Below are positions 1 through 52,574 of a DNA stretch of 52,574 bases, piece after piece (the stretch's first letter is position 1; each line of letters opens with the position of its first letter). A program made the position numbers and the translations under genes. This DNA is from Oscillospiraceae bacterium (lineage in GTDB: Bacteria; Bacillota; Clostridia; Oscillospirales; Oscillospiraceae). The notes under the pieces were generated by a model. It was not told where the DNA came from. It saw nothing but the letters and a program-made list of their open reading frames with translations, and did no database searches. The stretch is taken from the NCBI GenBank assembly GCA_022800665.1, contig JAAWQS010000011.1, forward strand, positions 1 through 52,574. The letters run 5' to 3'.

Positions 1-2
1 CC

Positions 3-175
3 GCTTCTAATTCTAAACGTCCCCTTTCCCAAATTATGTTTAACTGCCTCCTTGATCCCTCTGTTATTTCTCATATCCTTGAAAATTGATTTCCCTGGTC
101 CAGAAGTATCTGGAGTTGACAGAGGCCTATATGCTGGCCTTGAAAGAAAAGGCAAAACATATCGAAACAGTTTGA
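3..175 (+). pseudogene. Frameshifted C-terminal tail of an unrecognised gene running in from the left edge
   Basis: Frame 3 is open from the window edge to a TGA at about 87-89. The frame starting at 83 then continues as a helical, Leu/Lys/Glu-rich tail (LISLVQKYLELTEAYMLALK...) to a TGA at 173-175. The switch falls at a run of four A (82-85). One extra A would join both frames into one continuous helical reading of about 57 residues. This suggests a one-base deletion in a real gene, or a sequencing error in a homopolymer. The tail ends 12 bases before the MATE gene, as expected of a regulator or other upstream operon partner. I do not recognise the family. Confidence 0.45.
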
Positions 176-187
176 GAGGTCAAGAGA

Positions 188-1525
188 ATGCGCAAAACAG
201 CCATACAGTTATCCGATCACTTTACGTTCCAACGCCTGCTGCGCTTTACATTCCCAACCATCGTTATGCTGGTATTTACATCGGTTTACAGCGTAGTAGA
301 CGGCTTTTTCGTGTCCAACTTTGTGGGAAAGACACCCTTTGCCGCAGTCAATTTCATCATGCCGCTTCTCATCATTCTGGGCTGTACCGGCTTCATGTTC
401 GGAACAGGCGGCGGCGCGCTGATCTCCAAGACGCTGGGCAAGGGAGAGCCTGAAAAGGCAAACGAATTATTTTCCCTGATTGTCTACGCCGCCCTTGTTT
501 CCGGTATTCTCACAGCGGTCGTTGGCTTCCTGACTGTCCGACCGGCTGCCGCGCTTATGGGGGCAGCCGGACAGCTTTTGGAGGACAGCGTTACTTATGG
601 AAAGATTATTCTGCTGGCGCTGCCGTTTTTCGTTCTGCAATACGAGTTCCAATGCCTGTTTGCCGTTGCCGGAAAACCGAATCTGGGGCTGGCTGTCACC
701 GTTGCGGCAGGTGCGGCCAACATTGTTCTGGACGCCCTGCTTGTGGCGGTTTTCCGCTGGGGGCTGGAGGGTGCGGCGGTGGCTACCGCTGTCAGCCAGT
801 TTGCCGGCGGCGTGATCCCGCTGCTCTACTTTGGACGCAAAAACAGCAGTAATTTGCAGCTGGGAAAATGCCGGTTTGACGGAAAGGCTCTGTTAAAGAC
901 CTGTACCAACGGTTCCTCCGAGCTGATGAGCAGCGTCTCCGCGTCTGTGGTCAGTATACTATATAATTTACAGCTCATGCGCTTTACCGGTGAAAACGGC
1001 GTGGCCGCATATGGCGTACTGATGTACGTCAGCATGATCTTTCAGGGAATCTTCATGGGGTACTCTGTCGGCGCGGCTCCCGTGGTTGGGTATCACTACG
1101 GCGCAGAGAACCATGTGGAATTGAAAAATCTGCGGAGAAAGAGCCTTCTGCTAACCGGCATATTTTCCGCCGCCATGTTTCTTGCAGGCCAGTCGCTGGC
1201 CGGACCGCTCTCTATGATGTTCGTTGGATACGACCCTGCGCTCCTGGACATGACGGTTCACGCATTTGTGATTTACTCCTTCTCCTTTTTACTGTCAGGA
1301 TTCGGAATATTTGGCTCGTCCTTTTTCACCGCGCTCAACGACGGCTTTACCTCCTCCCTGATTTCCCTCCTGCGAACCCTGGTATTCCAGTGCTCTATGG
1401 TGATGATCCTCCCTCTGCTCTGGGGCTTGGACGGTATCTGGCTGTCCATTGTTGCAGCGGAGGCGTTGGCGTCTGTCACAACAGCCCTGCTTCTCTGGAA
1501 GAAGCAAAAACAATATCAATATTAA
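188..1525 (+). CDS. MATE family efflux transporter
   Basis: The 445-residue product is hydrophobic throughout and has the size and about 12 membrane segments of the multidrug and toxin extrusion family, which exports cationic drugs in exchange for Na+ or H+. The N-terminal half has the family pattern around 'PTIVMLVFTSVYSVVDGFFV' and 'GTGGGALISKTLGKGE' (about residues 76-92). The second half repeats the fold, with 'FTALNDG' near residue 383 as in MepA/DinF-type members. The start was chosen at ATG 188, behind a GAGAGG box at 174-179. The gene is convergent with addA and shares a terminator with it. The substrate cannot be told from sequence. Confidence 0.9.
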   Translation: MRKTAIQLSDHFTFQRLLRFTFPTIVMLVFTSVYSVVDGFFVSNFVGKTPFAAVNFIMPLLIILGCTGFMFGTGGGALISKTLGKGEPEKANELFSLIVYAALVSGILTAVVGFLTVRPAAALMGAAGQLLEDSVTYGKIILLALPFFVLQYEFQCLFAVAGKPNLGLAVTVAAGAANIVLDALLVAVFRWGLEGAAVATAVSQFAGGVIPLLYFGRKNSSNLQLGKCRFDGKALLKTCTNGSSELMSSVSASVVSILYNLQLMRFTGENGVAAYGVLMYVSMIFQGIFMGYSVGAAPVVGYHYGAENHVELKNLRRKSLLLTGIFSAAMFLAGQSLAGPLSMMFVGYDPALLDMTVHAFVIYSFSFLLSGFGIFGSSFFTALNDGFTSSLISLLRTLVFQCSMVMILPLLWGLDGIWLSIVAAEALASVTTALLLWKKQKQYQY

Positions 1526-1528
1526 AAG

Positions 1529-1564
1529 AGAAACGGCGCAGCGCAAAAGCTGTGCCGTTTCTTC
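1529..1564. terminator. Shared bidirectional terminator between MATE gene and addA
   Basis: A 12-bp stem (AAACGGCGCAGC, with GCTGTGCCGTTT and one G-T pair) closes on a 6-base loop at 1531-1560, between two convergent genes. Neither side has a long T tract, but the minus-strand exit is CTCTTTTAATATT. Confidence 0.65.
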
Positions 1565-1574
1565 AGACTGCGGG

Positions 1575-4500
1575 TTATACGTCGATGGCCTGACCGGTGT
1601 GGAGAAAATACAGAACCCGCCGCGCCACCGGTTTGTCCAGAATTTTTTCCAACGCGCCGCTGTAAGCCTCCAGCTGGGGGCGGTACTGGGCCGCCTTCTC
1701 TGGAAGCGTCCACTCCGTCACCCGGTCCGTCTTAAAATCCACCACCGTCACCTTTCCATCCGTCACCGCGTACAGGTCCACCACGCCCTGCAGCAGCACC
1801 TCGTCCTCCTCCCCCAGCTCCGGGTAATACACCCCCGCCGGGACCAGCAGGCTGAAGCAGAATTCCCGCTCCAGCCGCTCCGCGTGCCGCAGTTCTTCGG
1901 CCAGAGACGAGGCCAGGTACCGGTCAATCGCCCCCACGTCCACCGCCTCCGCCTGCTCCGGCGTCAGCAGACGCCGCGCCAGCAGACGGTCTACAGTCTC
2001 CTGTGCGCTGCCGTCTAAAGGCAGGTATTGCAGTACCAGATGCATGGCGGTTCCCCGCTGGTCCGCTGTCAGAGGCCGCTGGCCGGAGAGAAAACGAGGC
2101 GCGGCAAAGCTGCTGCGGGTATACGGCTGGAGGGTATTTTCCGCAATTTCCTGATCCTTTTCCCGGCCCTTGAGCTGAGTGGCGGTGAGCTTGGTGGGCG
2201 TATAGACAGACTTCTGGTAGGGGTAGACATAGTCCAACGCCTCCCGGTCTACCGGCAGAGCAGGCGCTTCCTCCCTGGCGTCCATCTCCGGCGCAGGAAG
2301 CGCGGGGGCCTCGCCGTAAAGCGTGCCGTCGTGGTACGACACCAGCCAGGGCGCGTCCGCCGTATCGGTCAGACCGCTCAGCTCCAGACCGGTCTGCGCC
2401 CGCAGAGCCGCCGAGTCCTGACGCCGCAGCAGCGGCAGTAAAATCCATTCTGCCATGGATTTTGCGCTGTCCACCGTCTCAGGCGGCACCGGTCCGCGCA
2501 CATCCGTCAGCGACGACTGCACCGCAAGCTCCCCCAGCTTTTTCGGGGCCGACGGCATGGACGCCGTCATAATCAGTTTTTCCTTCGCCCTAGTCATCCC
2601 CACATACAAAACCCGCATTTCTTCCGCCCGCATTTCCCGGCTCAGACGCGCCGCCGCCGCCTCGCGGGCGATGGTCGGATAGCGAATCCGGCGGTCTAAA
2701 TCAATGTACATGGGGCCAAGTCCCAGTTTCGGATGGACCAGTACCGGAATTTGCAGGTCCATCCGGTTAAATCCTTTGTTCAGGTCCGCCAGCACCACAA
2801 TAGGGAACTCCAGCCCCTTTGACTTATGAATGCTCATAATCTGCACCCCGCCGGAGGCGCAGCCTGCCGCAACCGCGGGCTGTTCCCCTGTTTCCAGCAG
2901 GAACCGCAGGTGGCTGACAAAGCCGAAGAGCCCTTTATATCCCGCCCCCTCAAAGGCTTTTGCGTGCTCATAGAGAGCGATCAGGTTCTCCCGCCGCCGC
3001 TCTCCGTTAGACATCGCGCCGAATACGCCCAGAATGTTCAGCCGGTTGTACAGCAGCCAGATCAGCCGCTGTACGCTCAGGTCTTTTGCAAGGGAGCGCA
3101 GCTCCCGCATCAAACCCAGAAACGCCTGGCAGTCCTCGTCCCCGCTGGCCTCTACGGCATCGTAAAAACCGCCTGCGCTGTGTCTGCCCCGGATCATGGC
3201 CAGCCGGTCCGCCGTGAAGCCCATCAGCGGCGAGCGCAGCACGGCGATCAGCGGTACGTCCTGCCGGGGATTGTCCAGAATTTGCAGCAGCGAGTACACC
3301 ACCGCCACCTCCATGGTGGCAAAAAAGTCCTCGTCCTCCTGCACGCCGCAGGGGATGCCGCGCTCTGTCAGGGCACGGGTATAGTGGCGCAGACGCGGAC
3401 CCGGCGAGCGCATCAGAATCGCGATATCCTCCGGCCTGCAGGGGCGCAGAATACCCGTCTCCTCATCCGTTACCTGGTACCCCTCGTCCAGCAGCTGCCG
3501 GATTCGTTCTGCTGCAAACCGTGCTTCCGCCAAGGGCCGGGACAACGCCGGTTTTCCGCCGCCCCGGTTGATGGGGACCCCAAGCAAATGGAATTCCGTC
3601 ACGCAGTCCTCCCGCGGGGGCAGATAGCCGGCGCCAAAGTTCAGCCGTTCCGCCTCGCCGTAATCAATCTCCCCCATTTCCTGGGACATGATGGCTTCAA
3701 AGACGTAGTTGACCGCGTCCAGCACGGGCTGTCGGGAGCGGAAATTCTGGCTGAGGAGAATTTTTCTTGCCCTCCCCTCCTTGGCGTTGGCCGCGTTGGG
3801 ATAGGCGCGGTACTTGTCCAGAAAGATGGTGGGGTCCGCCAGCCGGAAGCGGTAGATGGACTGTTTCACGTCGCCCACAGTAAACAGGTTGTGTCCGCCT
3901 TGGGAAATGGCGTCAAAAATGCAGTTCTGCACCTGGTTGGTGTCTTGGTACTCGTCCACCATCACCTCCCGGTACCGTCCGGAGATGACGCGGGCCAAAT
4001 CTGTGGGAGTGCCATCCTCCCTCAGCAGGAGCTGGACCGCGTAGTGCTCCTGGTCGGAAAAATCCGTTGCATTCCGCCGCAGCTTCTCCTGCTGGTAGGC
4101 CGCTGAAAACGTGCCGCACAGGTCCAGCAGAGCCTTCATAGCCGGGGCGGAACGCCGCAGGTCTTCCGCAGCTTCCGCCGCCGTCATGTCCAGAATGGTA
4201 CACGCGGCATTCATCTCCGCTTTTGCACGGTCCCAGATGCTCTTGACCCGGTCCTTCAGCTCCGGAGACCCGCATTTCCGGGCCGCCGTCAGCCTGGGCC
4301 AGCCTACCGCCTGAACCGCCGCCGCGTCCCAACCCTGCGCCGCTGCCTCCGCCAGACGGGACAGCTGCCCCGACACCTCCCAAAAGCTGCCGCTGTATGC
4401 TTTGTGCAGCGCATCGTCCTCCGCCATCAGCGCCAGCCCCTGCTCCAGCATGGCGGACCAATGGCGGGCTTTCCGGCCCAGGTCTGCCAGCAGCTGGCGG

Positions 4501-5150
4501 CCATAGGCCGTCTCCCCTGCGTCCGCAGGCATATGGGACCAGATTTCCCGCTGTTCCGCCAGCCAGCGGTCCGGGTAGGCGTGGCTCTGAATCTTGTTGT
4601 AGAGGTCCAGCACAAGCTCCTCCAGACGGCTGTCATCCCGGCCGAAGCCGAAGGAGTCCGCCAGCTGCAGTGCGCCCGGCGACAGATCGCCGTAAAATTC
4701 CTCCAGCGCCCGCGGCAATACCCGCCGGCGCAGCAGCGCAGCCTCGTTTTCATCCAGTACCCGGAAATCCGCCGTCAGCCCCCGTTCCCCGCCAAATTCC
4801 AGCAGATGGACGTTCTCCCGCGTCAGGGCTGTGCAGAAGGAGTCAATGGTCTTGATATCCGCCTGATACACCAGCAGCAGCTGCCGCTGCAAATGCCGGT
4901 CGCCGGGATGCGCCTGCATCCGCTTGCCCAGTTCCTTGGCAATCCGTTCCCGCAGCTCCGCCGCCGAGGCGCGGGTATAGGTGATAATGAGGAAGTCGTC
5001 CATATTGGCCTGCTCCTCTCCCAGCGCCCGGCGGAACAGACGCTCTACCAGCACCCGCGTCTTGCCGCTCCCCGCGGCGGCGGAGACCAGCAGGCTCCCG
5101 CCACGGTCCTCTACCACCGCCCTCTGGCTGTCCGTCAGCTGTATACTCAT
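1575..5150 (-). CDS. addA: ATP-dependent helicase/nuclease subunit A (AddA)
   Basis: This is the catalytic helicase and second nuclease subunit of the AddAB complex. AddAB processes double-strand breaks for RecA loading and replaces RecBCD in Firmicutes. At 1191 residues it has family length. Walker A is AAAGSGKT at 24-31, a UvrD-like core follows ('VDEYQDTN', 'QNFRSRQPVLD', 'VLYVGMTRAKEKL'), and a C-terminal PD-(D/E)XK nuclease ends in 'VVDFKTDRV' with Gln and Tyr of the QxxxY motif just after ('YRPQLEAY'). The ATG at 5150 overlaps the addB stop by 4 bases (ATGA) and follows GAGGAGGG, so the two subunits are translationally coupled. Confidence 0.97.
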   Translation of the reverse strand: MSIQLTDSQRAVVEDRGGSLLVSAAAGSGKTRVLVERLFRRALGEEQANMDDFLIITYTRASAAELRERIAKELGKRMQAHPGDRHLQRQLLLVYQADIKTIDSFCTALTRENVHLLEFGGERGLTADFRVLDENEAALLRRRVLPRALEEFYGDLSPGALQLADSFGFGRDDSRLEELVLDLYNKIQSHAYPDRWLAEQREIWSHMPADAGETAYGRQLLADLGRKARHWSAMLEQGLALMAEDDALHKAYSGSFWEVSGQLSRLAEAAAQGWDAAAVQAVGWPRLTAARKCGSPELKDRVKSIWDRAKAEMNAACTILDMTAAEAAEDLRRSAPAMKALLDLCGTFSAAYQQEKLRRNATDFSDQEHYAVQLLLREDGTPTDLARVISGRYREVMVDEYQDTNQVQNCIFDAISQGGHNLFTVGDVKQSIYRFRLADPTIFLDKYRAYPNAANAKEGRARKILLSQNFRSRQPVLDAVNYVFEAIMSQEMGEIDYGEAERLNFGAGYLPPREDCVTEFHLLGVPINRGGGKPALSRPLAEARFAAERIRQLLDEGYQVTDEETGILRPCRPEDIAILMRSPGPRLRHYTRALTERGIPCGVQEDEDFFATMEVAVVYSLLQILDNPRQDVPLIAVLRSPLMGFTADRLAMIRGRHSAGGFYDAVEASGDEDCQAFLGLMRELRSLAKDLSVQRLIWLLYNRLNILGVFGAMSNGERRRENLIALYEHAKAFEGAGYKGLFGFVSHLRFLLETGEQPAVAAGCASGGVQIMSIHKSKGLEFPIVVLADLNKGFNRMDLQIPVLVHPKLGLGPMYIDLDRRIRYPTIAREAAAARLSREMRAEEMRVLYVGMTRAKEKLIMTASMPSAPKKLGELAVQSSLTDVRGPVPPETVDSAKSMAEWILLPLLRRQDSAALRAQTGLELSGLTDTADAPWLVSYHDGTLYGEAPALPAPEMDAREEAPALPVDREALDYVYPYQKSVYTPTKLTATQLKGREKDQEIAENTLQPYTRSSFAAPRFLSGQRPLTADQRGTAMHLVLQYLPLDGSAQETVDRLLARRLLTPEQAEAVDVGAIDRYLASSLAEELRHAERLEREFCFSLLVPAGVYYPELGEEDEVLLQGVVDLYAVTDGKVTVVDFKTDRVTEWTLPEKAAQYRPQLEAYSGALEKILDKPVARRVLYFLHTGQAIDV

Positions 5151-8100
5151 GTGGGTCCCTCCTCACTGATGGTCTTATTCACGTGGTCCCAGAACTCCTG
5201 GGGTGTGACCGGCTGGATCAGCTCCATGCGGTCGTTTTCGTCTCCGTCCGGGAAGTTGCAGGCGGAGGCAAACTCGCAGTAAGTGCAGGCGTTGTCCTGC
5301 TCGCTGTAACCGCAGGGGTCCGCGTCGATGTTTCCGCCCCGCAGTTCCGCCGCAATTCGGGCCAGCAGGCGGTCCACGTACAGCCCCAGCTTCCCCAGCT
5401 CCGCCGCCGAGGCAACGCCCTTGGAGATGCTGCCGTCCCGTCCCAGCGACAGGGGCAGAAACCGGGGCTTTTCCAGCGCGCTGTGCTCCATGGCCCGCAG
5501 AACGTCCGGCTCTCCCAGGACCATACCGCTGCGGCGCAGTTCCCGGTCCAGGGCCAGGCGCAGAGCCTTTGCGTCCACATCCCTCGGCTGGTTCACCAGC
5601 ACATCGCGGGCGGGCAGATACAACACCCCCGCCGGGACCGTCTCCTGTCCAAAGATTGCCTTTCCATCCCGCTCCAGGGCGAACAGGTACAGCAGCATCT
5701 GGATGTTCAGCCCCCGGCACACATCGCTCAGATCAAAGGATTTCTTCCCCGATTTGTAATCAACTACACGCAGGTACAGCCGCCCGTTTTTCAGCCAGCC
5801 GTCCACCCGGTCCACCTTGCCCACCACCGTCAGCTCCGCGCCGGAGGCCCGGATGGTAATGGCGGGCGCCTTGCCGCCGTCCCCGAAGCCCAGTTCGAAT
5901 TCCAGCGGCACAAAATCCGACTCCATCAGCTCCTCCGCCACGTTCTCCACGATCACGCCCACTGTCTTGCGCAGGCGGCGGAAGAGATACTTAAACCGGT
6001 TCTCCCGTTTTTCAAACCCCGGCATGGCTGCCGCTATGTACTGATCCACCACCTGGTCCAAAATCTTCTCCAGCTCCCCCGGCTCCAGCTGGGCAAACCC
6101 GCCCCGCTCTGCCGCCGCCTTTGTCACATGCTCCAGCACGTAGTGCAGGAACGTACCCACCTGGGCCGCGTCAAACCGGGCGGGCATGCGCTCCTTGGCC
6201 CGGAGGCCGTACTGCATGAAATAGGCAAAGTGGCAGGAGTTGATCTTGTCAATCCGGCTGGCGGACATACGGTAGCTGCGGCCGTAGAGCGTCTCCACCG
6301 CTTGGGGTGTGAGACGGCCCCGGCTCATCCGCGCCGCCCGGTCCATGGCCTGCAGCGCATCCTGCCAGCGTTGATCCTCCGCGAAATACTGCCAGAGAGG
6401 TCCCCTCCGCTCACTGCCCGCCAGTTCCATGGCCGGTATGGGGGCGGCGAGACGGCAGTCCGCCGCCGGTATGTCCTCCTTCGCTTCAGGAAGCAGCCCC
6501 CGCACCCTGCCCACGACAAAGGACGGGCGCAGCGGCGAACCGTTCAAATCCGATGCGGGCCAGGTGACATACAGCCGCTCTGTGGGCTGGGCCAGGGCCG
6601 CGTAAAGATATAGCAGTTCCATATGAAAGAGGTCCGTACCGCTGGGGGACAGCTCAATTCCCTGCCGCCGGAGCTGTTCCCGGTCCTCCTTTGTCAAAAG
6701 ACCCGTACCGCTCTGCACAGCCGGAAGGACGTGGTCGTTGGCTCCCATCAGAAACAGACACTTTACCCGGCTGTGGTCGCTTCGGGTGATCTGGGACACC
6801 TGCACCTGGTCCAAAGCCGCCGGGATGGTCCCCACATCGTACTGGGTCAGCACCAGCTTTAGCAGCCGGACAAATTCCTCTGTGTCTATCTGCGTGTCCT
6901 GAAGAATATCTGCAAACTGGTCCGTTACCTCGCACAGCAGGTCCCACAGCTGGCTGTACTCCATGGCCCGCTGCAATTGGCCCAGTTCCTCCAGCCGCGC
7001 CGTTCGCTCCTCCAGCTGCCGCGCCAGCTCCAGCTCCTCCAGGAACCTCCACAGAACCTCCAGTTTTCCCTTGGCGGTCTTCTGTTCCTTCATTCCGTCC
7101 GCCAGACGGCGCAGCGGTCCGGCTACCCGGCGGCGCAGGGCATTGATCTCCTCTAACGCTTGGGATTGAGCGGGTGTAAAGCTTTCCCGCCATCCATCCG
7201 GATTGGCTGTCCAATCCTCATCCCGCACCCACATGGAGCCGTGAATATCCCAGGAAATCACATAATTTTCCAGCTTGTCGCACTCCTCGTCCGACAAACC
7301 GCCCAGCCCTGTTTTCAGCCACCGGAACATGTCCTCATACTCATAGCCGCCTGTTATTGCATCCAGCGCACCGGCCAAAAGACTCAGCGCCGGTTTTTCC
7401 AGCACGTCGCTGCGGCGGCTGAGATACACCGGCACGCCATAGCGTTCAAAAATATTCTCAATTGCCGCCGCATAATCGTCCAGATTTCTGGCCGCAACCC
7501 CGATCTCCCGGAACCGGAAGCCCCCTGTCCGCACCAACTCCAGAATTTTTGCCGCCACATACTCTGTCTCCTGAAAAAGCGTTTCGGCCCGGTGGATAGC
7601 CACGCTGCCGCTATCCCCGTTCCAGGGCTTCCCGCCGCCAAAAAACGTTTTCTCCAAGTATTCCAGCCCAGTCTCCGCCGCTTTCGGCTCCAGAACCTCC
7701 ACTTTACAGACTGCGCCGCAGTCCGCTGCAAGCCGGACCAGCCGGTCCCGCGCACGGATGCTCTGCTCAAAAATCTCCAGTCCGCTGCCGTCGCCCAGCA
7801 GGGTCACAGTCACTGATTTCGATACCCGCAGAAGTATGGAAATCAGCTGTAACTCCTGTGCAGTAAAGTATGTAAAGCCATCTAGATATACAGATTTTCC
7901 GGCGGCAAAGCCGGACGCCTCCAGACCATCCAGCAGCTTGTCCATCAAATCTCTGCGGTCCTCGCCGCCGCTGCGGAGCTTTCCCAGATAGGCCGCATAA
8001 ATCAGCGACAGGTCCCACACCTTCTCTCCGCTCAGGCCCTCCAGCAGCTCCACCGCGCCGCCCAGATCCTCCGGACGCACCTGGCAGGCCGTCAGCTCGC

Positions 8101-8461
8101 TGCACAGCTCCACCAGCTCCGCCAGAAACGGCGCTTTGCGGGAGGGCCGCGCGTATACTGTCAGCTGTGAAACAACCTCCTGCAGCGCCAGCTGCATAAG
8201 CAGCAGCTTTCCTCCCGCATCCAGCGCACCGTCCGCCGCCGTACCGGTCAGAGCCAACACCCGCTTTGCCAGCGTCCGCAGACTCAGAACCTCCACATAT
8301 CTGGACGCACCCGGCCCGCAGGTCCGGCAGACCCCCAGCTCTGCCGTGTGGCTGGCGTGTTCCGGCACCAGCAGCAGAGCCTGTTCCCGCCGCGTCCGAA
8401 GCGCATTCATAATTCGGGCCGACTTGCCTGTGTTGGCCCGGCCCATCCATATTGTCAGCAT
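5147..8461 (-). CDS. addB: ATP-dependent nuclease subunit B (AddB)
   Basis: This is the partner of AddA, which provides Chi recognition and the 3'-strand nuclease. The start was placed at ATG 8461 (1104 residues) rather than the more distant in-frame ATG at 8590. GGGAGG sits just upstream of 8461, and a SigA-like promoter at 8490-8518 would lie inside any longer reading. The N-terminus has the Walker-like GRANTGKS (7-14). The C-terminus holds the PD-(D/E)XK nuclease ('LRVVDYKSGKKSFDL') and the late cysteine cluster C...CxxC...C ('NACTYCEFASAC') that binds a 4Fe-4S cluster in AddB. The first cysteine of the set, normally further upstream, was not located with certainty. Confidence 0.95.
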   Translation of the reverse strand: MLTIWMGRANTGKSARIMNALRTRREQALLLVPEHASHTAELGVCRTCGPGASRYVEVLSLRTLAKRVLALTGTAADGALDAGGKLLLMQLALQEVVSQLTVYARPSRKAPFLAELVELCSELTACQVRPEDLGGAVELLEGLSGEKVWDLSLIYAAYLGKLRSGGEDRRDLMDKLLDGLEASGFAAGKSVYLDGFTYFTAQELQLISILLRVSKSVTVTLLGDGSGLEIFEQSIRARDRLVRLAADCGAVCKVEVLEPKAAETGLEYLEKTFFGGGKPWNGDSGSVAIHRAETLFQETEYVAAKILELVRTGGFRFREIGVAARNLDDYAAAIENIFERYGVPVYLSRRSDVLEKPALSLLAGALDAITGGYEYEDMFRWLKTGLGGLSDEECDKLENYVISWDIHGSMWVRDEDWTANPDGWRESFTPAQSQALEEINALRRRVAGPLRRLADGMKEQKTAKGKLEVLWRFLEELELARQLEERTARLEELGQLQRAMEYSQLWDLLCEVTDQFADILQDTQIDTEEFVRLLKLVLTQYDVGTIPAALDQVQVSQITRSDHSRVKCLFLMGANDHVLPAVQSGTGLLTKEDREQLRRQGIELSPSGTDLFHMELLYLYAALAQPTERLYVTWPASDLNGSPLRPSFVVGRVRGLLPEAKEDIPAADCRLAAPIPAMELAGSERRGPLWQYFAEDQRWQDALQAMDRAARMSRGRLTPQAVETLYGRSYRMSASRIDKINSCHFAYFMQYGLRAKERMPARFDAAQVGTFLHYVLEHVTKAAAERGGFAQLEPGELEKILDQVVDQYIAAAMPGFEKRENRFKYLFRRLRKTVGVIVENVAEELMESDFVPLEFELGFGDGGKAPAITIRASGAELTVVGKVDRVDGWLKNGRLYLRVVDYKSGKKSFDLSDVCRGLNIQMLLYLFALERDGKAIFGQETVPAGVLYLPARDVLVNQPRDVDAKALRLALDRELRRSGMVLGEPDVLRAMEHSALEKPRFLPLSLGRDGSISKGVASAAELGKLGLYVDRLLARIAAELRGGNIDADPCGYSEQDNACTYCEFASACNFPDGDENDRMELIQPVTPQEFWDHVNKTISEEGPT

Positions 8462-8489
8462 ATCGCCGCACCTCCCTGATCGTTGCCCC

Positions 8490-8518
8490 ATTATAGCACA
8501 GAATGCGAATATTGTAAA
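8490..8518 (-). promoter_or_regulatory. SigA-type promoter of addBA
   Basis: On the minus strand TTTACA (8513-8518), a 17-base spacer and TATAAT (8490-8495). Transcription would start about 22 bases before the addB ATG. Confidence 0.85.
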
Positions 8519-8547
8519 ATATCTGACGGTTCTCCAGGTTTCTCCTC

Positions 8548-8577
8548 TTGCAAATGACTCTGGTTCTATAGTATAAT
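8548..8577 (+). promoter_or_regulatory. SigA-type promoter of the secreted M3 peptidase gene
   Basis: TTGCAA (8548-8553), an 18-base spacer and TATAAT (8572-8577), 49 bases before the chosen start. It is back-to-back with the addB promoter; the two boxes lie about 30 bases apart. Confidence 0.75.
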
Positions 8578-8625
8578 ATATCCAGATCACTACATCCCAG
8601 AGGTCTTTAAGAAAGGATGATTCAT

Positions 8626-10869
8626 ATGGGAAGAAAACTGCTGGCCGCGCTTATGGCCTTTACCATCCTCTTCTCTCTATGCCCAACGGCTCTGGCGGAC
8701 AGCCAGGAACCCCGCCAGACTGCCTTTTTTACCAGTCAGCCCCATACGGACCTGGACTACAGCGAAATGACCTACAGACGTCCCGATGCAAAAGCTGTGC
8801 TGGCGGAGATGGAGGGGCTGCGCGGTTTGCTGGACGGCGTGGAGAATGCCAAAGCCGTCCAGGAGCTTTTTGGCGTCCTGGTCAACCGCTATATGGAGGC
8901 GCAGACCATGGCCGCGCTGGCGGAGCTGGAGGCGTGCCGCAATGCCGCTGGTTCCCAGGCCGCTCAGGAGCTGGAGGCCGCTTATAACGCCTGCGCCGCC
9001 ATTGCCGATGCCTTACCCCCCTTAATGCGGGATATCCTCAACTCCCCCTGCGGCGATTTCCTGAAGGAACAGTTGGGTGCGCTTACCGCCGCATACTATA
9101 TGCAGTACACAGAGGCCCCCGCCCGGCAGCGGGAGCTGACCAGCCAGGAGACCTCGCTGATGAACGAGTACAGACGGCTCTCTGCCGAACCCTGCGTGGT
9201 GGAGTATTTTGGCCGGGACTGGGATATGCAGGCCTTGAACCAGGCGTTTTATCAGGAGGGTTCCATCAACGCTGACACATATGCCGAAATTTACGGTATG
9301 ATCGCCCAGGAGTTAAACGAAACGCTGGGCAGCCTGTATCTGCGCACCGTGCGGCTGAGAAAAAATATCGCCTCTGCTTACGGCTACAGCGATTATGGCG
9401 AGTTTGCATACCGCCGGCTCTACCGCCGGGACTATTCCCCTGCGGACATCGCCTCCTTCCGGGAGGACGTCAAGACGTATATTGCCCCCCTCAACACGGC
9501 CCTGCACGCCATTCCCCGCCAGAAAAGCGACGTCTTCTACAGCGACTACAGCGGCGAAATAGCGTTGGACCTGATCGCCCCCTATATTGGACAAATGTCC
9601 AGCGAACTGCTGGAGGCTTTCACCTATATGCGGGAACACCACCTCTACGACACCGCGGAGAGCGCGGACAAGACGGATACCGGGTTTACCACCATGCTCT
9701 ACTATTACGGCGCCCCCTTCCTCTTCAACGCGCCCGCCCACGAGCTTTTTGACTTCACCAGTACCGTCCACGAGTTCGGCCACTACAACCACGCCTACTG
9801 GTCCCCCTCCGGCTGGCTGAACGCCGTCAAGAGCCAGGATGTGATGGAGGTCCACTCCCAGGGCCTGGAGCTGCTGCTCTCCCACTACTACCCCGACATT
9901 TTCGGCAAGGACGGGCAGGCGGTTGCAGACTATCAGATTACCAGTCTGGTCGAGGCCATCTGCCAGGGGGCTTACTACGACGAGCTGCAGCAGTATGTCT
10001 ACAGCGCCAAAAATGTGACGTTACAGCAGATTAACGAGAAAGCCCGTCTTCTGAGCATCGACTACGGCTTTGCGGAGGAGGACAGCCCCATGGCCCATGT
10101 CTATGGACTCAGCTGGGTGCAGGTCTCCCACAATTTTACCCAGCCCTTCTATTACATCAGCTACGGCGTTTCCGCCGCCGGCGCCTTTGCGTTCTGGCTG
10201 GAAGCCCAGAAAAACTACTTTAACGCCGTAGACAACTACCTGGCGTACACCGCTTTGGACGCCTCCTATGATTTCCAGGAGAGCTTTGCCGCCACTGGTA
10301 TGACCTCCCCCCTGACAGACGGCTATCTGGAGAAGCTGGCGCAGACGCTGCGGCAGGAGCTGAAAGTGGAGCAGCGTCTGGAGGAGCTGGAAAACGCAAC
10401 TGTATTTACCGACGTATCCGCCGACAGCTGGTATGCCCCCTACGTGCTGGCTCTGGCAGAAATGGGATGCGTGGATGGCGATGAAAACGGAGCCTTCCAT
10501 CCTGGGGACAACGCCGCGTGGGATATGGCGATGGGGGCTTTGCTGGCAATCAACGGCCAGAAGCCGGAGCTGGAGGACAGCCGGACCATTACCCGCCTGG
10601 AGTTCTGCCAGATGATTGTGGAAGTGCTGGGTATCCCTGCCGCGCAAGGATCTTCGCCTTTTACAGATACGGACGACAGCTCCGTGGCCGCTCTGGCGGA
10701 GTTGGGTGTGATCTCCGGATATGACGGCGGAGCTTTCCATCCGGACGGGGAACTGACCCGCGCAGAGCTGTGCGCAGTTCTGTATAAAACCGCTGAAGCT
10801 GTTTCCCTTATCGACCAACCGGAAACGGAAGATACAGAAGAGTTTGAAATGGATGAAAATGCAGCATAA
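8626..10869 (+). CDS. Secreted M3-family zinc oligopeptidase with C-terminal S-layer homology domains
   Basis: The ATG at 8626 is preferred over the in-frame ATG at 8617 because the AAGAAAGG box is only about 2 bases from the latter. The N-terminus is a Sec signal peptide: a basic MGRK, a hydrophobic stretch and a likely cut after ALA. The catalytic site is HEFGH (382-386), with the third zinc ligand at about Glu408 in 'EVHSQGLE', matching the M3B (oligoendopeptidase F) pattern. Two SLH-like modules follow (about 592-630 and 678-725; 'FTDVSADSWYAPYVLALAEMG', 'GVISGYDGGAFHPDGELTRAE'). The protein would be exported and bound to the cell wall, where it cuts peptides. Most M3 peptidases are cytoplasmic, so the address is unusual. 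The tail is acidic. Confidence 0.88.
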   Translation: MGRKLLAALMAFTILFSLCPTALADSQEPRQTAFFTSQPHTDLDYSEMTYRRPDAKAVLAEMEGLRGLLDGVENAKAVQELFGVLVNRYMEAQTMAALAELEACRNAAGSQAAQELEAAYNACAAIADALPPLMRDILNSPCGDFLKEQLGALTAAYYMQYTEAPARQRELTSQETSLMNEYRRLSAEPCVVEYFGRDWDMQALNQAFYQEGSINADTYAEIYGMIAQELNETLGSLYLRTVRLRKNIASAYGYSDYGEFAYRRLYRRDYSPADIASFREDVKTYIAPLNTALHAIPRQKSDVFYSDYSGEIALDLIAPYIGQMSSELLEAFTYMREHHLYDTAESADKTDTGFTTMLYYYGAPFLFNAPAHELFDFTSTVHEFGHYNHAYWSPSGWLNAVKSQDVMEVHSQGLELLLSHYYPDIFGKDGQAVADYQITSLVEAICQGAYYDELQQYVYSAKNVTLQQINEKARLLSIDYGFAEEDSPMAHVYGLSWVQVSHNFTQPFYYISYGVSAAGAFAFWLEAQKNYFNAVDNYLAYTALDASYDFQESFAATGMTSPLTDGYLEKLAQTLRQELKVEQRLEELENATVFTDVSADSWYAPYVLALAEMGCVDGDENGAFHPGDNAAWDMAMGALLAINGQKPELEDSRTITRLEFCQMIVEVLGIPAAQGSSPFTDTDDSSVAALAELGVISGYDGGAFHPDGELTRAELCAVLYKTAEAVSLIDQPETEDTEEFEMDENAA

Positions 10870-10883
10870 TTGAAAATATCCAG

Positions 10884-10920
10884 CAGCTCCCGCCAGAAAA
10901 CCGGCGGGAGCTGTAGCTTT
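10884..10920 (+). terminator. Terminator of the M3 peptidase gene
   Basis: An 11-bp perfect stem, CAGCTCCCGCC (10884-10894) with GGCGGGAGCTG (10903-10913), lies 15 bases after the stop codon and is followed by the T-rich TAGCTTTC. Confidence 0.75.
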
Positions 10921-10989
10921 CAGCGTATTCTATTTCTGATTTCAAAGGGAAAGCGTAACCGCCAGAGATTTTGCCTGCAACCCCTTTAT

Positions 10990-12234
10990 TTAATACTCTA
11001 CATTCTTCTCCAGTTTAGAATTGACAAAATTCTGCTCTGCATAGAGAGTATAATGTCCGCTCATCAAATAGCTGAGTCCGCAGGCCGTGGCAAAGAACCA
11101 CAGCCCCTCCCCGCCGAACAGCTCCACGGACAGAACAAGGGAAGCCGCCGGAGAGTTCACAACGCTGCAAAAGACGGCGACCATCCCCACCGCCGCGGCA
11201 AACCCAACCGGAAGTCCCAGCAGCGGCCCCACCGTACAGCCGAAGGTTGCGCCGATAAAGAAAGCTGGCACAATCTCGCCGCCCTTGAATCCCGCGCCGA
11301 TGGTCACAGCCGTCAGCAGTATTTTCGCCAGAAATGCCCAGGGTACCGCCTCACCGGCTACGGCCTGGACCGCAATTCCCATGCCCGCCCCGTTGTAATC
11401 CCGGCCCAGCAGTGTGGTCAGGACCACCACCAGAACGCCGCCCACGACAGCCCGGATATATGGATTTTCAAAATAATGGCGGAGCTGATGGGCTGCAAAA
11501 TGGATGACCGATAAAAACAGAATCGCACACGCCGCACACAACAGCGCCAATACCGCCACCTGCAGCATCGACCACAAATTGGCATCCGGATAAGTAATCT
11601 GCGGCATACGGACCCCTTCTGTCCGCAGAAAACTGCTGACCCCCCAGGCGGCCAGACCGGCGGTCAGGCAGGGATACAGAGCCGTATACTGCAGAACGCC
11701 TACCGAAGACACCTCCATGCTGAACAGCGCGGCGGCCACCGGCGTACCGAATACTGCGCTGAACAGTGCGGACATGCAACACATGGTCATCTTTTTTCCC
11801 GCCCGCTCGCTTAAATGAAAGATCCGCTTAAAAAAGGGGACCATTCCCGCGCCGATAATCAGCGCAGCCCCCTCTCTCCCGGCGGAACCGCCGCAGAGGT
11901 GGGTGAGGACGGTGGAGACAAACACCCGCACCGCCGCCGAGGGCGGCACCGGCTTCCCTGTCCGCAGGGAGAGGATCACCAGATTCGCCCCCTCCTCCGG
12001 CTCCGCGCCGAACAGACGGTACACCAATACGACTGCAAGTCCGCTGACGGGCAGCAGATACAGCAGCCAGCCGCAGCTGGAAAACATCGCGCCAGCCAGC
12101 TCCACCGCGTGGTGGAATACGGCGCCTACCGTGCCGCACACCGCACCGGCCAGCAGAGCCAAAAACGTCCATTTGACAAAAAATTTCAAATAGACCTCCA
12201 CCCGCTTCTTCTGTTCGTGAATCAATTGCCGCAT
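10990..12234 (-). CDS. ClC-family chloride or fluoride channel/antiporter
   Basis: This 414-residue polytopic protein carries the ClC signature 'GGSAGREGAALIIGAG' (about 125-140), the helix-capping glycine-rich loop that contacts the anion, and the second-half motif 'GAGFKGGEIVPAFFIGATFG'. The length, with no CBS domains, is near that of the compact fluoride-type (CLC-F) members, but the family assignment between chloride and fluoride needs a tree. The ATG at 12234 follows GGAGGGAGAGGCC. It is transcribed in the same direction as fba but behind the fba terminator, so it probably has its own weak promoter, which I could not find. Confidence 0.87.
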   Translation of the reverse strand: MRQLIHEQKKRVEVYLKFFVKWTFLALLAGAVCGTVGAVFHHAVELAGAMFSSCGWLLYLLPVSGLAVVLVYRLFGAEPEEGANLVILSLRTGKPVPPSAAVRVFVSTVLTHLCGGSAGREGAALIIGAGMVPFFKRIFHLSERAGKKMTMCCMSALFSAVFGTPVAAALFSMEVSSVGVLQYTALYPCLTAGLAAWGVSSFLRTEGVRMPQITYPDANLWSMLQVAVLALLCAACAILFLSVIHFAAHQLRHYFENPYIRAVVGGVLVVVLTTLLGRDYNGAGMGIAVQAVAGEAVPWAFLAKILLTAVTIGAGFKGGEIVPAFFIGATFGCTVGPLLGLPVGFAAAVGMVAVFCSVVNSPAASLVLSVELFGGEGLWFFATACGLSYLMSGHYTLYAEQNFVNSKLEKNVEY

Positions 12235-12339
12235 GGCCTCTCCCTCCTATTCCATGCTGATACTAAAAGCGCAATACCGTTACCGGGCAAAAACCCAGGA
12301 TTTGCAGCGGATTTGAGAGCGCATTAAAGTTCTTTTTGG

Positions 12340-12363
12340 TACTTTTTCCTGAAAGAAAAAGTA
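12340..12363. repeat. AT-rich 9-bp perfect inverted repeat
   Basis: TACTTTTTC (12340-12348) and GAAAAAGTA (12355-12363) around a 6-base loop, in the fba-ClC gap. It may be a second terminator or a protein site. It is separate from the GC-rich fba terminator. Confidence 0.5.
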
Positions 12364-12370
12364 TGAACGC

Positions 12371-12404
12371 TAAAAAACGGAGCCGCCCTCTGTGGGCAGC
12401 TCCG
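12371..12404 (-). terminator. Rho-independent terminator of fba
   Basis: On the minus strand GGAGCTGCCC, loop ACAGA and GGGCGGCTCC are followed by GTTTTTTAG, 27 bases past the fba stop. Confidence 0.88.
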
Positions 12405-12430
12405 CGAAGCATAGGCGCTTAACGATTTCT

Positions 12431-13369
12431 TTATGCCTTGCCGTCACAGCCCAGCACGTTAATGAGCTTGTGCTTGACCATATCCTTAATTGCGGCGCGG
12501 GCGGGTTTGAGATACTCGCGGGGGTCGAACTTGTCGGGATGCTGGGCAAAGAACTGCCGGACTGTGCCAGTCATTGCCAGGCGCAGGTCGGAGTCAATGT
12601 TGATCTTGCAGACGGCCATGGAAGCAGCCTTGCGCAGCTGATCTTCAGGCACGCCAATTGCGCCGGGCATACTGCCGCCGTTGGCGTTGATCATCTCGAC
12701 GAAGTCCTGGGGTACGGAGGAGGAGCCGTGGAGCACGATGGGGAAGTTGGGCAGACGCTTCTCGACTTCTTCCAGAACGTCAAAGCGTAGCTGGGGCTTG
12801 GTGCCGGGCTTGAACTTGTAAGCGCCGTGGCTGGTGCCGATGGCGATGGCCAGGGAGTCGCAGCCGGTCTTCTCCACAAATTCCTGCACTTCTTCCGGAC
12901 GGGTGTAGGAGGAATCCTCGGCGGAAACCTGCACGTCGTCCTCAATGCCGGCGAGGGTGCCCAGCTCGGCCTCTACGACCACGCCGTGGTCATGGGCATA
13001 CTCGACAACCTTCTTGGTGATGGCAATGTTCTCTTCGAATGGCTTGGAGCTGGCGTCGATCATGACGGAGGTAAAGCCGCCGTCAATGCAGCTCTTGCAG
13101 GTCTCGAAGTCGGGGCCGTGGTCCAGATGCAGCGCGATGGGAATGCCGGGGCACTCAATGACGGCAGCCTCCACCAGCTTCACCAGATAGGTGTGGTTGG
13201 CATAGGCGCGCGCGCCCTTGGACACCTGCAGAATCAGGGGGGCGTTGACTTCCTTGGCAGCTTCGGTAATGCCCTGGACGATCTCCATGTTGTTGACGTT
13301 GAAAGCGCCGATGGCATAGCCGCCGGCATAAGCTTTCTTAAACATCTCGGTTGTAGTTACGAGGGGCAT
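12431..13369 (-). CDS. fba: Class II fructose-1,6-bisphosphate aldolase
   Basis: This zinc aldolase of glycolysis and gluconeogenesis cleaves fructose-1,6-bisphosphate to dihydroxyacetone phosphate and glyceraldehyde-3-phosphate. The 312-residue product has the class II motif 'ALHLDHGPDFE' with catalytic Asp83 and zinc ligand His84, a downstream 'VVVEAELGTLAGIEDD' and 'PIVLHGSSSVP' phosphate/zinc region. The ATG at 13369 follows TAGGAGG. It appears monocistronic, with its own promoter and terminator. Related tagatose-bisphosphate aldolases share the fold, but the overall match is to FbaA/GatY-type enzymes used in central metabolism. Confidence 0.93.
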   Translation of the reverse strand: MPLVTTTEMFKKAYAGGYAIGAFNVNNMEIVQGITEAAKEVNAPLILQVSKGARAYANHTYLVKLVEAAVIECPGIPIALHLDHGPDFETCKSCIDGGFTSVMIDASSKPFEENIAITKKVVEYAHDHGVVVEAELGTLAGIEDDVQVSAEDSSYTRPEEVQEFVEKTGCDSLAIAIGTSHGAYKFKPGTKPQLRFDVLEEVEKRLPNFPIVLHGSSSVPQDFVEMINANGGSMPGAIGVPEDQLRKAASMAVCKINIDSDLRLAMTGTVRQFFAQHPDKFDPREYLKPARAAIKDMVKHKLINVLGCDGKA

Positions 13370-13404
13370 GGTAAAAACCTCCTAATGTGGTATAGTGTAG
13401 CTTT

Positions 13405-13432
13405 ATTTTACCATAATTTTCTGAGATTGCAA
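13405..13432 (-). promoter_or_regulatory. Promoter of fba
   Basis: Minus-strand TTGCAA (13427-13432), a 16-base spacer and TAAAAT (13405-13410), preceded by TGG as an extended -10. Confidence 0.75.
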
Positions 13433-13537
13433 GGGTAAATTCCTCTTTACCTGCAGTAAATTGCTTTCAGCGGCCTTTTGTTTCAAAAATATACCAATTT
13501 GTAGGGCGTGGAAGGACATCACCACCCCTCATTTTCT

Positions 13538-13659
13538 TTACTCCGGAAACACCTTGCGCAGATCAATCAGGCAGCCGTCCAGCGCCGTGACCCTGGCCGT
13601 GTCCTCCCTTCCATAATCACTCCTTTTCTACTCTAACCGCTTCCAGTTTGTCGATACGC
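13538..13659 (-). pseudogene. Remnants of one or two decayed genes
   Basis: One frame from about 13618 to a TAA at 13538 reads as a natural protein tail (YGREDTARVTALDG...DLRKVFPE). An overlapping frame just upstream ends in '...ERIDKLEAVRVEKE' and a TGA next to an AAAGGAG box and an ATG. Neither has a credible beginning, and the frames are offset from each other. This is what a row of small genes looks like after frameshifts and deletion. The families are not recognised. The rest of 13433-13660 holds only the fba upstream region. Confidence 0.4.
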
Positions 13660-13833
13660 TCACAGGACTGCGATCCGCTCCGCCGCTTCCTCTGGTGTGA
13701 GATTCGAGACATCCAGCTTTACAGTGCGCAATTTCTGGTACATGGGAAGCCTGTCCATGCTTTGGGCCATGTCGCCGGACTGCCTGACGCCCCGGTCAAT
13801 ATCCTTCTGCTTAGGTTGTTTTTCTCCGCCCAT
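13660..13833 (-). pseudogene. C-terminal fragment resembling a P-loop kinase tail
   Basis: The frame gives about 57 residues ending in 'KLDVSNLTPEEAAERIAVL', a pattern typical of the last strand and helix of small AAA/P-loop kinases (chloramphenicol phosphotransferase or shikimate-kinase-like proteins). There is no Walker A, and no ribosome site before the ATG at 13833, which lies inside the sdpI-like gene. I read it as a truncated relic left when the N-terminal part was lost, not as a working gene. Confidence 0.45.
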
Positions 13834-14197
13834 TCTTGTCAAACGCTTTTTTCAGTGCAATTTCTGTAGGAATTATGGAGCCTACCAAGGGAAGCAGCTG
13901 CAGACAGGATACCGCTAAACCGGCATTTGCAATGGTTTCAATATTTTTACCGAACACAAACAGCATGGGAACGATGGATAAAGGTACTAATATCCAGCCA
14001 AGCCGCAGCCACAATTTTCCGCAATAGCGGTGGGCAAATTGCCAAGTATCCTGATTTTTCATAGACATGGTGGTCCTGTAACCAAATGTGTAATTGATAT
14101 TTTGGGGAGCCTTGTGCATGAACAGCTTTCCCAAGCAGATCATTGCGACTGGAATCATTAAATTTGTAATCAGCATAAAAAGCCAAAATCCAATCAT
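13811..14197 (-). CDS. SdpI-like membrane protein
   Basis: This is a 128-residue protein with about three membrane segments. It shows the SdpI/YhfL core 'INYTFGYRTTMSMKNQDTW' (about 34-52), in which Gly-Tyr-Arg-Thr and the later Trp are the family hallmarks. In Bacillus SdpI is the immunity protein against the SdpC cannibalism toxin and a signal for its repressor. Short SdpI-domain proteins are widespread and often lack sdpC nearby, and none is seen here. The ATG at 14197 follows GGGAGGGATTGCG. The region around it carries gene fragments, so it may be an acquired or residual piece. Confidence 0.8.
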   Translation of the reverse strand: MIGFWLFMLITNLMIPVAMICLGKLFMHKAPQNINYTFGYRTTMSMKNQDTWQFAHRYCGKLWLRLGWILVPLSIVPMLFVFGKNIETIANAGLAVSCLQLLPLVGSIIPTEIALKKAFDKNGRRKTT

Positions 14198-14220
14198 CGC
14201 AATCCCTCCCTTTTGGGAGT

Positions 14221-14249
14221 ATGATACCACAAATCCAGTAGAAAAGGAA
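14221..14249 (-). promoter_or_regulatory. Probable extended -10 promoter of the sdpI-like gene
   Basis: Minus-strand TATCAT (14221-14226) preceded by TGG, with a weak TTCCTT (14244-14249) at 17 bases. The leader would be about 15-20 bases. Confidence 0.5.
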
Positions 14250-14320
14250 GCGAAAGTTTGCCGGCTGCTGGAAGGGCATGAGCCAGCTTTCACAAATTTT
14301 CAGGCCATGTCTTTATCCGT

Positions 14321-14348
14321 AAAGAAAAACAGGGGCAAACCGCCCCTG
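14321..14348 (-). terminator. Rho-independent terminator of spoIVA
   Basis: Minus-strand CAGGGGC, loop GGTTT and GCCCCTG are followed by TTTTTCTTT, only 3 bases after the spoIVA stop codon. Confidence 0.9.
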
Positions 14349-14351
14349 TTT

Positions 14352-15830
14352 TCACAGTATAATACAGATCAGACCGCCGCTCCCCTCGTTTACAATCCGC
14401 TGCAGGGTCTCCTGGAACTTCAGCCGCGCGTCCATCGGCATACGGTAGAGTTTCGCCTGCAAGTCCTCATTGACCAGCTCGTGGAAGCTGCGGCCAAAAA
14501 TATTGGACTCCCAGATCTGCGTGGGGTCGCCGCTGAATTTGTCCATCAAATAGTTGACCATATCCTCGCTCTGCTTCTCATTGCCGACAATGGGCGATAC
14601 GGTTGACTCGATGTCCACCTTGAACATATGGATAGACGGCGCGCTGGCCTTCAGTTTAATGCCGTAGCGTCCGCCCTGGCGCATGACCTCCGGCTCCTCC
14701 AGCAGCAGCTCCTCCATGGTGGGCATGACGATGCCGTAACCTGTTTCATAGACATTGTTCAGCGCGTCCGACACCTTATCAAACCTGGCCTTGATGCCCG
14801 CCAGCTCAGTCAGCAGCTCCATGAGGTCGCCGTCGTCGGAGACTGTAAAACCGGACTGACTGCTGAGCGTCTGATAGAACAGTTCCCGCGGCAGCTGCAA
14901 TTCCGCCGCCGCGATGCCCCGGCCCAGGTCGATGGAGAGCACGCGGCTGAGGGAGATATTCTCCTGCTCCCCCATCTCCTTCACCACCGGCTCCACTTCC
15001 CGGATATGGCTCATCCGGTCCCCTCCCTCACGGATGACGCCGTAAACGGCCTGCTTGATGGGATGGCTCATAGGCAGGGCGTCGATCCAGGCGGGCAGGA
15101 AAATCCGCATTTCCCGCAGGGGGAATTCAAAGAGGATGCTTTTAATAATGTATGTAATGGCCTCCTCGTTCAGCTCCAGGCAGTTGACAGGCAGGCACTG
15201 CACGCCGAAGCGGTTCCCGATCTCCCGGCTGATGCTGACGGCTCTGCCGCTGTGGGGTTCGGTGGTGTTGAGCAGCACAACGAAGGGTTTGCCCAGCTCC
15301 TGGAGCTCGGTGATGACCCGCTCCTCCGCATCCAGGTAGTCCTCGCGGGGGATGTCGGTAATGGAGCCGTCGGTGGTGATGACGATGCCTACGGTGGAGT
15401 GCTCCTGTATGACCTTCCGCGTCCCGATTTCCGCGGCCTCCGCCATAGGGATTTCGTGGTCCATCCAAGGGGTCATGACCATCCGCGGCTCCCCGTCCTC
15501 AAACTGGCCCATCGCGCCCTTAACCATATATCCCACGCTGTCAATAAGCCGCACCGCAAAGGTCATGCCGCCGTCCAGGGTCAGGTCCACAGCCTCCTCC
15601 GGGACAAACTTCGGCTCTGCGGTCATGATGGTGCGTCCGCTTCCCGACTGGGGCAGCTCGTCGATGGCGCGTTCCCTGCGGTAGACATTGTCAATGTTGG
15701 GAATCACGCAGGTCTCCATAAAGCGTTTGATGAAGGTGGACTTCCCTGTCCGCACCGGCCCCAGCACGCCTACGAACAGGGACCCGCCGGTCCGGGCCGC
15801 AATATCCTGGTAGAGATCGGTATTTGTCAT
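14352..15830 (-). CDS. spoIVA: Stage IV sporulation protein A, spore-coat basement ATPase
   Basis: SpoIVA coats the outer forespore membrane as an ATP-hydrolysing, self-polymerising sheet on which the coat and cortex are built. It is made in the mother cell. The 492-residue length and N-terminus are typical: 'GVLGPVRTGKST' has the Walker A at 24-32, and an essential internal 'RTIMTAEPKFVPEEAV' follows. The C-terminus 'EGSGGLICIIL' has the hydrophobic ending that docks on SpoVM. The ATG at 15830 follows GGGAGG. Its two known partners, SpoVM and SipL, are encoded within 5 kb. No convincing SigE promoter could be picked out upstream. Confidence 0.97.
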   Translation of the reverse strand: MTNTDLYQDIAARTGGSLFVGVLGPVRTGKSTFIKRFMETCVIPNIDNVYRRERAIDELPQSGSGRTIMTAEPKFVPEEAVDLTLDGGMTFAVRLIDSVGYMVKGAMGQFEDGEPRMVMTPWMDHEIPMAEAAEIGTRKVIQEHSTVGIVITTDGSITDIPREDYLDAEERVITELQELGKPFVVLLNTTEPHSGRAVSISREIGNRFGVQCLPVNCLELNEEAITYIIKSILFEFPLREMRIFLPAWIDALPMSHPIKQAVYGVIREGGDRMSHIREVEPVVKEMGEQENISLSRVLSIDLGRGIAAAELQLPRELFYQTLSSQSGFTVSDDGDLMELLTELAGIKARFDKVSDALNNVYETGYGIVMPTMEELLLEEPEVMRQGGRYGIKLKASAPSIHMFKVDIESTVSPIVGNEKQSEDMVNYLMDKFSGDPTQIWESNIFGRSFHELVNEDLQAKLYRMPMDARLKFQETLQRIVNEGSGGLICIIL

Positions 15831-16054
15831 AGTAACCTCCCATACGCATTTCGCGCGTAAATTGAATGTAATGCATGTATCCCCGGCAGCCGGGCGATCG
15901 TTTTAGATTTCCTGCGGCGGTAGGCAGCGCTGTAAGCCGTACGTCTGAGACTAATCTATGAATACCGGGACAAAATTATGCCTTTCCGCCCCGCATTGGA
16001 TAAACTACACAAAGGAGCGCGGAACCTGCCGCCGCTTCTTGGAAAAAATGGTTC
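15831..16054. other. Intergenic region between divergent spoIVA and the amino-acid importer
   Basis: No gene is visible on either strand. It contains a short CCCGG-CAG-CCGGG hairpin (about 15887-15899) and must hold the mother-cell promoter of spoIVA. I could not assign -35 and -10 boxes with confidence. Confidence 0.5.
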
Positions 16055-16083
16055 TTTACAAAAACGCTTTAGTGTGATAAATT
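16055..16083 (+). promoter_or_regulatory. Likely promoter of the amino-acid ABC importer
   Basis: TTTACA (16055-16060), a 17-base spacer and TAAATT (16078-16083), about 46 bases before the first start codon. Confidence 0.6.
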
Positions 16084-16128
16084 GTTAGCGTATTAAACTG
16101 GCGTATGTGCCAAGGAGGATCTTTCAGG

Positions 16129-16938
16129 ATGAAAATGAATAAGTTTCTTACATTTGTATTAGCGATGGCTATGGCGCTGGCCCTGGCCGCCTGCGGCAGC
16201 AATGCCGGGAACAAGGATGCCGGCGGTACAGAGAGCGACACCGCGTATGTGAAGGAAAAAGGGACCTTGGTGGTCGGCATCACCGATTTCGCGCCCATGG
16301 ACTACAAAGACAACAACGGCGAGTGGATCGGCTTTGACGCAGACATGGCAAAAGCCTTTGCCGAGAGCTTGGGCGTAAAAGTGGAGTTCCTTGAGATTAC
16401 CTGGGACAACAAGGTCATGGAACTGGACACCAAGGGCATTGACGCGGTTTGGAACGGCATGACGCTCACCCAGGACGTTAAGACCCTGATGGAGACCAGC
16501 GAGCCCTATTGCAAAAACGCTCAGGTCGTGGTCATCAGTGAGGACAGAGCCGCCAACTACCAGACGGAGGACAGCATCAGCGAGTTGAACTTTGCCGTGG
16601 AAAACGGTTCCGCCGGTGCAGAGGCCCTGGACGCGCTGAACATCAGATACACCGCGGTGGACACCCAGGCCAAAGCCCTGATGGAAGTAGCCGCCGGCAG
16701 CAACGAAGCCTGTGTGATCGACCTGCTGATGGCGGGCGCAATGATCGGCGAGGGTACCAGCTATCCCAACCTGACGACCGCCGTAGAGCTGAACAGCGAG
16801 GAGTACGGCGTGGGTTTCCGCAAGGGCAGCGATTTGGCGGATGCTTTCAACAGCTTCTGGAAGTCCGCCTATGAAGATGGTACGGTTGTAGAGATCGCCT
16901 CCACTTACGGCGTTGCGCAGAACATCATCGAGAAGTAA
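16129..16938 (+). CDS. Polar amino-acid ABC transporter, substrate-binding lipoprotein
   Basis: This is the extracytoplasmic receptor of the importer encoded by the next two genes. The ATG at 16129 (269 residues) was chosen for the CAAGGAGGAT box at 16111-16120; an earlier in-frame ATG lacks one. A lipoprotein signal ends in LALAAC with lipidated Cys22. The mature part is an SBP_bac_3 fold starting 'GTLVVGITDFAPMDYKDNNGEWIGFDADMAKAF'. The ligand class (cystine, His, Arg or Gln/Glu) cannot be settled from sequence. A hairpin after the stop may raise the level of this subunit over the others. Confidence 0.92.
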   Translation: MKMNKFLTFVLAMAMALALAACGSNAGNKDAGGTESDTAYVKEKGTLVVGITDFAPMDYKDNNGEWIGFDADMAKAFAESLGVKVEFLEITWDNKVMELDTKGIDAVWNGMTLTQDVKTLMETSEPYCKNAQVVVISEDRAANYQTEDSISELNFAVENGSAGAEALDALNIRYTAVDTQAKALMEVAAGSNEACVIDLLMAGAMIGEGTSYPNLTTAVELNSEEYGVGFRKGSDLADAFNSFWKSAYEDGTVVEIASTYGVAQNIIEK

Positions 16939-16953
16939 GGAAAGAACATACTG

Positions 16954-16987
16954 GGAAGGCAGAGCGGCTATCCCCCCTCTGCCTTCC
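16954..16987 (+). terminator. Intercistronic stem-loop between binding protein and permease
   Basis: An 11-bp perfect stem, GGAAGGCAGAG (16954-16964) with CTCTGCCTTCC (16977-16987), has no T run after it. It is more likely an mRNA-stabilising or partial-termination element than a full terminator. Confidence 0.6.
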
Positions 16988-17012
16988 TGACCGTCTACAG
17001 GAGAGAAAAACG

Positions 17013-17693
17013 ATGGACTCATTTCTGGAAGTTACCCTAACCTTGTCAGAGGGACTGATTACCACCTCCAAGATGACTGTGCTGACCCTTTTATTTGCCC
17101 TTCCGCTGGGTCTTGTCATCTGCTTCGGCTCCATGAACCGCGTTTCTCCGCTGCGCTGGTTTGTCAAAACCGTCGTATGGATTGTGCGCGGTTCCCCGCT
17201 GATGCTGCAAATTCTGATTGTGTACTACGGCCCCGGCCTGTTCAACAATTTCCTCGATCAGAATTTCCCCGCCTTCCCTCTCCGCTTCGCCCTCCTCCCC
17301 CGATTCACAGCAGCCGTAGTGACGTTCGTCATCAATTACGCCTGCTACTTCTCCGAAATATACCGCGGCGGCATCCAGTCCATCCCCCGCGGGCAGTACG
17401 AGGCCGGTCAGGTTCTGGGCATGACCCGCAGTCAAATTTTCTTTAAGGTCACGCTGCTCCAGCTCATCAAGCGCATTGTGCCGCCGATGGGCAACGAGTT
17501 TATCACGCTGGTCAAGGACACTGCGCTGATCCGCGTCATCTGTGTCTATGAAATCATCTGGATGGGCGAATCCTACACCAAAAAGGGCATGATCTGGCCG
17601 CTGTTCTATACTGCCGTATTTTATCTGGCTGTGAGCGGCCTGCTGACCTTGCTGCTGAATTGGTTTGAGAAGAAACTGTCCTATTTCAAGTGA
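17013..17693 (+). CDS. Polar amino-acid ABC transporter, permease
   Basis: The 226-residue HisM/GlnP-type inner-membrane subunit has the N-terminal hallmark 'VRGSPLMLQILIVYYG' (about 54-69) and the EAA loop 'YEAGQVLGMTRSQIFFKVTLLQ' region that docks on the ATPase. Five or so membrane segments are visible. The ATG at 17013 follows AGGAGAGAAAAACG. It most likely works as a homodimer, since only one permease gene is present. Confidence 0.93.
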   Translation: MDSFLEVTLTLSEGLITTSKMTVLTLLFALPLGLVICFGSMNRVSPLRWFVKTVVWIVRGSPLMLQILIVYYGPGLFNNFLDQNFPAFPLRFALLPRFTAAVVTFVINYACYFSEIYRGGIQSIPRGQYEAGQVLGMTRSQIFFKVTLLQLIKRIVPPMGNEFITLVKDTALIRVICVYEIIWMGESYTKKGMIWPLFYTAVFYLAVSGLLTLLLNWFEKKLSYFK

Positions 17694-17708
17694 CAGGAGG
17701 TAAGGGAA

Positions 17709-18494
17709 ATGTCGATTTTAGAGGTCAGAAACATTGAAAAACATTTTGGCGACATTGAAGTCCTCAAGGACATCAGCTTTTCTCTGGAGAAGGGCCAGTC
17801 CCTGGCGATTATCGGCTCCTCCGGCAGCGGCAAGACTACCCTGCTGCGGTGCCTGAACTTCCTGGAACGTCCGGACCGCGGCAGTATCTCCGTCCACGGC
17901 AATGTGATCTTTGACGCCTGCGGCGTTTCTGCCCAGAGCGAGGAGGAGATTCGCCGCAAACGGCTGCATTTCGGTCTGGTATTCCAGAACTTCAACCTCT
18001 TCCCCCAATACACCGCGCTGGAAAATATCATGCTGGCGGGGACGCTGCTGGCAAAAGAGCGGCCTGACTACAAGGCAAAAAAGAAAGAAATCCTGGAGAA
18101 AATCCGGACGCAGGCGGCAGACCTGCTGGCCCAGGTGGGCCTGCAGACACGGATGGACAACTACCCGCACCAGCTCTCCGGCGGACAGCAGCAGCGGGTT
18201 GCCATTGCCCGTGCGCTGGCTCTGCATCCGGACATTCTGTGCTTCGACGAGCCTACCTCCGCCCTGGACCCGGAGCTTACGGGCGAGGTGCTGAAAGTGA
18301 TCCGTTCCCTGGCGGATCGGGATACTACCATGATTATTGTCACCCATGAGATGGATTTTGCCAGAGATGTGGCGGATCAGATTATTTTTATGGATGAGGG
18401 ATTGATCGTAGAACAGGGACCGCCGGAGCAGGTGATCGGGAATCCCCAGGAGGAGCGTACCAGACAATTCCTGAATCATTTCTCCAAAGGCTGA
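17709..18494 (+). CDS. Polar amino-acid ABC transporter, ATP-binding subunit
   Basis: The 261-residue GlnQ/HisP-type ATPase powers the importer. Walker A is GSSGSGKT (36-43), the signature is LSGGQ (156-160), and Walker B is ILCFDEP (176-182), followed by a D-loop SALD and the switch histidine in 'IIVTHEMDFA'. The ATG at 17709 follows AGGAGGTAAGGGAA, 15 bases after the permease stop. Compared with GlnQ there is a short insertion around residues 68-86. Confidence 0.95.
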   Translation: MSILEVRNIEKHFGDIEVLKDISFSLEKGQSLAIIGSSGSGKTTLLRCLNFLERPDRGSISVHGNVIFDACGVSAQSEEEIRRKRLHFGLVFQNFNLFPQYTALENIMLAGTLLAKERPDYKAKKKEILEKIRTQAADLLAQVGLQTRMDNYPHQLSGGQQQRVAIARALALHPDILCFDEPTSALDPELTGEVLKVIRSLADRDTTMIIVTHEMDFARDVADQIIFMDEGLIVEQGPPEQVIGNPQEERTRQFLNHFSKG

Positions 18495-18542
18495 AAAAGT
18501 ACCGCCCAAAAATCACTGAACTCCACAAGGATTATAACGCCA

Positions 18543-18590
18543 AAAACCATCACCACGCATCTTTCTATGCGCGTGGTGATGGTTTTCTCT
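18543..18590. terminator. Bidirectional terminator between the ABC importer and sipL
   Basis: The stem AAAACCATCACCACGC (18543-18558) pairs with GCGTGGTGATGGTTTT (18571-18586). Both exits are T-rich (TTCTCT on plus; TTTTTGG on minus), which suits the two convergent operons. Confidence 0.9.
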
Positions 18591-20121
18591 ATCTGGTTCT
18601 TGGGATCAGCAGCAGCCGGTCATAAGGAATCTGGCTCTCCTCATTCAGCTCATTCACTTCCAAAATACCCTTCCTGGTGGTGCGGTACTGCTTGGCCACA
18701 GACCACAGCGTCTCCTCCGGCGAGAGCTTCCGCAGAATCAGGGACGGCATAACCTCTTTATTCTGCTCCTCCTCGTCCGTCTCTCCCCCGCTGACGCAGA
18801 GATACCGCCGCCGGTTGGACGCGGACAGGGTGCAGTCCAGCGGGAAGCGCAGTTCAATGCCCTCCGGCATGATATTGGTAATCACATCGCCGTGACAAGC
18901 GGCCTCCCCCTGACAGCCCGCCAGCTCCCCCGGCATCTCGGCGGGACAGCTGACGGTAAACTCCCGGCGCACGCTGCCCAGCACGTCGTTTTCGTCCAGA
19001 TACAGGCATCTGGCCCAGGCGGAGATTTTCACCTCGCTGCCCGCCGGCTGCACCGCGCCGCAGCCGATCTCCGTGTCCAGCACCGATTTCACCGGCACGC
19101 CTGTCTCCAGCAGCTCCCGGACGTTCTGCCGCCGTGTGCTCTTCTGGGCGTCCTCGTTCAGCTCCAGCTCCATCATCTGGCAGGACACCGGCGCGGCTGT
19201 GCTGTAGAGGTCCGCGATAAAGGCGACCTCCTCTCCCCGCCACACCGTCACGCGGGCCTTTACCAGCAGCGACATCGTCACCACATAGGCGTCGTCCGGC
19301 GCACCCTCGCTGCCGGCACGGCATTCCGCGCTCAGAAGATGGTACGCCGCGTCGCTCTCGCAGTCCTCGTCAAATCCGTTTCCCTCCAGAATCTGTGAAA
19401 AGGGCAAGTCCTGCTGCAGCAGGGCCAGACGCCCGCCGTTCTCCCGGTACAGGATAGCGGCGGAAATCAGTCCCTTCACCACCAGCTTGCTGCCGATGAG
19501 CTTGCTGTCCGTCCCCCGGATGTCCAGCCGGGTGGAGAGAATTTCCTCCGCGCCGCCCCGGCCTGGGGACAGGGGCAGTTCCTCTGTAAAGGTAAACTCC
19601 TTCTCGCGCACGCCTGCCACCACGCGGCTCTCCCGCTTTTCACGCAGCAGCTGGACGTTCTCTCCGCCGTCCTCCGCCATCTCCGTACATACGGAGACCG
19701 TGGCGTGGCGGCAGCCGCTGGGATACAGTGTCAGGCTGGCTCTGGTGAGGACTTTTCTGGGGTTCAGCACGCGGGTATCAATGCTGTGCAGCTCCCCCCG
19801 GATGTCCAGAAACTCGCAGTCCGCCGGTCCCTGTCCCTCTCCGTAGCACTGGAAGGGGATCTGGAAGTGGAGGGCGCGGACGCCGTCCTCCTTCTCCGGT
19901 ATGTACAGAACCGACGCATCCACCGAGCCGCTGGCGCAGAACCGGCCATCTCCGGTCAGCTCGCAGCTGGTCAGACAGACCAGTCCTGTGGTGTCTACAA
20001 TCCGCGCAATATCTCCGCAGCTGTCCGGCACGATGTTCTCCCGCATGGTCTCGCAGGAGAAGGGGGCGAACTGGAGCGGTTCATAGTAATCGTGGCTGAC
20101 TTTTTTGAAATTCAATTCCAT
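18589..20121 (-). CDS. sipL: SpoIVA-interacting coat protein SipL (DUF3794/SPOCS repeats plus LysM)
   Basis: The 510-residue product has several DUF3794 (SPOCS) modules over most of its length and a C-terminal LysM module (about 466-510, 'LSPEETLWSVAKQYRTTRKG...LLLIPR'). This architecture is that of C. difficile SipL, the functional counterpart of Bacillus SpoVID, whose LysM domain binds SpoIVA and holds the coat on the forespore. The ATG at 20121 is used because GGGAGG abuts the in-frame ATG at 20130 with no spacing but is 9 bases from 20121. It follows spoVM by 51 bases on the same strand, and spoIVA lies 2.8 kb away. The role is inferred from architecture and neighbours. Confidence 0.82.
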   Translation of the reverse strand: MELNFKKVSHDYYEPLQFAPFSCETMRENIVPDSCGDIARIVDTTGLVCLTSCELTGDGRFCASGSVDASVLYIPEKEDGVRALHFQIPFQCYGEGQGPADCEFLDIRGELHSIDTRVLNPRKVLTRASLTLYPSGCRHATVSVCTEMAEDGGENVQLLREKRESRVVAGVREKEFTFTEELPLSPGRGGAEEILSTRLDIRGTDSKLIGSKLVVKGLISAAILYRENGGRLALLQQDLPFSQILEGNGFDEDCESDAAYHLLSAECRAGSEGAPDDAYVVTMSLLVKARVTVWRGEEVAFIADLYSTAAPVSCQMMELELNEDAQKSTRRQNVRELLETGVPVKSVLDTEIGCGAVQPAGSEVKISAWARCLYLDENDVLGSVRREFTVSCPAEMPGELAGCQGEAACHGDVITNIMPEGIELRFPLDCTLSASNRRRYLCVSGGETDEEEQNKEVMPSLILRKLSPEETLWSVAKQYRTTRKGILEVNELNEESQIPYDRLLLIPRTR

Positions 20122-20172
20122 TGTTGGCATCCTCCCTTTGCGGCATATCCTGCTTCCAGTGTATGAGGAGCG

Positions 20173-20247
20173 TCAATCCTTCATGCCAAAGAGTTTTCGC
20201 AGAATGCCGTTCAAAAATTTGGGAGACTTGACGACAACGATCTTCAT
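20173..20247 (-). CDS. spoVM: Stage V sporulation protein M (SpoVM), 24 residues
   Basis: A 24-codon frame starts MKIVVVKSPKF and ends in LRKLFGMKD. It matches the SpoVM pattern of MK + four residues + K.PKF, then an amphipathic helix with basic residues. Pro9 is in the same position as the functionally critical Pro9 of Bacillus SpoVM. The ribosome site is excellent (AAGGAGGTCCGCT before ATG 20247). SpoVM senses the convex forespore membrane and anchors SpoIVA. In Bacillus spoVM also lies a little downstream of rsgA, and here it follows the rsgA terminator. It is below the size cut-off of most gene finders. Confidence 0.88.
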   Translation of the reverse strand: MKIVVVKSPKFLNGILRKLFGMKD

Positions 20248-20261
20248 AGCGGACCTCCTTC

Positions 20262-20402
20262 CTACTTACGCATACAGGCGCAGCCGCAGCCTATCAGCAC
20301 AAACGCCACAAGGAACAGAAGGCATCCGGCGGGAAAAATCGCCGCAATGAGAATTCCCAAGCCCAAAGCCGCCGCAAACGCGCCGAGCCACCGGCATCCC
20401 AT
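20262..20402 (-). CDS. 46-residue cysteine-rich membrane peptide upstream of spoVM
   Basis: A small frame with a clear ribosome site (AAGGAGGCGATAGGTC before ATG 20402) ends 14 bases before the spoVM start, so the two are almost certainly one transcript. The product begins MGCRWLG, is nearly all hydrophobic (one or two membrane helices from about residue 5 to 38), and ends with a cluster CGCACMRK. It contains five cysteines (3, 27, 39, 41, 43). I know no family for it. The position suggests a mother-cell sporulation membrane peptide. Codon use resembles its neighbours. Confidence 0.7.
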   Translation of the reverse strand: MGCRWLGAFAAALGLGILIAAIFPAGCLLFLVAFVLIGCGCACMRK

Positions 20403-20470
20403 GACCTATCGCCTCCTTGCTTCCTTTGACTAGTACCATTATATACGCCTGCGCTCCATGTGTGCCGCAA

Positions 20471-20506
20471 GAAAAAACTGCTTCCGCCGCACTGCGGCGG
20501 AAGCAG
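20471..20506 (-). terminator. Rho-independent terminator of the yicC-to-rsgA cluster
   Basis: Minus-strand CTGCTTCCGCCGC, loop AGT and GCGGCGGAAGCAG are followed by TTTTTTC, immediately after the rsgA stop codon at 20507. Confidence 0.93.
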
Positions 20507-21385
20507 CTATTTATCCCATGCCTTTATGTTCTTCAGCTCATCGTACAGCCTGCTATAATTTCTGTGGCGGCGCCGGGGGATTTCGCCCGCCTTCACCGCC
20601 GCCAGGACAGCGCATCCCTTCTCCTTGGTGTGACTGCAATTGATAAACCGGCACTGGCCCAGATAGGGACGGAACTCCGCAAATGTCTCCGGAAGCCGCT
20701 CCTTCAGCTCCAAATCCAGCTCCGCCGCGTCGAAGGAGCTGAACCCCGGCGTGTCGATGACCTCCGCGCCGCAGGAGAGCCGGAACAGCTCCACATGGCG
20801 GGTGGTGTGCCGTCCCCGGCCCAGCTTCTCGCTGACCGCGGCCACCTTGAGGGAAAAGCCCGGCTCAATGGCGTTGAGCAGGCTGGACTTCCCCACCCCG
20901 GAATTGCCTGTAAAGGCGGAGAGTTTGCCGGAAATCAGCTCCGCCAGCCGGTCCAGCCCCGCTCCGGTGGCTGCGCTGGTGCGAACGGTGGGGAACCCGG
21001 CGGACCGGTAGATTTCCTCCAGCTCCTCCCCCGCCGCCAGATCCGTTTTGTTCACGCACACCACCACGCCGCAGCCCCTCAGAGCCGCGATAGCGGCCAC
21101 CCGGTCAATGAGGAAGGGGTCTGTCACCGGAATGGCGGCGGAGGCCACCACCACCAGCTGGTCCACGTTGGCCACCGCCGGGCGGTCAAATGCGCTGCTC
21201 CGGGGCTCGATCTCCCAGACCATCCCCCGGCCCGGCTCAGTCTCCCGGACCTCCACCCAGTCGCCCACCAGAGGGTTCCGCCCGTCCTGACGGAATTTCC
21301 CTCTGGCCCGGCACTCCAGGACCGTCTGGCCGGTATCCACGTAGTAAAAGCCGCTGAGGGCCTTTCTGATTCTTCCCCTACTCAC
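20507..21385 (-). CDS. rsgA: Ribosome small-subunit biogenesis GTPase RsgA
   Basis: RsgA is a circularly permuted GTPase that checks late 30S maturation. An N-terminal OB fold is followed by G4 NKTDL (112-116), then G1 GNSGVGKS (160-167) and G3 DTPG (211-214). The C-terminal zinc site is formed by Cys245, Cys250, His252 and Cys258. The order G4-G1-G3 is diagnostic. The start at 21385 overlaps the prkC stop by 8 bases, so translation is coupled. The gene closes the long minus-strand cluster. Confidence 0.96.
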   Translation of the reverse strand: MSRGRIRKALSGFYYVDTGQTVLECRARGKFRQDGRNPLVGDWVEVRETEPGRGMVWEIEPRSSAFDRPAVANVDQLVVVASAAIPVTDPFLIDRVAAIAALRGCGVVVCVNKTDLAAGEELEEIYRSAGFPTVRTSAATGAGLDRLAELISGKLSAFTGNSGVGKSSLLNAIEPGFSLKVAAVSEKLGRGRHTTRHVELFRLSCGAEVIDTPGFSSFDAAELDLELKERLPETFAEFRPYLGQCRFINCSHTKEKGCAVLAAVKAGEIPRRRHRNYSRLYDELKNIKAWDK

Positions 21386-23342
21386 TGAACGTAACCACCT
21401 CGTCCACCCAGAGCTGTGAATCCGCGTAAATCTTCATCCCGTACTCTCCGGCCTTCGCATACAGCGTCTCCTCCAGCATTCCGTAATCGCCGGGCAGGTC
21501 CTCGCTGTACTTCAGTTCTCCCTCCAGATAGATTTCCACATGGACCGTCTCCGGGCTGAAGGGAACGTTAAACGTCACCATTTTTGACAGCAGCTTCTGT
21601 CCGTCGCTGTAGGTGAAGTTGACCACCGTTCCCTCCGGCACCGACTCGCCCACATCCACGCTCTGGCTCAGAATCTGGCCCTCCGGGGCCGAACCCTCCA
21701 CCTTGGTGAACTCCGCCACCAGCTTCAGGGTATTCATGGCTTTCTGGACATCCGCCATCTGCTGTCCCACACAGGGCACCATAATGGAATTCTCAATTTT
21801 CCTGCCCAGGCTCAGAAACAGCGTCACGGTGTCCCCTTCGGACAGCTCCGCCCCCTCTGCGGGTTCCGTGCGGATGACGCAGCCCTCCTCCACGGTGTCG
21901 TGGTAGTCGCTTGCCCCCTCCACGACCAGCAGATTCAGCTCGCTCAGGTCCTTGTTCTGCTTGAGCACCAGCTCCGCGCTCCTGCTGTCGTAGCCCACCA
22001 GGTTGGGCATCGCGCCGGACCTGGCCCCCAGGCTCAGCGTCACGGTGATGGGAACCTGCGACCCGCTGGATGCCCTCCTTGTCCGTTCCGCCTCCGGCGT
22101 CTGGCGGATGATCTCCCCCTCCTCGTACTCGCTGCTGTACTGGGGCTTTCCGCCGTCCACAATCTCAAAAACGCCGTCCACTACTTCCGGAAGCTCTTTC
22201 GCCTCTTCAATGGTCATGCCAACCACATTCGGAACCGGATAATCCGGGACCTCCGTCGGCGCAACAAAGCTGCCCATAATGCCCTGATAGAGCTTTGTAA
22301 CCCCGAAATAGGCCAGCACGGCAATCAGCAGAACCACCAGCAGAATTTTCCACCAGGAGCCGCCGGACCGCTCGTCCTCCTCCTCGTCCTCCTCCAGAGG
22401 CGCATAGCGGTTTTGCTGCCGGTTCCGCGCCGCGGCGGCATTGGGGATATATTGGGTCGGCTCATCCGCGCCGCCGGTGGCGGCAGGACGGAGGTCTGCA
22501 ATAGAGTAATCAAAATTGATGCTGGGGTCTTTCCGGAATGCCTCCAGGTCCGCCAGCATCTCGTCCGCCGTGCTGTAGCGGCTGCTGCGGTCCGGCGCCA
22601 TGGCCTTGATGCAGATCTGCTCCAGAGCCTCTGGAATCTCCGGATTCAGCTCCCTGGGGTTGAGGGGGACGGCGTTAAAGTGCTGGACTGCCACCGCCAT
22701 GGGGCTGTCGCCCTCAAAGGGCAGGCGTCCGGTGAGCATCTCATAGAGCACAACGCCGGCGGAATAGATATCGCTGCGGTTATCCGTATAGTCCCCCTTG
22801 GCCTGCTCCGGGGAAATATAGTGGACGGAACCGATGGCCTCGTTGGTGGGATTGGAGCCGTTGAGGCAGGCAATTCCGAAGTCCGTGACCTTGGCCGTGC
22901 CGTCCCGCAGGACCATAATATTCTGGGGCTTGATGTCCCGGTGGACAATACCCCGGCTGTGGGCATGGCTGATCCCCTTCATAATCTGGCTGATAAAGTG
23001 CAGGGTTTCCGGCCAGTTCAGCCGTCCCCGGCGTTCCATATACTGCTTGAGGGTAATGCCGTCGATCAGCTCCATGACAATATAGTCCATGTCCCCGCCC
23101 CGGCTGACATCGTAAACCGCCATGATATTGGGATGGGACAGCATGGCTACCGCCTGGGACTCATCGTGAAACCGGCGGCGGAAATCCGCATCCTCGCTCA
23201 AATCCTTCTTCAGCATCTTGATGGCGACCAGACGGTTGAGCCGGTGGCACTTGGCCTTGAAGACCACCGCCATTCCCCCGGTGCCGATGACCTCCAGGAT
23301 CTCATAGCGGTTATCCAGCATCTTTCCTATGTATCGTTCCAT
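21378..23342 (-). CDS. prkC: PASTA-domain serine/threonine kinase PrkC (Stk1)
   Basis: This membrane kinase senses cell-wall fragments and lipid II and phosphorylates cell-division and germination targets. The kinase domain has the glycine loop IGTGGMAVV (19-27), Lys42, HRD (134-136) and DFG (154-156). A single membrane helix lies at about residues 330-355, followed by three extracellular PASTA repeats ('VPNVVGMTIEEA', 'MPNLVGYDSRSAE', 'VPCVGQQMADVQ') and a C-terminal beta-rich extension. The length of 654 is typical. It is 30 bases downstream of its phosphatase gene and before rsgA, as in Bacillus. Confidence 0.96.
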   Translation of the reverse strand: MERYIGKMLDNRYEILEVIGTGGMAVVFKAKCHRLNRLVAIKMLKKDLSEDADFRRRFHDESQAVAMLSHPNIMAVYDVSRGGDMDYIVMELIDGITLKQYMERRGRLNWPETLHFISQIMKGISHAHSRGIVHRDIKPQNIMVLRDGTAKVTDFGIACLNGSNPTNEAIGSVHYISPEQAKGDYTDNRSDIYSAGVVLYEMLTGRLPFEGDSPMAVAVQHFNAVPLNPRELNPEIPEALEQICIKAMAPDRSSRYSTADEMLADLEAFRKDPSINFDYSIADLRPAATGGADEPTQYIPNAAAARNRQQNRYAPLEEDEEEDERSGGSWWKILLVVLLIAVLAYFGVTKLYQGIMGSFVAPTEVPDYPVPNVVGMTIEEAKELPEVVDGVFEIVDGGKPQYSSEYEEGEIIRQTPEAERTRRASSGSQVPITVTLSLGARSGAMPNLVGYDSRSAELVLKQNKDLSELNLLVVEGASDYHDTVEEGCVIRTEPAEGAELSEGDTVTLFLSLGRKIENSIMVPCVGQQMADVQKAMNTLKLVAEFTKVEGSAPEGQILSQSVDVGESVPEGTVVNFTYSDGQKLLSKMVTFNVPFSPETVHVEIYLEGELKYSEDLPGDYGMLEETLYAKAGEYGMKIYADSQLWVDEVVTFSE

Positions 23343-23372
23343 AGTAAAGCGTCCTTTCTTCTAGGTTCAGCG

Positions 23373-24119
23373 TCACTGCTGCCGCAACAGCAAGGCGGTT
23401 ACATTGTCCGGCGCGCCCTGGGCCTTTGCAATCTCCAGCAGGCGGGCCAGACAGGTGTCGTTGTCCCCGTGGAGTACCTCGCGCTCCATCTCCTGGTCCG
23501 TAGCCGTGCCCACAAGGCCGTCGGTGCAGAGCAGCAGATAGTCGCCGGACTCCAGTGCAACCAGATAGCTGTCGCTGAGGGAATCCACGCCGGCGTCCGG
23601 GCCAAGGGCGCGGGTAATCAGGTTGCGGTTGGGATGCCTTCTGGCCTCCTCGGCGGTGATGTCCCCCCGCTCCACCAGCCGCTCCACAAAGGAGTGGTCC
23701 TTGGTAATCCGCGTAATGCCGCCGCCTGCCGGAATGCGGTAGGCCCGGCTGTCCCCCACGTTGCTCACCAACGCCTGTCCGTCCCAGGCAATGGCGGACA
23801 CCAGGGTGGTTCCCATGCCCCGGAGCCTGTCGGAGCAGGAGCGTTGATAGATGGCGGTATTGGCCTCCTTCACAGCGGATTCCGCCACCGTCTGCACATT
23901 TCTGGCGGACATATCCGCCCGCAGACGCTCCCGGCATACTGCCAGGAATGTCTCCACCGCCAGCTCGCTGGCCAGCTTTCCGCCCCCTGGCCCGCCCATG
24001 CCGTCGCAGACGACGCCCACTGTAAAGCCGTTATCCTGGTCAGTATAGACCGCGTAGGCGTCCTGGTTTTCCTGCCGTGTCAGCCCCACGTCCGTCATAC
24101 CCCATACGTTCATCATCAC
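23373..24119 (-). CDS. prpC: Stp1/PrpC family PP2C protein phosphatase
   Basis: This Mn-dependent phosphatase reverses PrkC phosphorylation. The 248-residue protein has the PP2C motifs 'VGLTRQENQDA' (11-21), 'VVCDGMGG' (37-43), 'NVGDSRAY' and 'LLLCTDGL' with metal-binding aspartates. The frame begins at GTG 24119, followed by two ATG codons. Any of the three is possible behind AGAAGGGA. The GTG overlaps the rlmN stop region by one base, so translation is probably coupled. Confidence 0.95.
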   Translation of the reverse strand: MMMNVWGMTDVGLTRQENQDAYAVYTDQDNGFTVGVVCDGMGGPGGGKLASELAVETFLAVCRERLRADMSARNVQTVAESAVKEANTAIYQRSCSDRLRGMGTTLVSAIAWDGQALVSNVGDSRAYRIPAGGGITRITKDHSFVERLVERGDITAEEARRHPNRNLITRALGPDAGVDSLSDSYLVALESGDYLLLCTDGLVGTATDQEMEREVLHGDNDTCLARLLEIAKAQGAPDNVTALLLRQQ

Positions 24120-25156
24120 TACAGTCCCTTCTTTCCGTTTTCCATGGCCTTCCTCCGCAGCTGGCCGCAGCTGGCGTCGATATCCCCGCCCAGACTGCGC
24201 CGCACCGTAGCCGTAACCCCCTGGCTCTCCAGGCGCTGCTGGAATTTGGACACCCGGCGGCTGGGCTTGAGGGGGCTTTCCGCCACGTCGTTGAGGGGGA
24301 TGAGGTTCACATGCCCCGGCATCCCCCGGAGTTTTTGTACAATCAAATCCGCCTGCCAGTCGCTGTCGTTGACGCCGTCGATCATGGCGTACTCAAAGCT
24401 GATACGGCGGCCCGTCCGCCTGAAGTAGTCGTGACAGGCGGCAAACAGCTCCTCCACGTCATAGGCCCGGTTCACCGGCATCAGCTTGTTTCTGGTCTCA
24501 CTGTCCGGCGCGTGGAGGGAGACGGACAGCGTTAATTGCAGCTCCAGCTCCGCCAGACGGCGGATACCGGGAACCACGCCGCAGGTGGACAGGCTGATAT
24601 GGCGCATTCCAATTTTCATCCCCTGTGGGTGGTTGACCAGCTCCAGGAACCGCAGCACATTGTCCAGGTTGTCCATGGGCTCCCCGATCCCCATCAGCAC
24701 GATATTGGAGACCGGCAGGCCGGAATCGCTCTGGGTAAAGAGTGCCTGGTCCAAAATTTCTGACGGCTGCAGGTCCCTCGCCTTCCCGCCGATGGTGGAG
24801 GCGCAGAAGGCGCAGCCCATCCGGCACCCCACCTGGGTGGACACACAGACGGTATTGCCGTGGCGGTACTGCATGAGAACCGTCTCAATACAGCTGCCGT
24901 CCCGCAGCTGCCAGAGGTACTTGACCGTACCGTCCAGTCTGGAGACCTGCTTCTGCACAGCCACAGGCGCGTCTATGTAACAGGACTCCGCCAGACGCTC
25001 CCGCAGGGGCTTGGAGAGATTGGACATTTCCTCGAAGGAGCGCACGCCCCGGTGCAGCCAGGAGAAGACCTGCTTTCCGCGAAAGGCCGGTTCCCCCATC
25101 TGTCCCAGAGCCGCCGTCAGCTCCTCCAGGGTCATGGATTTGATATCTTCCCTCAT
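24119..25156 (-). CDS. rlmN: 23S rRNA (A2503-C2)/tRNA methyltransferase RlmN
   Basis: This radical-SAM enzyme methylates A2503 of 23S rRNA and A37 of some tRNAs. The 4Fe-4S motif is Cys111-x3-Cys115-x2-Cys118 ('GCRMGCAFCAS'). The SAM motif 'GIGEPMDNLDNVLR' and a late catalytic Cys region are present. The length of 345 is standard. The ATG at 25156 overlaps the rsmB stop by 4 bases. It belongs to RlmN rather than the resistance enzyme Cfr on overall pattern and context. Confidence 0.96.
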   Translation of the reverse strand: MREDIKSMTLEELTAALGQMGEPAFRGKQVFSWLHRGVRSFEEMSNLSKPLRERLAESCYIDAPVAVQKQVSRLDGTVKYLWQLRDGSCIETVLMQYRHGNTVCVSTQVGCRMGCAFCASTIGGKARDLQPSEILDQALFTQSDSGLPVSNIVLMGIGEPMDNLDNVLRFLELVNHPQGMKIGMRHISLSTCGVVPGIRRLAELELQLTLSVSLHAPDSETRNKLMPVNRAYDVEELFAACHDYFRRTGRRISFEYAMIDGVNDSDWQADLIVQKLRGMPGHVNLIPLNDVAESPLKPSRRVSKFQQRLESQGVTATVRRSLGGDIDASCGQLRRKAMENGKKGL

Positions 25157-26469
25157 AACTTCCTCATTTTACAGACATAGAATCCGTCCGTCCCGTGACG
25201 CTGGGGCCACAGGGTCAGGGTTCCGTCGTTTTGCTCCTGCCGTCCGGGCAGGGAAAAAGGTTCTTTTGTAAATTCACTGTGGCGGGACAGGAAACCCGCC
25301 GTGACGTCCCCGTTTTCTTCCGGCAGGACGGTGCATGTGGCATAGAGCAGCACGCCGCCGGGCCGGACATAGCGGGAGGCGTTTTCCAAAATTGCGGACT
25401 GCACAGCCGGCAGGCCGGCCAACTGTTTGGGGTCCTTGTAGCGGATATCCGGCTTTTTGCGGATGATCCCCAGACCGGAACAGGGTACGTCGCACAGCAC
25501 AGCGTCAAAGCCGTCCGCCCACTCCCTGCGCTCCTCCCGACCGTCCGCCTGGACTGTTTGAATGCAGTGCAGCCCCAGACGCTCCGCGCCCTTTTCAATC
25601 AGCGCCAGCTTGTGGGGGTGGATATCGCAGGCAATGATCTCCCCCCGGTCCTCCATGAGCGCTGCGGCGGCGAAAGACTTTCCCCCCGGCGCGGCGCACA
25701 CGTCCAGCATACGCATACCGGGCCGGAGCCCCGCCGCCAGCACGGCGGCTTTCGCGGCGGCATCCTGCACCTGGAACAATCCCTTTTGGAAGGCGGGCAG
25801 GGACTCCAGATCGCCCCCGCCGCCCACCTCCCAGCAGTCCGGCATCCACGGATGGGGCGCAAGCCTTGCCCCGGATTCCGTGAGGCTTTCCGTCAGCTCC
25901 CCGGCGGTACACCGCAGGCTGTTGCGCTGAATGGTGGTGGGGACGCTCTCGTTATCCAGCCGCAGGAACGCCTCCGCTTCCTCCCGGCCCAGCAGCTTGA
26001 GCAGCCGCCGGACCAGCCAGGCCGGATGGCTGTACCGCAGGGCGAGACAGGCCGCTTCGTCCTGCGCCGGCAGTACCGGCAGGCTCCCCTTTTCCCGACT
26101 GAGCCGCCGCAGCACCGCGTTCACAAACCCGGACGCCCTCTGCCGTTTGCGGTGGTTCACCATCTTTACCGCCTCATTTACAGCCGCGCTGTCCGGCACC
26201 CGGTCCATGAAAAGAATCTGATACGCCCCCAGCCGCAGCACATCCCGGACAAAGGGCTCCAGCTTAACAAAGGGCTGGCTGCAATAGCGGTCCAAATAGA
26301 AATCCAGAAGAGCGCGGTTTTGCAGCACGCCGTAGGTCAGCCGCGCGGCCAACGCCGCCTCCCGGCGGTCCAGGCCGCGGCTGGCCGCTTTCAAACTGCC
26401 GTCGGACCAGGCGTCCAGCCGCCTGCATGCGGTCAGGGCCTCCAAGGCCGCTTCTCTTCCACTTCCCAT
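25153..26469 (-). CDS. rsmB: 16S rRNA (C967-C5)-methyltransferase RsmB
   Basis: RsmB modifies C967 of 16S rRNA. The N-terminal NusB-like RNA-binding domain (about 1-140) is followed by a Rossmann SAM domain with 'MLDVCAAPGGKSF' and the two catalytic motifs 'DVPCSGLGIIRKKPD' (Cys nucleophile in PCSG) and 'LLYATCTVLPEEN' (TC motif). The ATG at 26469 shares one base with the stop of the zinc-peptidase gene (TAATG) and follows GGAGGAGATA. It has 438 residues. Confidence 0.95.
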   Translation of the reverse strand: MGSGREAALEALTACRRLDAWSDGSLKAASRGLDRREAALAARLTYGVLQNRALLDFYLDRYCSQPFVKLEPFVRDVLRLGAYQILFMDRVPDSAAVNEAVKMVNHRKRQRASGFVNAVLRRLSREKGSLPVLPAQDEAACLALRYSHPAWLVRRLLKLLGREEAEAFLRLDNESVPTTIQRNSLRCTAGELTESLTESGARLAPHPWMPDCWEVGGGGDLESLPAFQKGLFQVQDAAAKAAVLAAGLRPGMRMLDVCAAPGGKSFAAAALMEDRGEIIACDIHPHKLALIEKGAERLGLHCIQTVQADGREERREWADGFDAVLCDVPCSGLGIIRKKPDIRYKDPKQLAGLPAVQSAILENASRYVRPGGVLLYATCTVLPEENGDVTAGFLSRHSEFTKEPFSLPGRQEQNDGTLTLWPQRHGTDGFYVCKMRKL

Positions 26470-27182
26470 TATCTCCTCCTGTCGCTGCGCTGCGCAAACA
26501 TCAGCAGGTAACGCAGCAGCTGCACCAGACTCATCAGCAGAGCGGCCACGTAGGTTAAGGCCGCGGCGGCGAGTACCTTCTTTGCCCCCTGCCGTTCGCT
26601 GTCATCCAAAAGGAGGGAGCTTTCAATGGTCCGCAGCGCCCGTGCGGATGCGTTGAACTCCACCGGCAGCGTCACCAGCTGGAACACGCTGGTCAGGCTG
26701 AAGAGGACGATCCCAAGGGCAAACAGAGGCTGGGAGTACAGGACCCATCCCAGCATCAGGGCGATAAACGAGAACTGGGAGCCAAACTGTGTGGCCGGAA
26801 TGATAAACGCCCGAATCCGGATGGGGCCGTAGCCCAGCGCGTACTGTACCGCATGGCCCGCTTCATGGGCAGCGACGCCCACCGCCGCCACTGTCCCCGC
26901 CCCATACACCGGCTCAGAAAGATAGATGGTGTTGTCCCTGGGGTCGTAGTGGTCTGTCAGACTGCCTCCGCAGGGACGAATCTGCACATCGTGTATCCCG
27001 TGGGCGCGCAGGACCTCATACGCCGCCTGCGCACCGGTAACGCCCCGGCGGTCCGGTATTTTGCTGTAGCGTTTGAAGGTGGAGCTCACCTTGATCTGCG
27101 CATATACAGACAGAATCAAAACAGGAACCAGCAGGATATAATAGATTGGATTAGAATAAAAGGGCGCGGCATATCCGTACAT
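26469..27182 (-). CDS. Membrane-bound neutral zinc metallopeptidase (YugP type)
   Basis: The 237-residue protein has a first membrane helix (about 12-30), zinc motif HEAGH (106-110) in 'GVAAHEAGHAVQYALGY', and two or three helices after it, ending with a membrane-proximal basic tail. This is the DUF zinc-metallopeptidase 2 (YugP) family, whose substrates are unknown. In Bacillus fmt is followed directly by rsmB; here this gene sits between them and overlaps rsmB by one base, so it has become part of the translation-modification cluster. The ATG at 27182 follows AAGGAAGGACAGTTCT. Confidence 0.88.
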   Translation of the reverse strand: MYGYAAPFYSNPIYYILLVPVLILSVYAQIKVSSTFKRYSKIPDRRGVTGAQAAYEVLRAHGIHDVQIRPCGGSLTDHYDPRDNTIYLSEPVYGAGTVAAVGVAAHEAGHAVQYALGYGPIRIRAFIIPATQFGSQFSFIALMLGWVLYSQPLFALGIVLFSLTSVFQLVTLPVEFNASARALRTIESSLLLDDSERQGAKKVLAAAALTYVAALLMSLVQLLRYLLMFAQRSDRRR

Positions 27183-27218
27183 AGAACTGTCCTTCCTTTA
27201 CAGACAAGCAAAATCACT

Positions 27219-28136
27219 TTACACTTTTATTGGGTGTCCCCGCAGGTAGTCGGCAGCGGCCATACGCTTGCCGCCATCGGCCTGCAGCTCTGTAATGACA
27301 AGGCTTCTGCCGCAGCCGCAGGCAATTTCAATGCCATTGTTTCCGGCGGAGAGAATTGTTCCGGGCCGGGCCTGCACCTCCCTGCCGGTATGGGCGCGGA
27401 AAACCTTCCAGCGCACACCGGCCACATCTGTCGAAGCGCAGGGCCAGGGGATCAGCCCCCGGACCTGATTGACCAGCTCCTGCGCTGGCCGGTTCCAGTC
27501 CATAGGCGACATCTCCCGGCTCAGCAGGGACGCATACTGGTACTGCGGACCGTACGCCTGGGGCGTGCGCTCCGCCGTGCCGTCCCGCAGGCGGGACAAC
27601 GCCTCGCTGGCCGCTTCGCCCCCCAGTACGGCCAAGCGGTGGTAAAGCTGTCCGGCGTCCTCCTCTGGGTCAATGGGGGTGGTCTTGACCAGCAGAATGT
27701 CTCCGGCGTCCAGCTCAGCGGCCATGTATTGGATCGTAACGCCGGTCTCTGTATCGCCGTTCAGAATCGCCCAGTTGATGGGAGCCGCGCCCCGGTACTG
27801 AGGCAAAATGGAGGAGTGTACATTGATAACCGCCCGGCGGGGGATATCCAACAGAGCCTGGGGCAGCAGCTTTCCATAGGCCGCTACCACGATCACATCC
27901 GGCTCCAGGCCCCGGATTTCCTCCAGCACGGCCCCGTCCCGGCAGGAAACGGGCTGATAAACCGGGATATTTTGTGTAACGGCATATTCCTTTACAGGCG
28001 TTGCCAACAGCTTCATTCCACGGTTTTTTGGCTTATCCGGTTGGGTGTAGGCCGCCGCAATATCCCAGTGGTCCTCTACCAGACGGCGCAGTACAACTGC
28101 CGCAAAATCGGGGGTCCCCATAAATACAATGCGCAC
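27219..28136 (-). CDS. fmt: Methionyl-tRNA formyltransferase
   Basis: Fmt formylates initiator Met-tRNA. The start is GTG 28136 (305 residues): it gives the standard N-terminus 'MRIVFMGTPDFA', lies 9 bases after GGAGGG and is 2 bases past the def stop. A longer in-frame reading would run through def. The 'NVHSSILPQYRGAAPINWAI' motif carries the catalytic Asn/His region, and 'TPIDPEEDAGQLY' follows. The partner deformylase is immediately upstream, the classical def-fmt pair. Confidence 0.95.
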   Translation of the reverse strand: MRIVFMGTPDFAAVVLRRLVEDHWDIAAAYTQPDKPKNRGMKLLATPVKEYAVTQNIPVYQPVSCRDGAVLEEIRGLEPDVIVVAAYGKLLPQALLDIPRRAVINVHSSILPQYRGAAPINWAILNGDTETGVTIQYMAAELDAGDILLVKTTPIDPEEDAGQLYHRLAVLGGEAASEALSRLRDGTAERTPQAYGPQYQYASLLSREMSPMDWNRPAQELVNQVRGLIPWPCASTDVAGVRWKVFRAHTGREVQARPGTILSAGNNGIEIACGCGRSLVITELQADGGKRMAAADYLRGHPIKV

Positions 28137-28138
28137 GT

Positions 28139-28633
28139 TTATTGACCCTCCTGCTCCTCGTAATACGCCTCCAGCTCCTCGTCCGACAAGAAGTGGTCGA
28201 TGTGCTCCACATAGAGGTGTCCGTCCAGATGCTCGATCTCGTGGCACAGACAGCGGGCGGTCATCTCCTCCCGCTCCAGCTCAAACCAGTTTCCATCCCG
28301 GTCCTGCGCCCGTATCTTCACCGAATAAGGCCGCGTCACCATTCCCCACTTCCCCGGCACGCTGAGACAGCCCTCCGGTCCGGTCTGTTCCCCGGAATAC
28401 GCCAGCAGCTCCGGGTTCACCAGCTCAATCATCGTCTCGTCGTCATCGACGACAATGACTGCCCGGCGCAGAACCCCCACCTGCGGTGCCGCCAGACCCG
28501 CGCCCTGCGCTTCCTCCAAGGTCTCCTTCATGTCGTCCAGCAAAATATGGAGCCGCCGGTTAAAGTCCGTCACCTGACGGCACTTTTTTTGCAGCCGGTC
28601 GTCTCCCTGGACGACAATTCTTCTTGTTCCCAT
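28139..28633 (-). CDS. def: Peptide deformylase
   Basis: This metalloenzyme removes the formyl group from nascent proteins. All three signatures are present: GAGLAAPQ (44-51), EGCLS (87-91) with metal ligand Cys89, and HEIEH (131-135) with His131, Glu132 and His135. The start ATG 28633 follows GGAGGAGGATACAATAAC and gives 164 residues. The C-terminal tail is rich in Glu and Tyr. It is coupled to fmt. Confidence 0.95.
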   Translation of the reverse strand: MGTRRIVVQGDDRLQKKCRQVTDFNRRLHILLDDMKETLEEAQGAGLAAPQVGVLRRAVIVVDDDETMIELVNPELLAYSGEQTGPEGCLSVPGKWGMVTRPYSVKIRAQDRDGNWFELEREEMTARCLCHEIEHLDGHLYVEHIDHFLSDEELEAYYEEQEGQ

Positions 28634-28679
28634 GTTATTGTATCCTCCTCCTGGCAGGATTAAACTGCTCTGACTACAA

Positions 28680-31133
28680 TTAGTCCTCCCCGTTGCAGTC
28701 CACAAACAGATTCATCCCCCGGTTCTCCTTTTTCTGATGAAATGCCTTAATGTAGTAAGAAAGCAGCCCGCGGGTCGTCTGGTCGTTCCGCCCCACCCAG
28801 AAAATCCGGTACCGGTAGCGGTTGTTCACCTTCACGATTGGCGCTGGGGCGGGACCCAGAATCTCAATTGACAGATTGGACGCCGTGGGGTACTGCGTAC
28901 CGGAGCGCATGGCATTTCGCAGCTGGGCGGCGGCGCGGAGCGTCTCTCCCTCTTCCGGCCCCGTGACAGTCAGCGTAAAAATATCAGCAAAGGGCGGGAA
29001 GCGGTGCGCCCGGCGGATCCGGATTTCCGCGGCGTAAAAGCTGTTGTAATCCTGATTTGCGGCGCTGGTAATAACCTCGTTGTCCGGCGTGAACGTCTGA
29101 ATCACCGCCCTGCCGTCCTTACTGCCCCGCCCGGCCCGGCCTACCACCTGGGTCAGCAGGCTGAAGGTCCGCTCGGCGGCGTGGTAGTTGTCTACATACA
29201 ATCCTAAATCCGCCGCCAGAACGCCGGCCAGGGTCACATTCTCAAAATCCAGCCCCTTTGCCACCATCTGCGTCCCCAGCAGAATGGGAATCTTTTTGTG
29301 GTCGAATTTCTGCAACAGTGCGCCGTGATTGCCGGACACCGTGTCCGCGTCCATCCGCAGCACCTCCGTCTGGGGAAACAGCTGGCCCAGCTCCTCCTCT
29401 ACCTTCTGCGTTCCCGCGCCGATCTGCTTCATCATCCCGCCGCACTCCGGACAGCTCTGGGGCGCGCGCTCGGAGTGGCCGCAGTAGTGGCACATCAGCC
29501 GTCCGTTGGCGGCATGGTAGGTCAGCGGCACGCTGCACCGGGGGCATTGGGGCGTCTCCCCGCACTCGCCGCACAGCAGCATCCGGCTGCTGCCCCGGCG
29601 GTTGATAAACAGGATACTCTGCTCCCCGCGTTCTATGTTGACCTCCAGCTCCCTGCGCAGCGGTTCGCTGATCATACCGGCGTTCCCGGCCCGAACCTCC
29701 TGGCGCATGTCGGCAATCACCACCCGCGGCAGCGGCTGGCGGTTGTACCGGGAGCGGAGAATCAGCTTCTGGTACACGCCCCGCTGGGCCTGCCAGGTGC
29801 TCTCCACAGACGGCGTGGCGGACCCCAGCACCAGGGCGGCATTCTGCTGGGCGCAGAGAAATTTCGCCACGTCCCTGGTGTGGTAGCGGGGCGGATTCTC
29901 CGACTGATAGCTGCTTTCGTGCTCCTCGTCCAAAATAATCATGCCGGTATTGTCCAGCGGCGCAAACACCGCGCTGCGGGTTCCCAACACGATGTCCACC
30001 TCGCCCCGGCGGACCCGTTTCCACTGGTCGTACCGCTCGCTCATCCGCAGGCCGCTGTGGAGCATCGCCACCCGGTCCCCAAAGTAGGCGCTGAATTTGG
30101 ACATCATCTGGGGCGTCAGGGCGATCTCCGGCACCAGGATCATCCCCTGCCGTCCCCGGCGGACAACCTCCTGCAGCAGCCGGATATACACGGAGGTTTT
30201 CCCGCTGCCCGTCACGCCGTAGAGAAGCGAGCAGGAGGCCGTTCCCGTCTCCAGCTTCTCCAGAACGCCGTCGTACGCCGCCTGCTGTTCCTCGCTGAGC
30301 AGCAGCGGCAGGCCCTCTGCAGCCTCCAGCTTCGGGACCCGCAGCGCCTCCTCCTGGGAAAAGGCCACAATCCCCCGCTTCTCAAGCCCCCGCAGGGTCT
30401 GGGACGAGCAGCCTGTAAAATAGCAGATATCGCTGGACAGGGCGCTGCCCATGGCGCACAGCAGCTTGACTGCTTCATAGCGGAGAGGCGCGGAACGGCG
30501 CCGGGGTTCTACCGCCGCCATCGCCTCCTCCACCGATACTGCCAGCGTAACCCGGCGCACTTTCTTATCACTGATTTTTTTCGTCGCCGTGGCGTCGATG
30601 GTCACAATCCCCCGCTCCTCAAGACGCCGGGCCACGGCGGACGCACCCTCGCCGCAGGCCAGCTGGAGCGTCTCCAGCTCCGCCGAGCCGCTGTGGGACA
30701 CCAGGACCTCCAACACACGGCTCTCCCAGCTGTCCCTGGCGGACTCCAGGGCGGTCTCCCGGTCCACGGCCAGGGTGCAGATTTCCCGCACACGGTACCA
30801 GAGGCCCGCGGGCAGCAGGACCCGCGCCGCATTGTAGAGGGTGCAAAAATACCGCTCCCGCAGCCATATGGCCAGCCGGATCTGGCTGGGACCCAGGACG
30901 CTCTCGTCGTCCAGGACCTCTTTGATGGCCTTCAGCTTCGGAAGCTTGCTGTCCCTGTTCAACGCCAGGATGATCCCCTCGCTGGCCCGGTTTCCCTTCC
31001 CAAAGGGCACCGTCACCCGTACGCCGGGTTTCGCTTTCTCCGCCAGGTTCTCCGGGATTGTATAGTCGTAGGGCTTGTCAATGGTATAGGTCGCCGCGGC
31101 AACGGCGACCCTGGCTATGCTGACTGTTTCCAT
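28680..31133 (-). CDS. priA: Primosomal protein N' (PriA helicase)
   Basis: PriA reloads the replisome at stalled forks. The start ATG 31133 (817 residues) gives the typical 'METVSIARVAVAAATYTIDKPYDY' N-terminal 3'-end-binding domain; the frame is open further up but without a good site. The helicase core has 'YGVTGSGKTSVYIRLL' (Walker A) and 'ILDEEHESSYQ' (DEEH box). Eight cysteines in 'CGECGETPQCPRC' and 'CHYCGHSERAPQSCPECGG' form the two zinc sites. The conserved neighbour coaBC, usual between rpoZ and priA, is absent. Confidence 0.95.
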   Translation of the reverse strand: METVSIARVAVAAATYTIDKPYDYTIPENLAEKAKPGVRVTVPFGKGNRASEGIILALNRDSKLPKLKAIKEVLDDESVLGPSQIRLAIWLRERYFCTLYNAARVLLPAGLWYRVREICTLAVDRETALESARDSWESRVLEVLVSHSGSAELETLQLACGEGASAVARRLEERGIVTIDATATKKISDKKVRRVTLAVSVEEAMAAVEPRRRSAPLRYEAVKLLCAMGSALSSDICYFTGCSSQTLRGLEKRGIVAFSQEEALRVPKLEAAEGLPLLLSEEQQAAYDGVLEKLETGTASCSLLYGVTGSGKTSVYIRLLQEVVRRGRQGMILVPEIALTPQMMSKFSAYFGDRVAMLHSGLRMSERYDQWKRVRRGEVDIVLGTRSAVFAPLDNTGMIILDEEHESSYQSENPPRYHTRDVAKFLCAQQNAALVLGSATPSVESTWQAQRGVYQKLILRSRYNRQPLPRVVIADMRQEVRAGNAGMISEPLRRELEVNIERGEQSILFINRRGSSRMLLCGECGETPQCPRCSVPLTYHAANGRLMCHYCGHSERAPQSCPECGGMMKQIGAGTQKVEEELGQLFPQTEVLRMDADTVSGNHGALLQKFDHKKIPILLGTQMVAKGLDFENVTLAGVLAADLGLYVDNYHAAERTFSLLTQVVGRAGRGSKDGRAVIQTFTPDNEVITSAANQDYNSFYAAEIRIRRAHRFPPFADIFTLTVTGPEEGETLRAAAQLRNAMRSGTQYPTASNLSIEILGPAPAPIVKVNNRYRYRIFWVGRNDQTTRGLLSYYIKAFHQKKENRGMNLFVDCNGED

Positions 31134-31199
31134 GGAGTACCTCATCCAATATTCCGGAGGCTGCCGCAGCCATTCCGGTTGCGGCAGTCCCGGACCCAA

Positions 31200-31418
31200 T
31201 TATTCTACGTTTGTAATCGTAATATCGGCGGCGGTTACGGACAGCTTGCCGTCCGCCACCTCCTGAATGGCCAGGGTGACAGGTTTTACATCCGTCTTCT
31301 CCTCCGCCTTCTCCTCCTGCTGGGCAATCTGGCGGGCGCGGCGCGCCACCACATTCACCAGCAGGTACCGGTTGGGGATGTTGGCTGTCAGCTTGTTCAT
31401 TGCGGGATAGAGCATCAT
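31200..31418 (-). CDS. rpoZ: RNA polymerase omega subunit
   Basis: The 72-residue product begins MMLYPAMNKLTANIPNRYLL and has the omega core 'NRYLLVNVVARRARQIA' that wraps the beta-prime C-terminus, followed by a charged linker and a short C-terminal beta region typical of clostridial forms. It lies between gmk and priA as in Bacillus. The ATG at 31418 follows AAAAGGAATGATGATCGT. Confidence 0.9.
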   Translation of the reverse strand: MMLYPAMNKLTANIPNRYLLVNVVARRARQIAQQEEKAEEKTDVKPVTLAIQEVADGKLSVTAADITITNVE

Positions 31419-31464
31419 ACGATCATCATTCCTTTTCTATAAATTGTTTACTTTCTCGGACTGC

Positions 31465-32058
31465 TTACTGGTTAATCAGCGCAATCCGCTCATCCGGACG
31501 GCAGTGCTCCGCGCGCATAATCGCCCGCAGCTCCCGGACCGCCCGTTCCACCGTGTCATTGATCACAAGATAATCAAAATCCTTTGCAGCGGCAAATTCC
31601 TCCTTGCCTCGCGCCAGCCGGGAGCGCACCTTCTCCATATCCTCGGTGCCTCGGCCAACCAGCCGGCGCTCCAGCTCCGCCCAGCTGGGAGGCGCCACAT
31701 AGATACGCACGGTCTCCGGCCTCTTCTGGCAGACCTGCTCCGCGCCCTGAATCTCAATGTCCAGCAGCACGTCCCGGCCCTGCTCCATGGCCCGGTCCAC
31801 GTAGAGCCTGGGGGTGCCGTAGAGATTGCCCACGTACTCCGCGTACTCCAGAAAATCCCCGGCGTTGATCCACTGCTCAAAGGTCTCCCTGTTCAGGAAG
31901 TGGTAGTGGACGCCGTCCGCCTCTCCGGCCCGCGGGGCGCGGGTTGTGGCGGACACGGAGAAATACAGCGTGGGGTCGCTGGCCAGCAGCCTTGCCACCA
32001 CGGTCCCCTTCCCCACGCCGGAGGGGCCGCAGATAATAAATGTCTTTCCTTTTTTCAT
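31465..32058 (-). CDS. gmk: Guanylate kinase
   Basis: Gmk converts GMP to GDP with ATP and also limits (p)ppGpp effects in Firmicutes. The 197-residue protein has the P-loop GPSGVGKGT (11-19) and the GMP-binding 'SVSATTRAPRAGEADGVHYHFL' region, followed by 'DVLLDIEIQGAEQV'. The ATG at 32058 overlaps the remA stop by 4 bases (ATGA) and follows GGAGGATTC. Confidence 0.95.
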   Translation of the reverse strand: MKKGKTFIICGPSGVGKGTVVARLLASDPTLYFSVSATTRAPRAGEADGVHYHFLNRETFEQWINAGDFLEYAEYVGNLYGTPRLYVDRAMEQGRDVLLDIEIQGAEQVCQKRPETVRIYVAPPSWAELERRLVGRGTEDMEKVRSRLARGKEEFAAAKDFDYLVINDTVERAVRELRAIMRAEHCRPDERIALINQ

Positions 32059-32315
32059 GAATCCTCCTCCAAAACCGTGGGGTCCACGCCGAACCGGGGC
32101 GCCAGCTTCTCCGGCGGCAGTCCGGACAGCACCACATGGTCGCTGTCCATCACCAGCACCGCCGCCGTCTTCCGGCCAAAGGTGGCGTCAATCAGCATAC
32201 TGCGGTCACGGGCCTCCGAAACCATCCGCTTGACAGGCGCGGAGTCCGGACTGACCAGAGCCACCAGACGTCCGGCGGCGATCATCCCGCCGTAGCCAAT
32301 GCTTACCAGCTCCAT
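32055..32315 (-). CDS. remA: RemA/DUF370 DNA-binding protein
   Basis: RemA is a small ring-forming regulator that in Bacillus activates biofilm matrix operons. The 86-residue protein starts MELVSIGYGGMI and contains the family's 'VSPDSAPVKRMV' and 'DSDHVVLSGL' segments. The start ATG 32315 follows AGGGGGG from the end of the yicC gene. The gene order yicC-remA-gmk-rpoZ is conserved across Firmicutes. Targets in this organism are unknown. Confidence 0.92.
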   Translation of the reverse strand: MELVSIGYGGMIAAGRLVALVSPDSAPVKRMVSEARDRSMLIDATFGRKTAAVLVMDSDHVVLSGLPPEKLAPRFGVDPTVLEEDS

Positions 32316-32326
32316 GTCCGGCCCCC

Positions 32327-33211
32327 CTACTCGATGTTCTGGACCTGCTCGCGGATCTTCTCGATCTCCGCTTTCAGCTCCACCACATCCCTGGCAATCT
32401 GCAGGTCGCTGCACTTGGAGCCGATGGTGTTGGATTCCCGATTGATCTCCTGGATCAAGAAATCCAGCTTCCGGCCCACAGGCACGCCGCTTTGCAGCAT
32501 CTCCCGCAGCTGGCTGAGATGGCTGCGCAGGCGGACCGTCTCCTCGTCCACCGCCACTTTGTCGGCAAAGATCGCCGCCTCCGTCAGAATGCGGGACTCG
32601 TCGATGGACGCGCTCTGGAGCGCCTCCTGCATCCGGGCCAGCAGCTTCTGCCGGTACTCCGCCACCGTCTGGGGAGACCGCTCCTCAATGAGCCGGGTAA
32701 TGGCGGCGATGGTGTCCAGACGGCGCTGGATATCCTCCGCCAGCTTCTGTCCCTCAGTCTCCCGCATGGCAGTATATGCCTGCAAAGCCTGCTCTAAAAC
32801 AGCGCACAGATCTGCGCCGATGGTCTCCAGGTCCGCCTCGCCCTTGGTCACAGCCAGCACATCCGGCAGACGCGCCAGCTCCGCCACGGAGATTTCACCG
32901 CCCAGGACGTCGCCGCCCAGCTGCCGCAGACGCCGGAGGGCGTCGATATAGTTCTTTGCAAGCTGCTCGTTTACCGCTACCACCGACTCGTCCGCTCCCT
33001 GGGACTCCACCGTAATGAAGACGTCCACCTTACCCCGGCTGGCGTATTTCTGCACCATTGTCTTGATGGCGTCCTCGGCAAAGATAAAAGAGCGGGGCAT
33101 CTTCACCGTACAATCCAGATACCGGTTGTTGACGCTGCGGACCTCCACTGTGATATCCCTGCCGTTTCGCGTCTCTCTGGCCCTTCCGTAGCCAGTCATG
33201 CTTTTCACCAA
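32327..33211 (-). CDS. YicC/YloC family endoribonuclease
   Basis: The product has the YicC N-terminus 'VKSMTGYGRA' and the C-terminal DUF1732 part ending 'SDLQIARDVVELKAEIEKIREQVQNIE'. In E. coli YicC takes part in sRNA (RyhB) turnover, and YloC-type proteins cut RNA. I place the start at TTG 33211, 10 bases after GGGAGG, which yields a 294-residue protein with the usual N-terminus. An ATG at 33229 lies upstream of that ribosome site. It is the first gene of the long minus-strand cluster. Confidence 0.9.
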   Translation of the reverse strand: MVKSMTGYGRARETRNGRDITVEVRSVNNRYLDCTVKMPRSFIFAEDAIKTMVQKYASRGKVDVFITVESQGADESVVAVNEQLAKNYIDALRRLRQLGGDVLGGEISVAELARLPDVLAVTKGEADLETIGADLCAVLEQALQAYTAMRETEGQKLAEDIQRRLDTIAAITRLIEERSPQTVAEYRQKLLARMQEALQSASIDESRILTEAAIFADKVAVDEETVRLRSHLSQLREMLQSGVPVGRKLDFLIQEINRESNTIGSKCSDLQIARDVVELKAEIEKIREQVQNIE

Positions 33212-33279
33212 CTTGATTTTCCCTCCCATTAATTATTCCAGTTCAGAAACAAATGAATCATTTCACTGCAACATTACAA

Positions 33280-33930
33280 CTAAAAAGGACAGCAGCAGAG
33301 CCAGTATCCGGGGTTGCACAGCAGGCACGAGCAGGCCAGAGGCCCGCACAGATGTCCGCCGCAGGTGGAGGACATGCCGTAGCCATTGGGCCGGTAGGCG
33401 CTGCCCCGGCTGCTCACGTTGTCCAGGGCCTGCCGGTACTCCCCATTTCCTGGGTCCTTGGCGCAGGCGGTCTGATAGTACCGGCGGGCCTCGTCTACCC
33501 AGCCCCGGCGGTAGCAGACCTGTCCCATCAGAAAATACCACTCCCCATTACGGCTCTGCTCCGAGACCTGGGCCAGCATCCGCTCCGCTTGGTCCAAATT
33601 CCCGCCCATCATCACGGACCAGCGCACCTGGTGGAGAATCCGGGACTCCTCCGATGTATCCTGGTACTGCTGCTGATACCCGCTCTGGCGGGTCTGGTAG
33701 GCAGTCCCATAGCTCTGGGCATACCCGGCGGATGTACGTCCGCTGCGCTCCCGCTGTATGGCGTCATAGGCGGCGTTGACCTCCTTCATCTTCTCCTGGG
33801 CCAAGTCCGCCAGCGGATTGTCGTGGTAGTTGTCCGGATGGTACTTCCGGGCCAGGGCGTGGTATGCTTTTTTCACCTCGTCATCCGTGGCGGTACTGGG
33901 AACGTTCAAAACTTCATAGGGATCGGTCAT
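33280..33930 (-). CDS. J-domain protein with cysteine-rich C-terminus
   Basis: The N-terminal 70 residues form a J domain with HPD at 31-33 ('[13 protein letters not shown]'), which stimulates DnaK-type ATPases. A middle part has a TPR-like stretch (about 115-180, '[24 protein letters not shown]'). The last 30 residues hold nine or so cysteines ('[11 protein letters not shown]', 'CCCPF'). The function of the tail is unknown; metal binding or membrane association through acylation are options. The ATG at 33930 overlaps the stop of the DUF5685 gene by 4 bases. It has 216 residues. Confidence 0.88.
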
Positions 33931-34823
33931 AACTTCTCCTTGTTCCTGCCGGGCGCGGACCAGGGCCGGCGTCCAGCATGAAATGTTCTTTCGAGCACGG
34001 ACTTCCCCACCAGGAAAAGTCCCTCGTATACGGTCGAGCGGATGATGCCGCTCCAGCGTCCAAAGTCCCACAGCTCAAACGCCGCCGCCATCAGGCGGAT
34101 GGAGTGGTCCAGGGACAGCGCAAGCGTCTCCTTCGCCTCCTCCGTCAGCGTCCCGCTGTCCAGGCGGAAGCGGCCTATGAGGGGGTTATAGCTCCCGGAG
34201 GAAAAATCCTCCTCCAGATCGTCCGCCGCGTCCACCAGGTAAATCCAGCGGCCCAGGTGATAGAGCAGCTGCTCCAGAATCCGCCCCCTGAGGGGGTCCT
34301 CCACCTCCGCCGACACCCCTGCCAGCAGCCGCGCAAAGGTATCGGCAGGCTCGTCCATGGTCCCGCACCGCGCCAGCTCCAGCTCCCGCAGACGCGCCAG
34401 CTGCTCCCGTGTGGCGCTGTCGAAAGCTGGCCGGCAGGCTCTGGCCCGCTCATAGGCGCCCTCCAGCAGACCGGAGAGCGCCCGGTACTTGATTTTCCCG
34501 CCGCCGGGGTCTGTCAGGGCGTCCTGCATCTGCCACCAGGCCAGGATTATGCTGCAGTCCGCCGCCAACTCCAGAGCCGGATTGGACGGCAGATATTCCC
34601 GTCCGCGGATGGGGTGGGCGATGCAGGCCCGGCAGCAGGTCTCCTCCAGCGCAGGCGGCCAGAGCAGGATGGACAAAAACGTGAAATCATAGTTCAAAAT
34701 AAACGGGGCTGCCGGTCCGTGCCGCTCGCCCAGGACGCGGCACAGGCCGCAGTAGGCGGCACGGAACTGGGCCTTATCCTCCTCGCTCAAACGCGGCTCA
34801 GAGGGCAGAACATATCCGAACAT
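33927..34823 (-). CDS. DUF5685 family protein
   Basis: The 298-residue protein starts [20 protein letters not shown] and has the family's cysteine pair pattern '[13 protein letters not shown]' (29-41) and '[13 protein letters not shown]', followed by an all-helical body with '[11 protein letters not shown]'. The Asp-rich helix looks like the metal site of prenyltransferase/terpene-synthase folds, but no activity has been shown. It lies 8 bases after cdaR and overlaps the J-domain gene, so the four genes cdaA-cdaR-DUF5685-J protein form one unit. The cysteines may bind a metal. Confidence 0.8.
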
Positions 34824-34831
34824 AGCCGCCC

Positions 34832-36079
34832 TTATGATGTGATCTTAAAGGCCACCGTGCAGGGCTCGCCCACCGCGCCCACCTGGTCATGTCCATCCAC
34901 CAGGACAATAGCCGGTGAGGAGAAGGTGCCGTTGGAGTAGAACTCCGCCAAATCCACCACAATACGGATGTCCTCCGGCGTCACCTGGTCCAGCTCCGAC
35001 GCAGGCCCCCGCAGCATCACATCCACCGAGTTGGTCATCTTACTGAAAATCTGGCCCTCAGAGATGTTGACCGCTGTGATATTGGTGGCGGTAAAGGTTC
35101 TGGTATCCAGTCCCCGGAAGCGGATGGAAATCTTCGTGGTTGTAAAGCCGCTTAGGTTTACACACCCTGCGGGAATACCGATTTCCAGCGGCTCAAGGCC
35201 GTCATCCGAGAGGACCTTGCTCAAATCAATCTCATCGAGAAGGATTTCGCTCACATTTTCCAGGCTGGCCGGTTCTCCGGCTACCGTAATGGTATCATAC
35301 TCCAGATCCCAGCGGATATTTTCCTCCTTGGAGCCGGGAGATTCCTTGAATTTTACCTTCAGGGCCAAATCCTTGACAATATACACCGGCGCAGTCACCA
35401 GCACCCGGCGGTCAGAGACGCGGATTTTATCGTTCTCCACCACATTGCCGTCGGCATCCAGCAGCTCATAAGCAAACTCCCGCTGCAGCGTGGCGTTGGC
35501 GTCCGTCAGGTCCACCGCAATGCGGGCAGACTCCACCTGGTCCACGTCCTCCTCCTTGCCGCTGAGGGTCAGGACGGAGGGGTCCGCCGCCAGCCGCTCC
35601 GCCATATAGATATGGCCGTCAGCCACCTCTCCGTTCACATTCACCGAAACCGGCACCTGCTTGGAATACAGGGGGGACACCTGGAAGGTGACGGTGGACA
35701 GGGACGCCTTCTCCAGACTGATGCCGCTCTTGTCCCTGAGATTCCCCGCTATGACGACGTCCCAGGTCCAGGGATAGGAGAAGGTTCCGACAGCGGTCAC
35801 GTTGGTTAGATTCACCTGAATGATGAGATCGTTTTTATCCAAACCGCTGATGACCGTACGGGGGCCGCTGAGCTTCACGTCCATGGTGGTATCCTCGCCC
35901 TCGGTCAGCATCAAGCCTCTGGAGGGCAGCGTGTCCTCCGCGCCGATGAACTCCACCGGTATGCCGGTCAATTCCTTGGTGGTGGTACTGCCGAGCCAAT
36001 CGTCCACATACAGCCAAAATGCAATCGCCAGCAGCAGAGAAAGCGCTAAGTAAACAATCCGATTGCCTTTTTCACTCAT
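34832..36079 (-). CDS. cdaR: CdaR, YbbR-domain regulator of diadenylate cyclase
   Basis: CdaR is the extracytoplasmic partner that modulates CdaA. The 415-residue protein has one N-terminal membrane helix (about 8-24, 'IVYLALSLLLAIAFWLYVD') followed by four YbbR-like beta-rich repeats, each starting with a pattern such as 'IPVEFIG' or 'VPVSVNVNG'. The ATG at 36079 is 2 bases after the cdaA stop. In Bacilli glmM follows, but it is not here. Confidence 0.92.
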   Translation of the reverse strand: MSEKGNRIVYLALSLLLAIAFWLYVDDWLGSTTTKELTGIPVEFIGAEDTLPSRGLMLTEGEDTTMDVKLSGPRTVISGLDKNDLIIQVNLTNVTAVGTFSYPWTWDVVIAGNLRDKSGISLEKASLSTVTFQVSPLYSKQVPVSVNVNGEVADGHIYMAERLAADPSVLTLSGKEEDVDQVESARIAVDLTDANATLQREFAYELLDADGNVVENDKIRVSDRRVLVTAPVYIVKDLALKVKFKESPGSKEENIRWDLEYDTITVAGEPASLENVSEILLDEIDLSKVLSDDGLEPLEIGIPAGCVNLSGFTTTKISIRFRGLDTRTFTATNITAVNISEGQIFSKMTNSVDVMLRGPASELDQVTPEDIRIVVDLAEFYSNGTFSSPAIVLVDGHDQVGAVGEPCTVAFKITS

Positions 36080-36081
36080 AC

Positions 36082-36969
36082 TTATTTTTCACCCTTCCCT
36101 TTGTCCCGCAGGCTGCTGAGCCAGCCGCGCTTTTCCTTTTCCTTCCCCTCCTCCGGCTGAGGCAGCAGTTCGTTGCGCAGCAGCTGTTCCAGGGTCTCCG
36201 TCATCAGGTGCCGCTTGAGCATTCCGCCCACGGCTACGGAGATGGAGCCGGTCTCCTCGCTGACCAGCACTACCACGGCGTCCGAGTTTTCACTCATGCC
36301 GATGCCCGCCCTGTGGCGCATTCCCAGGTCCCGGCTGAGGTTGACGTTGCGGCTCAGGGGGAGCATACAGCCCGCCCCCAGCACCCGGCCATCCCGGACC
36401 AGAGCCGCGCCGTCATGCATAGGCGCTTTCACAAAGAAGATGTTTTTCAGCAGCTCGGAGGACACCTCTGCGTCCAGCTTTGTTCCGCTGCGCAGGGCGT
36501 CGTCCAGCTGAATATGGCGTTCGAACACGATCAGCGCGCCGGTACGGGATTTGCTCATATCCCCGCAGGCGCTGACGGTCTCCTGGATGGCATTTTCAAT
36601 AATCTCCCGGTCCACCTGAGGTTTTTTGAAGATATCCAGAAAGGGGATGCTGCTGCTGCCCATCTGCTCCAGAATCCTGCGGATTTCCGGCTGGAACAGG
36701 ATAATGACCGCCACGACGCCCCACTCCACAACAAAGCCCAATAAGTAATTAAACACCCGCAGCCGGTCCGTGGAGAGCCAGAGGGCCGCAATGACGAACA
36801 GCACGCCTTTGAGCAGGCGTGAGGCATTGGTCCGCCGCACCAGCAGCAGCAGGCGGTAGATCAGGAAAGTAATGACCAGGATGTCCAAAAAATCCCAGAA
36901 CTGCAGGGACAGGGCAAGGTTCACATATCTCTGCGCCAGCCCCTGCGCTGCGTTGATAAACAGTTCCAT
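36082..36969 (-). CDS. cdaA: Diadenylate cyclase CdaA
   Basis: CdaA makes cyclic di-AMP from two ATP molecules and controls osmolyte and potassium balance and cell-wall homeostasis. The start ATG 36969 was chosen for its GGAGGGCGCT site (295 residues). Three membrane helices (about 25-95) precede the DAC domain, which has the catalytic DGA (186-188, 'MHDGAALV') and RHR (218-220, 'MRHRAGIGMSE'). It heads the cdaA-cdaR-DUF5685-J protein unit and has a clear promoter. Confidence 0.96.
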   Translation of the reverse strand: MELFINAAQGLAQRYVNLALSLQFWDFLDILVITFLIYRLLLLVRRTNASRLLKGVLFVIAALWLSTDRLRVFNYLLGFVVEWGVVAVIILFQPEIRRILEQMGSSSIPFLDIFKKPQVDREIIENAIQETVSACGDMSKSRTGALIVFERHIQLDDALRSGTKLDAEVSSELLKNIFFVKAPMHDGAALVRDGRVLGAGCMLPLSRNVNLSRDLGMRHRAGIGMSENSDAVVVLVSEETGSISVAVGGMLKRHLMTETLEQLLRNELLPQPEEGKEKEKRGWLSSLRDKGKGEK

Positions 36970-37007
36970 AGCGCCCTCCATTTTACAGGTTCTCACAAGT
37001 ATTCTCT

Positions 37008-37036
37008 ATTTTAATCTAAGTGGGAGAAAAATGCAA
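37008..37036 (-). promoter_or_regulatory. Promoter of the cdaA operon
   Basis: Minus-strand TTGCAT (37031-37036), a 17-base spacer and TAAAAT (37008-37013), about 32 bases before the transcription start-to-ATG region. Confidence 0.82.
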
Positions 37037-37059
37037 CAAATTCTCCAACGGAATTTTGA

Positions 37060-37112
37060 TAAAAAAAGCCGTGCCAACAGCCGTTTTCACTTTTCACGGC
37101 TGTTAACACGGC
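37060..37112 (-). terminator. Rho-independent terminator after the NifS-like gene
   Basis: Two arms, 37068-37084 and 37096-37112, form a 17-bp stem with two wobble or mismatched pairs around an 11-base loop. On the minus strand the stem is followed by TTTTTTTAT. It lies about 75 bases past the stop codon. Confidence 0.85.
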
Positions 37113-37188
37113 AATACTCCTGGAAACAGGTACATTTCCGGAACAATTGAAACAAAATATTCACAAAAAGTTTATATGCGCCTCCGGA

Positions 37189-38286
37189 TTACAGCAGCGA
37201 CAGGACATGGTCCACCTCCTCCGGCGTGTTGAAAACAGAGGCGGAAAAGCGCATTGTCCCGGTTTCAGCCGTTCCGGCGGTCTGATGGGCCAGGGGTGCG
37301 CAGTGCAGTCCGGCGCGCACGGCGACGCCCTGCCGCGCGAGAAGGTCCGCCGCGCTCTCCGGGTCCGTCTGCCGGGGTATGACGGAGAGCACCGGGCTGT
37401 CCCCGCCGTCGTACACATGGTAGGTCCCCTTCCGGCGCAGGCCCTCCGCCAACTGCCGGATGAGCGCCGCCTCATGCCCCGCGATGCGTCCAAGCCCCTG
37501 CCGCCGGACAAAGCGCAGCCCCTCCAGCAGTCCGGCTGCGCCGTGGACGTTCTGCGTCCCCGCTTCCAGACGGTCCGGCAGGAAATCCGGCATCTCCTGC
37601 TGCCGGGACAGACTCCCCGTGCCGCCCTCCAGCAACGGCCTGGGCTGGCCCTCGCCGCACAGCAGAAGGCCCGTCCCCTGCGGGCCGTACAGCCCCTTGT
37701 GGCCGGGCATGGCCACATAAGCGGCCCCCCACTTCTGCAGGTTCACCGGCAGGATCCCGGCGGACTGGGAGGCGTCCACAATCAGCGGCACGCCTCTCTC
37801 CCGGCAGACAGCGGCAATCTCATCTATGGGCAGGGCGTAGCCAAAGACGTTGGACACGTGGGTGCAGACGGCGGCTTTCACACTGCCGTCCACCGCCTTC
37901 CGGAAGCCCTCTGCCATCTGTTCCGGGTCGAAAAGGCGTCCGTTGACGATCCGCGCGGACACGCCGCCGACAGCGCGGAGGGGCCGGGTGACGGCGTTGT
38001 GCTCATAACCGGAGATGACGACGGTATCGCCGGGAGAGACCAGGCTCTTAATCGCTATGTTCAATCCGTGGGTGGCGTTGCTGGTTAAAATCACATTGTC
38101 CGGCTCCGGCACGCCGAACAGCTCCGCCGCCTCTGTCCGGCAGCGCAGCATCAGCTCCGCCGCCCGGCGGGCGGCAGGGTAGTCCCCGCGGCCCGGCGTG
38201 GTCATGGACTGGATGGCGCCGGCAACGGCTCTGGAAACGGCCTCCGGCTTTTGCAGCGTTGTGGCCGCGCTGTCAAAATAGATCAT
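37189..38286 (-). CDS. Class V aminotransferase-fold PLP enzyme, cysteine desulfurase/selenocysteine lyase-like
   Basis: The 365-residue protein begins MIYFDSAATTLQKPEAV, typical of NifS/SufS-type enzymes. The PLP lysine is Lys197 in 'MPGHKGLYGPQGTG', and the likely catalytic cysteine is Cys329 in 'RAGLHCAPLAH', the SufS-type (group II) loop. It could remove S or Se from cysteine or selenocysteine. The upstream gene encodes a DUF3343 protein of the putative S/Se carrier type, which supports a carrier-linked sulfur or selenium transfer role. The ATG at 38286 follows AGGAGGACGAAT. Confidence 0.88.
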   Translation of the reverse strand: MIYFDSAATTLQKPEAVSRAVAGAIQSMTTPGRGDYPAARRAAELMLRCRTEAAELFGVPEPDNVILTSNATHGLNIAIKSLVSPGDTVVISGYEHNAVTRPLRAVGGVSARIVNGRLFDPEQMAEGFRKAVDGSVKAAVCTHVSNVFGYALPIDEIAAVCRERGVPLIVDASQSAGILPVNLQKWGAAYVAMPGHKGLYGPQGTGLLLCGEGQPRPLLEGGTGSLSRQQEMPDFLPDRLEAGTQNVHGAAGLLEGLRFVRRQGLGRIAGHEAALIRQLAEGLRRKGTYHVYDGGDSPVLSVIPRQTDPESAADLLARQGVAVRAGLHCAPLAHQTAGTAETGTMRFSASVFNTPEEVDHVLSLL

Positions 38287-38337
38287 ATTCGTCCTCCTAT
38301 ACCGAGAGGGGAAGCCGCCGGACAGCGGCCTCCCCTT

Positions 38338-38592
38338 TTATAGCGTTGCTTCGCTGAACGCTCCATCCCCGCCGTCATAGAATACGCGCATGGGCTGCAA
38401 TCCCACTTCCTGCAAACGCGCCCTTGCTGCCTGCCGCGCGTTGGCATTGATGCGCACGGCATAGCTGCACCCCCGGTCTGTCAGACCCATGGGTGCGCGA
38501 AAAAAGCGTGCTGTGATGCCCGCCTGCTCCAGGGCGCGGCTCATGCGCTGGGCGTGGGTGATGGAGCGGCTTAATAAAAGATAGTACGGCAA
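38338..38592 (-). CDS. DUF3343 putative Se/S-carrier-like protein
   Basis: The 84-residue product reads 'PYYLLLSRSITHAQRMSRALEQAG...', the DUF3343 pattern, with the conserved late 'CSYAVRI' cysteine that would carry S or Se, and a C-terminus 'RVFYDGGDG'. The start is TTG 38592, 9 bases after GGGGAGG; the frame is open further up but runs across the ispF terminator. It precedes the NifS-like gene by 52 bases. A CATACAAT box about 20 bases upstream resembles a SigE/SigK -10. Confidence 0.8.
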   Translation of the reverse strand: MPYYLLLSRSITHAQRMSRALEQAGITARFFRAPMGLTDRGCSYAVRINANARQAARARLQEVGLQPMRVFYDGGDGAFSEATL

Positions 38593-38623
38593 AATAACCG
38601 CCTCCCCTATGCATTGTATGTAG

Positions 38624-38654
38624 GAAAACCAAAAACGTGCCCGCAGGCACGTTT
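38624..38654 (-). terminator. Rho-independent terminator of ispF
   Basis: Minus-strand AAACGTGCC, loop TGCG and GGCACGTTT run into TTTGGTTTTCC, 21 bases past the ispF stop. Confidence 0.85.
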
Positions 38655-38675
38655 CGGTTTCCATATTCTCCATGC

Positions 38676-39155
38676 TTACTGGAACAGCATAGCCACCGCA
38701 TGGGCCGCCATGCCCTCTCCGCTGCCGGTGAAGCCCATACCCTCCTCCGTAGTGGCCTTGACGCTGACCTTGTCGATGCTGACGTTCAGGTCCACCGCGA
38801 TATTCCCCCGCATCTGCCAGATATAGGGTGCGATCTTCGGACGCTGGGCCACCAGCGTCACGTCCACGTTGCCTACGGAAAAGCCGTTCTCCTCCACCTC
38901 TGCCGCCACCTTCCGCAGCAGGATGCGGCTGCTGATTCCCTTATAGCCCGCGTCGCTGTCCGGAAACAGGTACCCGATATCCCCCAGCGCCGCCGCGCCC
39001 AGCAGGGCGTCCATCAGGGCGTGGAGGAGCACGTCCGCGTCCGAATGGCCCGCAAGACCAAACTCAAAGGGAATCTCAACGCCGCCCAATAGCAGCGGTC
39101 TGTCCTTCGTCAGACGGTGGACGTCATAACCGTAGCCGATTCTAGGTGTACTCAC
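38676..39155 (-). CDS. ispF: 2-C-methyl-D-erythritol 2,4-cyclodiphosphate synthase
   Basis: IspF is the fifth step of the MEP isoprenoid pathway. The 159-residue protein has the zinc motif 'YDVHRL' (Asp and His ligands) and 'GHSDADVLLHALMDALLG'. The start is GTG 39155, which overlaps the ispD stop by 4 bases (GTGA) and follows GGGAGGGACAG. Fusion or adjacency with IspD is usual in bacteria. Confidence 0.96.
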   Translation of the reverse strand: MSTPRIGYGYDVHRLTKDRPLLLGGVEIPFEFGLAGHSDADVLLHALMDALLGAAALGDIGYLFPDSDAGYKGISSRILLRKVAAEVEENGFSVGNVDVTLVAQRPKIAPYIWQMRGNIAVDLNVSIDKVSVKATTEEGMGFTGSGEGMAAHAVAMLFQ

Positions 39156-39889
39156 ACCTGTCCCTCCCTTCGCTGCAAAATCGCTTCCGCCAACGCCAGA
39201 TCCTCCGGCGTTGTGATCTTAATGTTCTCATAGGAGCCGTCCGCCAGATAGACCTCCTTGCCCAGCCGCTCCACGGCGGCGCAGTCGTCCGTCACCTCCG
39301 CGCCGGCCTCCACAGCGGCCTGCAGAGCCGCCCGCAGCAGCGGGCCGTCGAAGACCTGGGGCGTCTGGACAGCCCGCAGCGTCTCCCGGTCCGGGGTGCT
39401 CTCCACCCTGCCGTCCCGGACGATTTTCACCGTGTCCTTCACCGGCACGGCAGGCGCGGCGGCATTGGTGCGGTGGGCCAGGGCAACGACGCTGTCCATC
39501 AGCTCCGGCGAGGCCAGCGGACGTGCGCCGTCGTGGACCGCCAGATACGCCGCGTCCGTCCGGCACTCCAGAGACGCCGCCAGCACCGACTCCAGCCGCG
39601 TTCCCCCGCCCCTCACAATCTTTACCGGCTTGGATATGCCGTAGATTTTGCACAGGTCGCCGATTGCCAGCAGGTCCTCCTCCCGCGCCGCCACGACGAT
39701 CTCGTCGATCAGCTCCGCGCCGTCCAGATTCTGCAGGGTCCTGGCCAGCACGGGGATGCCGTCCAGAGGCATAAGCAGTTTATTCTCTCCCATGCGGCTG
39801 GATGTCCCGGCGGCGGCGACAATCGCGCTGCAATACGGGTGGCTGGGCTTCTCGCCTCTGTGGAACAGCTTTGAAAATATTTTCAGCAT
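39152..39889 (-). CDS. ispD: 2-C-methyl-D-erythritol 4-phosphate cytidylyltransferase
   Basis: IspD is the third step of the MEP pathway and joins CTP to methylerythritol phosphate. The 245-residue protein has the nucleotide-binding loop 'AIVAAAGTSSRMGENKLL' (22-39), and 'VHDGARPL' and 'TPQVF' motifs follow. It has an N-terminal extension of about 20 residues compared with shorter homologues. The ATG at 39889 follows AGGAGGGAGTGCAGG. Confidence 0.95.
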   Translation of the reverse strand: MLKIFSKLFHRGEKPSHPYCSAIVAAAGTSSRMGENKLLMPLDGIPVLARTLQNLDGAELIDEIVVAAREEDLLAIGDLCKIYGISKPVKIVRGGGTRLESVLAASLECRTDAAYLAVHDGARPLASPELMDSVVALAHRTNAAAPAVPVKDTVKIVRDGRVESTPDRETLRAVQTPQVFDGPLLRAALQAAVEAGAEVTDDCAAVERLGKEVYLADGSYENIKITTPEDLALAEAILQRREGQV

Positions 39890-39930
39890 CCTGCACTCCC
39901 TCCTGAAACGGCAGTCCGTTCTTTTCTTTT

Positions 39931-39959
39931 ATCTTAACCTTATTTCTGGAAAATTGCAA
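39931..39959 (-). promoter_or_regulatory. Promoter of ispDF
   Basis: Minus-strand TTGCAA (39954-39959), a 17-base spacer and TAAGAT (39931-39936). Confidence 0.75.
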
Positions 39960-39994
39960 GAGGGAATGTCGTCTTGAGGGGCAGGCGGTTTTTG

Positions 39995-40387
39995 CTATAT
40001 CCACCACTCCGGCGTCAGCTCGCCCAGCGTGGCCGTCCGTCCCGCCTCATAATCCAGCATGATTTCGATTCCGCTATAGCTTTCCGGCATCAGCTGGACC
40101 ATCAATTCCCGGCACGCGCCGCATGGCGCGCCGGTACGTCCGTCGGGCATAAGGGCCAAAACCTTTGCGAGCTCATGCTCTCCGCATGTCAGCATATGGA
40201 AAATCGCGTTTCGTTCCGCGCAGACGCCCAGTGTGGAGCAGGTGTCTACGCACACGCCGGTATAAATGCTGCCGCTGGCCGATTGTACAGCCGCCGCTAC
40301 GCCGCCGGCCTCGACATATCGGGAAATCTGCCGCCCATGCTGTACGCTTTTGGCGGCGGCATACATGTTTTTCCATGTAGAATCCAT
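39995..40387 (-). CDS. Cytidine deaminase-like zinc enzyme
   Basis: The 130-residue protein has the zinc deaminase site Cys56-x-Glu58 in 'CAERNA' and Cys89-xx-Cys92 in 'PCGACRE'. It is related to small cytidine and blasticidin deaminases; the exact substrate is uncertain. The start ATG 40387 lies 9 bases from GGGAGG, whereas an in-frame ATG at 40396 abuts it. It follows valS by 59 bases and may be read from the valS transcript. Confidence 0.85.
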   Translation of the reverse strand: MDSTWKNMYAAAKSVQHGRQISRYVEAGGVAAAVQSASGSIYTGVCVDTCSTLGVCAERNAIFHMLTCGEHELAKVLALMPDGRTGAPCGACRELMVQLMPESYSGIEIMLDYEAGRTATLGELTPEWWI

Positions 40388-40411
40388 TTTCTGCATCCTC
40401 CCTCTGTCGAA

Positions 40412-40435
40412 GGGGCCGCCCTTCTGAACGGCCCC
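40412..40435 (-). terminator. Weak stem-loop between valS and cytidine deaminase
   Basis: A 7-bp stem, GGGGCCG and CGGCCCC, around a 10-base loop with no T run. It is a partial terminator or processing site at most. Confidence 0.4.
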
Positions 40436-40446
40436 TGATTCTTCTC

Positions 40447-43083
40447 TTACTGCATTGCGGCGGCGGACTGCTCCAGCTGTGCAATCAGAGCCTTCAGCTT
40501 CTCCGCCTGGTCCCGCTGGTTCTGCACAATGTGCTCCGGGGCCTTGGACGTAAACGCCTCGTTGCTCAGCTTCGCCTCAATGCCTTTCAGGTGGCCCTCC
40601 GCCTTTGCCTTTTCCTTGGCAATGCGCTCCAGCTCCTGCTGCACGTCCACCAGCTCTGCCAGCGGCATAAACACGCGGGCCGCGTGGGTGACGACTTCCA
40701 CCATACCCTTTGCCGCGGGCGCGTCCGCCGCGCCCGCAATGTGGACCTCTGCCGCCGCTGCCAGCCGCTGGAAGAAAGCCGCGCCTGCGGTAAAGGTATC
40801 CTGCTGCGCGGTGGCGATGGTCAGCTGCACCTTGCGGCCAGGCGCCACGTTCATCTCTGCGCGGCGGGTCCGAATGGCGCGGATGGCGTCCATAATGGTC
40901 TCCATCTCCGCCTCCTCTTTCGTGAAGACGAATGCGTCATCGTATACCGGCCAGCTGCACAGCATCAGGAATGCGCTCTCCTCCCCCGCCATGTGGGGCA
41001 GAGCCTGATAAACCTCCTCTGTGATGAAGGGCATAAAGGGATGCAGCAGCTTCAGCAGCTGGATGAGCGCATAGCACAGCACATTCTGGGCGTTCTCCGC
41101 ACTTGCCGGATTCTGCATCCGGCCCTTGGTCAGCTCAATATACCAGTCGCAGTAGGTGTCCCAGATGAAGTCGTAGACCTTCGCCGAGGCCACGCCCAAT
41201 TCATAGGCGTCCATGTTCTCAGTGACTTCCTTCACCAGCGTGTTCAGCTTGGACAGCACCCACTTGTCCTCCAGCTCCAGCGTCTCCGGCAGGCGCACCT
41301 CCTCTATGGTCAGATTCATCATCACGAACCGGCTGGCGTTCCAAATCTTATTGGCGAAATTCCGCATGGCCTCGCACTTCTCCACATAGAAGCGCATGTC
41401 GTTTCCGGGACTGTTGCCGGTGATGAGATTGAACCGCAGGGCATCCGCGCCGTATCTGTCCGCAATTTCCAGGGGGTCGATGCCGTTGCCCAGGCTCTTT
41501 GACATTTTCCGGCCCTTGTCGTCCCGCACCAGGCCGTGAATGAGTACCTTTTCAAAAGGGTACTTTTTCATCTGCTCACAGCCGGAGAAGATCATCCGCG
41601 CAACCCAGAAGAAAATAATGTCGTAGCCCGTCACCAGCACGCTGGTGGGATAGAAATACTCCAGCTCCGGCGTCTTCTCCGGCCAGCCCATGGTGGAGAA
41701 GGGCCACAGAGCCGCGGAGAACCAGGTATCCAGCACGTCCGGGTCGCGCTCGATGTTCCTGCCGCCGCACTTGGCGCAGCAGTCGGGGTCCTGACGGTCC
41801 ACCGTGATGTGTCCGCAGTCCGCGCAGGTCCAGGCGGGAATCTGGTGGCCCCACCACAGCTGCCGGGAGATGCACCAGTCATGGACGTTCTCCATCCAGT
41901 TGGTGTAGGTCTTGGAGAACCGCTCAGGGATAAACCGGACCTCCCCCTCGTTGACCACCCGCAGGGCCTCCTCCGCCAGAGGAGCCATCTTCACAAACCA
42001 CTGGGCGGAGATCAGGGGTTCCACGTCGTTTTTGCACCGGTAGCAGGTACCTACGTTGTGGCTGTAGTCCTCCGTTTTGACCAGGAAGCCCTGCTCCTCC
42101 AGGTCCCGGACGACCGCTTTGCGGCACGCATAGCGGTCCATGCCGTTGTAAGGCCCGCCGTTTTCGTTGATGGTTCCGTTGTCGCTGATGACCCGGATGG
42201 AATCCAGATTGTGCCGCAGGCCCACTTCAAAGTCGTTGGGGTCGTGGGCAGGGGTCATCTTCACCGCGCCGGTTCCGAAGCCAAGCTCAACATATTCGTC
42301 TGCCACAATGGGAATCTCGCGGTTCATAATGGGCAGAATGCAGGTTTTGCCCACCAGATGCCTGAACCGCTCGTCCTCCGGATTTACCGCCACGCCGGTG
42401 TCGCCCATCATGGTCTCAGGCCGGGTGGTGGCAACCACCAGATCGCCGGAGCCGTCGGCCAGCGGATAACGGATATACCACAGATGGCCGGGTTTGTCCT
42501 CATACTCCACCTCGGCGTCGGACAGGGCCGTCACGCAGTGGGGACACCAGTTGATGATCCGGCTGCCTTTATAGATCAGCCCCTTGCCGTAGAGCTCGCA
42601 GAATGCCTCCCGGACGGCCTTGGAACAGCCCTCGTCCATGGTAAATCTGGCGCGCTCCCAGTCGCAGGAGGCCCCCAGCTTTTTCTGCTGCTCCACAATG
42701 CGGCTGCCATACTTGTTCTTCCAGTCCCAGACCCGCTCCAGGAATTTTTCCCGGCCCAGGTCGTGGCGGGTCAGACCCTCGTTTTTGCGCAGCTCCTCTT
42801 CCACCTTGATCTGTGTCGCAATGCCCGCGTGGTCCGTGCCGGGCATCCAGAGGGCCTCGTAGCCCTGCATCCGCTTGAAGCGGGTGAGAATATCCTGTAA
42901 CGTACTGTCCATGGCGTGGCCCATGTGGAGCTGTCCGGTGACGTTGGGCGGCGGCATGACGATGGAAAACGGTTTTTTATCGGGATTCGGCGCGGCGCGG
43001 AAACAGCCCGCGTCCATCCACGCCTGATAGATTTTTCCCTCCACCTCCTGGGGGTCGTAGGTCTTTGGCAATTCTTTTCTCAT
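40447..43083 (-). CDS. valS: Valyl-tRNA synthetase
   Basis: ValS charges tRNA-Val. The start ATG 43083 (878 residues) follows GAGGAGATTTCAC. The class Ia signatures are 'PPPNVTGQLHMGHAMD' (HMGH at 53-56) and 'KGRKMSKSLGN'. A zinc site is visible in 'CADCGHITVDRQDPDCCAKCGG', the editing domain has 'TTRPETMMGDTGVAVNP', and the C-terminal coiled coil covers about the last 65 residues. It is the third gene after the valine T-box leader and lies 22 bases after the second YcxB-like gene. Confidence 0.97.
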   Translation of the reverse strand: MRKELPKTYDPQEVEGKIYQAWMDAGCFRAAPNPDKKPFSIVMPPPNVTGQLHMGHAMDSTLQDILTRFKRMQGYEALWMPGTDHAGIATQIKVEEELRKNEGLTRHDLGREKFLERVWDWKNKYGSRIVEQQKKLGASCDWERARFTMDEGCSKAVREAFCELYGKGLIYKGSRIINWCPHCVTALSDAEVEYEDKPGHLWYIRYPLADGSGDLVVATTRPETMMGDTGVAVNPEDERFRHLVGKTCILPIMNREIPIVADEYVELGFGTGAVKMTPAHDPNDFEVGLRHNLDSIRVISDNGTINENGGPYNGMDRYACRKAVVRDLEEQGFLVKTEDYSHNVGTCYRCKNDVEPLISAQWFVKMAPLAEEALRVVNEGEVRFIPERFSKTYTNWMENVHDWCISRQLWWGHQIPAWTCADCGHITVDRQDPDCCAKCGGRNIERDPDVLDTWFSAALWPFSTMGWPEKTPELEYFYPTSVLVTGYDIIFFWVARMIFSGCEQMKKYPFEKVLIHGLVRDDKGRKMSKSLGNGIDPLEIADRYGADALRFNLITGNSPGNDMRFYVEKCEAMRNFANKIWNASRFVMMNLTIEEVRLPETLELEDKWVLSKLNTLVKEVTENMDAYELGVASAKVYDFIWDTYCDWYIELTKGRMQNPASAENAQNVLCYALIQLLKLLHPFMPFITEEVYQALPHMAGEESAFLMLCSWPVYDDAFVFTKEEAEMETIMDAIRAIRTRRAEMNVAPGRKVQLTIATAQQDTFTAGAAFFQRLAAAAEVHIAGAADAPAAKGMVEVVTHAARVFMPLAELVDVQQELERIAKEKAKAEGHLKGIEAKLSNEAFTSKAPEHIVQNQRDQAEKLKALIAQLEQSAAAMQ

Positions 43084-43105
43084 GTGAAATCTCCTCGGTG
43101 TATCC

Positions 43106-43621
43106 TTATTTGATATATTGTACCGGTTTCCCGGTCTTTTCGCTGATAAAACGGCGGAACTCCTCCACGCTTCCCTCTGCAAATCCCTCCTTGTCGTAGA
43201 CCTGTCCCTGCTGCTTGCCCATCATGAACACAAAATAGTCCTTCATTTCGCAGGGGACAAGGATTTTGTCATAGGTCCAATGGCCCTCGGCGGAGCTGGT
43301 AACGTTGGTATAGCCATCTTCTGTAAAGGTGGTGCAGACCTCCGCGTTATCCGGCCTGATCTGCCGCACCGCAAATGCGCTGTTCATCCTGTCCTCCATC
43401 AGCAGCGCTGCCAGCAGGACCGCCGCCAAAGCCAGATCAATCCAGCCGTTGGCGTCCCCTGCGCCGAAGCGCGTAAGCCCCATCGCCGCCGACATTGCCG
43501 CCGCAACGCCTCCCAGGCCGCGGATAACCAGATTCCTTTTCCGCCGTAGCGTCTTTCTGGCCGCCTTTGACATGGCCGCCATGGATTTTTGGTCCATCAC
43601 CGTGTTGACCTCAAATCGCAT
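43106..43621 (-). CDS. YcxB-like membrane protein, downstream copy
   Basis: The 171-residue protein has two close membrane helices (about 34-75) and a C-terminal soluble domain that reads like YcxB ('YDKILVPCEMKDYFVFMMGKQQGQVYDKEGF'), ending just after 'FRRFISEKTG'. Its function is unknown. It overlaps the previous YcxB-like gene by 25 bases and runs into valS after 22 bases, so it lies within the T-box-controlled operon. The ATG at 43621 follows GGAGGGGGGCGCA. Confidence 0.72.
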   Translation of the reverse strand: MRFEVNTVMDQKSMAAMSKAARKTLRRKRNLVIRGLGGVAAAMSAAMGLTRFGAGDANGWIDLALAAVLLAALLMEDRMNSAFAVRQIRPDNAEVCTTFTEDGYTNVTSSAEGHWTYDKILVPCEMKDYFVFMMGKQQGQVYDKEGFAEGSVEEFRRFISEKTGKPVQYIK

Positions 43622-44289
43622 TGCGCCCCCCTCCTTTCTTGTACATATCCCATAAAATCTTCCGTATTTCCAACTGCAAGGTCCTTCTTTTGCAGCAGCA
43701 GGACCTGATTTTCCCCATAGGAGAGCATCCAGGTGTATTCCTCTTCAAAAATATCTGTGATGCCGCCGTAAGGCACAAGCTGCTCCTCCTGCTCCGTACC
43801 GGCCACCGTTACGCCGTTCCCGTCAAAGCGCACGGAGACCGGCGTCTTTTCCAGGTCCAACTGCCGCAGCTGGTCCAGCAGCTGTCCCGCCGCCCTGCGG
43901 GAAGCCTGGGACGGTTTCCGGGGCGTTTGCAGCCTGGTCCCGGAGGCAAGGGCTTTGGCGCGGCGGAAATACGTAATACTGGAAAGGATTGCAAGAATTC
44001 CTCCCAGCAGCACGACCAGCAGTTTTCTCGGTTCCATCAGACCGGGGACCAGCATAAAAATACCGATGCCCAGCAGCAGCGCGCTGTAAAACCGGTATCT
44101 TTTTGCGGCCTTCTGCTGGTTGGGCCACTCCGCCGCATACCGCCTGTTCTGATTGAGCCGGTCCGTAACCGCCCACACGCCCGGCATGACGCTCCGGCTG
44201 CGGGCCTCCAGCAGACGGTCCAGCGCCCGGACGGTTTCCGCTTCAAGGTCCGAACTGTCGTAGCTGCTCAGCTGAAATACAAACTCCAT
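43597..44289 (-). CDS. YcxB-like membrane protein, upstream copy
   Basis: This is the first gene after the T-box. The 230-residue product has a charged N-terminal region, two membrane helices (about 68-106, 'FYSALLLGIGIFMLVPGLM') and a C-terminal YcxB-type domain ('VPYGGITDIFEEEYTWMLSYGENQVLLLQKKDL'). The ATG at 44289 follows TTGGAGGCGCGT and lies 12 bases past the T-box terminator T-tract. It may be a distant paralogue of its downstream neighbour. No enzymatic motif is seen. Confidence 0.72.
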   Translation of the reverse strand: MEFVFQLSSYDSSDLEAETVRALDRLLEARSRSVMPGVWAVTDRLNQNRRYAAEWPNQQKAAKRYRFYSALLLGIGIFMLVPGLMEPRKLLVVLLGGILAILSSITYFRRAKALASGTRLQTPRKPSQASRRAAGQLLDQLRQLDLEKTPVSVRFDGNGVTVAGTEQEEQLVPYGGITDIFEEEYTWMLSYGENQVLLLQKKDLAVGNTEDFMGYVQERRGAQCDLRSTR

Positions 44290-44300
44290 ACGCGCCTCCA

Positions 44301-44339
44301 ACAAAAAGCCGCCCCAAGCAAACAACTGCTCAGGGCGGC
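44301..44339 (-). terminator. T-box terminator hairpin
   Basis: Minus-strand GCCGCCC and GGGCGGC arms (44308-44339) are followed by TTTTTGTT. The antiterminator sequence just upstream can pair alternatively. Confidence 0.9.
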
Positions 44340-44545
44340 AAGAATACCGCGGTACCACCTGGCTTCCCCTTCCGGGGCGCTCATGACCTCTGTAACGGGA
44401 GGACCCGCCGTTCCCTGGCGCGTACGCTCAGGAACGAGGCTCCGGGACGACTTTCCACGCCTGCGGGGGACGCCTTGCACCGGACGGCGACTCTCTGTAA
44501 CCCCGCGGGAAGCGTGTACTCCTTCCCTTCTCTGCCTTTTGCATG
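44301..44545 (-). ncRNA. Valine-specific T-box riboswitch leader
   Basis: The leader shows the T-box signatures in order on the minus strand. These are AGTA (44517-44520, 5' side of the specifier loop), AGAGAG (44491-44496), GGTGCAAGGC (about 44472-44481), the specifier GUC (44449-44451) in GGAAAGTCGTCC, the antiterminator AGGTGGTACCGCGG (44347-44360) and the terminator with T-tract. GUC is a valine codon, and valS is the third gene downstream. Uncharged tRNA-Val would stabilise the antiterminator and let the operon be read through. The first-gene start follows 12 bases after the T-tract. This region also covers the gene-free stretch before 44289. Confidence 0.92.
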
Positions 44546-44551
44546 GTTTGT

Positions 44552-44580
44552 AGTATATCCAACCGGAACGGATTTGTCAA
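44552..44580 (-). promoter_or_regulatory. Promoter of the T-box operon
   Basis: Minus-strand TTGACA (44575-44580), a 17-base spacer and TATACT (44552-44557), directly before the T-box. Confidence 0.9.
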
Positions 44581-44638
44581 GGCGTAAAATTGAACCGGCC
44601 TCCCTTTTATACAGTTTATGAACGGATGGGAAAACAGC

Positions 44639-44667
44639 TTGCATGGAATCAAGTTTCATGGTAGAAT
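44639..44667 (+). promoter_or_regulatory. Promoter of the acetyltransferase gene
   Basis: TTGCAT (44639-44644), a 17-base spacer and TAGAAT (44662-44667), preceded by TGG as an extended -10. It is divergent from the T-box promoter. Confidence 0.7.
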
Positions 44668-44697
44668 CAGAATAATTAAAATTTCAGGGAGAAACGT

Positions 44698-45279
44698 ATG
44701 ACCGAACGCGAAAAAATGTTAGCGGGATATCTGTATGACTGCGGAGATGCGCAGCTGCTGTCGCAATGGCACAAAGCAAAGGATCTCATCAGGGATTATA
44801 ACCAAACGGATTCTGCCAATATAAAAGAAAAAGAGCGTATTCTGCGCGAGCTGTTGGGCGGAACGGGAGAGAATCTGTGGATTACAGCCCCGTTTTATGT
44901 CGATTATGGGAATAATATTTATTTTGGAAATAATTGTGAAGTGAATATGAACTGCACCTTTTTGGACGACAACAAAATCGTTATCGGGAATAACGCCTTA
45001 ATTGCCCCCAATGTTCAAATCTATACCGCCTTTCACCCAACAAATGCGGCTGAACGGTTTGGAACGGCCAGGGATGGCGGCTTTGCATTTTGTAAAACGC
45101 AGACTGCTCCGGTGACAATCGGAGACAGCGTCTGGATCGGCGGCGGCGTTATTATCATGCCTGGGGTGACAATCGGAAATAATGTTGTGATCGGCGCAGG
45201 AAGCGTCGTTACAAGGGATATTCCAGACAACGCCATCGCATTTGGAAATCCTTGCAGAGTCATGAGGGAAAACAAATAG
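44698..45279 (+). CDS. Maltose/galactoside O-acetyltransferase-like hexapeptide protein
   Basis: The 193-residue protein has an N-terminal helical cap ('REKMLAGYLYDCGDAQL') and a left-handed beta-helix of hexapeptide repeats ('VIGNNALIAPNVQIYT', 'VWIGGGVIIMPGVTIGNNVVIGAGSV'), with the catalytic His in 'YTAFHP'. This is the Maa/LacA family, which acetylates sugars using acetyl-CoA. Substrates vary widely. The ATG at 44698 follows GGGAGAAACGT. Its base composition is clearly lower in GC than its neighbours, as for the two genes after it. Confidence 0.9.
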   Translation: MTEREKMLAGYLYDCGDAQLLSQWHKAKDLIRDYNQTDSANIKEKERILRELLGGTGENLWITAPFYVDYGNNIYFGNNCEVNMNCTFLDDNKIVIGNNALIAPNVQIYTAFHPTNAAERFGTARDGGFAFCKTQTAPVTIGDSVWIGGGVIIMPGVTIGNNVVIGAGSVVTRDIPDNAIAFGNPCRVMRENK

Positions 45280-45306
45280 GCCGTACATAGGAAAGGAGAA
45301 ACTGAT

Positions 45307-45609
45307 ATGGCGAAAACAGCGTGGATTTTTTCCTACAAACTCAAGAAAAATGTCAGTGCAGAACAGTTTATTGAATTGACGCAGAAGCTGCATGACGAGG
45401 TCATCTCCCAGGCAAACGGATTTATTTCCTGGGAACATTATGTGCAGGATAACGGTGTGTGGACAGATTTTGTCCTTTGGGAAACGGAAGAAGACGCCCA
45501 AAATGCTACGACCGTCGGAAAAGGAAAAGAGGTCACGGAAAACTTCTATGCCTGTATCCAGATGCACACCTGCCGGGCGTTGATTTCCCAGTTTGTAAAA
45601 AAGTATTGA
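45307..45609 (+). CDS. Antibiotic-biosynthesis monooxygenase-type (ABM-fold) small protein
   Basis: The 100-residue protein has the ferredoxin-like ABM pattern, with a central 'ISWEHYVQDNGVWTDFVLWETEEDAQNA' that resembles YgiN/quinol-monooxygenase-type proteins. The function is unknown. The ATG at 45307 follows GAAAGGAGAAACTGAT. It overlaps the next gene by one base (TGATG), so the two are coupled. Confidence 0.7.
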   Translation: MAKTAWIFSYKLKKNVSAEQFIELTQKLHDEVISQANGFISWEHYVQDNGVWTDFVLWETEEDAQNATTVGKGKEVTENFYACIQMHTCRALISQFVKKY

Positions 45610-45926
45610 TGAAAAAAATTAGAATCACGGTCATGAAAATGGCTTGTTACACGGATTTGATGGAACAATACGAAAATCCAATCGAACACGCCTGCGATAT
45701 GCAGGCAGGTCAGGTTTTTATTGCCAACGGCTGGCAGAAACCCGCCGGGTTCTGCGACAGCGCATGGGAGAGCATCTCTCCCTTTGTGATGACGCTGGCC
45801 CACGGCGGAGAAAACTTTTATGACGGCTGGATGAAGAATAAGCGGTCCGCCATGATCTCCTGCAACGATGGCTTCCGGCCTGTGAGCTTTTTGATTGAAA
45901 CGTTAGATATGGATGCGGAACCATAA
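45609..45926 (+). CDS. TIGR04076 family protein
   Basis: The 105-residue product begins MKKIRITVMKMACY and contains 'CDMQAGQVFIANGWQKPAGFCDSAWESISPFV', the pattern of the TIGR04076 family, with several invariant Cys, Trp and Gly residues. There is no known function; the cysteines could bind metal. It is joined to the ABM-type gene by a one-base overlap and ends at the stem of the next terminator. Confidence 0.78.
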   Translation: MKKIRITVMKMACYTDLMEQYENPIEHACDMQAGQVFIANGWQKPAGFCDSAWESISPFVMTLAHGGENFYDGWMKNKRSAMISCNDGFRPVSFLIETLDMDAEP

Positions 45927-45977
45927 ATTACAGCTTGCTGTGCGGCGGTAAAGCCGTGCAGCAAGCTGTAATTTTTC
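45925..45977. terminator. Bidirectional terminator between TIGR04076 gene and yitT-like gene
   Basis: The stem AAATTACAGCTTGCTG (45925-45940) pairs with CAGCAAGCTGTAATTT (45959-45974) and is flanked by T runs on both strands. It serves the two convergent units. Confidence 0.9.
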
Positions 45978-45980
45978 TGC

Positions 45981-46601
45981 TTATACCTGATCTGCTCTCT
46001 TCCGCAGCAGGGTCCTTTTCAGCGCATAGGTTGTCCCATCTATAGCGAGACTTGTAATGACTGTGTAAACGGCTCCATAGACAAAGGACCAGACTTCCCG
46101 AAACACAAATACAGATAGAACAATAACAATTCCGTCGATAAAAAACGCCAGCAAGCCAAAGGACAGTCCCGGTTTTTTCTGTCTGATTGCAACAATGATA
46201 AAATCCGTTCCGCCGGTGGACGACCCCTCGTTGAAGATGAGCGAGTAACCGATTCCCGACGTAATGCCCGACAGAATGGACGCCGCCAGACGGCCCCCGG
46301 TATAGACAGGAAAATAGCACAGCACATAGTCTATCAGCAGCGAGTTGATGAGCATGGTTTTTACCGAGATGATGAAAAAATCTTTTCCCAATTTCCGAAA
46401 CGTCAATAGAATAATCGGTATATTGATCATCACCGTCGCCAGGCCGATTGGCACGCTGAACAGATAGTTGGACATCACCGCAAGTCCATTCACCCCTCCG
46501 GGGGCAAAATTTGCCTGCACAGCAAAGCAGACGATGCTTGCGCCCAGAAACAGCGAACCGAATATGTCGAATGCCAGCATCTCCGCAATGCGTCTCCGCA
46601 T
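45981..46601 (-). CDS. YitT-type membrane protein lacking the DUF2179 tail
   Basis: The 206-residue protein has five or six membrane segments and the YitT/DUF161 motifs 'PGGVNGLAVM' and 'GGTDFIIVAI'. Family members usually run to about 280 residues with a soluble C-terminal DUF2179 domain. Here the protein ends after the last membrane helix with 'LLRKRADQV'. Whether this is a short natural form or a truncation cannot be decided from one sequence. Transport function is unproven. The ATG at 46601 follows AAGGGGGGATCTGA. Confidence 0.82.
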   Translation of the reverse strand: MRRRIAEMLAFDIFGSLFLGASIVCFAVQANFAPGGVNGLAVMSNYLFSVPIGLATVMINIPIILLTFRKLGKDFFIISVKTMLINSLLIDYVLCYFPVYTGGRLAASILSGITSGIGYSLIFNEGSSTGGTDFIIVAIRQKKPGLSFGLLAFFIDGIVIVLSVFVFREVWSFVYGAVYTVITSLAIDGTTYALKRTLLRKRADQV

Positions 46602-46632
46602 TCAGATCCCCCCTTCTTCCCCGCAGGGGCCG

Positions 46633-47013
46633 TCAGCGTTTGGACGCCGAGAAATCATATGCCTCCCGAATCCAGCCCATCAGTTCAGCATCTATATCCT
46701 CCGGTACAAATACCGCCGCATGGTGCGTCCACCGGTTGGGGTACGGCTCAGCGGACGCAATCAGCCGGGGCGACGCCAGGCTGTGGTCCAGGCCAAAGGA
46801 GACAATCAGATAGTCCTTGCCGTACCCCTCCGCCTTCCGCTTCGGATGGGACGCAAAGGCAAAGCCGTGTTTGTTGGCAAACGTAATCATCGACTTCTGC
46901 ACCTTGATGCCAGTATCCGGCAGCTCCGCGCATATCCGCTCCGCCAAAGCTGTATACAGCTCCAGAGCATGGGGTTTTCCGTCAAAGAAAAAGAGCGTAT
47001 CGCCATTTATCAT
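46633..47013 (-). CDS. DUF5655 domain protein
   Basis: The 126-residue protein has the DUF5655 pattern 'KVQKSMITFANKHGFAFAS' followed by 'LIVSFGLDHSLASPRLI', a domain related to the MmcQ/YjbR-like fold. No function is known. The ribosome site GGAGGATAACGCGGT lies within the last codons of metH, 6 bases before the stop-to-start gap, so it is probably co-transcribed with metH. Confidence 0.75.
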   Translation of the reverse strand: MINGDTLFFFDGKPHALELYTALAERICAELPDTGIKVQKSMITFANKHGFAFASHPKRKAEGYGKDYLIVSFGLDHSLASPRLIASAEPYPNRWTHHAAVFVPEDIDAELMGWIREAYDFSASKR

Positions 47014-47019
47014 ACCGCG

Positions 47020-49341
47020 TTATCCTCCGAACACCTGCGCCGCAGCCTTTGCCGACTGCATGGCATCCTTCGTGTAAAAGTCCGCTCCGATCAAATCGGC
47101 AAACTCCTGCGTCACAACGGCCCCGCCGACCATCACCTTGCACTGCGCTCCAGCCGCCCGCAGAGCGCGAATCGTGACCGCAATATTCTGCGCCGTCGTC
47201 GTCATCAGAGAGCTGAGCCCTACCAGCGGCGCGCCGGTTTCCAACGCCGCCTTTACCACTTCTTCCGGACCCACATCGCGGCCCAGGTCGATGACCTCAT
47301 AGCCGTAATTCGACAACAGCATTTTTACAATATTCTTGCCGATATCGTGTACGTCGCCCTTCACTGTCGCCAGAAGAATTTTCCCCTTGTTCTCCGTCCC
47401 CTGGGGCAGACTGCGGCTCACCACCGCAAACGCGGCCTTGACCGCCTCGGCGGAGGCCATCAGCTGCGGCAGAAACAGCGTCCCCTGCTCATACCGCTCC
47501 CCGACAACATCCAGCGCGGGGATAATGTCGCCGTTGATGATATCCAACGGCGTTTTTTCTTTCAGACGCGCTTCGGCGGCAGCGGGGACCTCCCCCTTCC
47601 GTCCGCCGATGATGAGGCTCTGCAAATCCGCGCTGGCCGTCTCCGCCGGACGCGGCTGCGCACCGCTCTGGCGGCGGATATATTCCTCTGCGTCCCCTCC
47701 CAGCAGTACCTTTGCAGCGGCCAGCGTATCCGTCATATTGCGGGAGGCGGTGTTGATAATGGATATATTCAGTCCGGCGGCCAGGCACATGGACAAATAG
47801 GCGCAGTTGACCGCGTCCCGGCCCGGCAGTCCATAGCTGACATTGGACACGCCCAGAATCGTTTTATATCCCGCTTCCCGCACACGGCGGATGGCCTCCG
47901 GGGTTGTCATGACGATGTCCTGGCTGACCGACGCCGCCATTGCCAGGCAGTCAATATAGATGTCCTCCCGCCGGACGCCGGCCTCCTCCGCAGCCTGGGA
48001 CACCCGCAGCGCGATATCCTTGCGGACCTCCGGGTCGCCGGAAATGCCGTCCCCGTCCAACGCCAGCGCCACCAGTCCCGTACCGTATTTTGCCGCCAGC
48101 GGCAGCATACCGTCCATACTCTCCCGACTTCCGTGGACAGAATTCAGAATCGGACGCCCGCGGCAGACCCGCAGAGCCTTTTCCAAGGCGGCGGGGTTGG
48201 AGCAGTCAATCACCAGCGGCAGCGGCGACACCTTCTGGATGGCCAGCACCAGATTCGGCAGCGCCTCCCCCTCGTCGATGTCCGGCAGGCCCGCGTTGAC
48301 CACCAGGAAATCCGCCCCCTCCTCCTGCTGTTCAAGGGCAACGCTGGAGGCATAGTCGTAATCCTTCCCATACAGGGCGTCCTTCATCAGCTTCCGGCCT
48401 GTGGGATTCAGCCGCTCCCCCACGGCGGCAATGGACGCCTCCGTCAGCTCCGCCGTCCCCTGCCAGCCGCAGAGACGGGATACGCCGTCCGGCTGGCGCA
48501 GTACAGGACGCCGTCCCTCCAACAGCGGACGAAGGGCGCGGATATGTTCCGGCGTCGTGCCGCAGCAGCCGCCCAGAATCGCCGCGCCGTCCTCCAGGAA
48601 TTCCCCGGCGCAGAGGGCAAATTCCTCCGGCTCTACATCATATACCGTCTGGCCGTCCACCAAGCGGGGAATCCCGGCGTTGGGCTGGATCATCACCGGC
48701 AGATGGGTACACCGCAGAATTTCCCGTAGCGCACCCCGCAGCTGGCGCGGGCCCATGGAGCAGTTCAGGCCGATCACATCCGCCCCCAACGCCGTCAGCG
48801 TCACCGCCGCCGCCGCAGGGTCCGTTCCCAGGAACGTGCGTCCGTCCTCTCCGAAGGTCATTGTCACAAAAACCGGCAGGTCCGTCCGCTCCCGCACAGC
48901 CAGCAACGCCGCTTTTGCCTCCAGCAGATCGCTCATGGTCTCAATTAGAACCAGGTCCGCCCCGGCCTCTGCGCCTGCCTCCGCAATCTCCGCAAACATG
49001 CCGTAAGCTTCGTCAAAGGACATATCGCCAAAAGGTTCCAGCATTCCGCCCAGCGGACCGATATCCAGAGCGGTATATGCCGCCCCCGCCCGCTCCGCCA
49101 GGGCAATCCCGGCGGCAATATACGGCGCAGGGTCCTCCCCCAGCTTCCGGCGGCTTGCGCCGAAGGTATTGGCGGTAATGATATCCGCCCCCGCCTGGAC
49201 GTAGGCCCGGTGGATTCCCTCGACCACCTCCGGCGCGGTCAGATTCAGCCGTTCGGGACTCTCTCCGGCGGTCAGCCCGGCTCGCTGGAGCATACTGCCC
49301 ATGCCTCCGTCAAACAGATGGTGCTGTGTCAGATCAATCAT
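47020..49341 (-). CDS. metH: Cobalamin-dependent methionine synthase, three-domain short form
   Basis: MetH moves a methyl group from methyltetrahydrofolate to homocysteine. The start ATG 49341 gives 773 residues. The order is a homocysteine-binding zinc barrel (about 1-290, with 'GLNCSMGP' and the zinc pair in 'GGCCGTTPEHI'), a folate-binding pterin domain (about 310-560), and a cobalamin cap and B12 domain with the DxHxxG motif and His665 ('GDVHDIGKN'). The C-terminal SAM-dependent reactivation domain is absent, so a separate reactivation protein is expected elsewhere. There is room for only about 60 bases between it and xerD. Confidence 0.93.
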   Translation of the reverse strand: MIDLTQHHLFDGGMGSMLQRAGLTAGESPERLNLTAPEVVEGIHRAYVQAGADIITANTFGASRRKLGEDPAPYIAAGIALAERAGAAYTALDIGPLGGMLEPFGDMSFDEAYGMFAEIAEAGAEAGADLVLIETMSDLLEAKAALLAVRERTDLPVFVTMTFGEDGRTFLGTDPAAAAVTLTALGADVIGLNCSMGPRQLRGALREILRCTHLPVMIQPNAGIPRLVDGQTVYDVEPEEFALCAGEFLEDGAAILGGCCGTTPEHIRALRPLLEGRRPVLRQPDGVSRLCGWQGTAELTEASIAAVGERLNPTGRKLMKDALYGKDYDYASSVALEQQEEGADFLVVNAGLPDIDEGEALPNLVLAIQKVSPLPLVIDCSNPAALEKALRVCRGRPILNSVHGSRESMDGMLPLAAKYGTGLVALALDGDGISGDPEVRKDIALRVSQAAEEAGVRREDIYIDCLAMAASVSQDIVMTTPEAIRRVREAGYKTILGVSNVSYGLPGRDAVNCAYLSMCLAAGLNISIINTASRNMTDTLAAAKVLLGGDAEEYIRRQSGAQPRPAETASADLQSLIIGGRKGEVPAAAEARLKEKTPLDIINGDIIPALDVVGERYEQGTLFLPQLMASAEAVKAAFAVVSRSLPQGTENKGKILLATVKGDVHDIGKNIVKMLLSNYGYEVIDLGRDVGPEEVVKAALETGAPLVGLSSLMTTTAQNIAVTIRALRAAGAQCKVMVGGAVVTQEFADLIGADFYTKDAMQSAKAAAQVFGG

Positions 49342-49372
49342 TTCCACTCCGCCTTTCTCTCGTTCTAACTGC

Positions 49373-49397
49373 AAAAACGTGCCCAAAGGCACGTTTT
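49373..49397 (-). terminator. Rho-independent terminator of xerD
   Basis: Minus-strand AAAACGTGCC, loop TTTG and GGCACGTTTT are followed by TG; the T run lies within the end of the stem. It lies 6 bases after the xerD stop. Confidence 0.82.
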
Positions 49398-49402
49398 GCG
49401 GA

Positions 49403-50287
49403 CTATGCTCTCGGATGAGCCTTGCGGTATACGTCCTGAAGCTGTTTTTTTACCATGTGGGAATAAATCTGCGTGGAGGATATGTCCGCATGACCCAGCA
49501 TTTCCTGAATGGAGCGCAGGTCCGCGCCGTTTTCCAGCAGGTGCGCGGCAAAGGAGTGGCGCAGGGTATGGGGCGTGATATCCTTATTGATGTGGGCTTT
49601 CTCCTGGTAATATTTGATGATTTTCCAAAATCCCTGGCGGCTCATCCGCTCGCCGCTCATGTTCACAAACAACGCCTGCTCACGTGGGCTGATAATCAGC
49701 TGCGGCCTGATCTCCTTCATATAGTCCGACAACGCCTTCACCGCCGCGGCGTACACGGGGATGATCCGCTCCTTGCCCCGGCTGGAGCAGCGGATAAAGC
49801 CTGCGTGCAGGTTCACATTATCCACATTCAAGTTAATCAGCTCGCTGACGCGGATGCCGGTGGCATACAGCAGCTCCAGCATCGCGTGGTCGCGGTAGCC
49901 CTTGGCGTCCACGCATTGGGGCTGCTCCAAAAACAGCTCCACTTCCTTGCCCGTGAGAATCTCCGGCAGCTTGCGCTCCGTCCGCACCGGGGACATGTGC
50001 CGGGCCGGATTGACCCGCACAACGCCCCGGCTGTGCAGATAGTTGTAAAAGGATTTCAACGCCGCCATGCTCCGGGCCGCGCTGGCGGAGGATTTGCCCT
50101 TGCTCTCCATATAGGCAATGTACCGCTCAATATGCTCCGTCCTGCAGCGGGACAGCTCCGCCTCCTCCACCTCCATGAGATAGCGGGAGAACTGCGTCAC
50201 GTCCCGGACGTAGGAGGAAACCGTGTTGTCCGAGGAACGCCGCTCCAGCTTCAGGTAATTGGTATAGTCCGCAATATAGTTCGCCAA
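49403..50287 (-). CDS. xerD: Site-specific tyrosine recombinase XerD
   Basis: XerD resolves chromosome dimers at dif with XerC. The 294-residue protein has the SAM-like N-terminal core domain and the catalytic set Arg146, Lys172, His240, Arg243, His266 and Tyr275 ('ATGIRVSEL', 'HTLRHSFAAHL', 'LGHADISSTQIYSH'). The start is TTG 50287, following GGAGGGACACCCT. It sits with spoIIM, a conserved pairing in Firmicutes, which supports a chromosomal rather than phage role. Confidence 0.93.
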   Translation of the reverse strand: MANYIADYTNYLKLERRSSDNTVSSYVRDVTQFSRYLMEVEEAELSRCRTEHIERYIAYMESKGKSSASAARSMAALKSFYNYLHSRGVVRVNPARHMSPVRTERKLPEILTGKEVELFLEQPQCVDAKGYRDHAMLELLYATGIRVSELINLNVDNVNLHAGFIRCSSRGKERIIPVYAAAVKALSDYMKEIRPQLIISPREQALFVNMSGERMSRQGFWKIIKYYQEKAHINKDITPHTLRHSFAAHLLENGADLRSIQEMLGHADISSTQIYSHMVKKQLQDVYRKAHPRA

Positions 50288-50310
50288 AGGGTGTCCCTCC
50301 TCTCTCCCTT

Positions 50311-50940
50311 TTATTCCAATGCCCCCATTGCTAGGCGAAACAGCGCGGGGGCAAACAGCCGCTCACAGCAGACGCCGGCGGCCAGAACCACGGCGCACAG
50401 CGCAAAGAGCAGAAAATAGCGGCTCCCATAGAGTACAGGAGCAGAACGCCTGCCGCGTCCGAAGGACAGCAGCAGCAATTCGATGGACAGGGGCCATGCC
50501 TCCCCCGCCAGCGTCAGAAAGCAGGGCAGGGTGAACACCAGCCGCACCAGCAGCACGCCCATCGCCAGCAGCACGCCGTCCCTTCCATAGCAGTGGACGA
50601 AGCAGGAGATGGTATACATGGTCAGGAAACCGTACAATCCCGCCAGAGCGGGGATCAGCACCGCGCCAACGGAGGAAAATCCCAGCAGGAACAGCAAGGT
50701 CCCATAACCGAAATAGATCATCACACAGCTGAGCAGCGGCACCGGCACGCCCCCCGCATCGTACACCGTGCAGTAGTCCGTCAAATACCGGTTCAGCTCC
50801 GTCTGCGCATCCTCGCCCCAGGAGCCGGCATACAGATGACCGATCAGCGCGCCCGCCAGAAAAAACAGGGCCAGCAGCAGCCCCCGCATCAGGGAGGGCT
50901 CCACAGGGCCTAACCGGATCGTCCGCATAACAGTCCGCAT
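50311..50940 (-). CDS. spoIIM: Stage II sporulation protein M (SpoIIM-like)
   Basis: SpoIIM anchors the SpoIID-SpoIIM-SpoIIP complex that thins septal peptidoglycan and drives engulfment. The product has five membrane segments and the family's 'FLAGALIGHLYAG' near the start. The start ATG 50940 (209 residues) follows AGGTGATGGAGTA. It lies upstream of xerD in the same orientation, the usual Firmicute order. Confidence 0.85.
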   Translation of the reverse strand: MRTVMRTIRLGPVEPSLMRGLLLALFFLAGALIGHLYAGSWGEDAQTELNRYLTDYCTVYDAGGVPVPLLSCVMIYFGYGTLLFLLGFSSVGAVLIPALAGLYGFLTMYTISCFVHCYGRDGVLLAMGVLLVRLVFTLPCFLTLAGEAWPLSIELLLLSFGRGRRSAPVLYGSRYFLLFALCAVVLAAGVCCERLFAPALFRLAMGALE

Positions 50941-51030
50941 TACTCCATCACCTCGCCACAGCATATGCGCGGTGGACAAGTTTTAGAAGCAGGTAGAGGG
51001 GCGATTTCCCGTGTAAAAACTCTTCATAAT

Positions 51031-51059
51031 AATATAGTTCAATTTCCGCGGATGTGCAA
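51031..51059 (-). promoter_or_regulatory. Promoter of spoIIM-xerD
   Basis: Minus-strand TTGCAC (51054-51059), a 17-base spacer and TATATT (51031-51036). The leader would be about 85 bases. Confidence 0.7.
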
Positions 51060-51101
51060 GGGAAAAACTGCAATTTGATTCTTTTTCGTCAATTATCACT
51101 A

Positions 51102-51129
51102 AATATTATGTAAACAATATTATGTAAAC
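51102..51129. repeat. Perfect 14-bp tandem repeat
   Basis: AATATTATGTAAAC occurs twice head-to-tail with no spacer. It lies 43 bases upstream of the spoIIM -35 box and is a candidate operator. Confidence 0.8.
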
Positions 51130-51336
51130 GTCATAAAAGAAGATATGTTTCGGCCGTTCTATATGTACAGAAACAGCATATTTTGTGTCAGCCGCGCTGT
51201 TTTCCTACTATATCTTCCGTCAAAGAAGATTACAACTAGTAATCACAGTTCTCGACAAAATTCGAGCAAAAATTACGCCTCTTTTTTCGCTTTTGTTTAT
51301 TTTCACATCTTGACAGTCTTTCGCTTATATTTAGCA

Positions 51337-51368
51337 GGAGCAGACGAGCCGCTGCGCCCGTCTGCTCC
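51337..51368 (-). terminator. Stem-loop at the end of the TIGR04086-type gene
   Basis: The arms GGAGCAGACG and CGTCTGCTCC form a 10-bp perfect stem with a 12-base loop. There is no strong T run, so it is only a likely terminator. Confidence 0.45.
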
Positions 51369-51412
51369 CCATCTATTCGCCGTATCCGTTTTCTCCTTGG
51401 GAATTCTATTCC

Positions 51413-51841
51413 TTACCGGCTGCTCTTTCTGCCGCGCCTGCGTTTTCCTCCCTTCGGAAGATTGCCGCCCACCAGCGCGGCCAGCAGTCCGCCAGCCGCC
51501 ATCGACAGCCCTAGCCCTGTAACGCCGTTCTCAATCGCAATTGTATCCGCCGTCAGCAGCGCAGCCGCCAGGGTCAGGGTCATAAAGACCACAACCACCA
51601 CCGGCACCGTCAGCATCGACGTCCCCTTCCCTCTCAGCACGCTGTACCCGCAGCCGAGGAAAGACGCAATTGCCGCCGTGACGCACACCACCGGATACAG
51701 CTGTTCCAGTCCCAGTGCCCCTTTGTCCACCAGCATCGCGCAGACAAATTGCAGCGCCACATAGGAGATCAGCGCTAACAGGCCGCCGATCACGCTGTTT
51801 TTCACCATTCCCTGCGGCAGAGACATGACTACCTTCGACAT
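51413..51841 (-). CDS. TIGR04086-type small membrane protein
   Basis: The 142-residue protein has four membrane segments, the start MSKVVMSLPQGM and a basic tail 'KGGKRRRGRKSSR'. It resembles the TIGR04086 family that sits next to yajC in many Clostridia. Its function is unknown. The start ATG 51841 follows GGGAGGTTTTTTT, and that ribosome site lies in the 3' arm of the yajC terminator, so translation could be occluded. An alternative start is the ATG at 51826. Confidence 0.72.
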   Translation of the reverse strand: MSKVVMSLPQGMVKNSVIGGLLALISYVALQFVCAMLVDKGALGLEQLYPVVCVTAAIASFLGCGYSVLRGKGTSMLTVPVVVVVFMTLTLAAALLTADTIAIENGVTGLGLSMAAGGLLAALVGGNLPKGGKRRRGRKSSR

Positions 51842-51892
51842 AAAAAAACCTCCCGGCAAATCTACTGATAAAACAGTATATTTGCCGGGAGG
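51842..51892 (-). terminator. yajC terminator overlapping the next gene's ribosome site
   Basis: The minus-strand stem CCTCCCGGCAAAT (51880-51892) and ATTTGCCGGGAGG (51849-51861) have an 18-base loop and are followed by TTTTTTT and directly by ATG 51841. The GGGAGG of the 3' arm is the only good ribosome site for that ATG. Confidence 0.85.
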
Positions 51893-51910
51893 TCCGGTTA
51901 TTCTGCCAGG

Positions 51911-52330
51911 TTAATTGCTGCTGTCGGCGCCGTCCTCAATGCGGGGCGGCTCTTCCTCTGTTTTGGCCTTCTTCCCCTTCTTGTCGGGCTCCGGCTGCTG
52001 GCTGTTGTTGGTGGACACGGCCCACTTGGTCAGCTCCATGCGGACCCGGTCCTCGCTGGTCTCAATGACGATTGTCTCGTCCGAGACCTGGACGATCTTT
52101 CCCATAATTCCGCCGATGGTGGTAATCTGATCGCCTTTTTTCAGACTGTTGCGCATGTTTTCCGCCTGCTTTTTCCGCTTGCTCTCCGGACGCCAGATCA
52201 TAAAGTACATAACGACGACCATGATGACAATCATAATCAGCAGCGAGCTGGAGCTGGCAGCCGCGGCTCCAGCGCTTCCAGCTCCCCCGGCAGATAAATG
52301 TTTCACGACAGCGGCTGTTTCACTATACAC
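51911..52330 (-). CDS. yajC: Preprotein translocase subunit YajC
   Basis: YajC is an accessory subunit of the SecDF-YajC complex of the Sec pathway. The start is GTG 52330 (139 residues) because AAAGGAGG precedes it by 7 bases. The protein has one membrane helix (about 31-48), a cytoplasmic 'MIWRPESKRKKQAENMRNSLKKG' and the beta-rich 'DQITTIGGIMGKIVQVSDE', with an extended acidic/lysine-rich tail beyond the usual 90-100 residues. secDF is not in the window. Confidence 0.95.
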   Translation of the reverse strand: MYSETAAVVKHLSAGGAGSAGAAAASSSSLLIMIVIMVVVMYFMIWRPESKRKKQAENMRNSLKKGDQITTIGGIMGKIVQVSDETIVIETSEDRVRMELTKWAVSTNNSQQPEPDKKGKKAKTEEEPPRIEDGADSSN

Positions 52331-52391
52331 AGCGCATCCTCCTTTGTTCCTCTGATTTTGTTTTGTACCTGAAAATAAAAACGCTTTGACT

Positions 52392-52420
52392 ATTATACCG
52401 AATTTGGGGACATTTGGCAA
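52392..52420 (-). promoter_or_regulatory. Promoter of yajC
   Basis: Minus-strand TTGCCA (52415-52420), a 17-base spacer and TATAAT (52392-52397). Confidence 0.88.
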
Positions 52421-52574
52421 CCCCTAATTTATTTTCTGTCACGGTTTTTGAATGAGTAAACAAATTGTGAACAAGTTCCACATTTGCGGAATTGGTCAGG
52501 CCACAGAGTATGGATTGTCACATGAATTTTACATAATTTTGTTTGATATATTGAATATTCATTCAACTCGACAT

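Follow-up and report, generated by a model that had tools for sequence, protein, structure and literature searches.

A probable spore-coat basement-layer gene cluster in a member of the Oscillospiraceae, with a predicted membrane-hairpin gene beside spoVM

The genes for SpoVM, SipL and SpoIVA, all genuine family members according to family models, are packed within 6 kb (14352..20247) of DNA from an Oscillospiraceae bacterium (the window, meaning the whole stretch of 52,574 nucleotides that was analysed). A fourth small gene, encoding a predicted membrane hairpin, stands directly upstream of spoVM (Table 1), and profile counts show that it is linked to spoVM over much of the class Clostridia. 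We consider it very probable that a spore-forming member of this class here carries a gene cluster for the basement layer of its spore coat, a reading that includes the role proposed below for the hairpin protein and the proposed history of the cluster. A preliminary description of the same DNA had placed the trio within 6 kb, with an importer between sipL and spoIVA, and the family models and open reading frames bear this out; its gene list was correct for spoVM, sipL and spoIVA but missed the hairpin gene. From papers on B. subtilis and C. difficile, SpoVM is a helix inserted in the outer forespore membrane that binds SpoIVA, SpoIVA is a self-polymerising ATPase, and SipL binds SpoIVA via its LysM domain.

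Table 1. Features of the cluster and its surroundings, in window coordinates.
Feature	Position	Strand	Description
spoIVA	14352..15830	-	TIGR02836
Sigma-E-like block upstream of spoIVA	15953..15980	-	Degenerate in the window
ABC importer	16105..18494	+	Interrupts sipL-spoIVA; from the ORF list, named from reading, not family search
Importer binding protein	16105-16938 (or start 16132)	+	
Importer permease	17013-17693	+	
Importer ATPase	17709-18494	+	
sipL	18589..20121	-	PF12673 and LysM; start at 20121 conserved in the alignment, mechanical ORF from 20130
-10-like block upstream of sipL	20158..20165	-	CATACACT; CATA aligned in 21/21 genus sequences
spoVM	20173..20247	-	24 codons and stop; NF033436, pN/pS, sole match in own genome
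Hairpin gene	20262..20402	-	46 codons and stop; predicted two-helix membrane protein
Promoter-like block upstream of hairpin gene	20436..20465	-	GCACAC ... GTATATAATGG
rsgA	20507..21385	-	Upstream neighbour; PF03193 and TIGR00157

Identity of the basement-layer genes

The 24-codon frame, preceded by a GGAGG ribosome site, translates as MKIVVVKSPKFLNGILRKLFGMKD and scores 40 bits with the NCBIfam model NF033436 (SpoVM_broad), above its cut-off of 31 (E 2.8e-10), in agreement with the earlier proposal that its start, Pro9 and ribosome site fit SpoVM. The window protein (MKIVVVKSPKF at its start) has proline at position 9, the only fully conserved SpoVM residue (PMC5607322). That the frame is a chance ORF and not a gene is hardly credible: it is short and found no match in a Pfam search, but the curated model is passed above its cut-off and the same 24-codon frame is kept in 20 of 24 same-genus relatives. 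Among 21 distinct genus sequences, pN was below pS in 210/210 pairs (pN/pS 0.24 over all 24 codons), indicating purifying selection. No frameshifts were seen in these sequences, and a SpoVM search of the bacterium's own genome gave no second match. Both refuting observations named in the preliminary description were looked for here and not seen. One of the two alternative frames over spoVM contains stops in all 21 genus sequences and the other in seven. These comparisons confirm the frame as spoVM. Its length, which had been singled out earlier, is correct but ordinary, since 18 of the 19 SpoVM genes from the order have 22–28 codons. The remaining one (G026) is an outlier of 38 codons and was shortened to 23 residues for one alignment.

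SipL is recognized by PF12673 (SPOCS, E 3.2e-20) and a C-terminal LysM domain (Pfam), and SpoIVA is full length, with the ATPase, middle and C-terminal domains all present in family models and 675.8 bits against a cut-off of 459.9. The 51-nt gap between spoVM and sipL given earlier holds if SipL starts at 20121 (MELNF...), where ATGGAA is aligned in 21/21 genus sequences; the upstream ATG at 20130 is found only in the window among the same 21. The importer lies on the strand opposite to sipL and spoIVA and is a lineage-specific interruption between them; the same ATPase also follows sipL in two other genomes (G010 and G024).

Since the hairpin gene, sipL and spoIVA each have a promoter-like block of their own upstream, adjacency does not establish one operon, and with the importer on the opposite strand a single operon for spoVM, sipL and spoIVA is not supported. 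In the block upstream of the hairpin gene, GTATATA is aligned in 21/21 genus sequences and GTATATAAT in 19/21. An assignment of the latter block to one sigma factor was dropped, since it is about as similar to sigma-E as to sigma-A −10 elements, and no consensus for comparison came from a TSS paper (PMC7438776). Before spoIVA, ATATT-N14-CATA(C/G)AGT is present in eight of the ten aligned genus sequences and degenerate in the window, and no such sigma-E-like block was seen in the alignment for L037.

The hairpin gene and its linkage to spoVM

The hairpin gene ends 14 nt before spoVM in the window, and a structure model predicts helices at residues 5–21 and 27–44 of P0003, a translation that is one codon longer at its start. 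When only members of the window's order were used to build a profile, it gave matches in 18 genomes outside the order, with spoVM next downstream in 16 of them. A wider profile matched in 103 of 243 class genomes, and spoVM follows the hairpin gene in 86 of the 99 class loci examined with it, matches inside frames of 184–682 codons (G196, G265, G266 and G280) having been excluded. The window frame is itself a seed of the profiles, and the out-of-order matches are the independent ones. By our own count, 29 family labels of the class include genomes in which spoVM has this companion.

The linkage claim rests on these profile counts, since an HMM search (E ≤ 1e-3) gave no match at 26 of 56 spoVM loci and most of its positives were seeds. 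An upstream hydrophobic ORF was present at 29/56 spoVM genes versus 1/113 long ORFs, a control that counts any hydrophobic ORF and whose long ORFs are mechanical, not proven genes; some of the hydrophobic ORFs upstream of spoVM are other proteins (G212, G155, G280, G223 and G189). Searches of the hairpin family against Pfam, NCBIfam and PDB gave isolated weak matches only, the strongest being NF058603 in one of 17 members (E 0.0002).

Conservation of the cluster

The spoVM–sipL adjacency, whose conservation the preliminary description had left to be checked, is kept in all 20 same-genus relatives in which both genes were found. The sipL–spoIVA linkage is variable, and the link to spoIVA has been lost in at least five of 24 relatives. 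Across the genus, the hairpin gene, spoVM and sipL are kept strictly together, while spoIVA drifts in and out. Contiguous spoVM–sipL–spoIVA runs occur in six genomes of other order genera (G029, G033, G048, G058, G088 and G298), and linkage is seen again in several of the order's families; it is absent in several order members (G045, G046, G050 and G055). Outside the order, sipL and spoIVA lay within 10 kb in 0/71 class genomes among the matches listed with both. Other pairings were also seen, with spoIVA divergent from hairpin–spoVM in five f38 genomes and sipL divergent in G276. The earlier interpretation is supported by the genus-wide adjacency and the runs in other genera, with the drifting of spoIVA, the separate promoter-like blocks and the overlooked hairpin gene as qualifications.

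Passive synteny could also account for such an arrangement, if spoVM stays by rsgA and sipL and spoIVA lie nearby by chance, without functional coupling. The many order members and listed class genomes without the linkage, the interruption by the importer and the separate promoter-like blocks are all consistent with this; yet the recurrence in several families of the order, together with the alternative pairings in the f38 genomes and G276, makes it rather unlikely. It is quite improbable, too, that the hairpin frame is a leader aiding spoVM translation and not a working protein. The frame is very short, lies 13–18 nt upstream of spoVM in the genus and has its stop adjoining the spoVM ribosome site, and no additive phenotype was seen in C. 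difficile; however, its protein pattern is conserved (pN/pS 0.23, purifying selection in 66/66 pairs), it is retained in one family (f42) where spoVM is absent, and tandem second matches occur in five genomes. Under the preferred reading of a basement-layer gene cluster, it was within this order that sipL and spoIVA would have come to adjoin the spoVM locus on the rsgA side, and in the lineage of the window the importer would later have split sipL from spoIVA.

Possible role and comparison with known systems

In the mother cell, the hairpin protein would be co-produced with SpoVM, and it would reside in the same membrane, where it may assist or parallel SpoVM in holding the basement layer. A bolder suggestion, which we offer tentatively and regard as rather doubtful, is that it could give the clostridial coat basement layer a second anchor in the forespore membrane, independent of SpoVM, acting with SpoVM where both exist and replacing it in f42, where spoVM was lost. 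Clostridial coat assembly is known mainly from C. difficile, in which SpoVM is nearly dispensable; a redundant factor has been proposed for this tolerance (Ribis et al., PMC5607322), and the hairpin protein would be a candidate for it if the second-anchor suggestion were true. The hairpin gene, as a companion of spoVM that outlives it in one family, is a concrete gene to examine, and the clustered spoVM, sipL and spoIVA genes of this order could serve as compact loci from which to rebuild the basement layer.

Like the window, C. difficile has a small hairpin-like frame upstream of spoVM, which in four genomes is 50 codons long, lies 35 nt upstream of spoVM and matches the hairpin profile (E 1.6e-10 in L157). 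By length, position and profile, not by comparison with the published sequence, this frame fits CD25622, which is reported to be co-transcribed with spoVM under sigma-E (Ribis et al. 2017, PMC5607322). CD25622 has been called 'unique to the Peptostreptococcaceae' in print (PMC5607322); the out-of-order and class profile matches suggest that the family reaches beyond this limit. Unlike in the window, sipL and spoIVA are CD3567 and CD2629 in C. difficile and are therefore unlinked. A CD25622 insertion, thought also to silence spoVM by polarity, looked like the spoVM mutant alone (PMC5607322); that it was no worse speaks against the second-anchor suggestion.

The SpoVM–SpoIVA–SpoVID basement layer of B. 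subtilis shares the SpoVM and SpoIVA families with the window and, from papers, has SpoVID where SipL stands in here. The window differs in having the genes clustered and a hairpin gene before spoVM. The earlier statement that these genes are far apart in Bacillus needs correction for sipL, which is apparently absent there instead: PF12673 had a match in none of the 14 control genomes, B. subtilis included, and SipL is described as clostridial in papers.

The hairpin gene is also a practical anchor for locating spoVM. At E ≤ 1e-3, NF033436 detected spoVM in 52 of 243 class genomes, eight of them over the cut-off that the window spoVM passes, and missed 63 of the 115 class genomes in which spoVM was found; hairpin-gene anchoring added it in these 63, five of the matches being weak.

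The spoVM frame and its neighbours in the genus

The locus carries conserved and physically linked genes for the spore-coat basement layer (table below). The preliminary description had read its 24-codon frame as SpoVM, and this identity is borne out: the frame passes the NCBIfam SpoVM model with 40 bits (cut-off 31), is the sole match in the window's own genome (no other at E ≤ 10, so that a clear SpoVM elsewhere was not found), and recurs, with 24 codons every time, in 20 of the 24 relatives from the same genus. The strong ribosome site described for it is also present. The four relatives in which the model did not find spoVM (G005, G021, G022 and G023) are 67–76% complete genomes, and sipL was likewise not found in them. 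Among 21 distinct genus sequences, variation is found at 23 of the 24 third codon positions, compared with 13 of the first and 7 of the second positions, and the pooled pN/pS is 0.24, with pN < pS in 210/210 pairs, which come from related sequences and are thus not independent. The frame is therefore conserved in relatives, a check that had been proposed earlier.

Features of the locus and of the compared loci
Feature	Position or loci	Strand	Description
spoVM	20173-20247	-	reads MKIVVVKSPKFLNGILRKLFGMKD, AAGGAGG upstream
Hairpin gene	20262-20402	-	46 codons, between rsgA and spoVM, ending 14 nt before spoVM
Peptidase-like frame	8617-10869	+	750 codons, by eye M3-type metallopeptidase-like, surface-layer repeats at the end
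SpoVM frames with Pro8	L131, L132, L176, L178, L191, L203, L206, L209, L210, L213		

The sipL and spoIVA assignments also hold, since the sipL product carries PF12673 and LysM and the spoIVA product matches TIGR02836 at full length. The true sipL start is probably 20121, because the ATGGAA there aligns throughout the 21 genus sequences and the alternative ATG at 20130 occurs in the window only; with this start the 51-nt spoVM–sipL gap claimed before stands. The adjacency is kept as well, spoVM being followed by sipL on the same strand in 20/20 same-genus relatives. Linkage of sipL and spoIVA within 10 kb was seen in nine of 24 relatives (G001, G004, G009, G010, G011, G013, G016, G018 and G020; in G011 within 10 kb but on opposite strands), with a spacing below 250 nt in G004, G009, G013 and G016, and was undecidable in ten (gene not found or contig end). 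In G006, G007, G008, G014 and G015 the two genes lie on separate contigs, with ~5 kb or more free past sipL. The same importer ATPase follows sipL in the window, G010 and G024, which makes the importer a lineage-specific separator of sipL and spoIVA.

A hairpin gene upstream of spoVM

The hairpin gene, encoding a predicted two-helix membrane protein, precedes spoVM in 20/20 genus relatives (gap 13–18 nt), and purifying selection acts on it (pN/pS 0.23; 66/66 pairs of 12 sequences agree). Family searches returned no fitting curated family, and AlphaFold2, run on the single sequence, models the protein as a helical hairpin (mean pLDDT 75, pTM 0.46). As a control, a hydrophobic ORF of 35–90 codons, ending from 12 nt past to 70 nt before the start, was found before 29 of 56 spoVM genes versus 1 of 113 other long ORFs at the same loci (Fisher p 5e-16).

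Profile A1, made from 12 hairpin sequences of the window's order only and run on 243 class genomes, matched 22, at a single place each. Eighteen lie outside the order, and in 16 of these the next gene downstream is spoVM: the SpoVM-model search itself places it there in G077, G116, G184 and G275, and the other twelve include a weak match, G285 (E 0.02). In G173 and G130 the hairpin gene lies near rpmB, without spoVM. The wider profile A3 (17 sequences, including C. difficile) matched 103 of the 243 genomes. Of 60 further A3 loci, with no seed genome among them, 49 have a SpoVM frame within 250 nt downstream, 45 at E ≤ 1e-3 and four weaker (L176, L177, L178 and L184). Over the 99 A3 loci examined (four matches were not fetched), spoVM follows the hairpin gene in 86 (these 49, 21 earlier loci, the window, G058, G048 and 13 other loci) and is absent in 13; by our count the 99 span 31 family labels, 29 with spoVM downstream. 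A second hairpin match stands beside the first, as if a tandem duplicate, in G108, G132, G154, G194 and G211.

Other genes can occupy this place. A different small membrane protein (~87 residues) is encoded 86–107 nt upstream of spoVM at L096, L097 and L111 (G212, G155 and G280), and in family f58 (L074, L081, L094 and L114) a ~211-codon frame, by eye thiamine pyrophosphokinase (thiN)-like, directly precedes it; thiN stands before spoVM in Bacillus.

Clustering and promoter-like blocks

Linkage counts in the order, together with loci fetched later from the class, show that basement-layer gene clustering is common in the window's order and takes other forms elsewhere. Contiguous same-strand spoVM–sipL–spoIVA occurs in G029, G033, G048, G058, G088 and G298, the spoVM of the first three being read from the sequence after the SpoVM model had missed them. 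A sipL–spoIVA pair has a divergent spoVM in G042 and stands without spoVM in G037, G039, G043 and G044; spoVM–sipL stands without spoIVA in G025, G026, G028, G034 and G049, and no linkage among the three was seen in G045, G046, G050 and G055. Outside the order, among the matches listed and in genomes with both genes, sipL–spoIVA lie within 10 kb in 0/71, spoVM–sipL in 1/29 and spoVM–spoIVA in 1/35. In five f38 genomes spoIVA is divergent, ~200 bp from hairpin–spoVM; it lies downstream of this pair by 2.2 kb in G252 and 3.1 kb in G105, and a divergent sipL lies ~270 bp from it in G276.

Upstream of the hairpin gene, GTATATA is present in 21/21 genus sequences and GTATATAAT in 19; CATA precedes sipL in 21/21, and ATATT-N14-CATA(C/G)AGT precedes spoIVA in 8/10, the window copy being degenerate and none being seen at locus L037. 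Any likeness to sigma-E promoters is tentative, and the blocks weakly suggest separate promoters for the hairpin gene, sipL and spoIVA rather than one operon.

The hairpin protein with and without SpoVM

At the forespore membrane SpoVM binds SpoIVA, which is also a binding partner of SipL (PMC6436350). The mother cell would make the hairpin protein together with SpoVM, and the two may share a membrane. Ten of the 13 spoVM-less hairpin loci belong to family f42; reading all 13 revealed no SpoVM-like frame downstream of the hairpin gene, and the 52 SpoVM-model matches in the 243 class genomes include none from f42. SpoIVA and SipL matches are both present in 8/10 f42 genomes, and 10 of the 11 spoVM-less loci from the 60-locus set have rsgA upstream at a distance of no more than 2.3 kb. 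Two relatives, G030 and G035, have the hairpin gene immediately ahead of sipL and lack an intervening spoVM. Retention of the gene without spoVM in f42 suggests that the hairpin protein has a role of its own.

Four C. difficile genomes carry, 35 nt before spoVM, a frame of possibly 50 codons (73 codons from the longest start). A 40-sequence HMM without this frame matches it at L157 (E 1.6e-10), and near-identical frames are present at the other three loci. The probable counterpart, CD25622, matched by length, position and profile, is limited to the Peptostreptococcaceae by Ribis et al. 2017 (PMC5607322), a limit that the profile data contradict. According to the same paper, CD25622 and spoVM are co-transcribed in C. 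difficile, spoVM is sigma-E dependent, a CD25622 insertion, thought polar on spoVM, behaves like the spoVM mutant, and a redundant factor might assist SpoIVA. These mutant data argue that the hairpin protein's own role is small there.

The literature search, with most subscription papers outside it, gave no published account of spoVM–sipL synteny, a single paper for CD25622 and, in the titles and abstracts of the other listings, nothing on this neighbourhood or the hairpin gene; neither is mentioned in the available parts of PMC6436350 and PMC8745062. Galperin et al. (2012, PMC3533761) state that annotation frequently overlooks spoVM and that a number of clostridia yielded none.

Pro9 has been reported as the sole fully conserved SpoVM residue (PMC5607322). 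Four of the five f23 genomes looked at have SpoVM frames without Pro9 (L057, L079, L126 and L190, from G058, G298, G234 and G251), with Ser9 in three and Lys9 in G251; G217 retains Pro9. In ten further genomes, with start codons inferred, the proline is at position 8 instead of 9 (KPSKF, KPGKF and similar).
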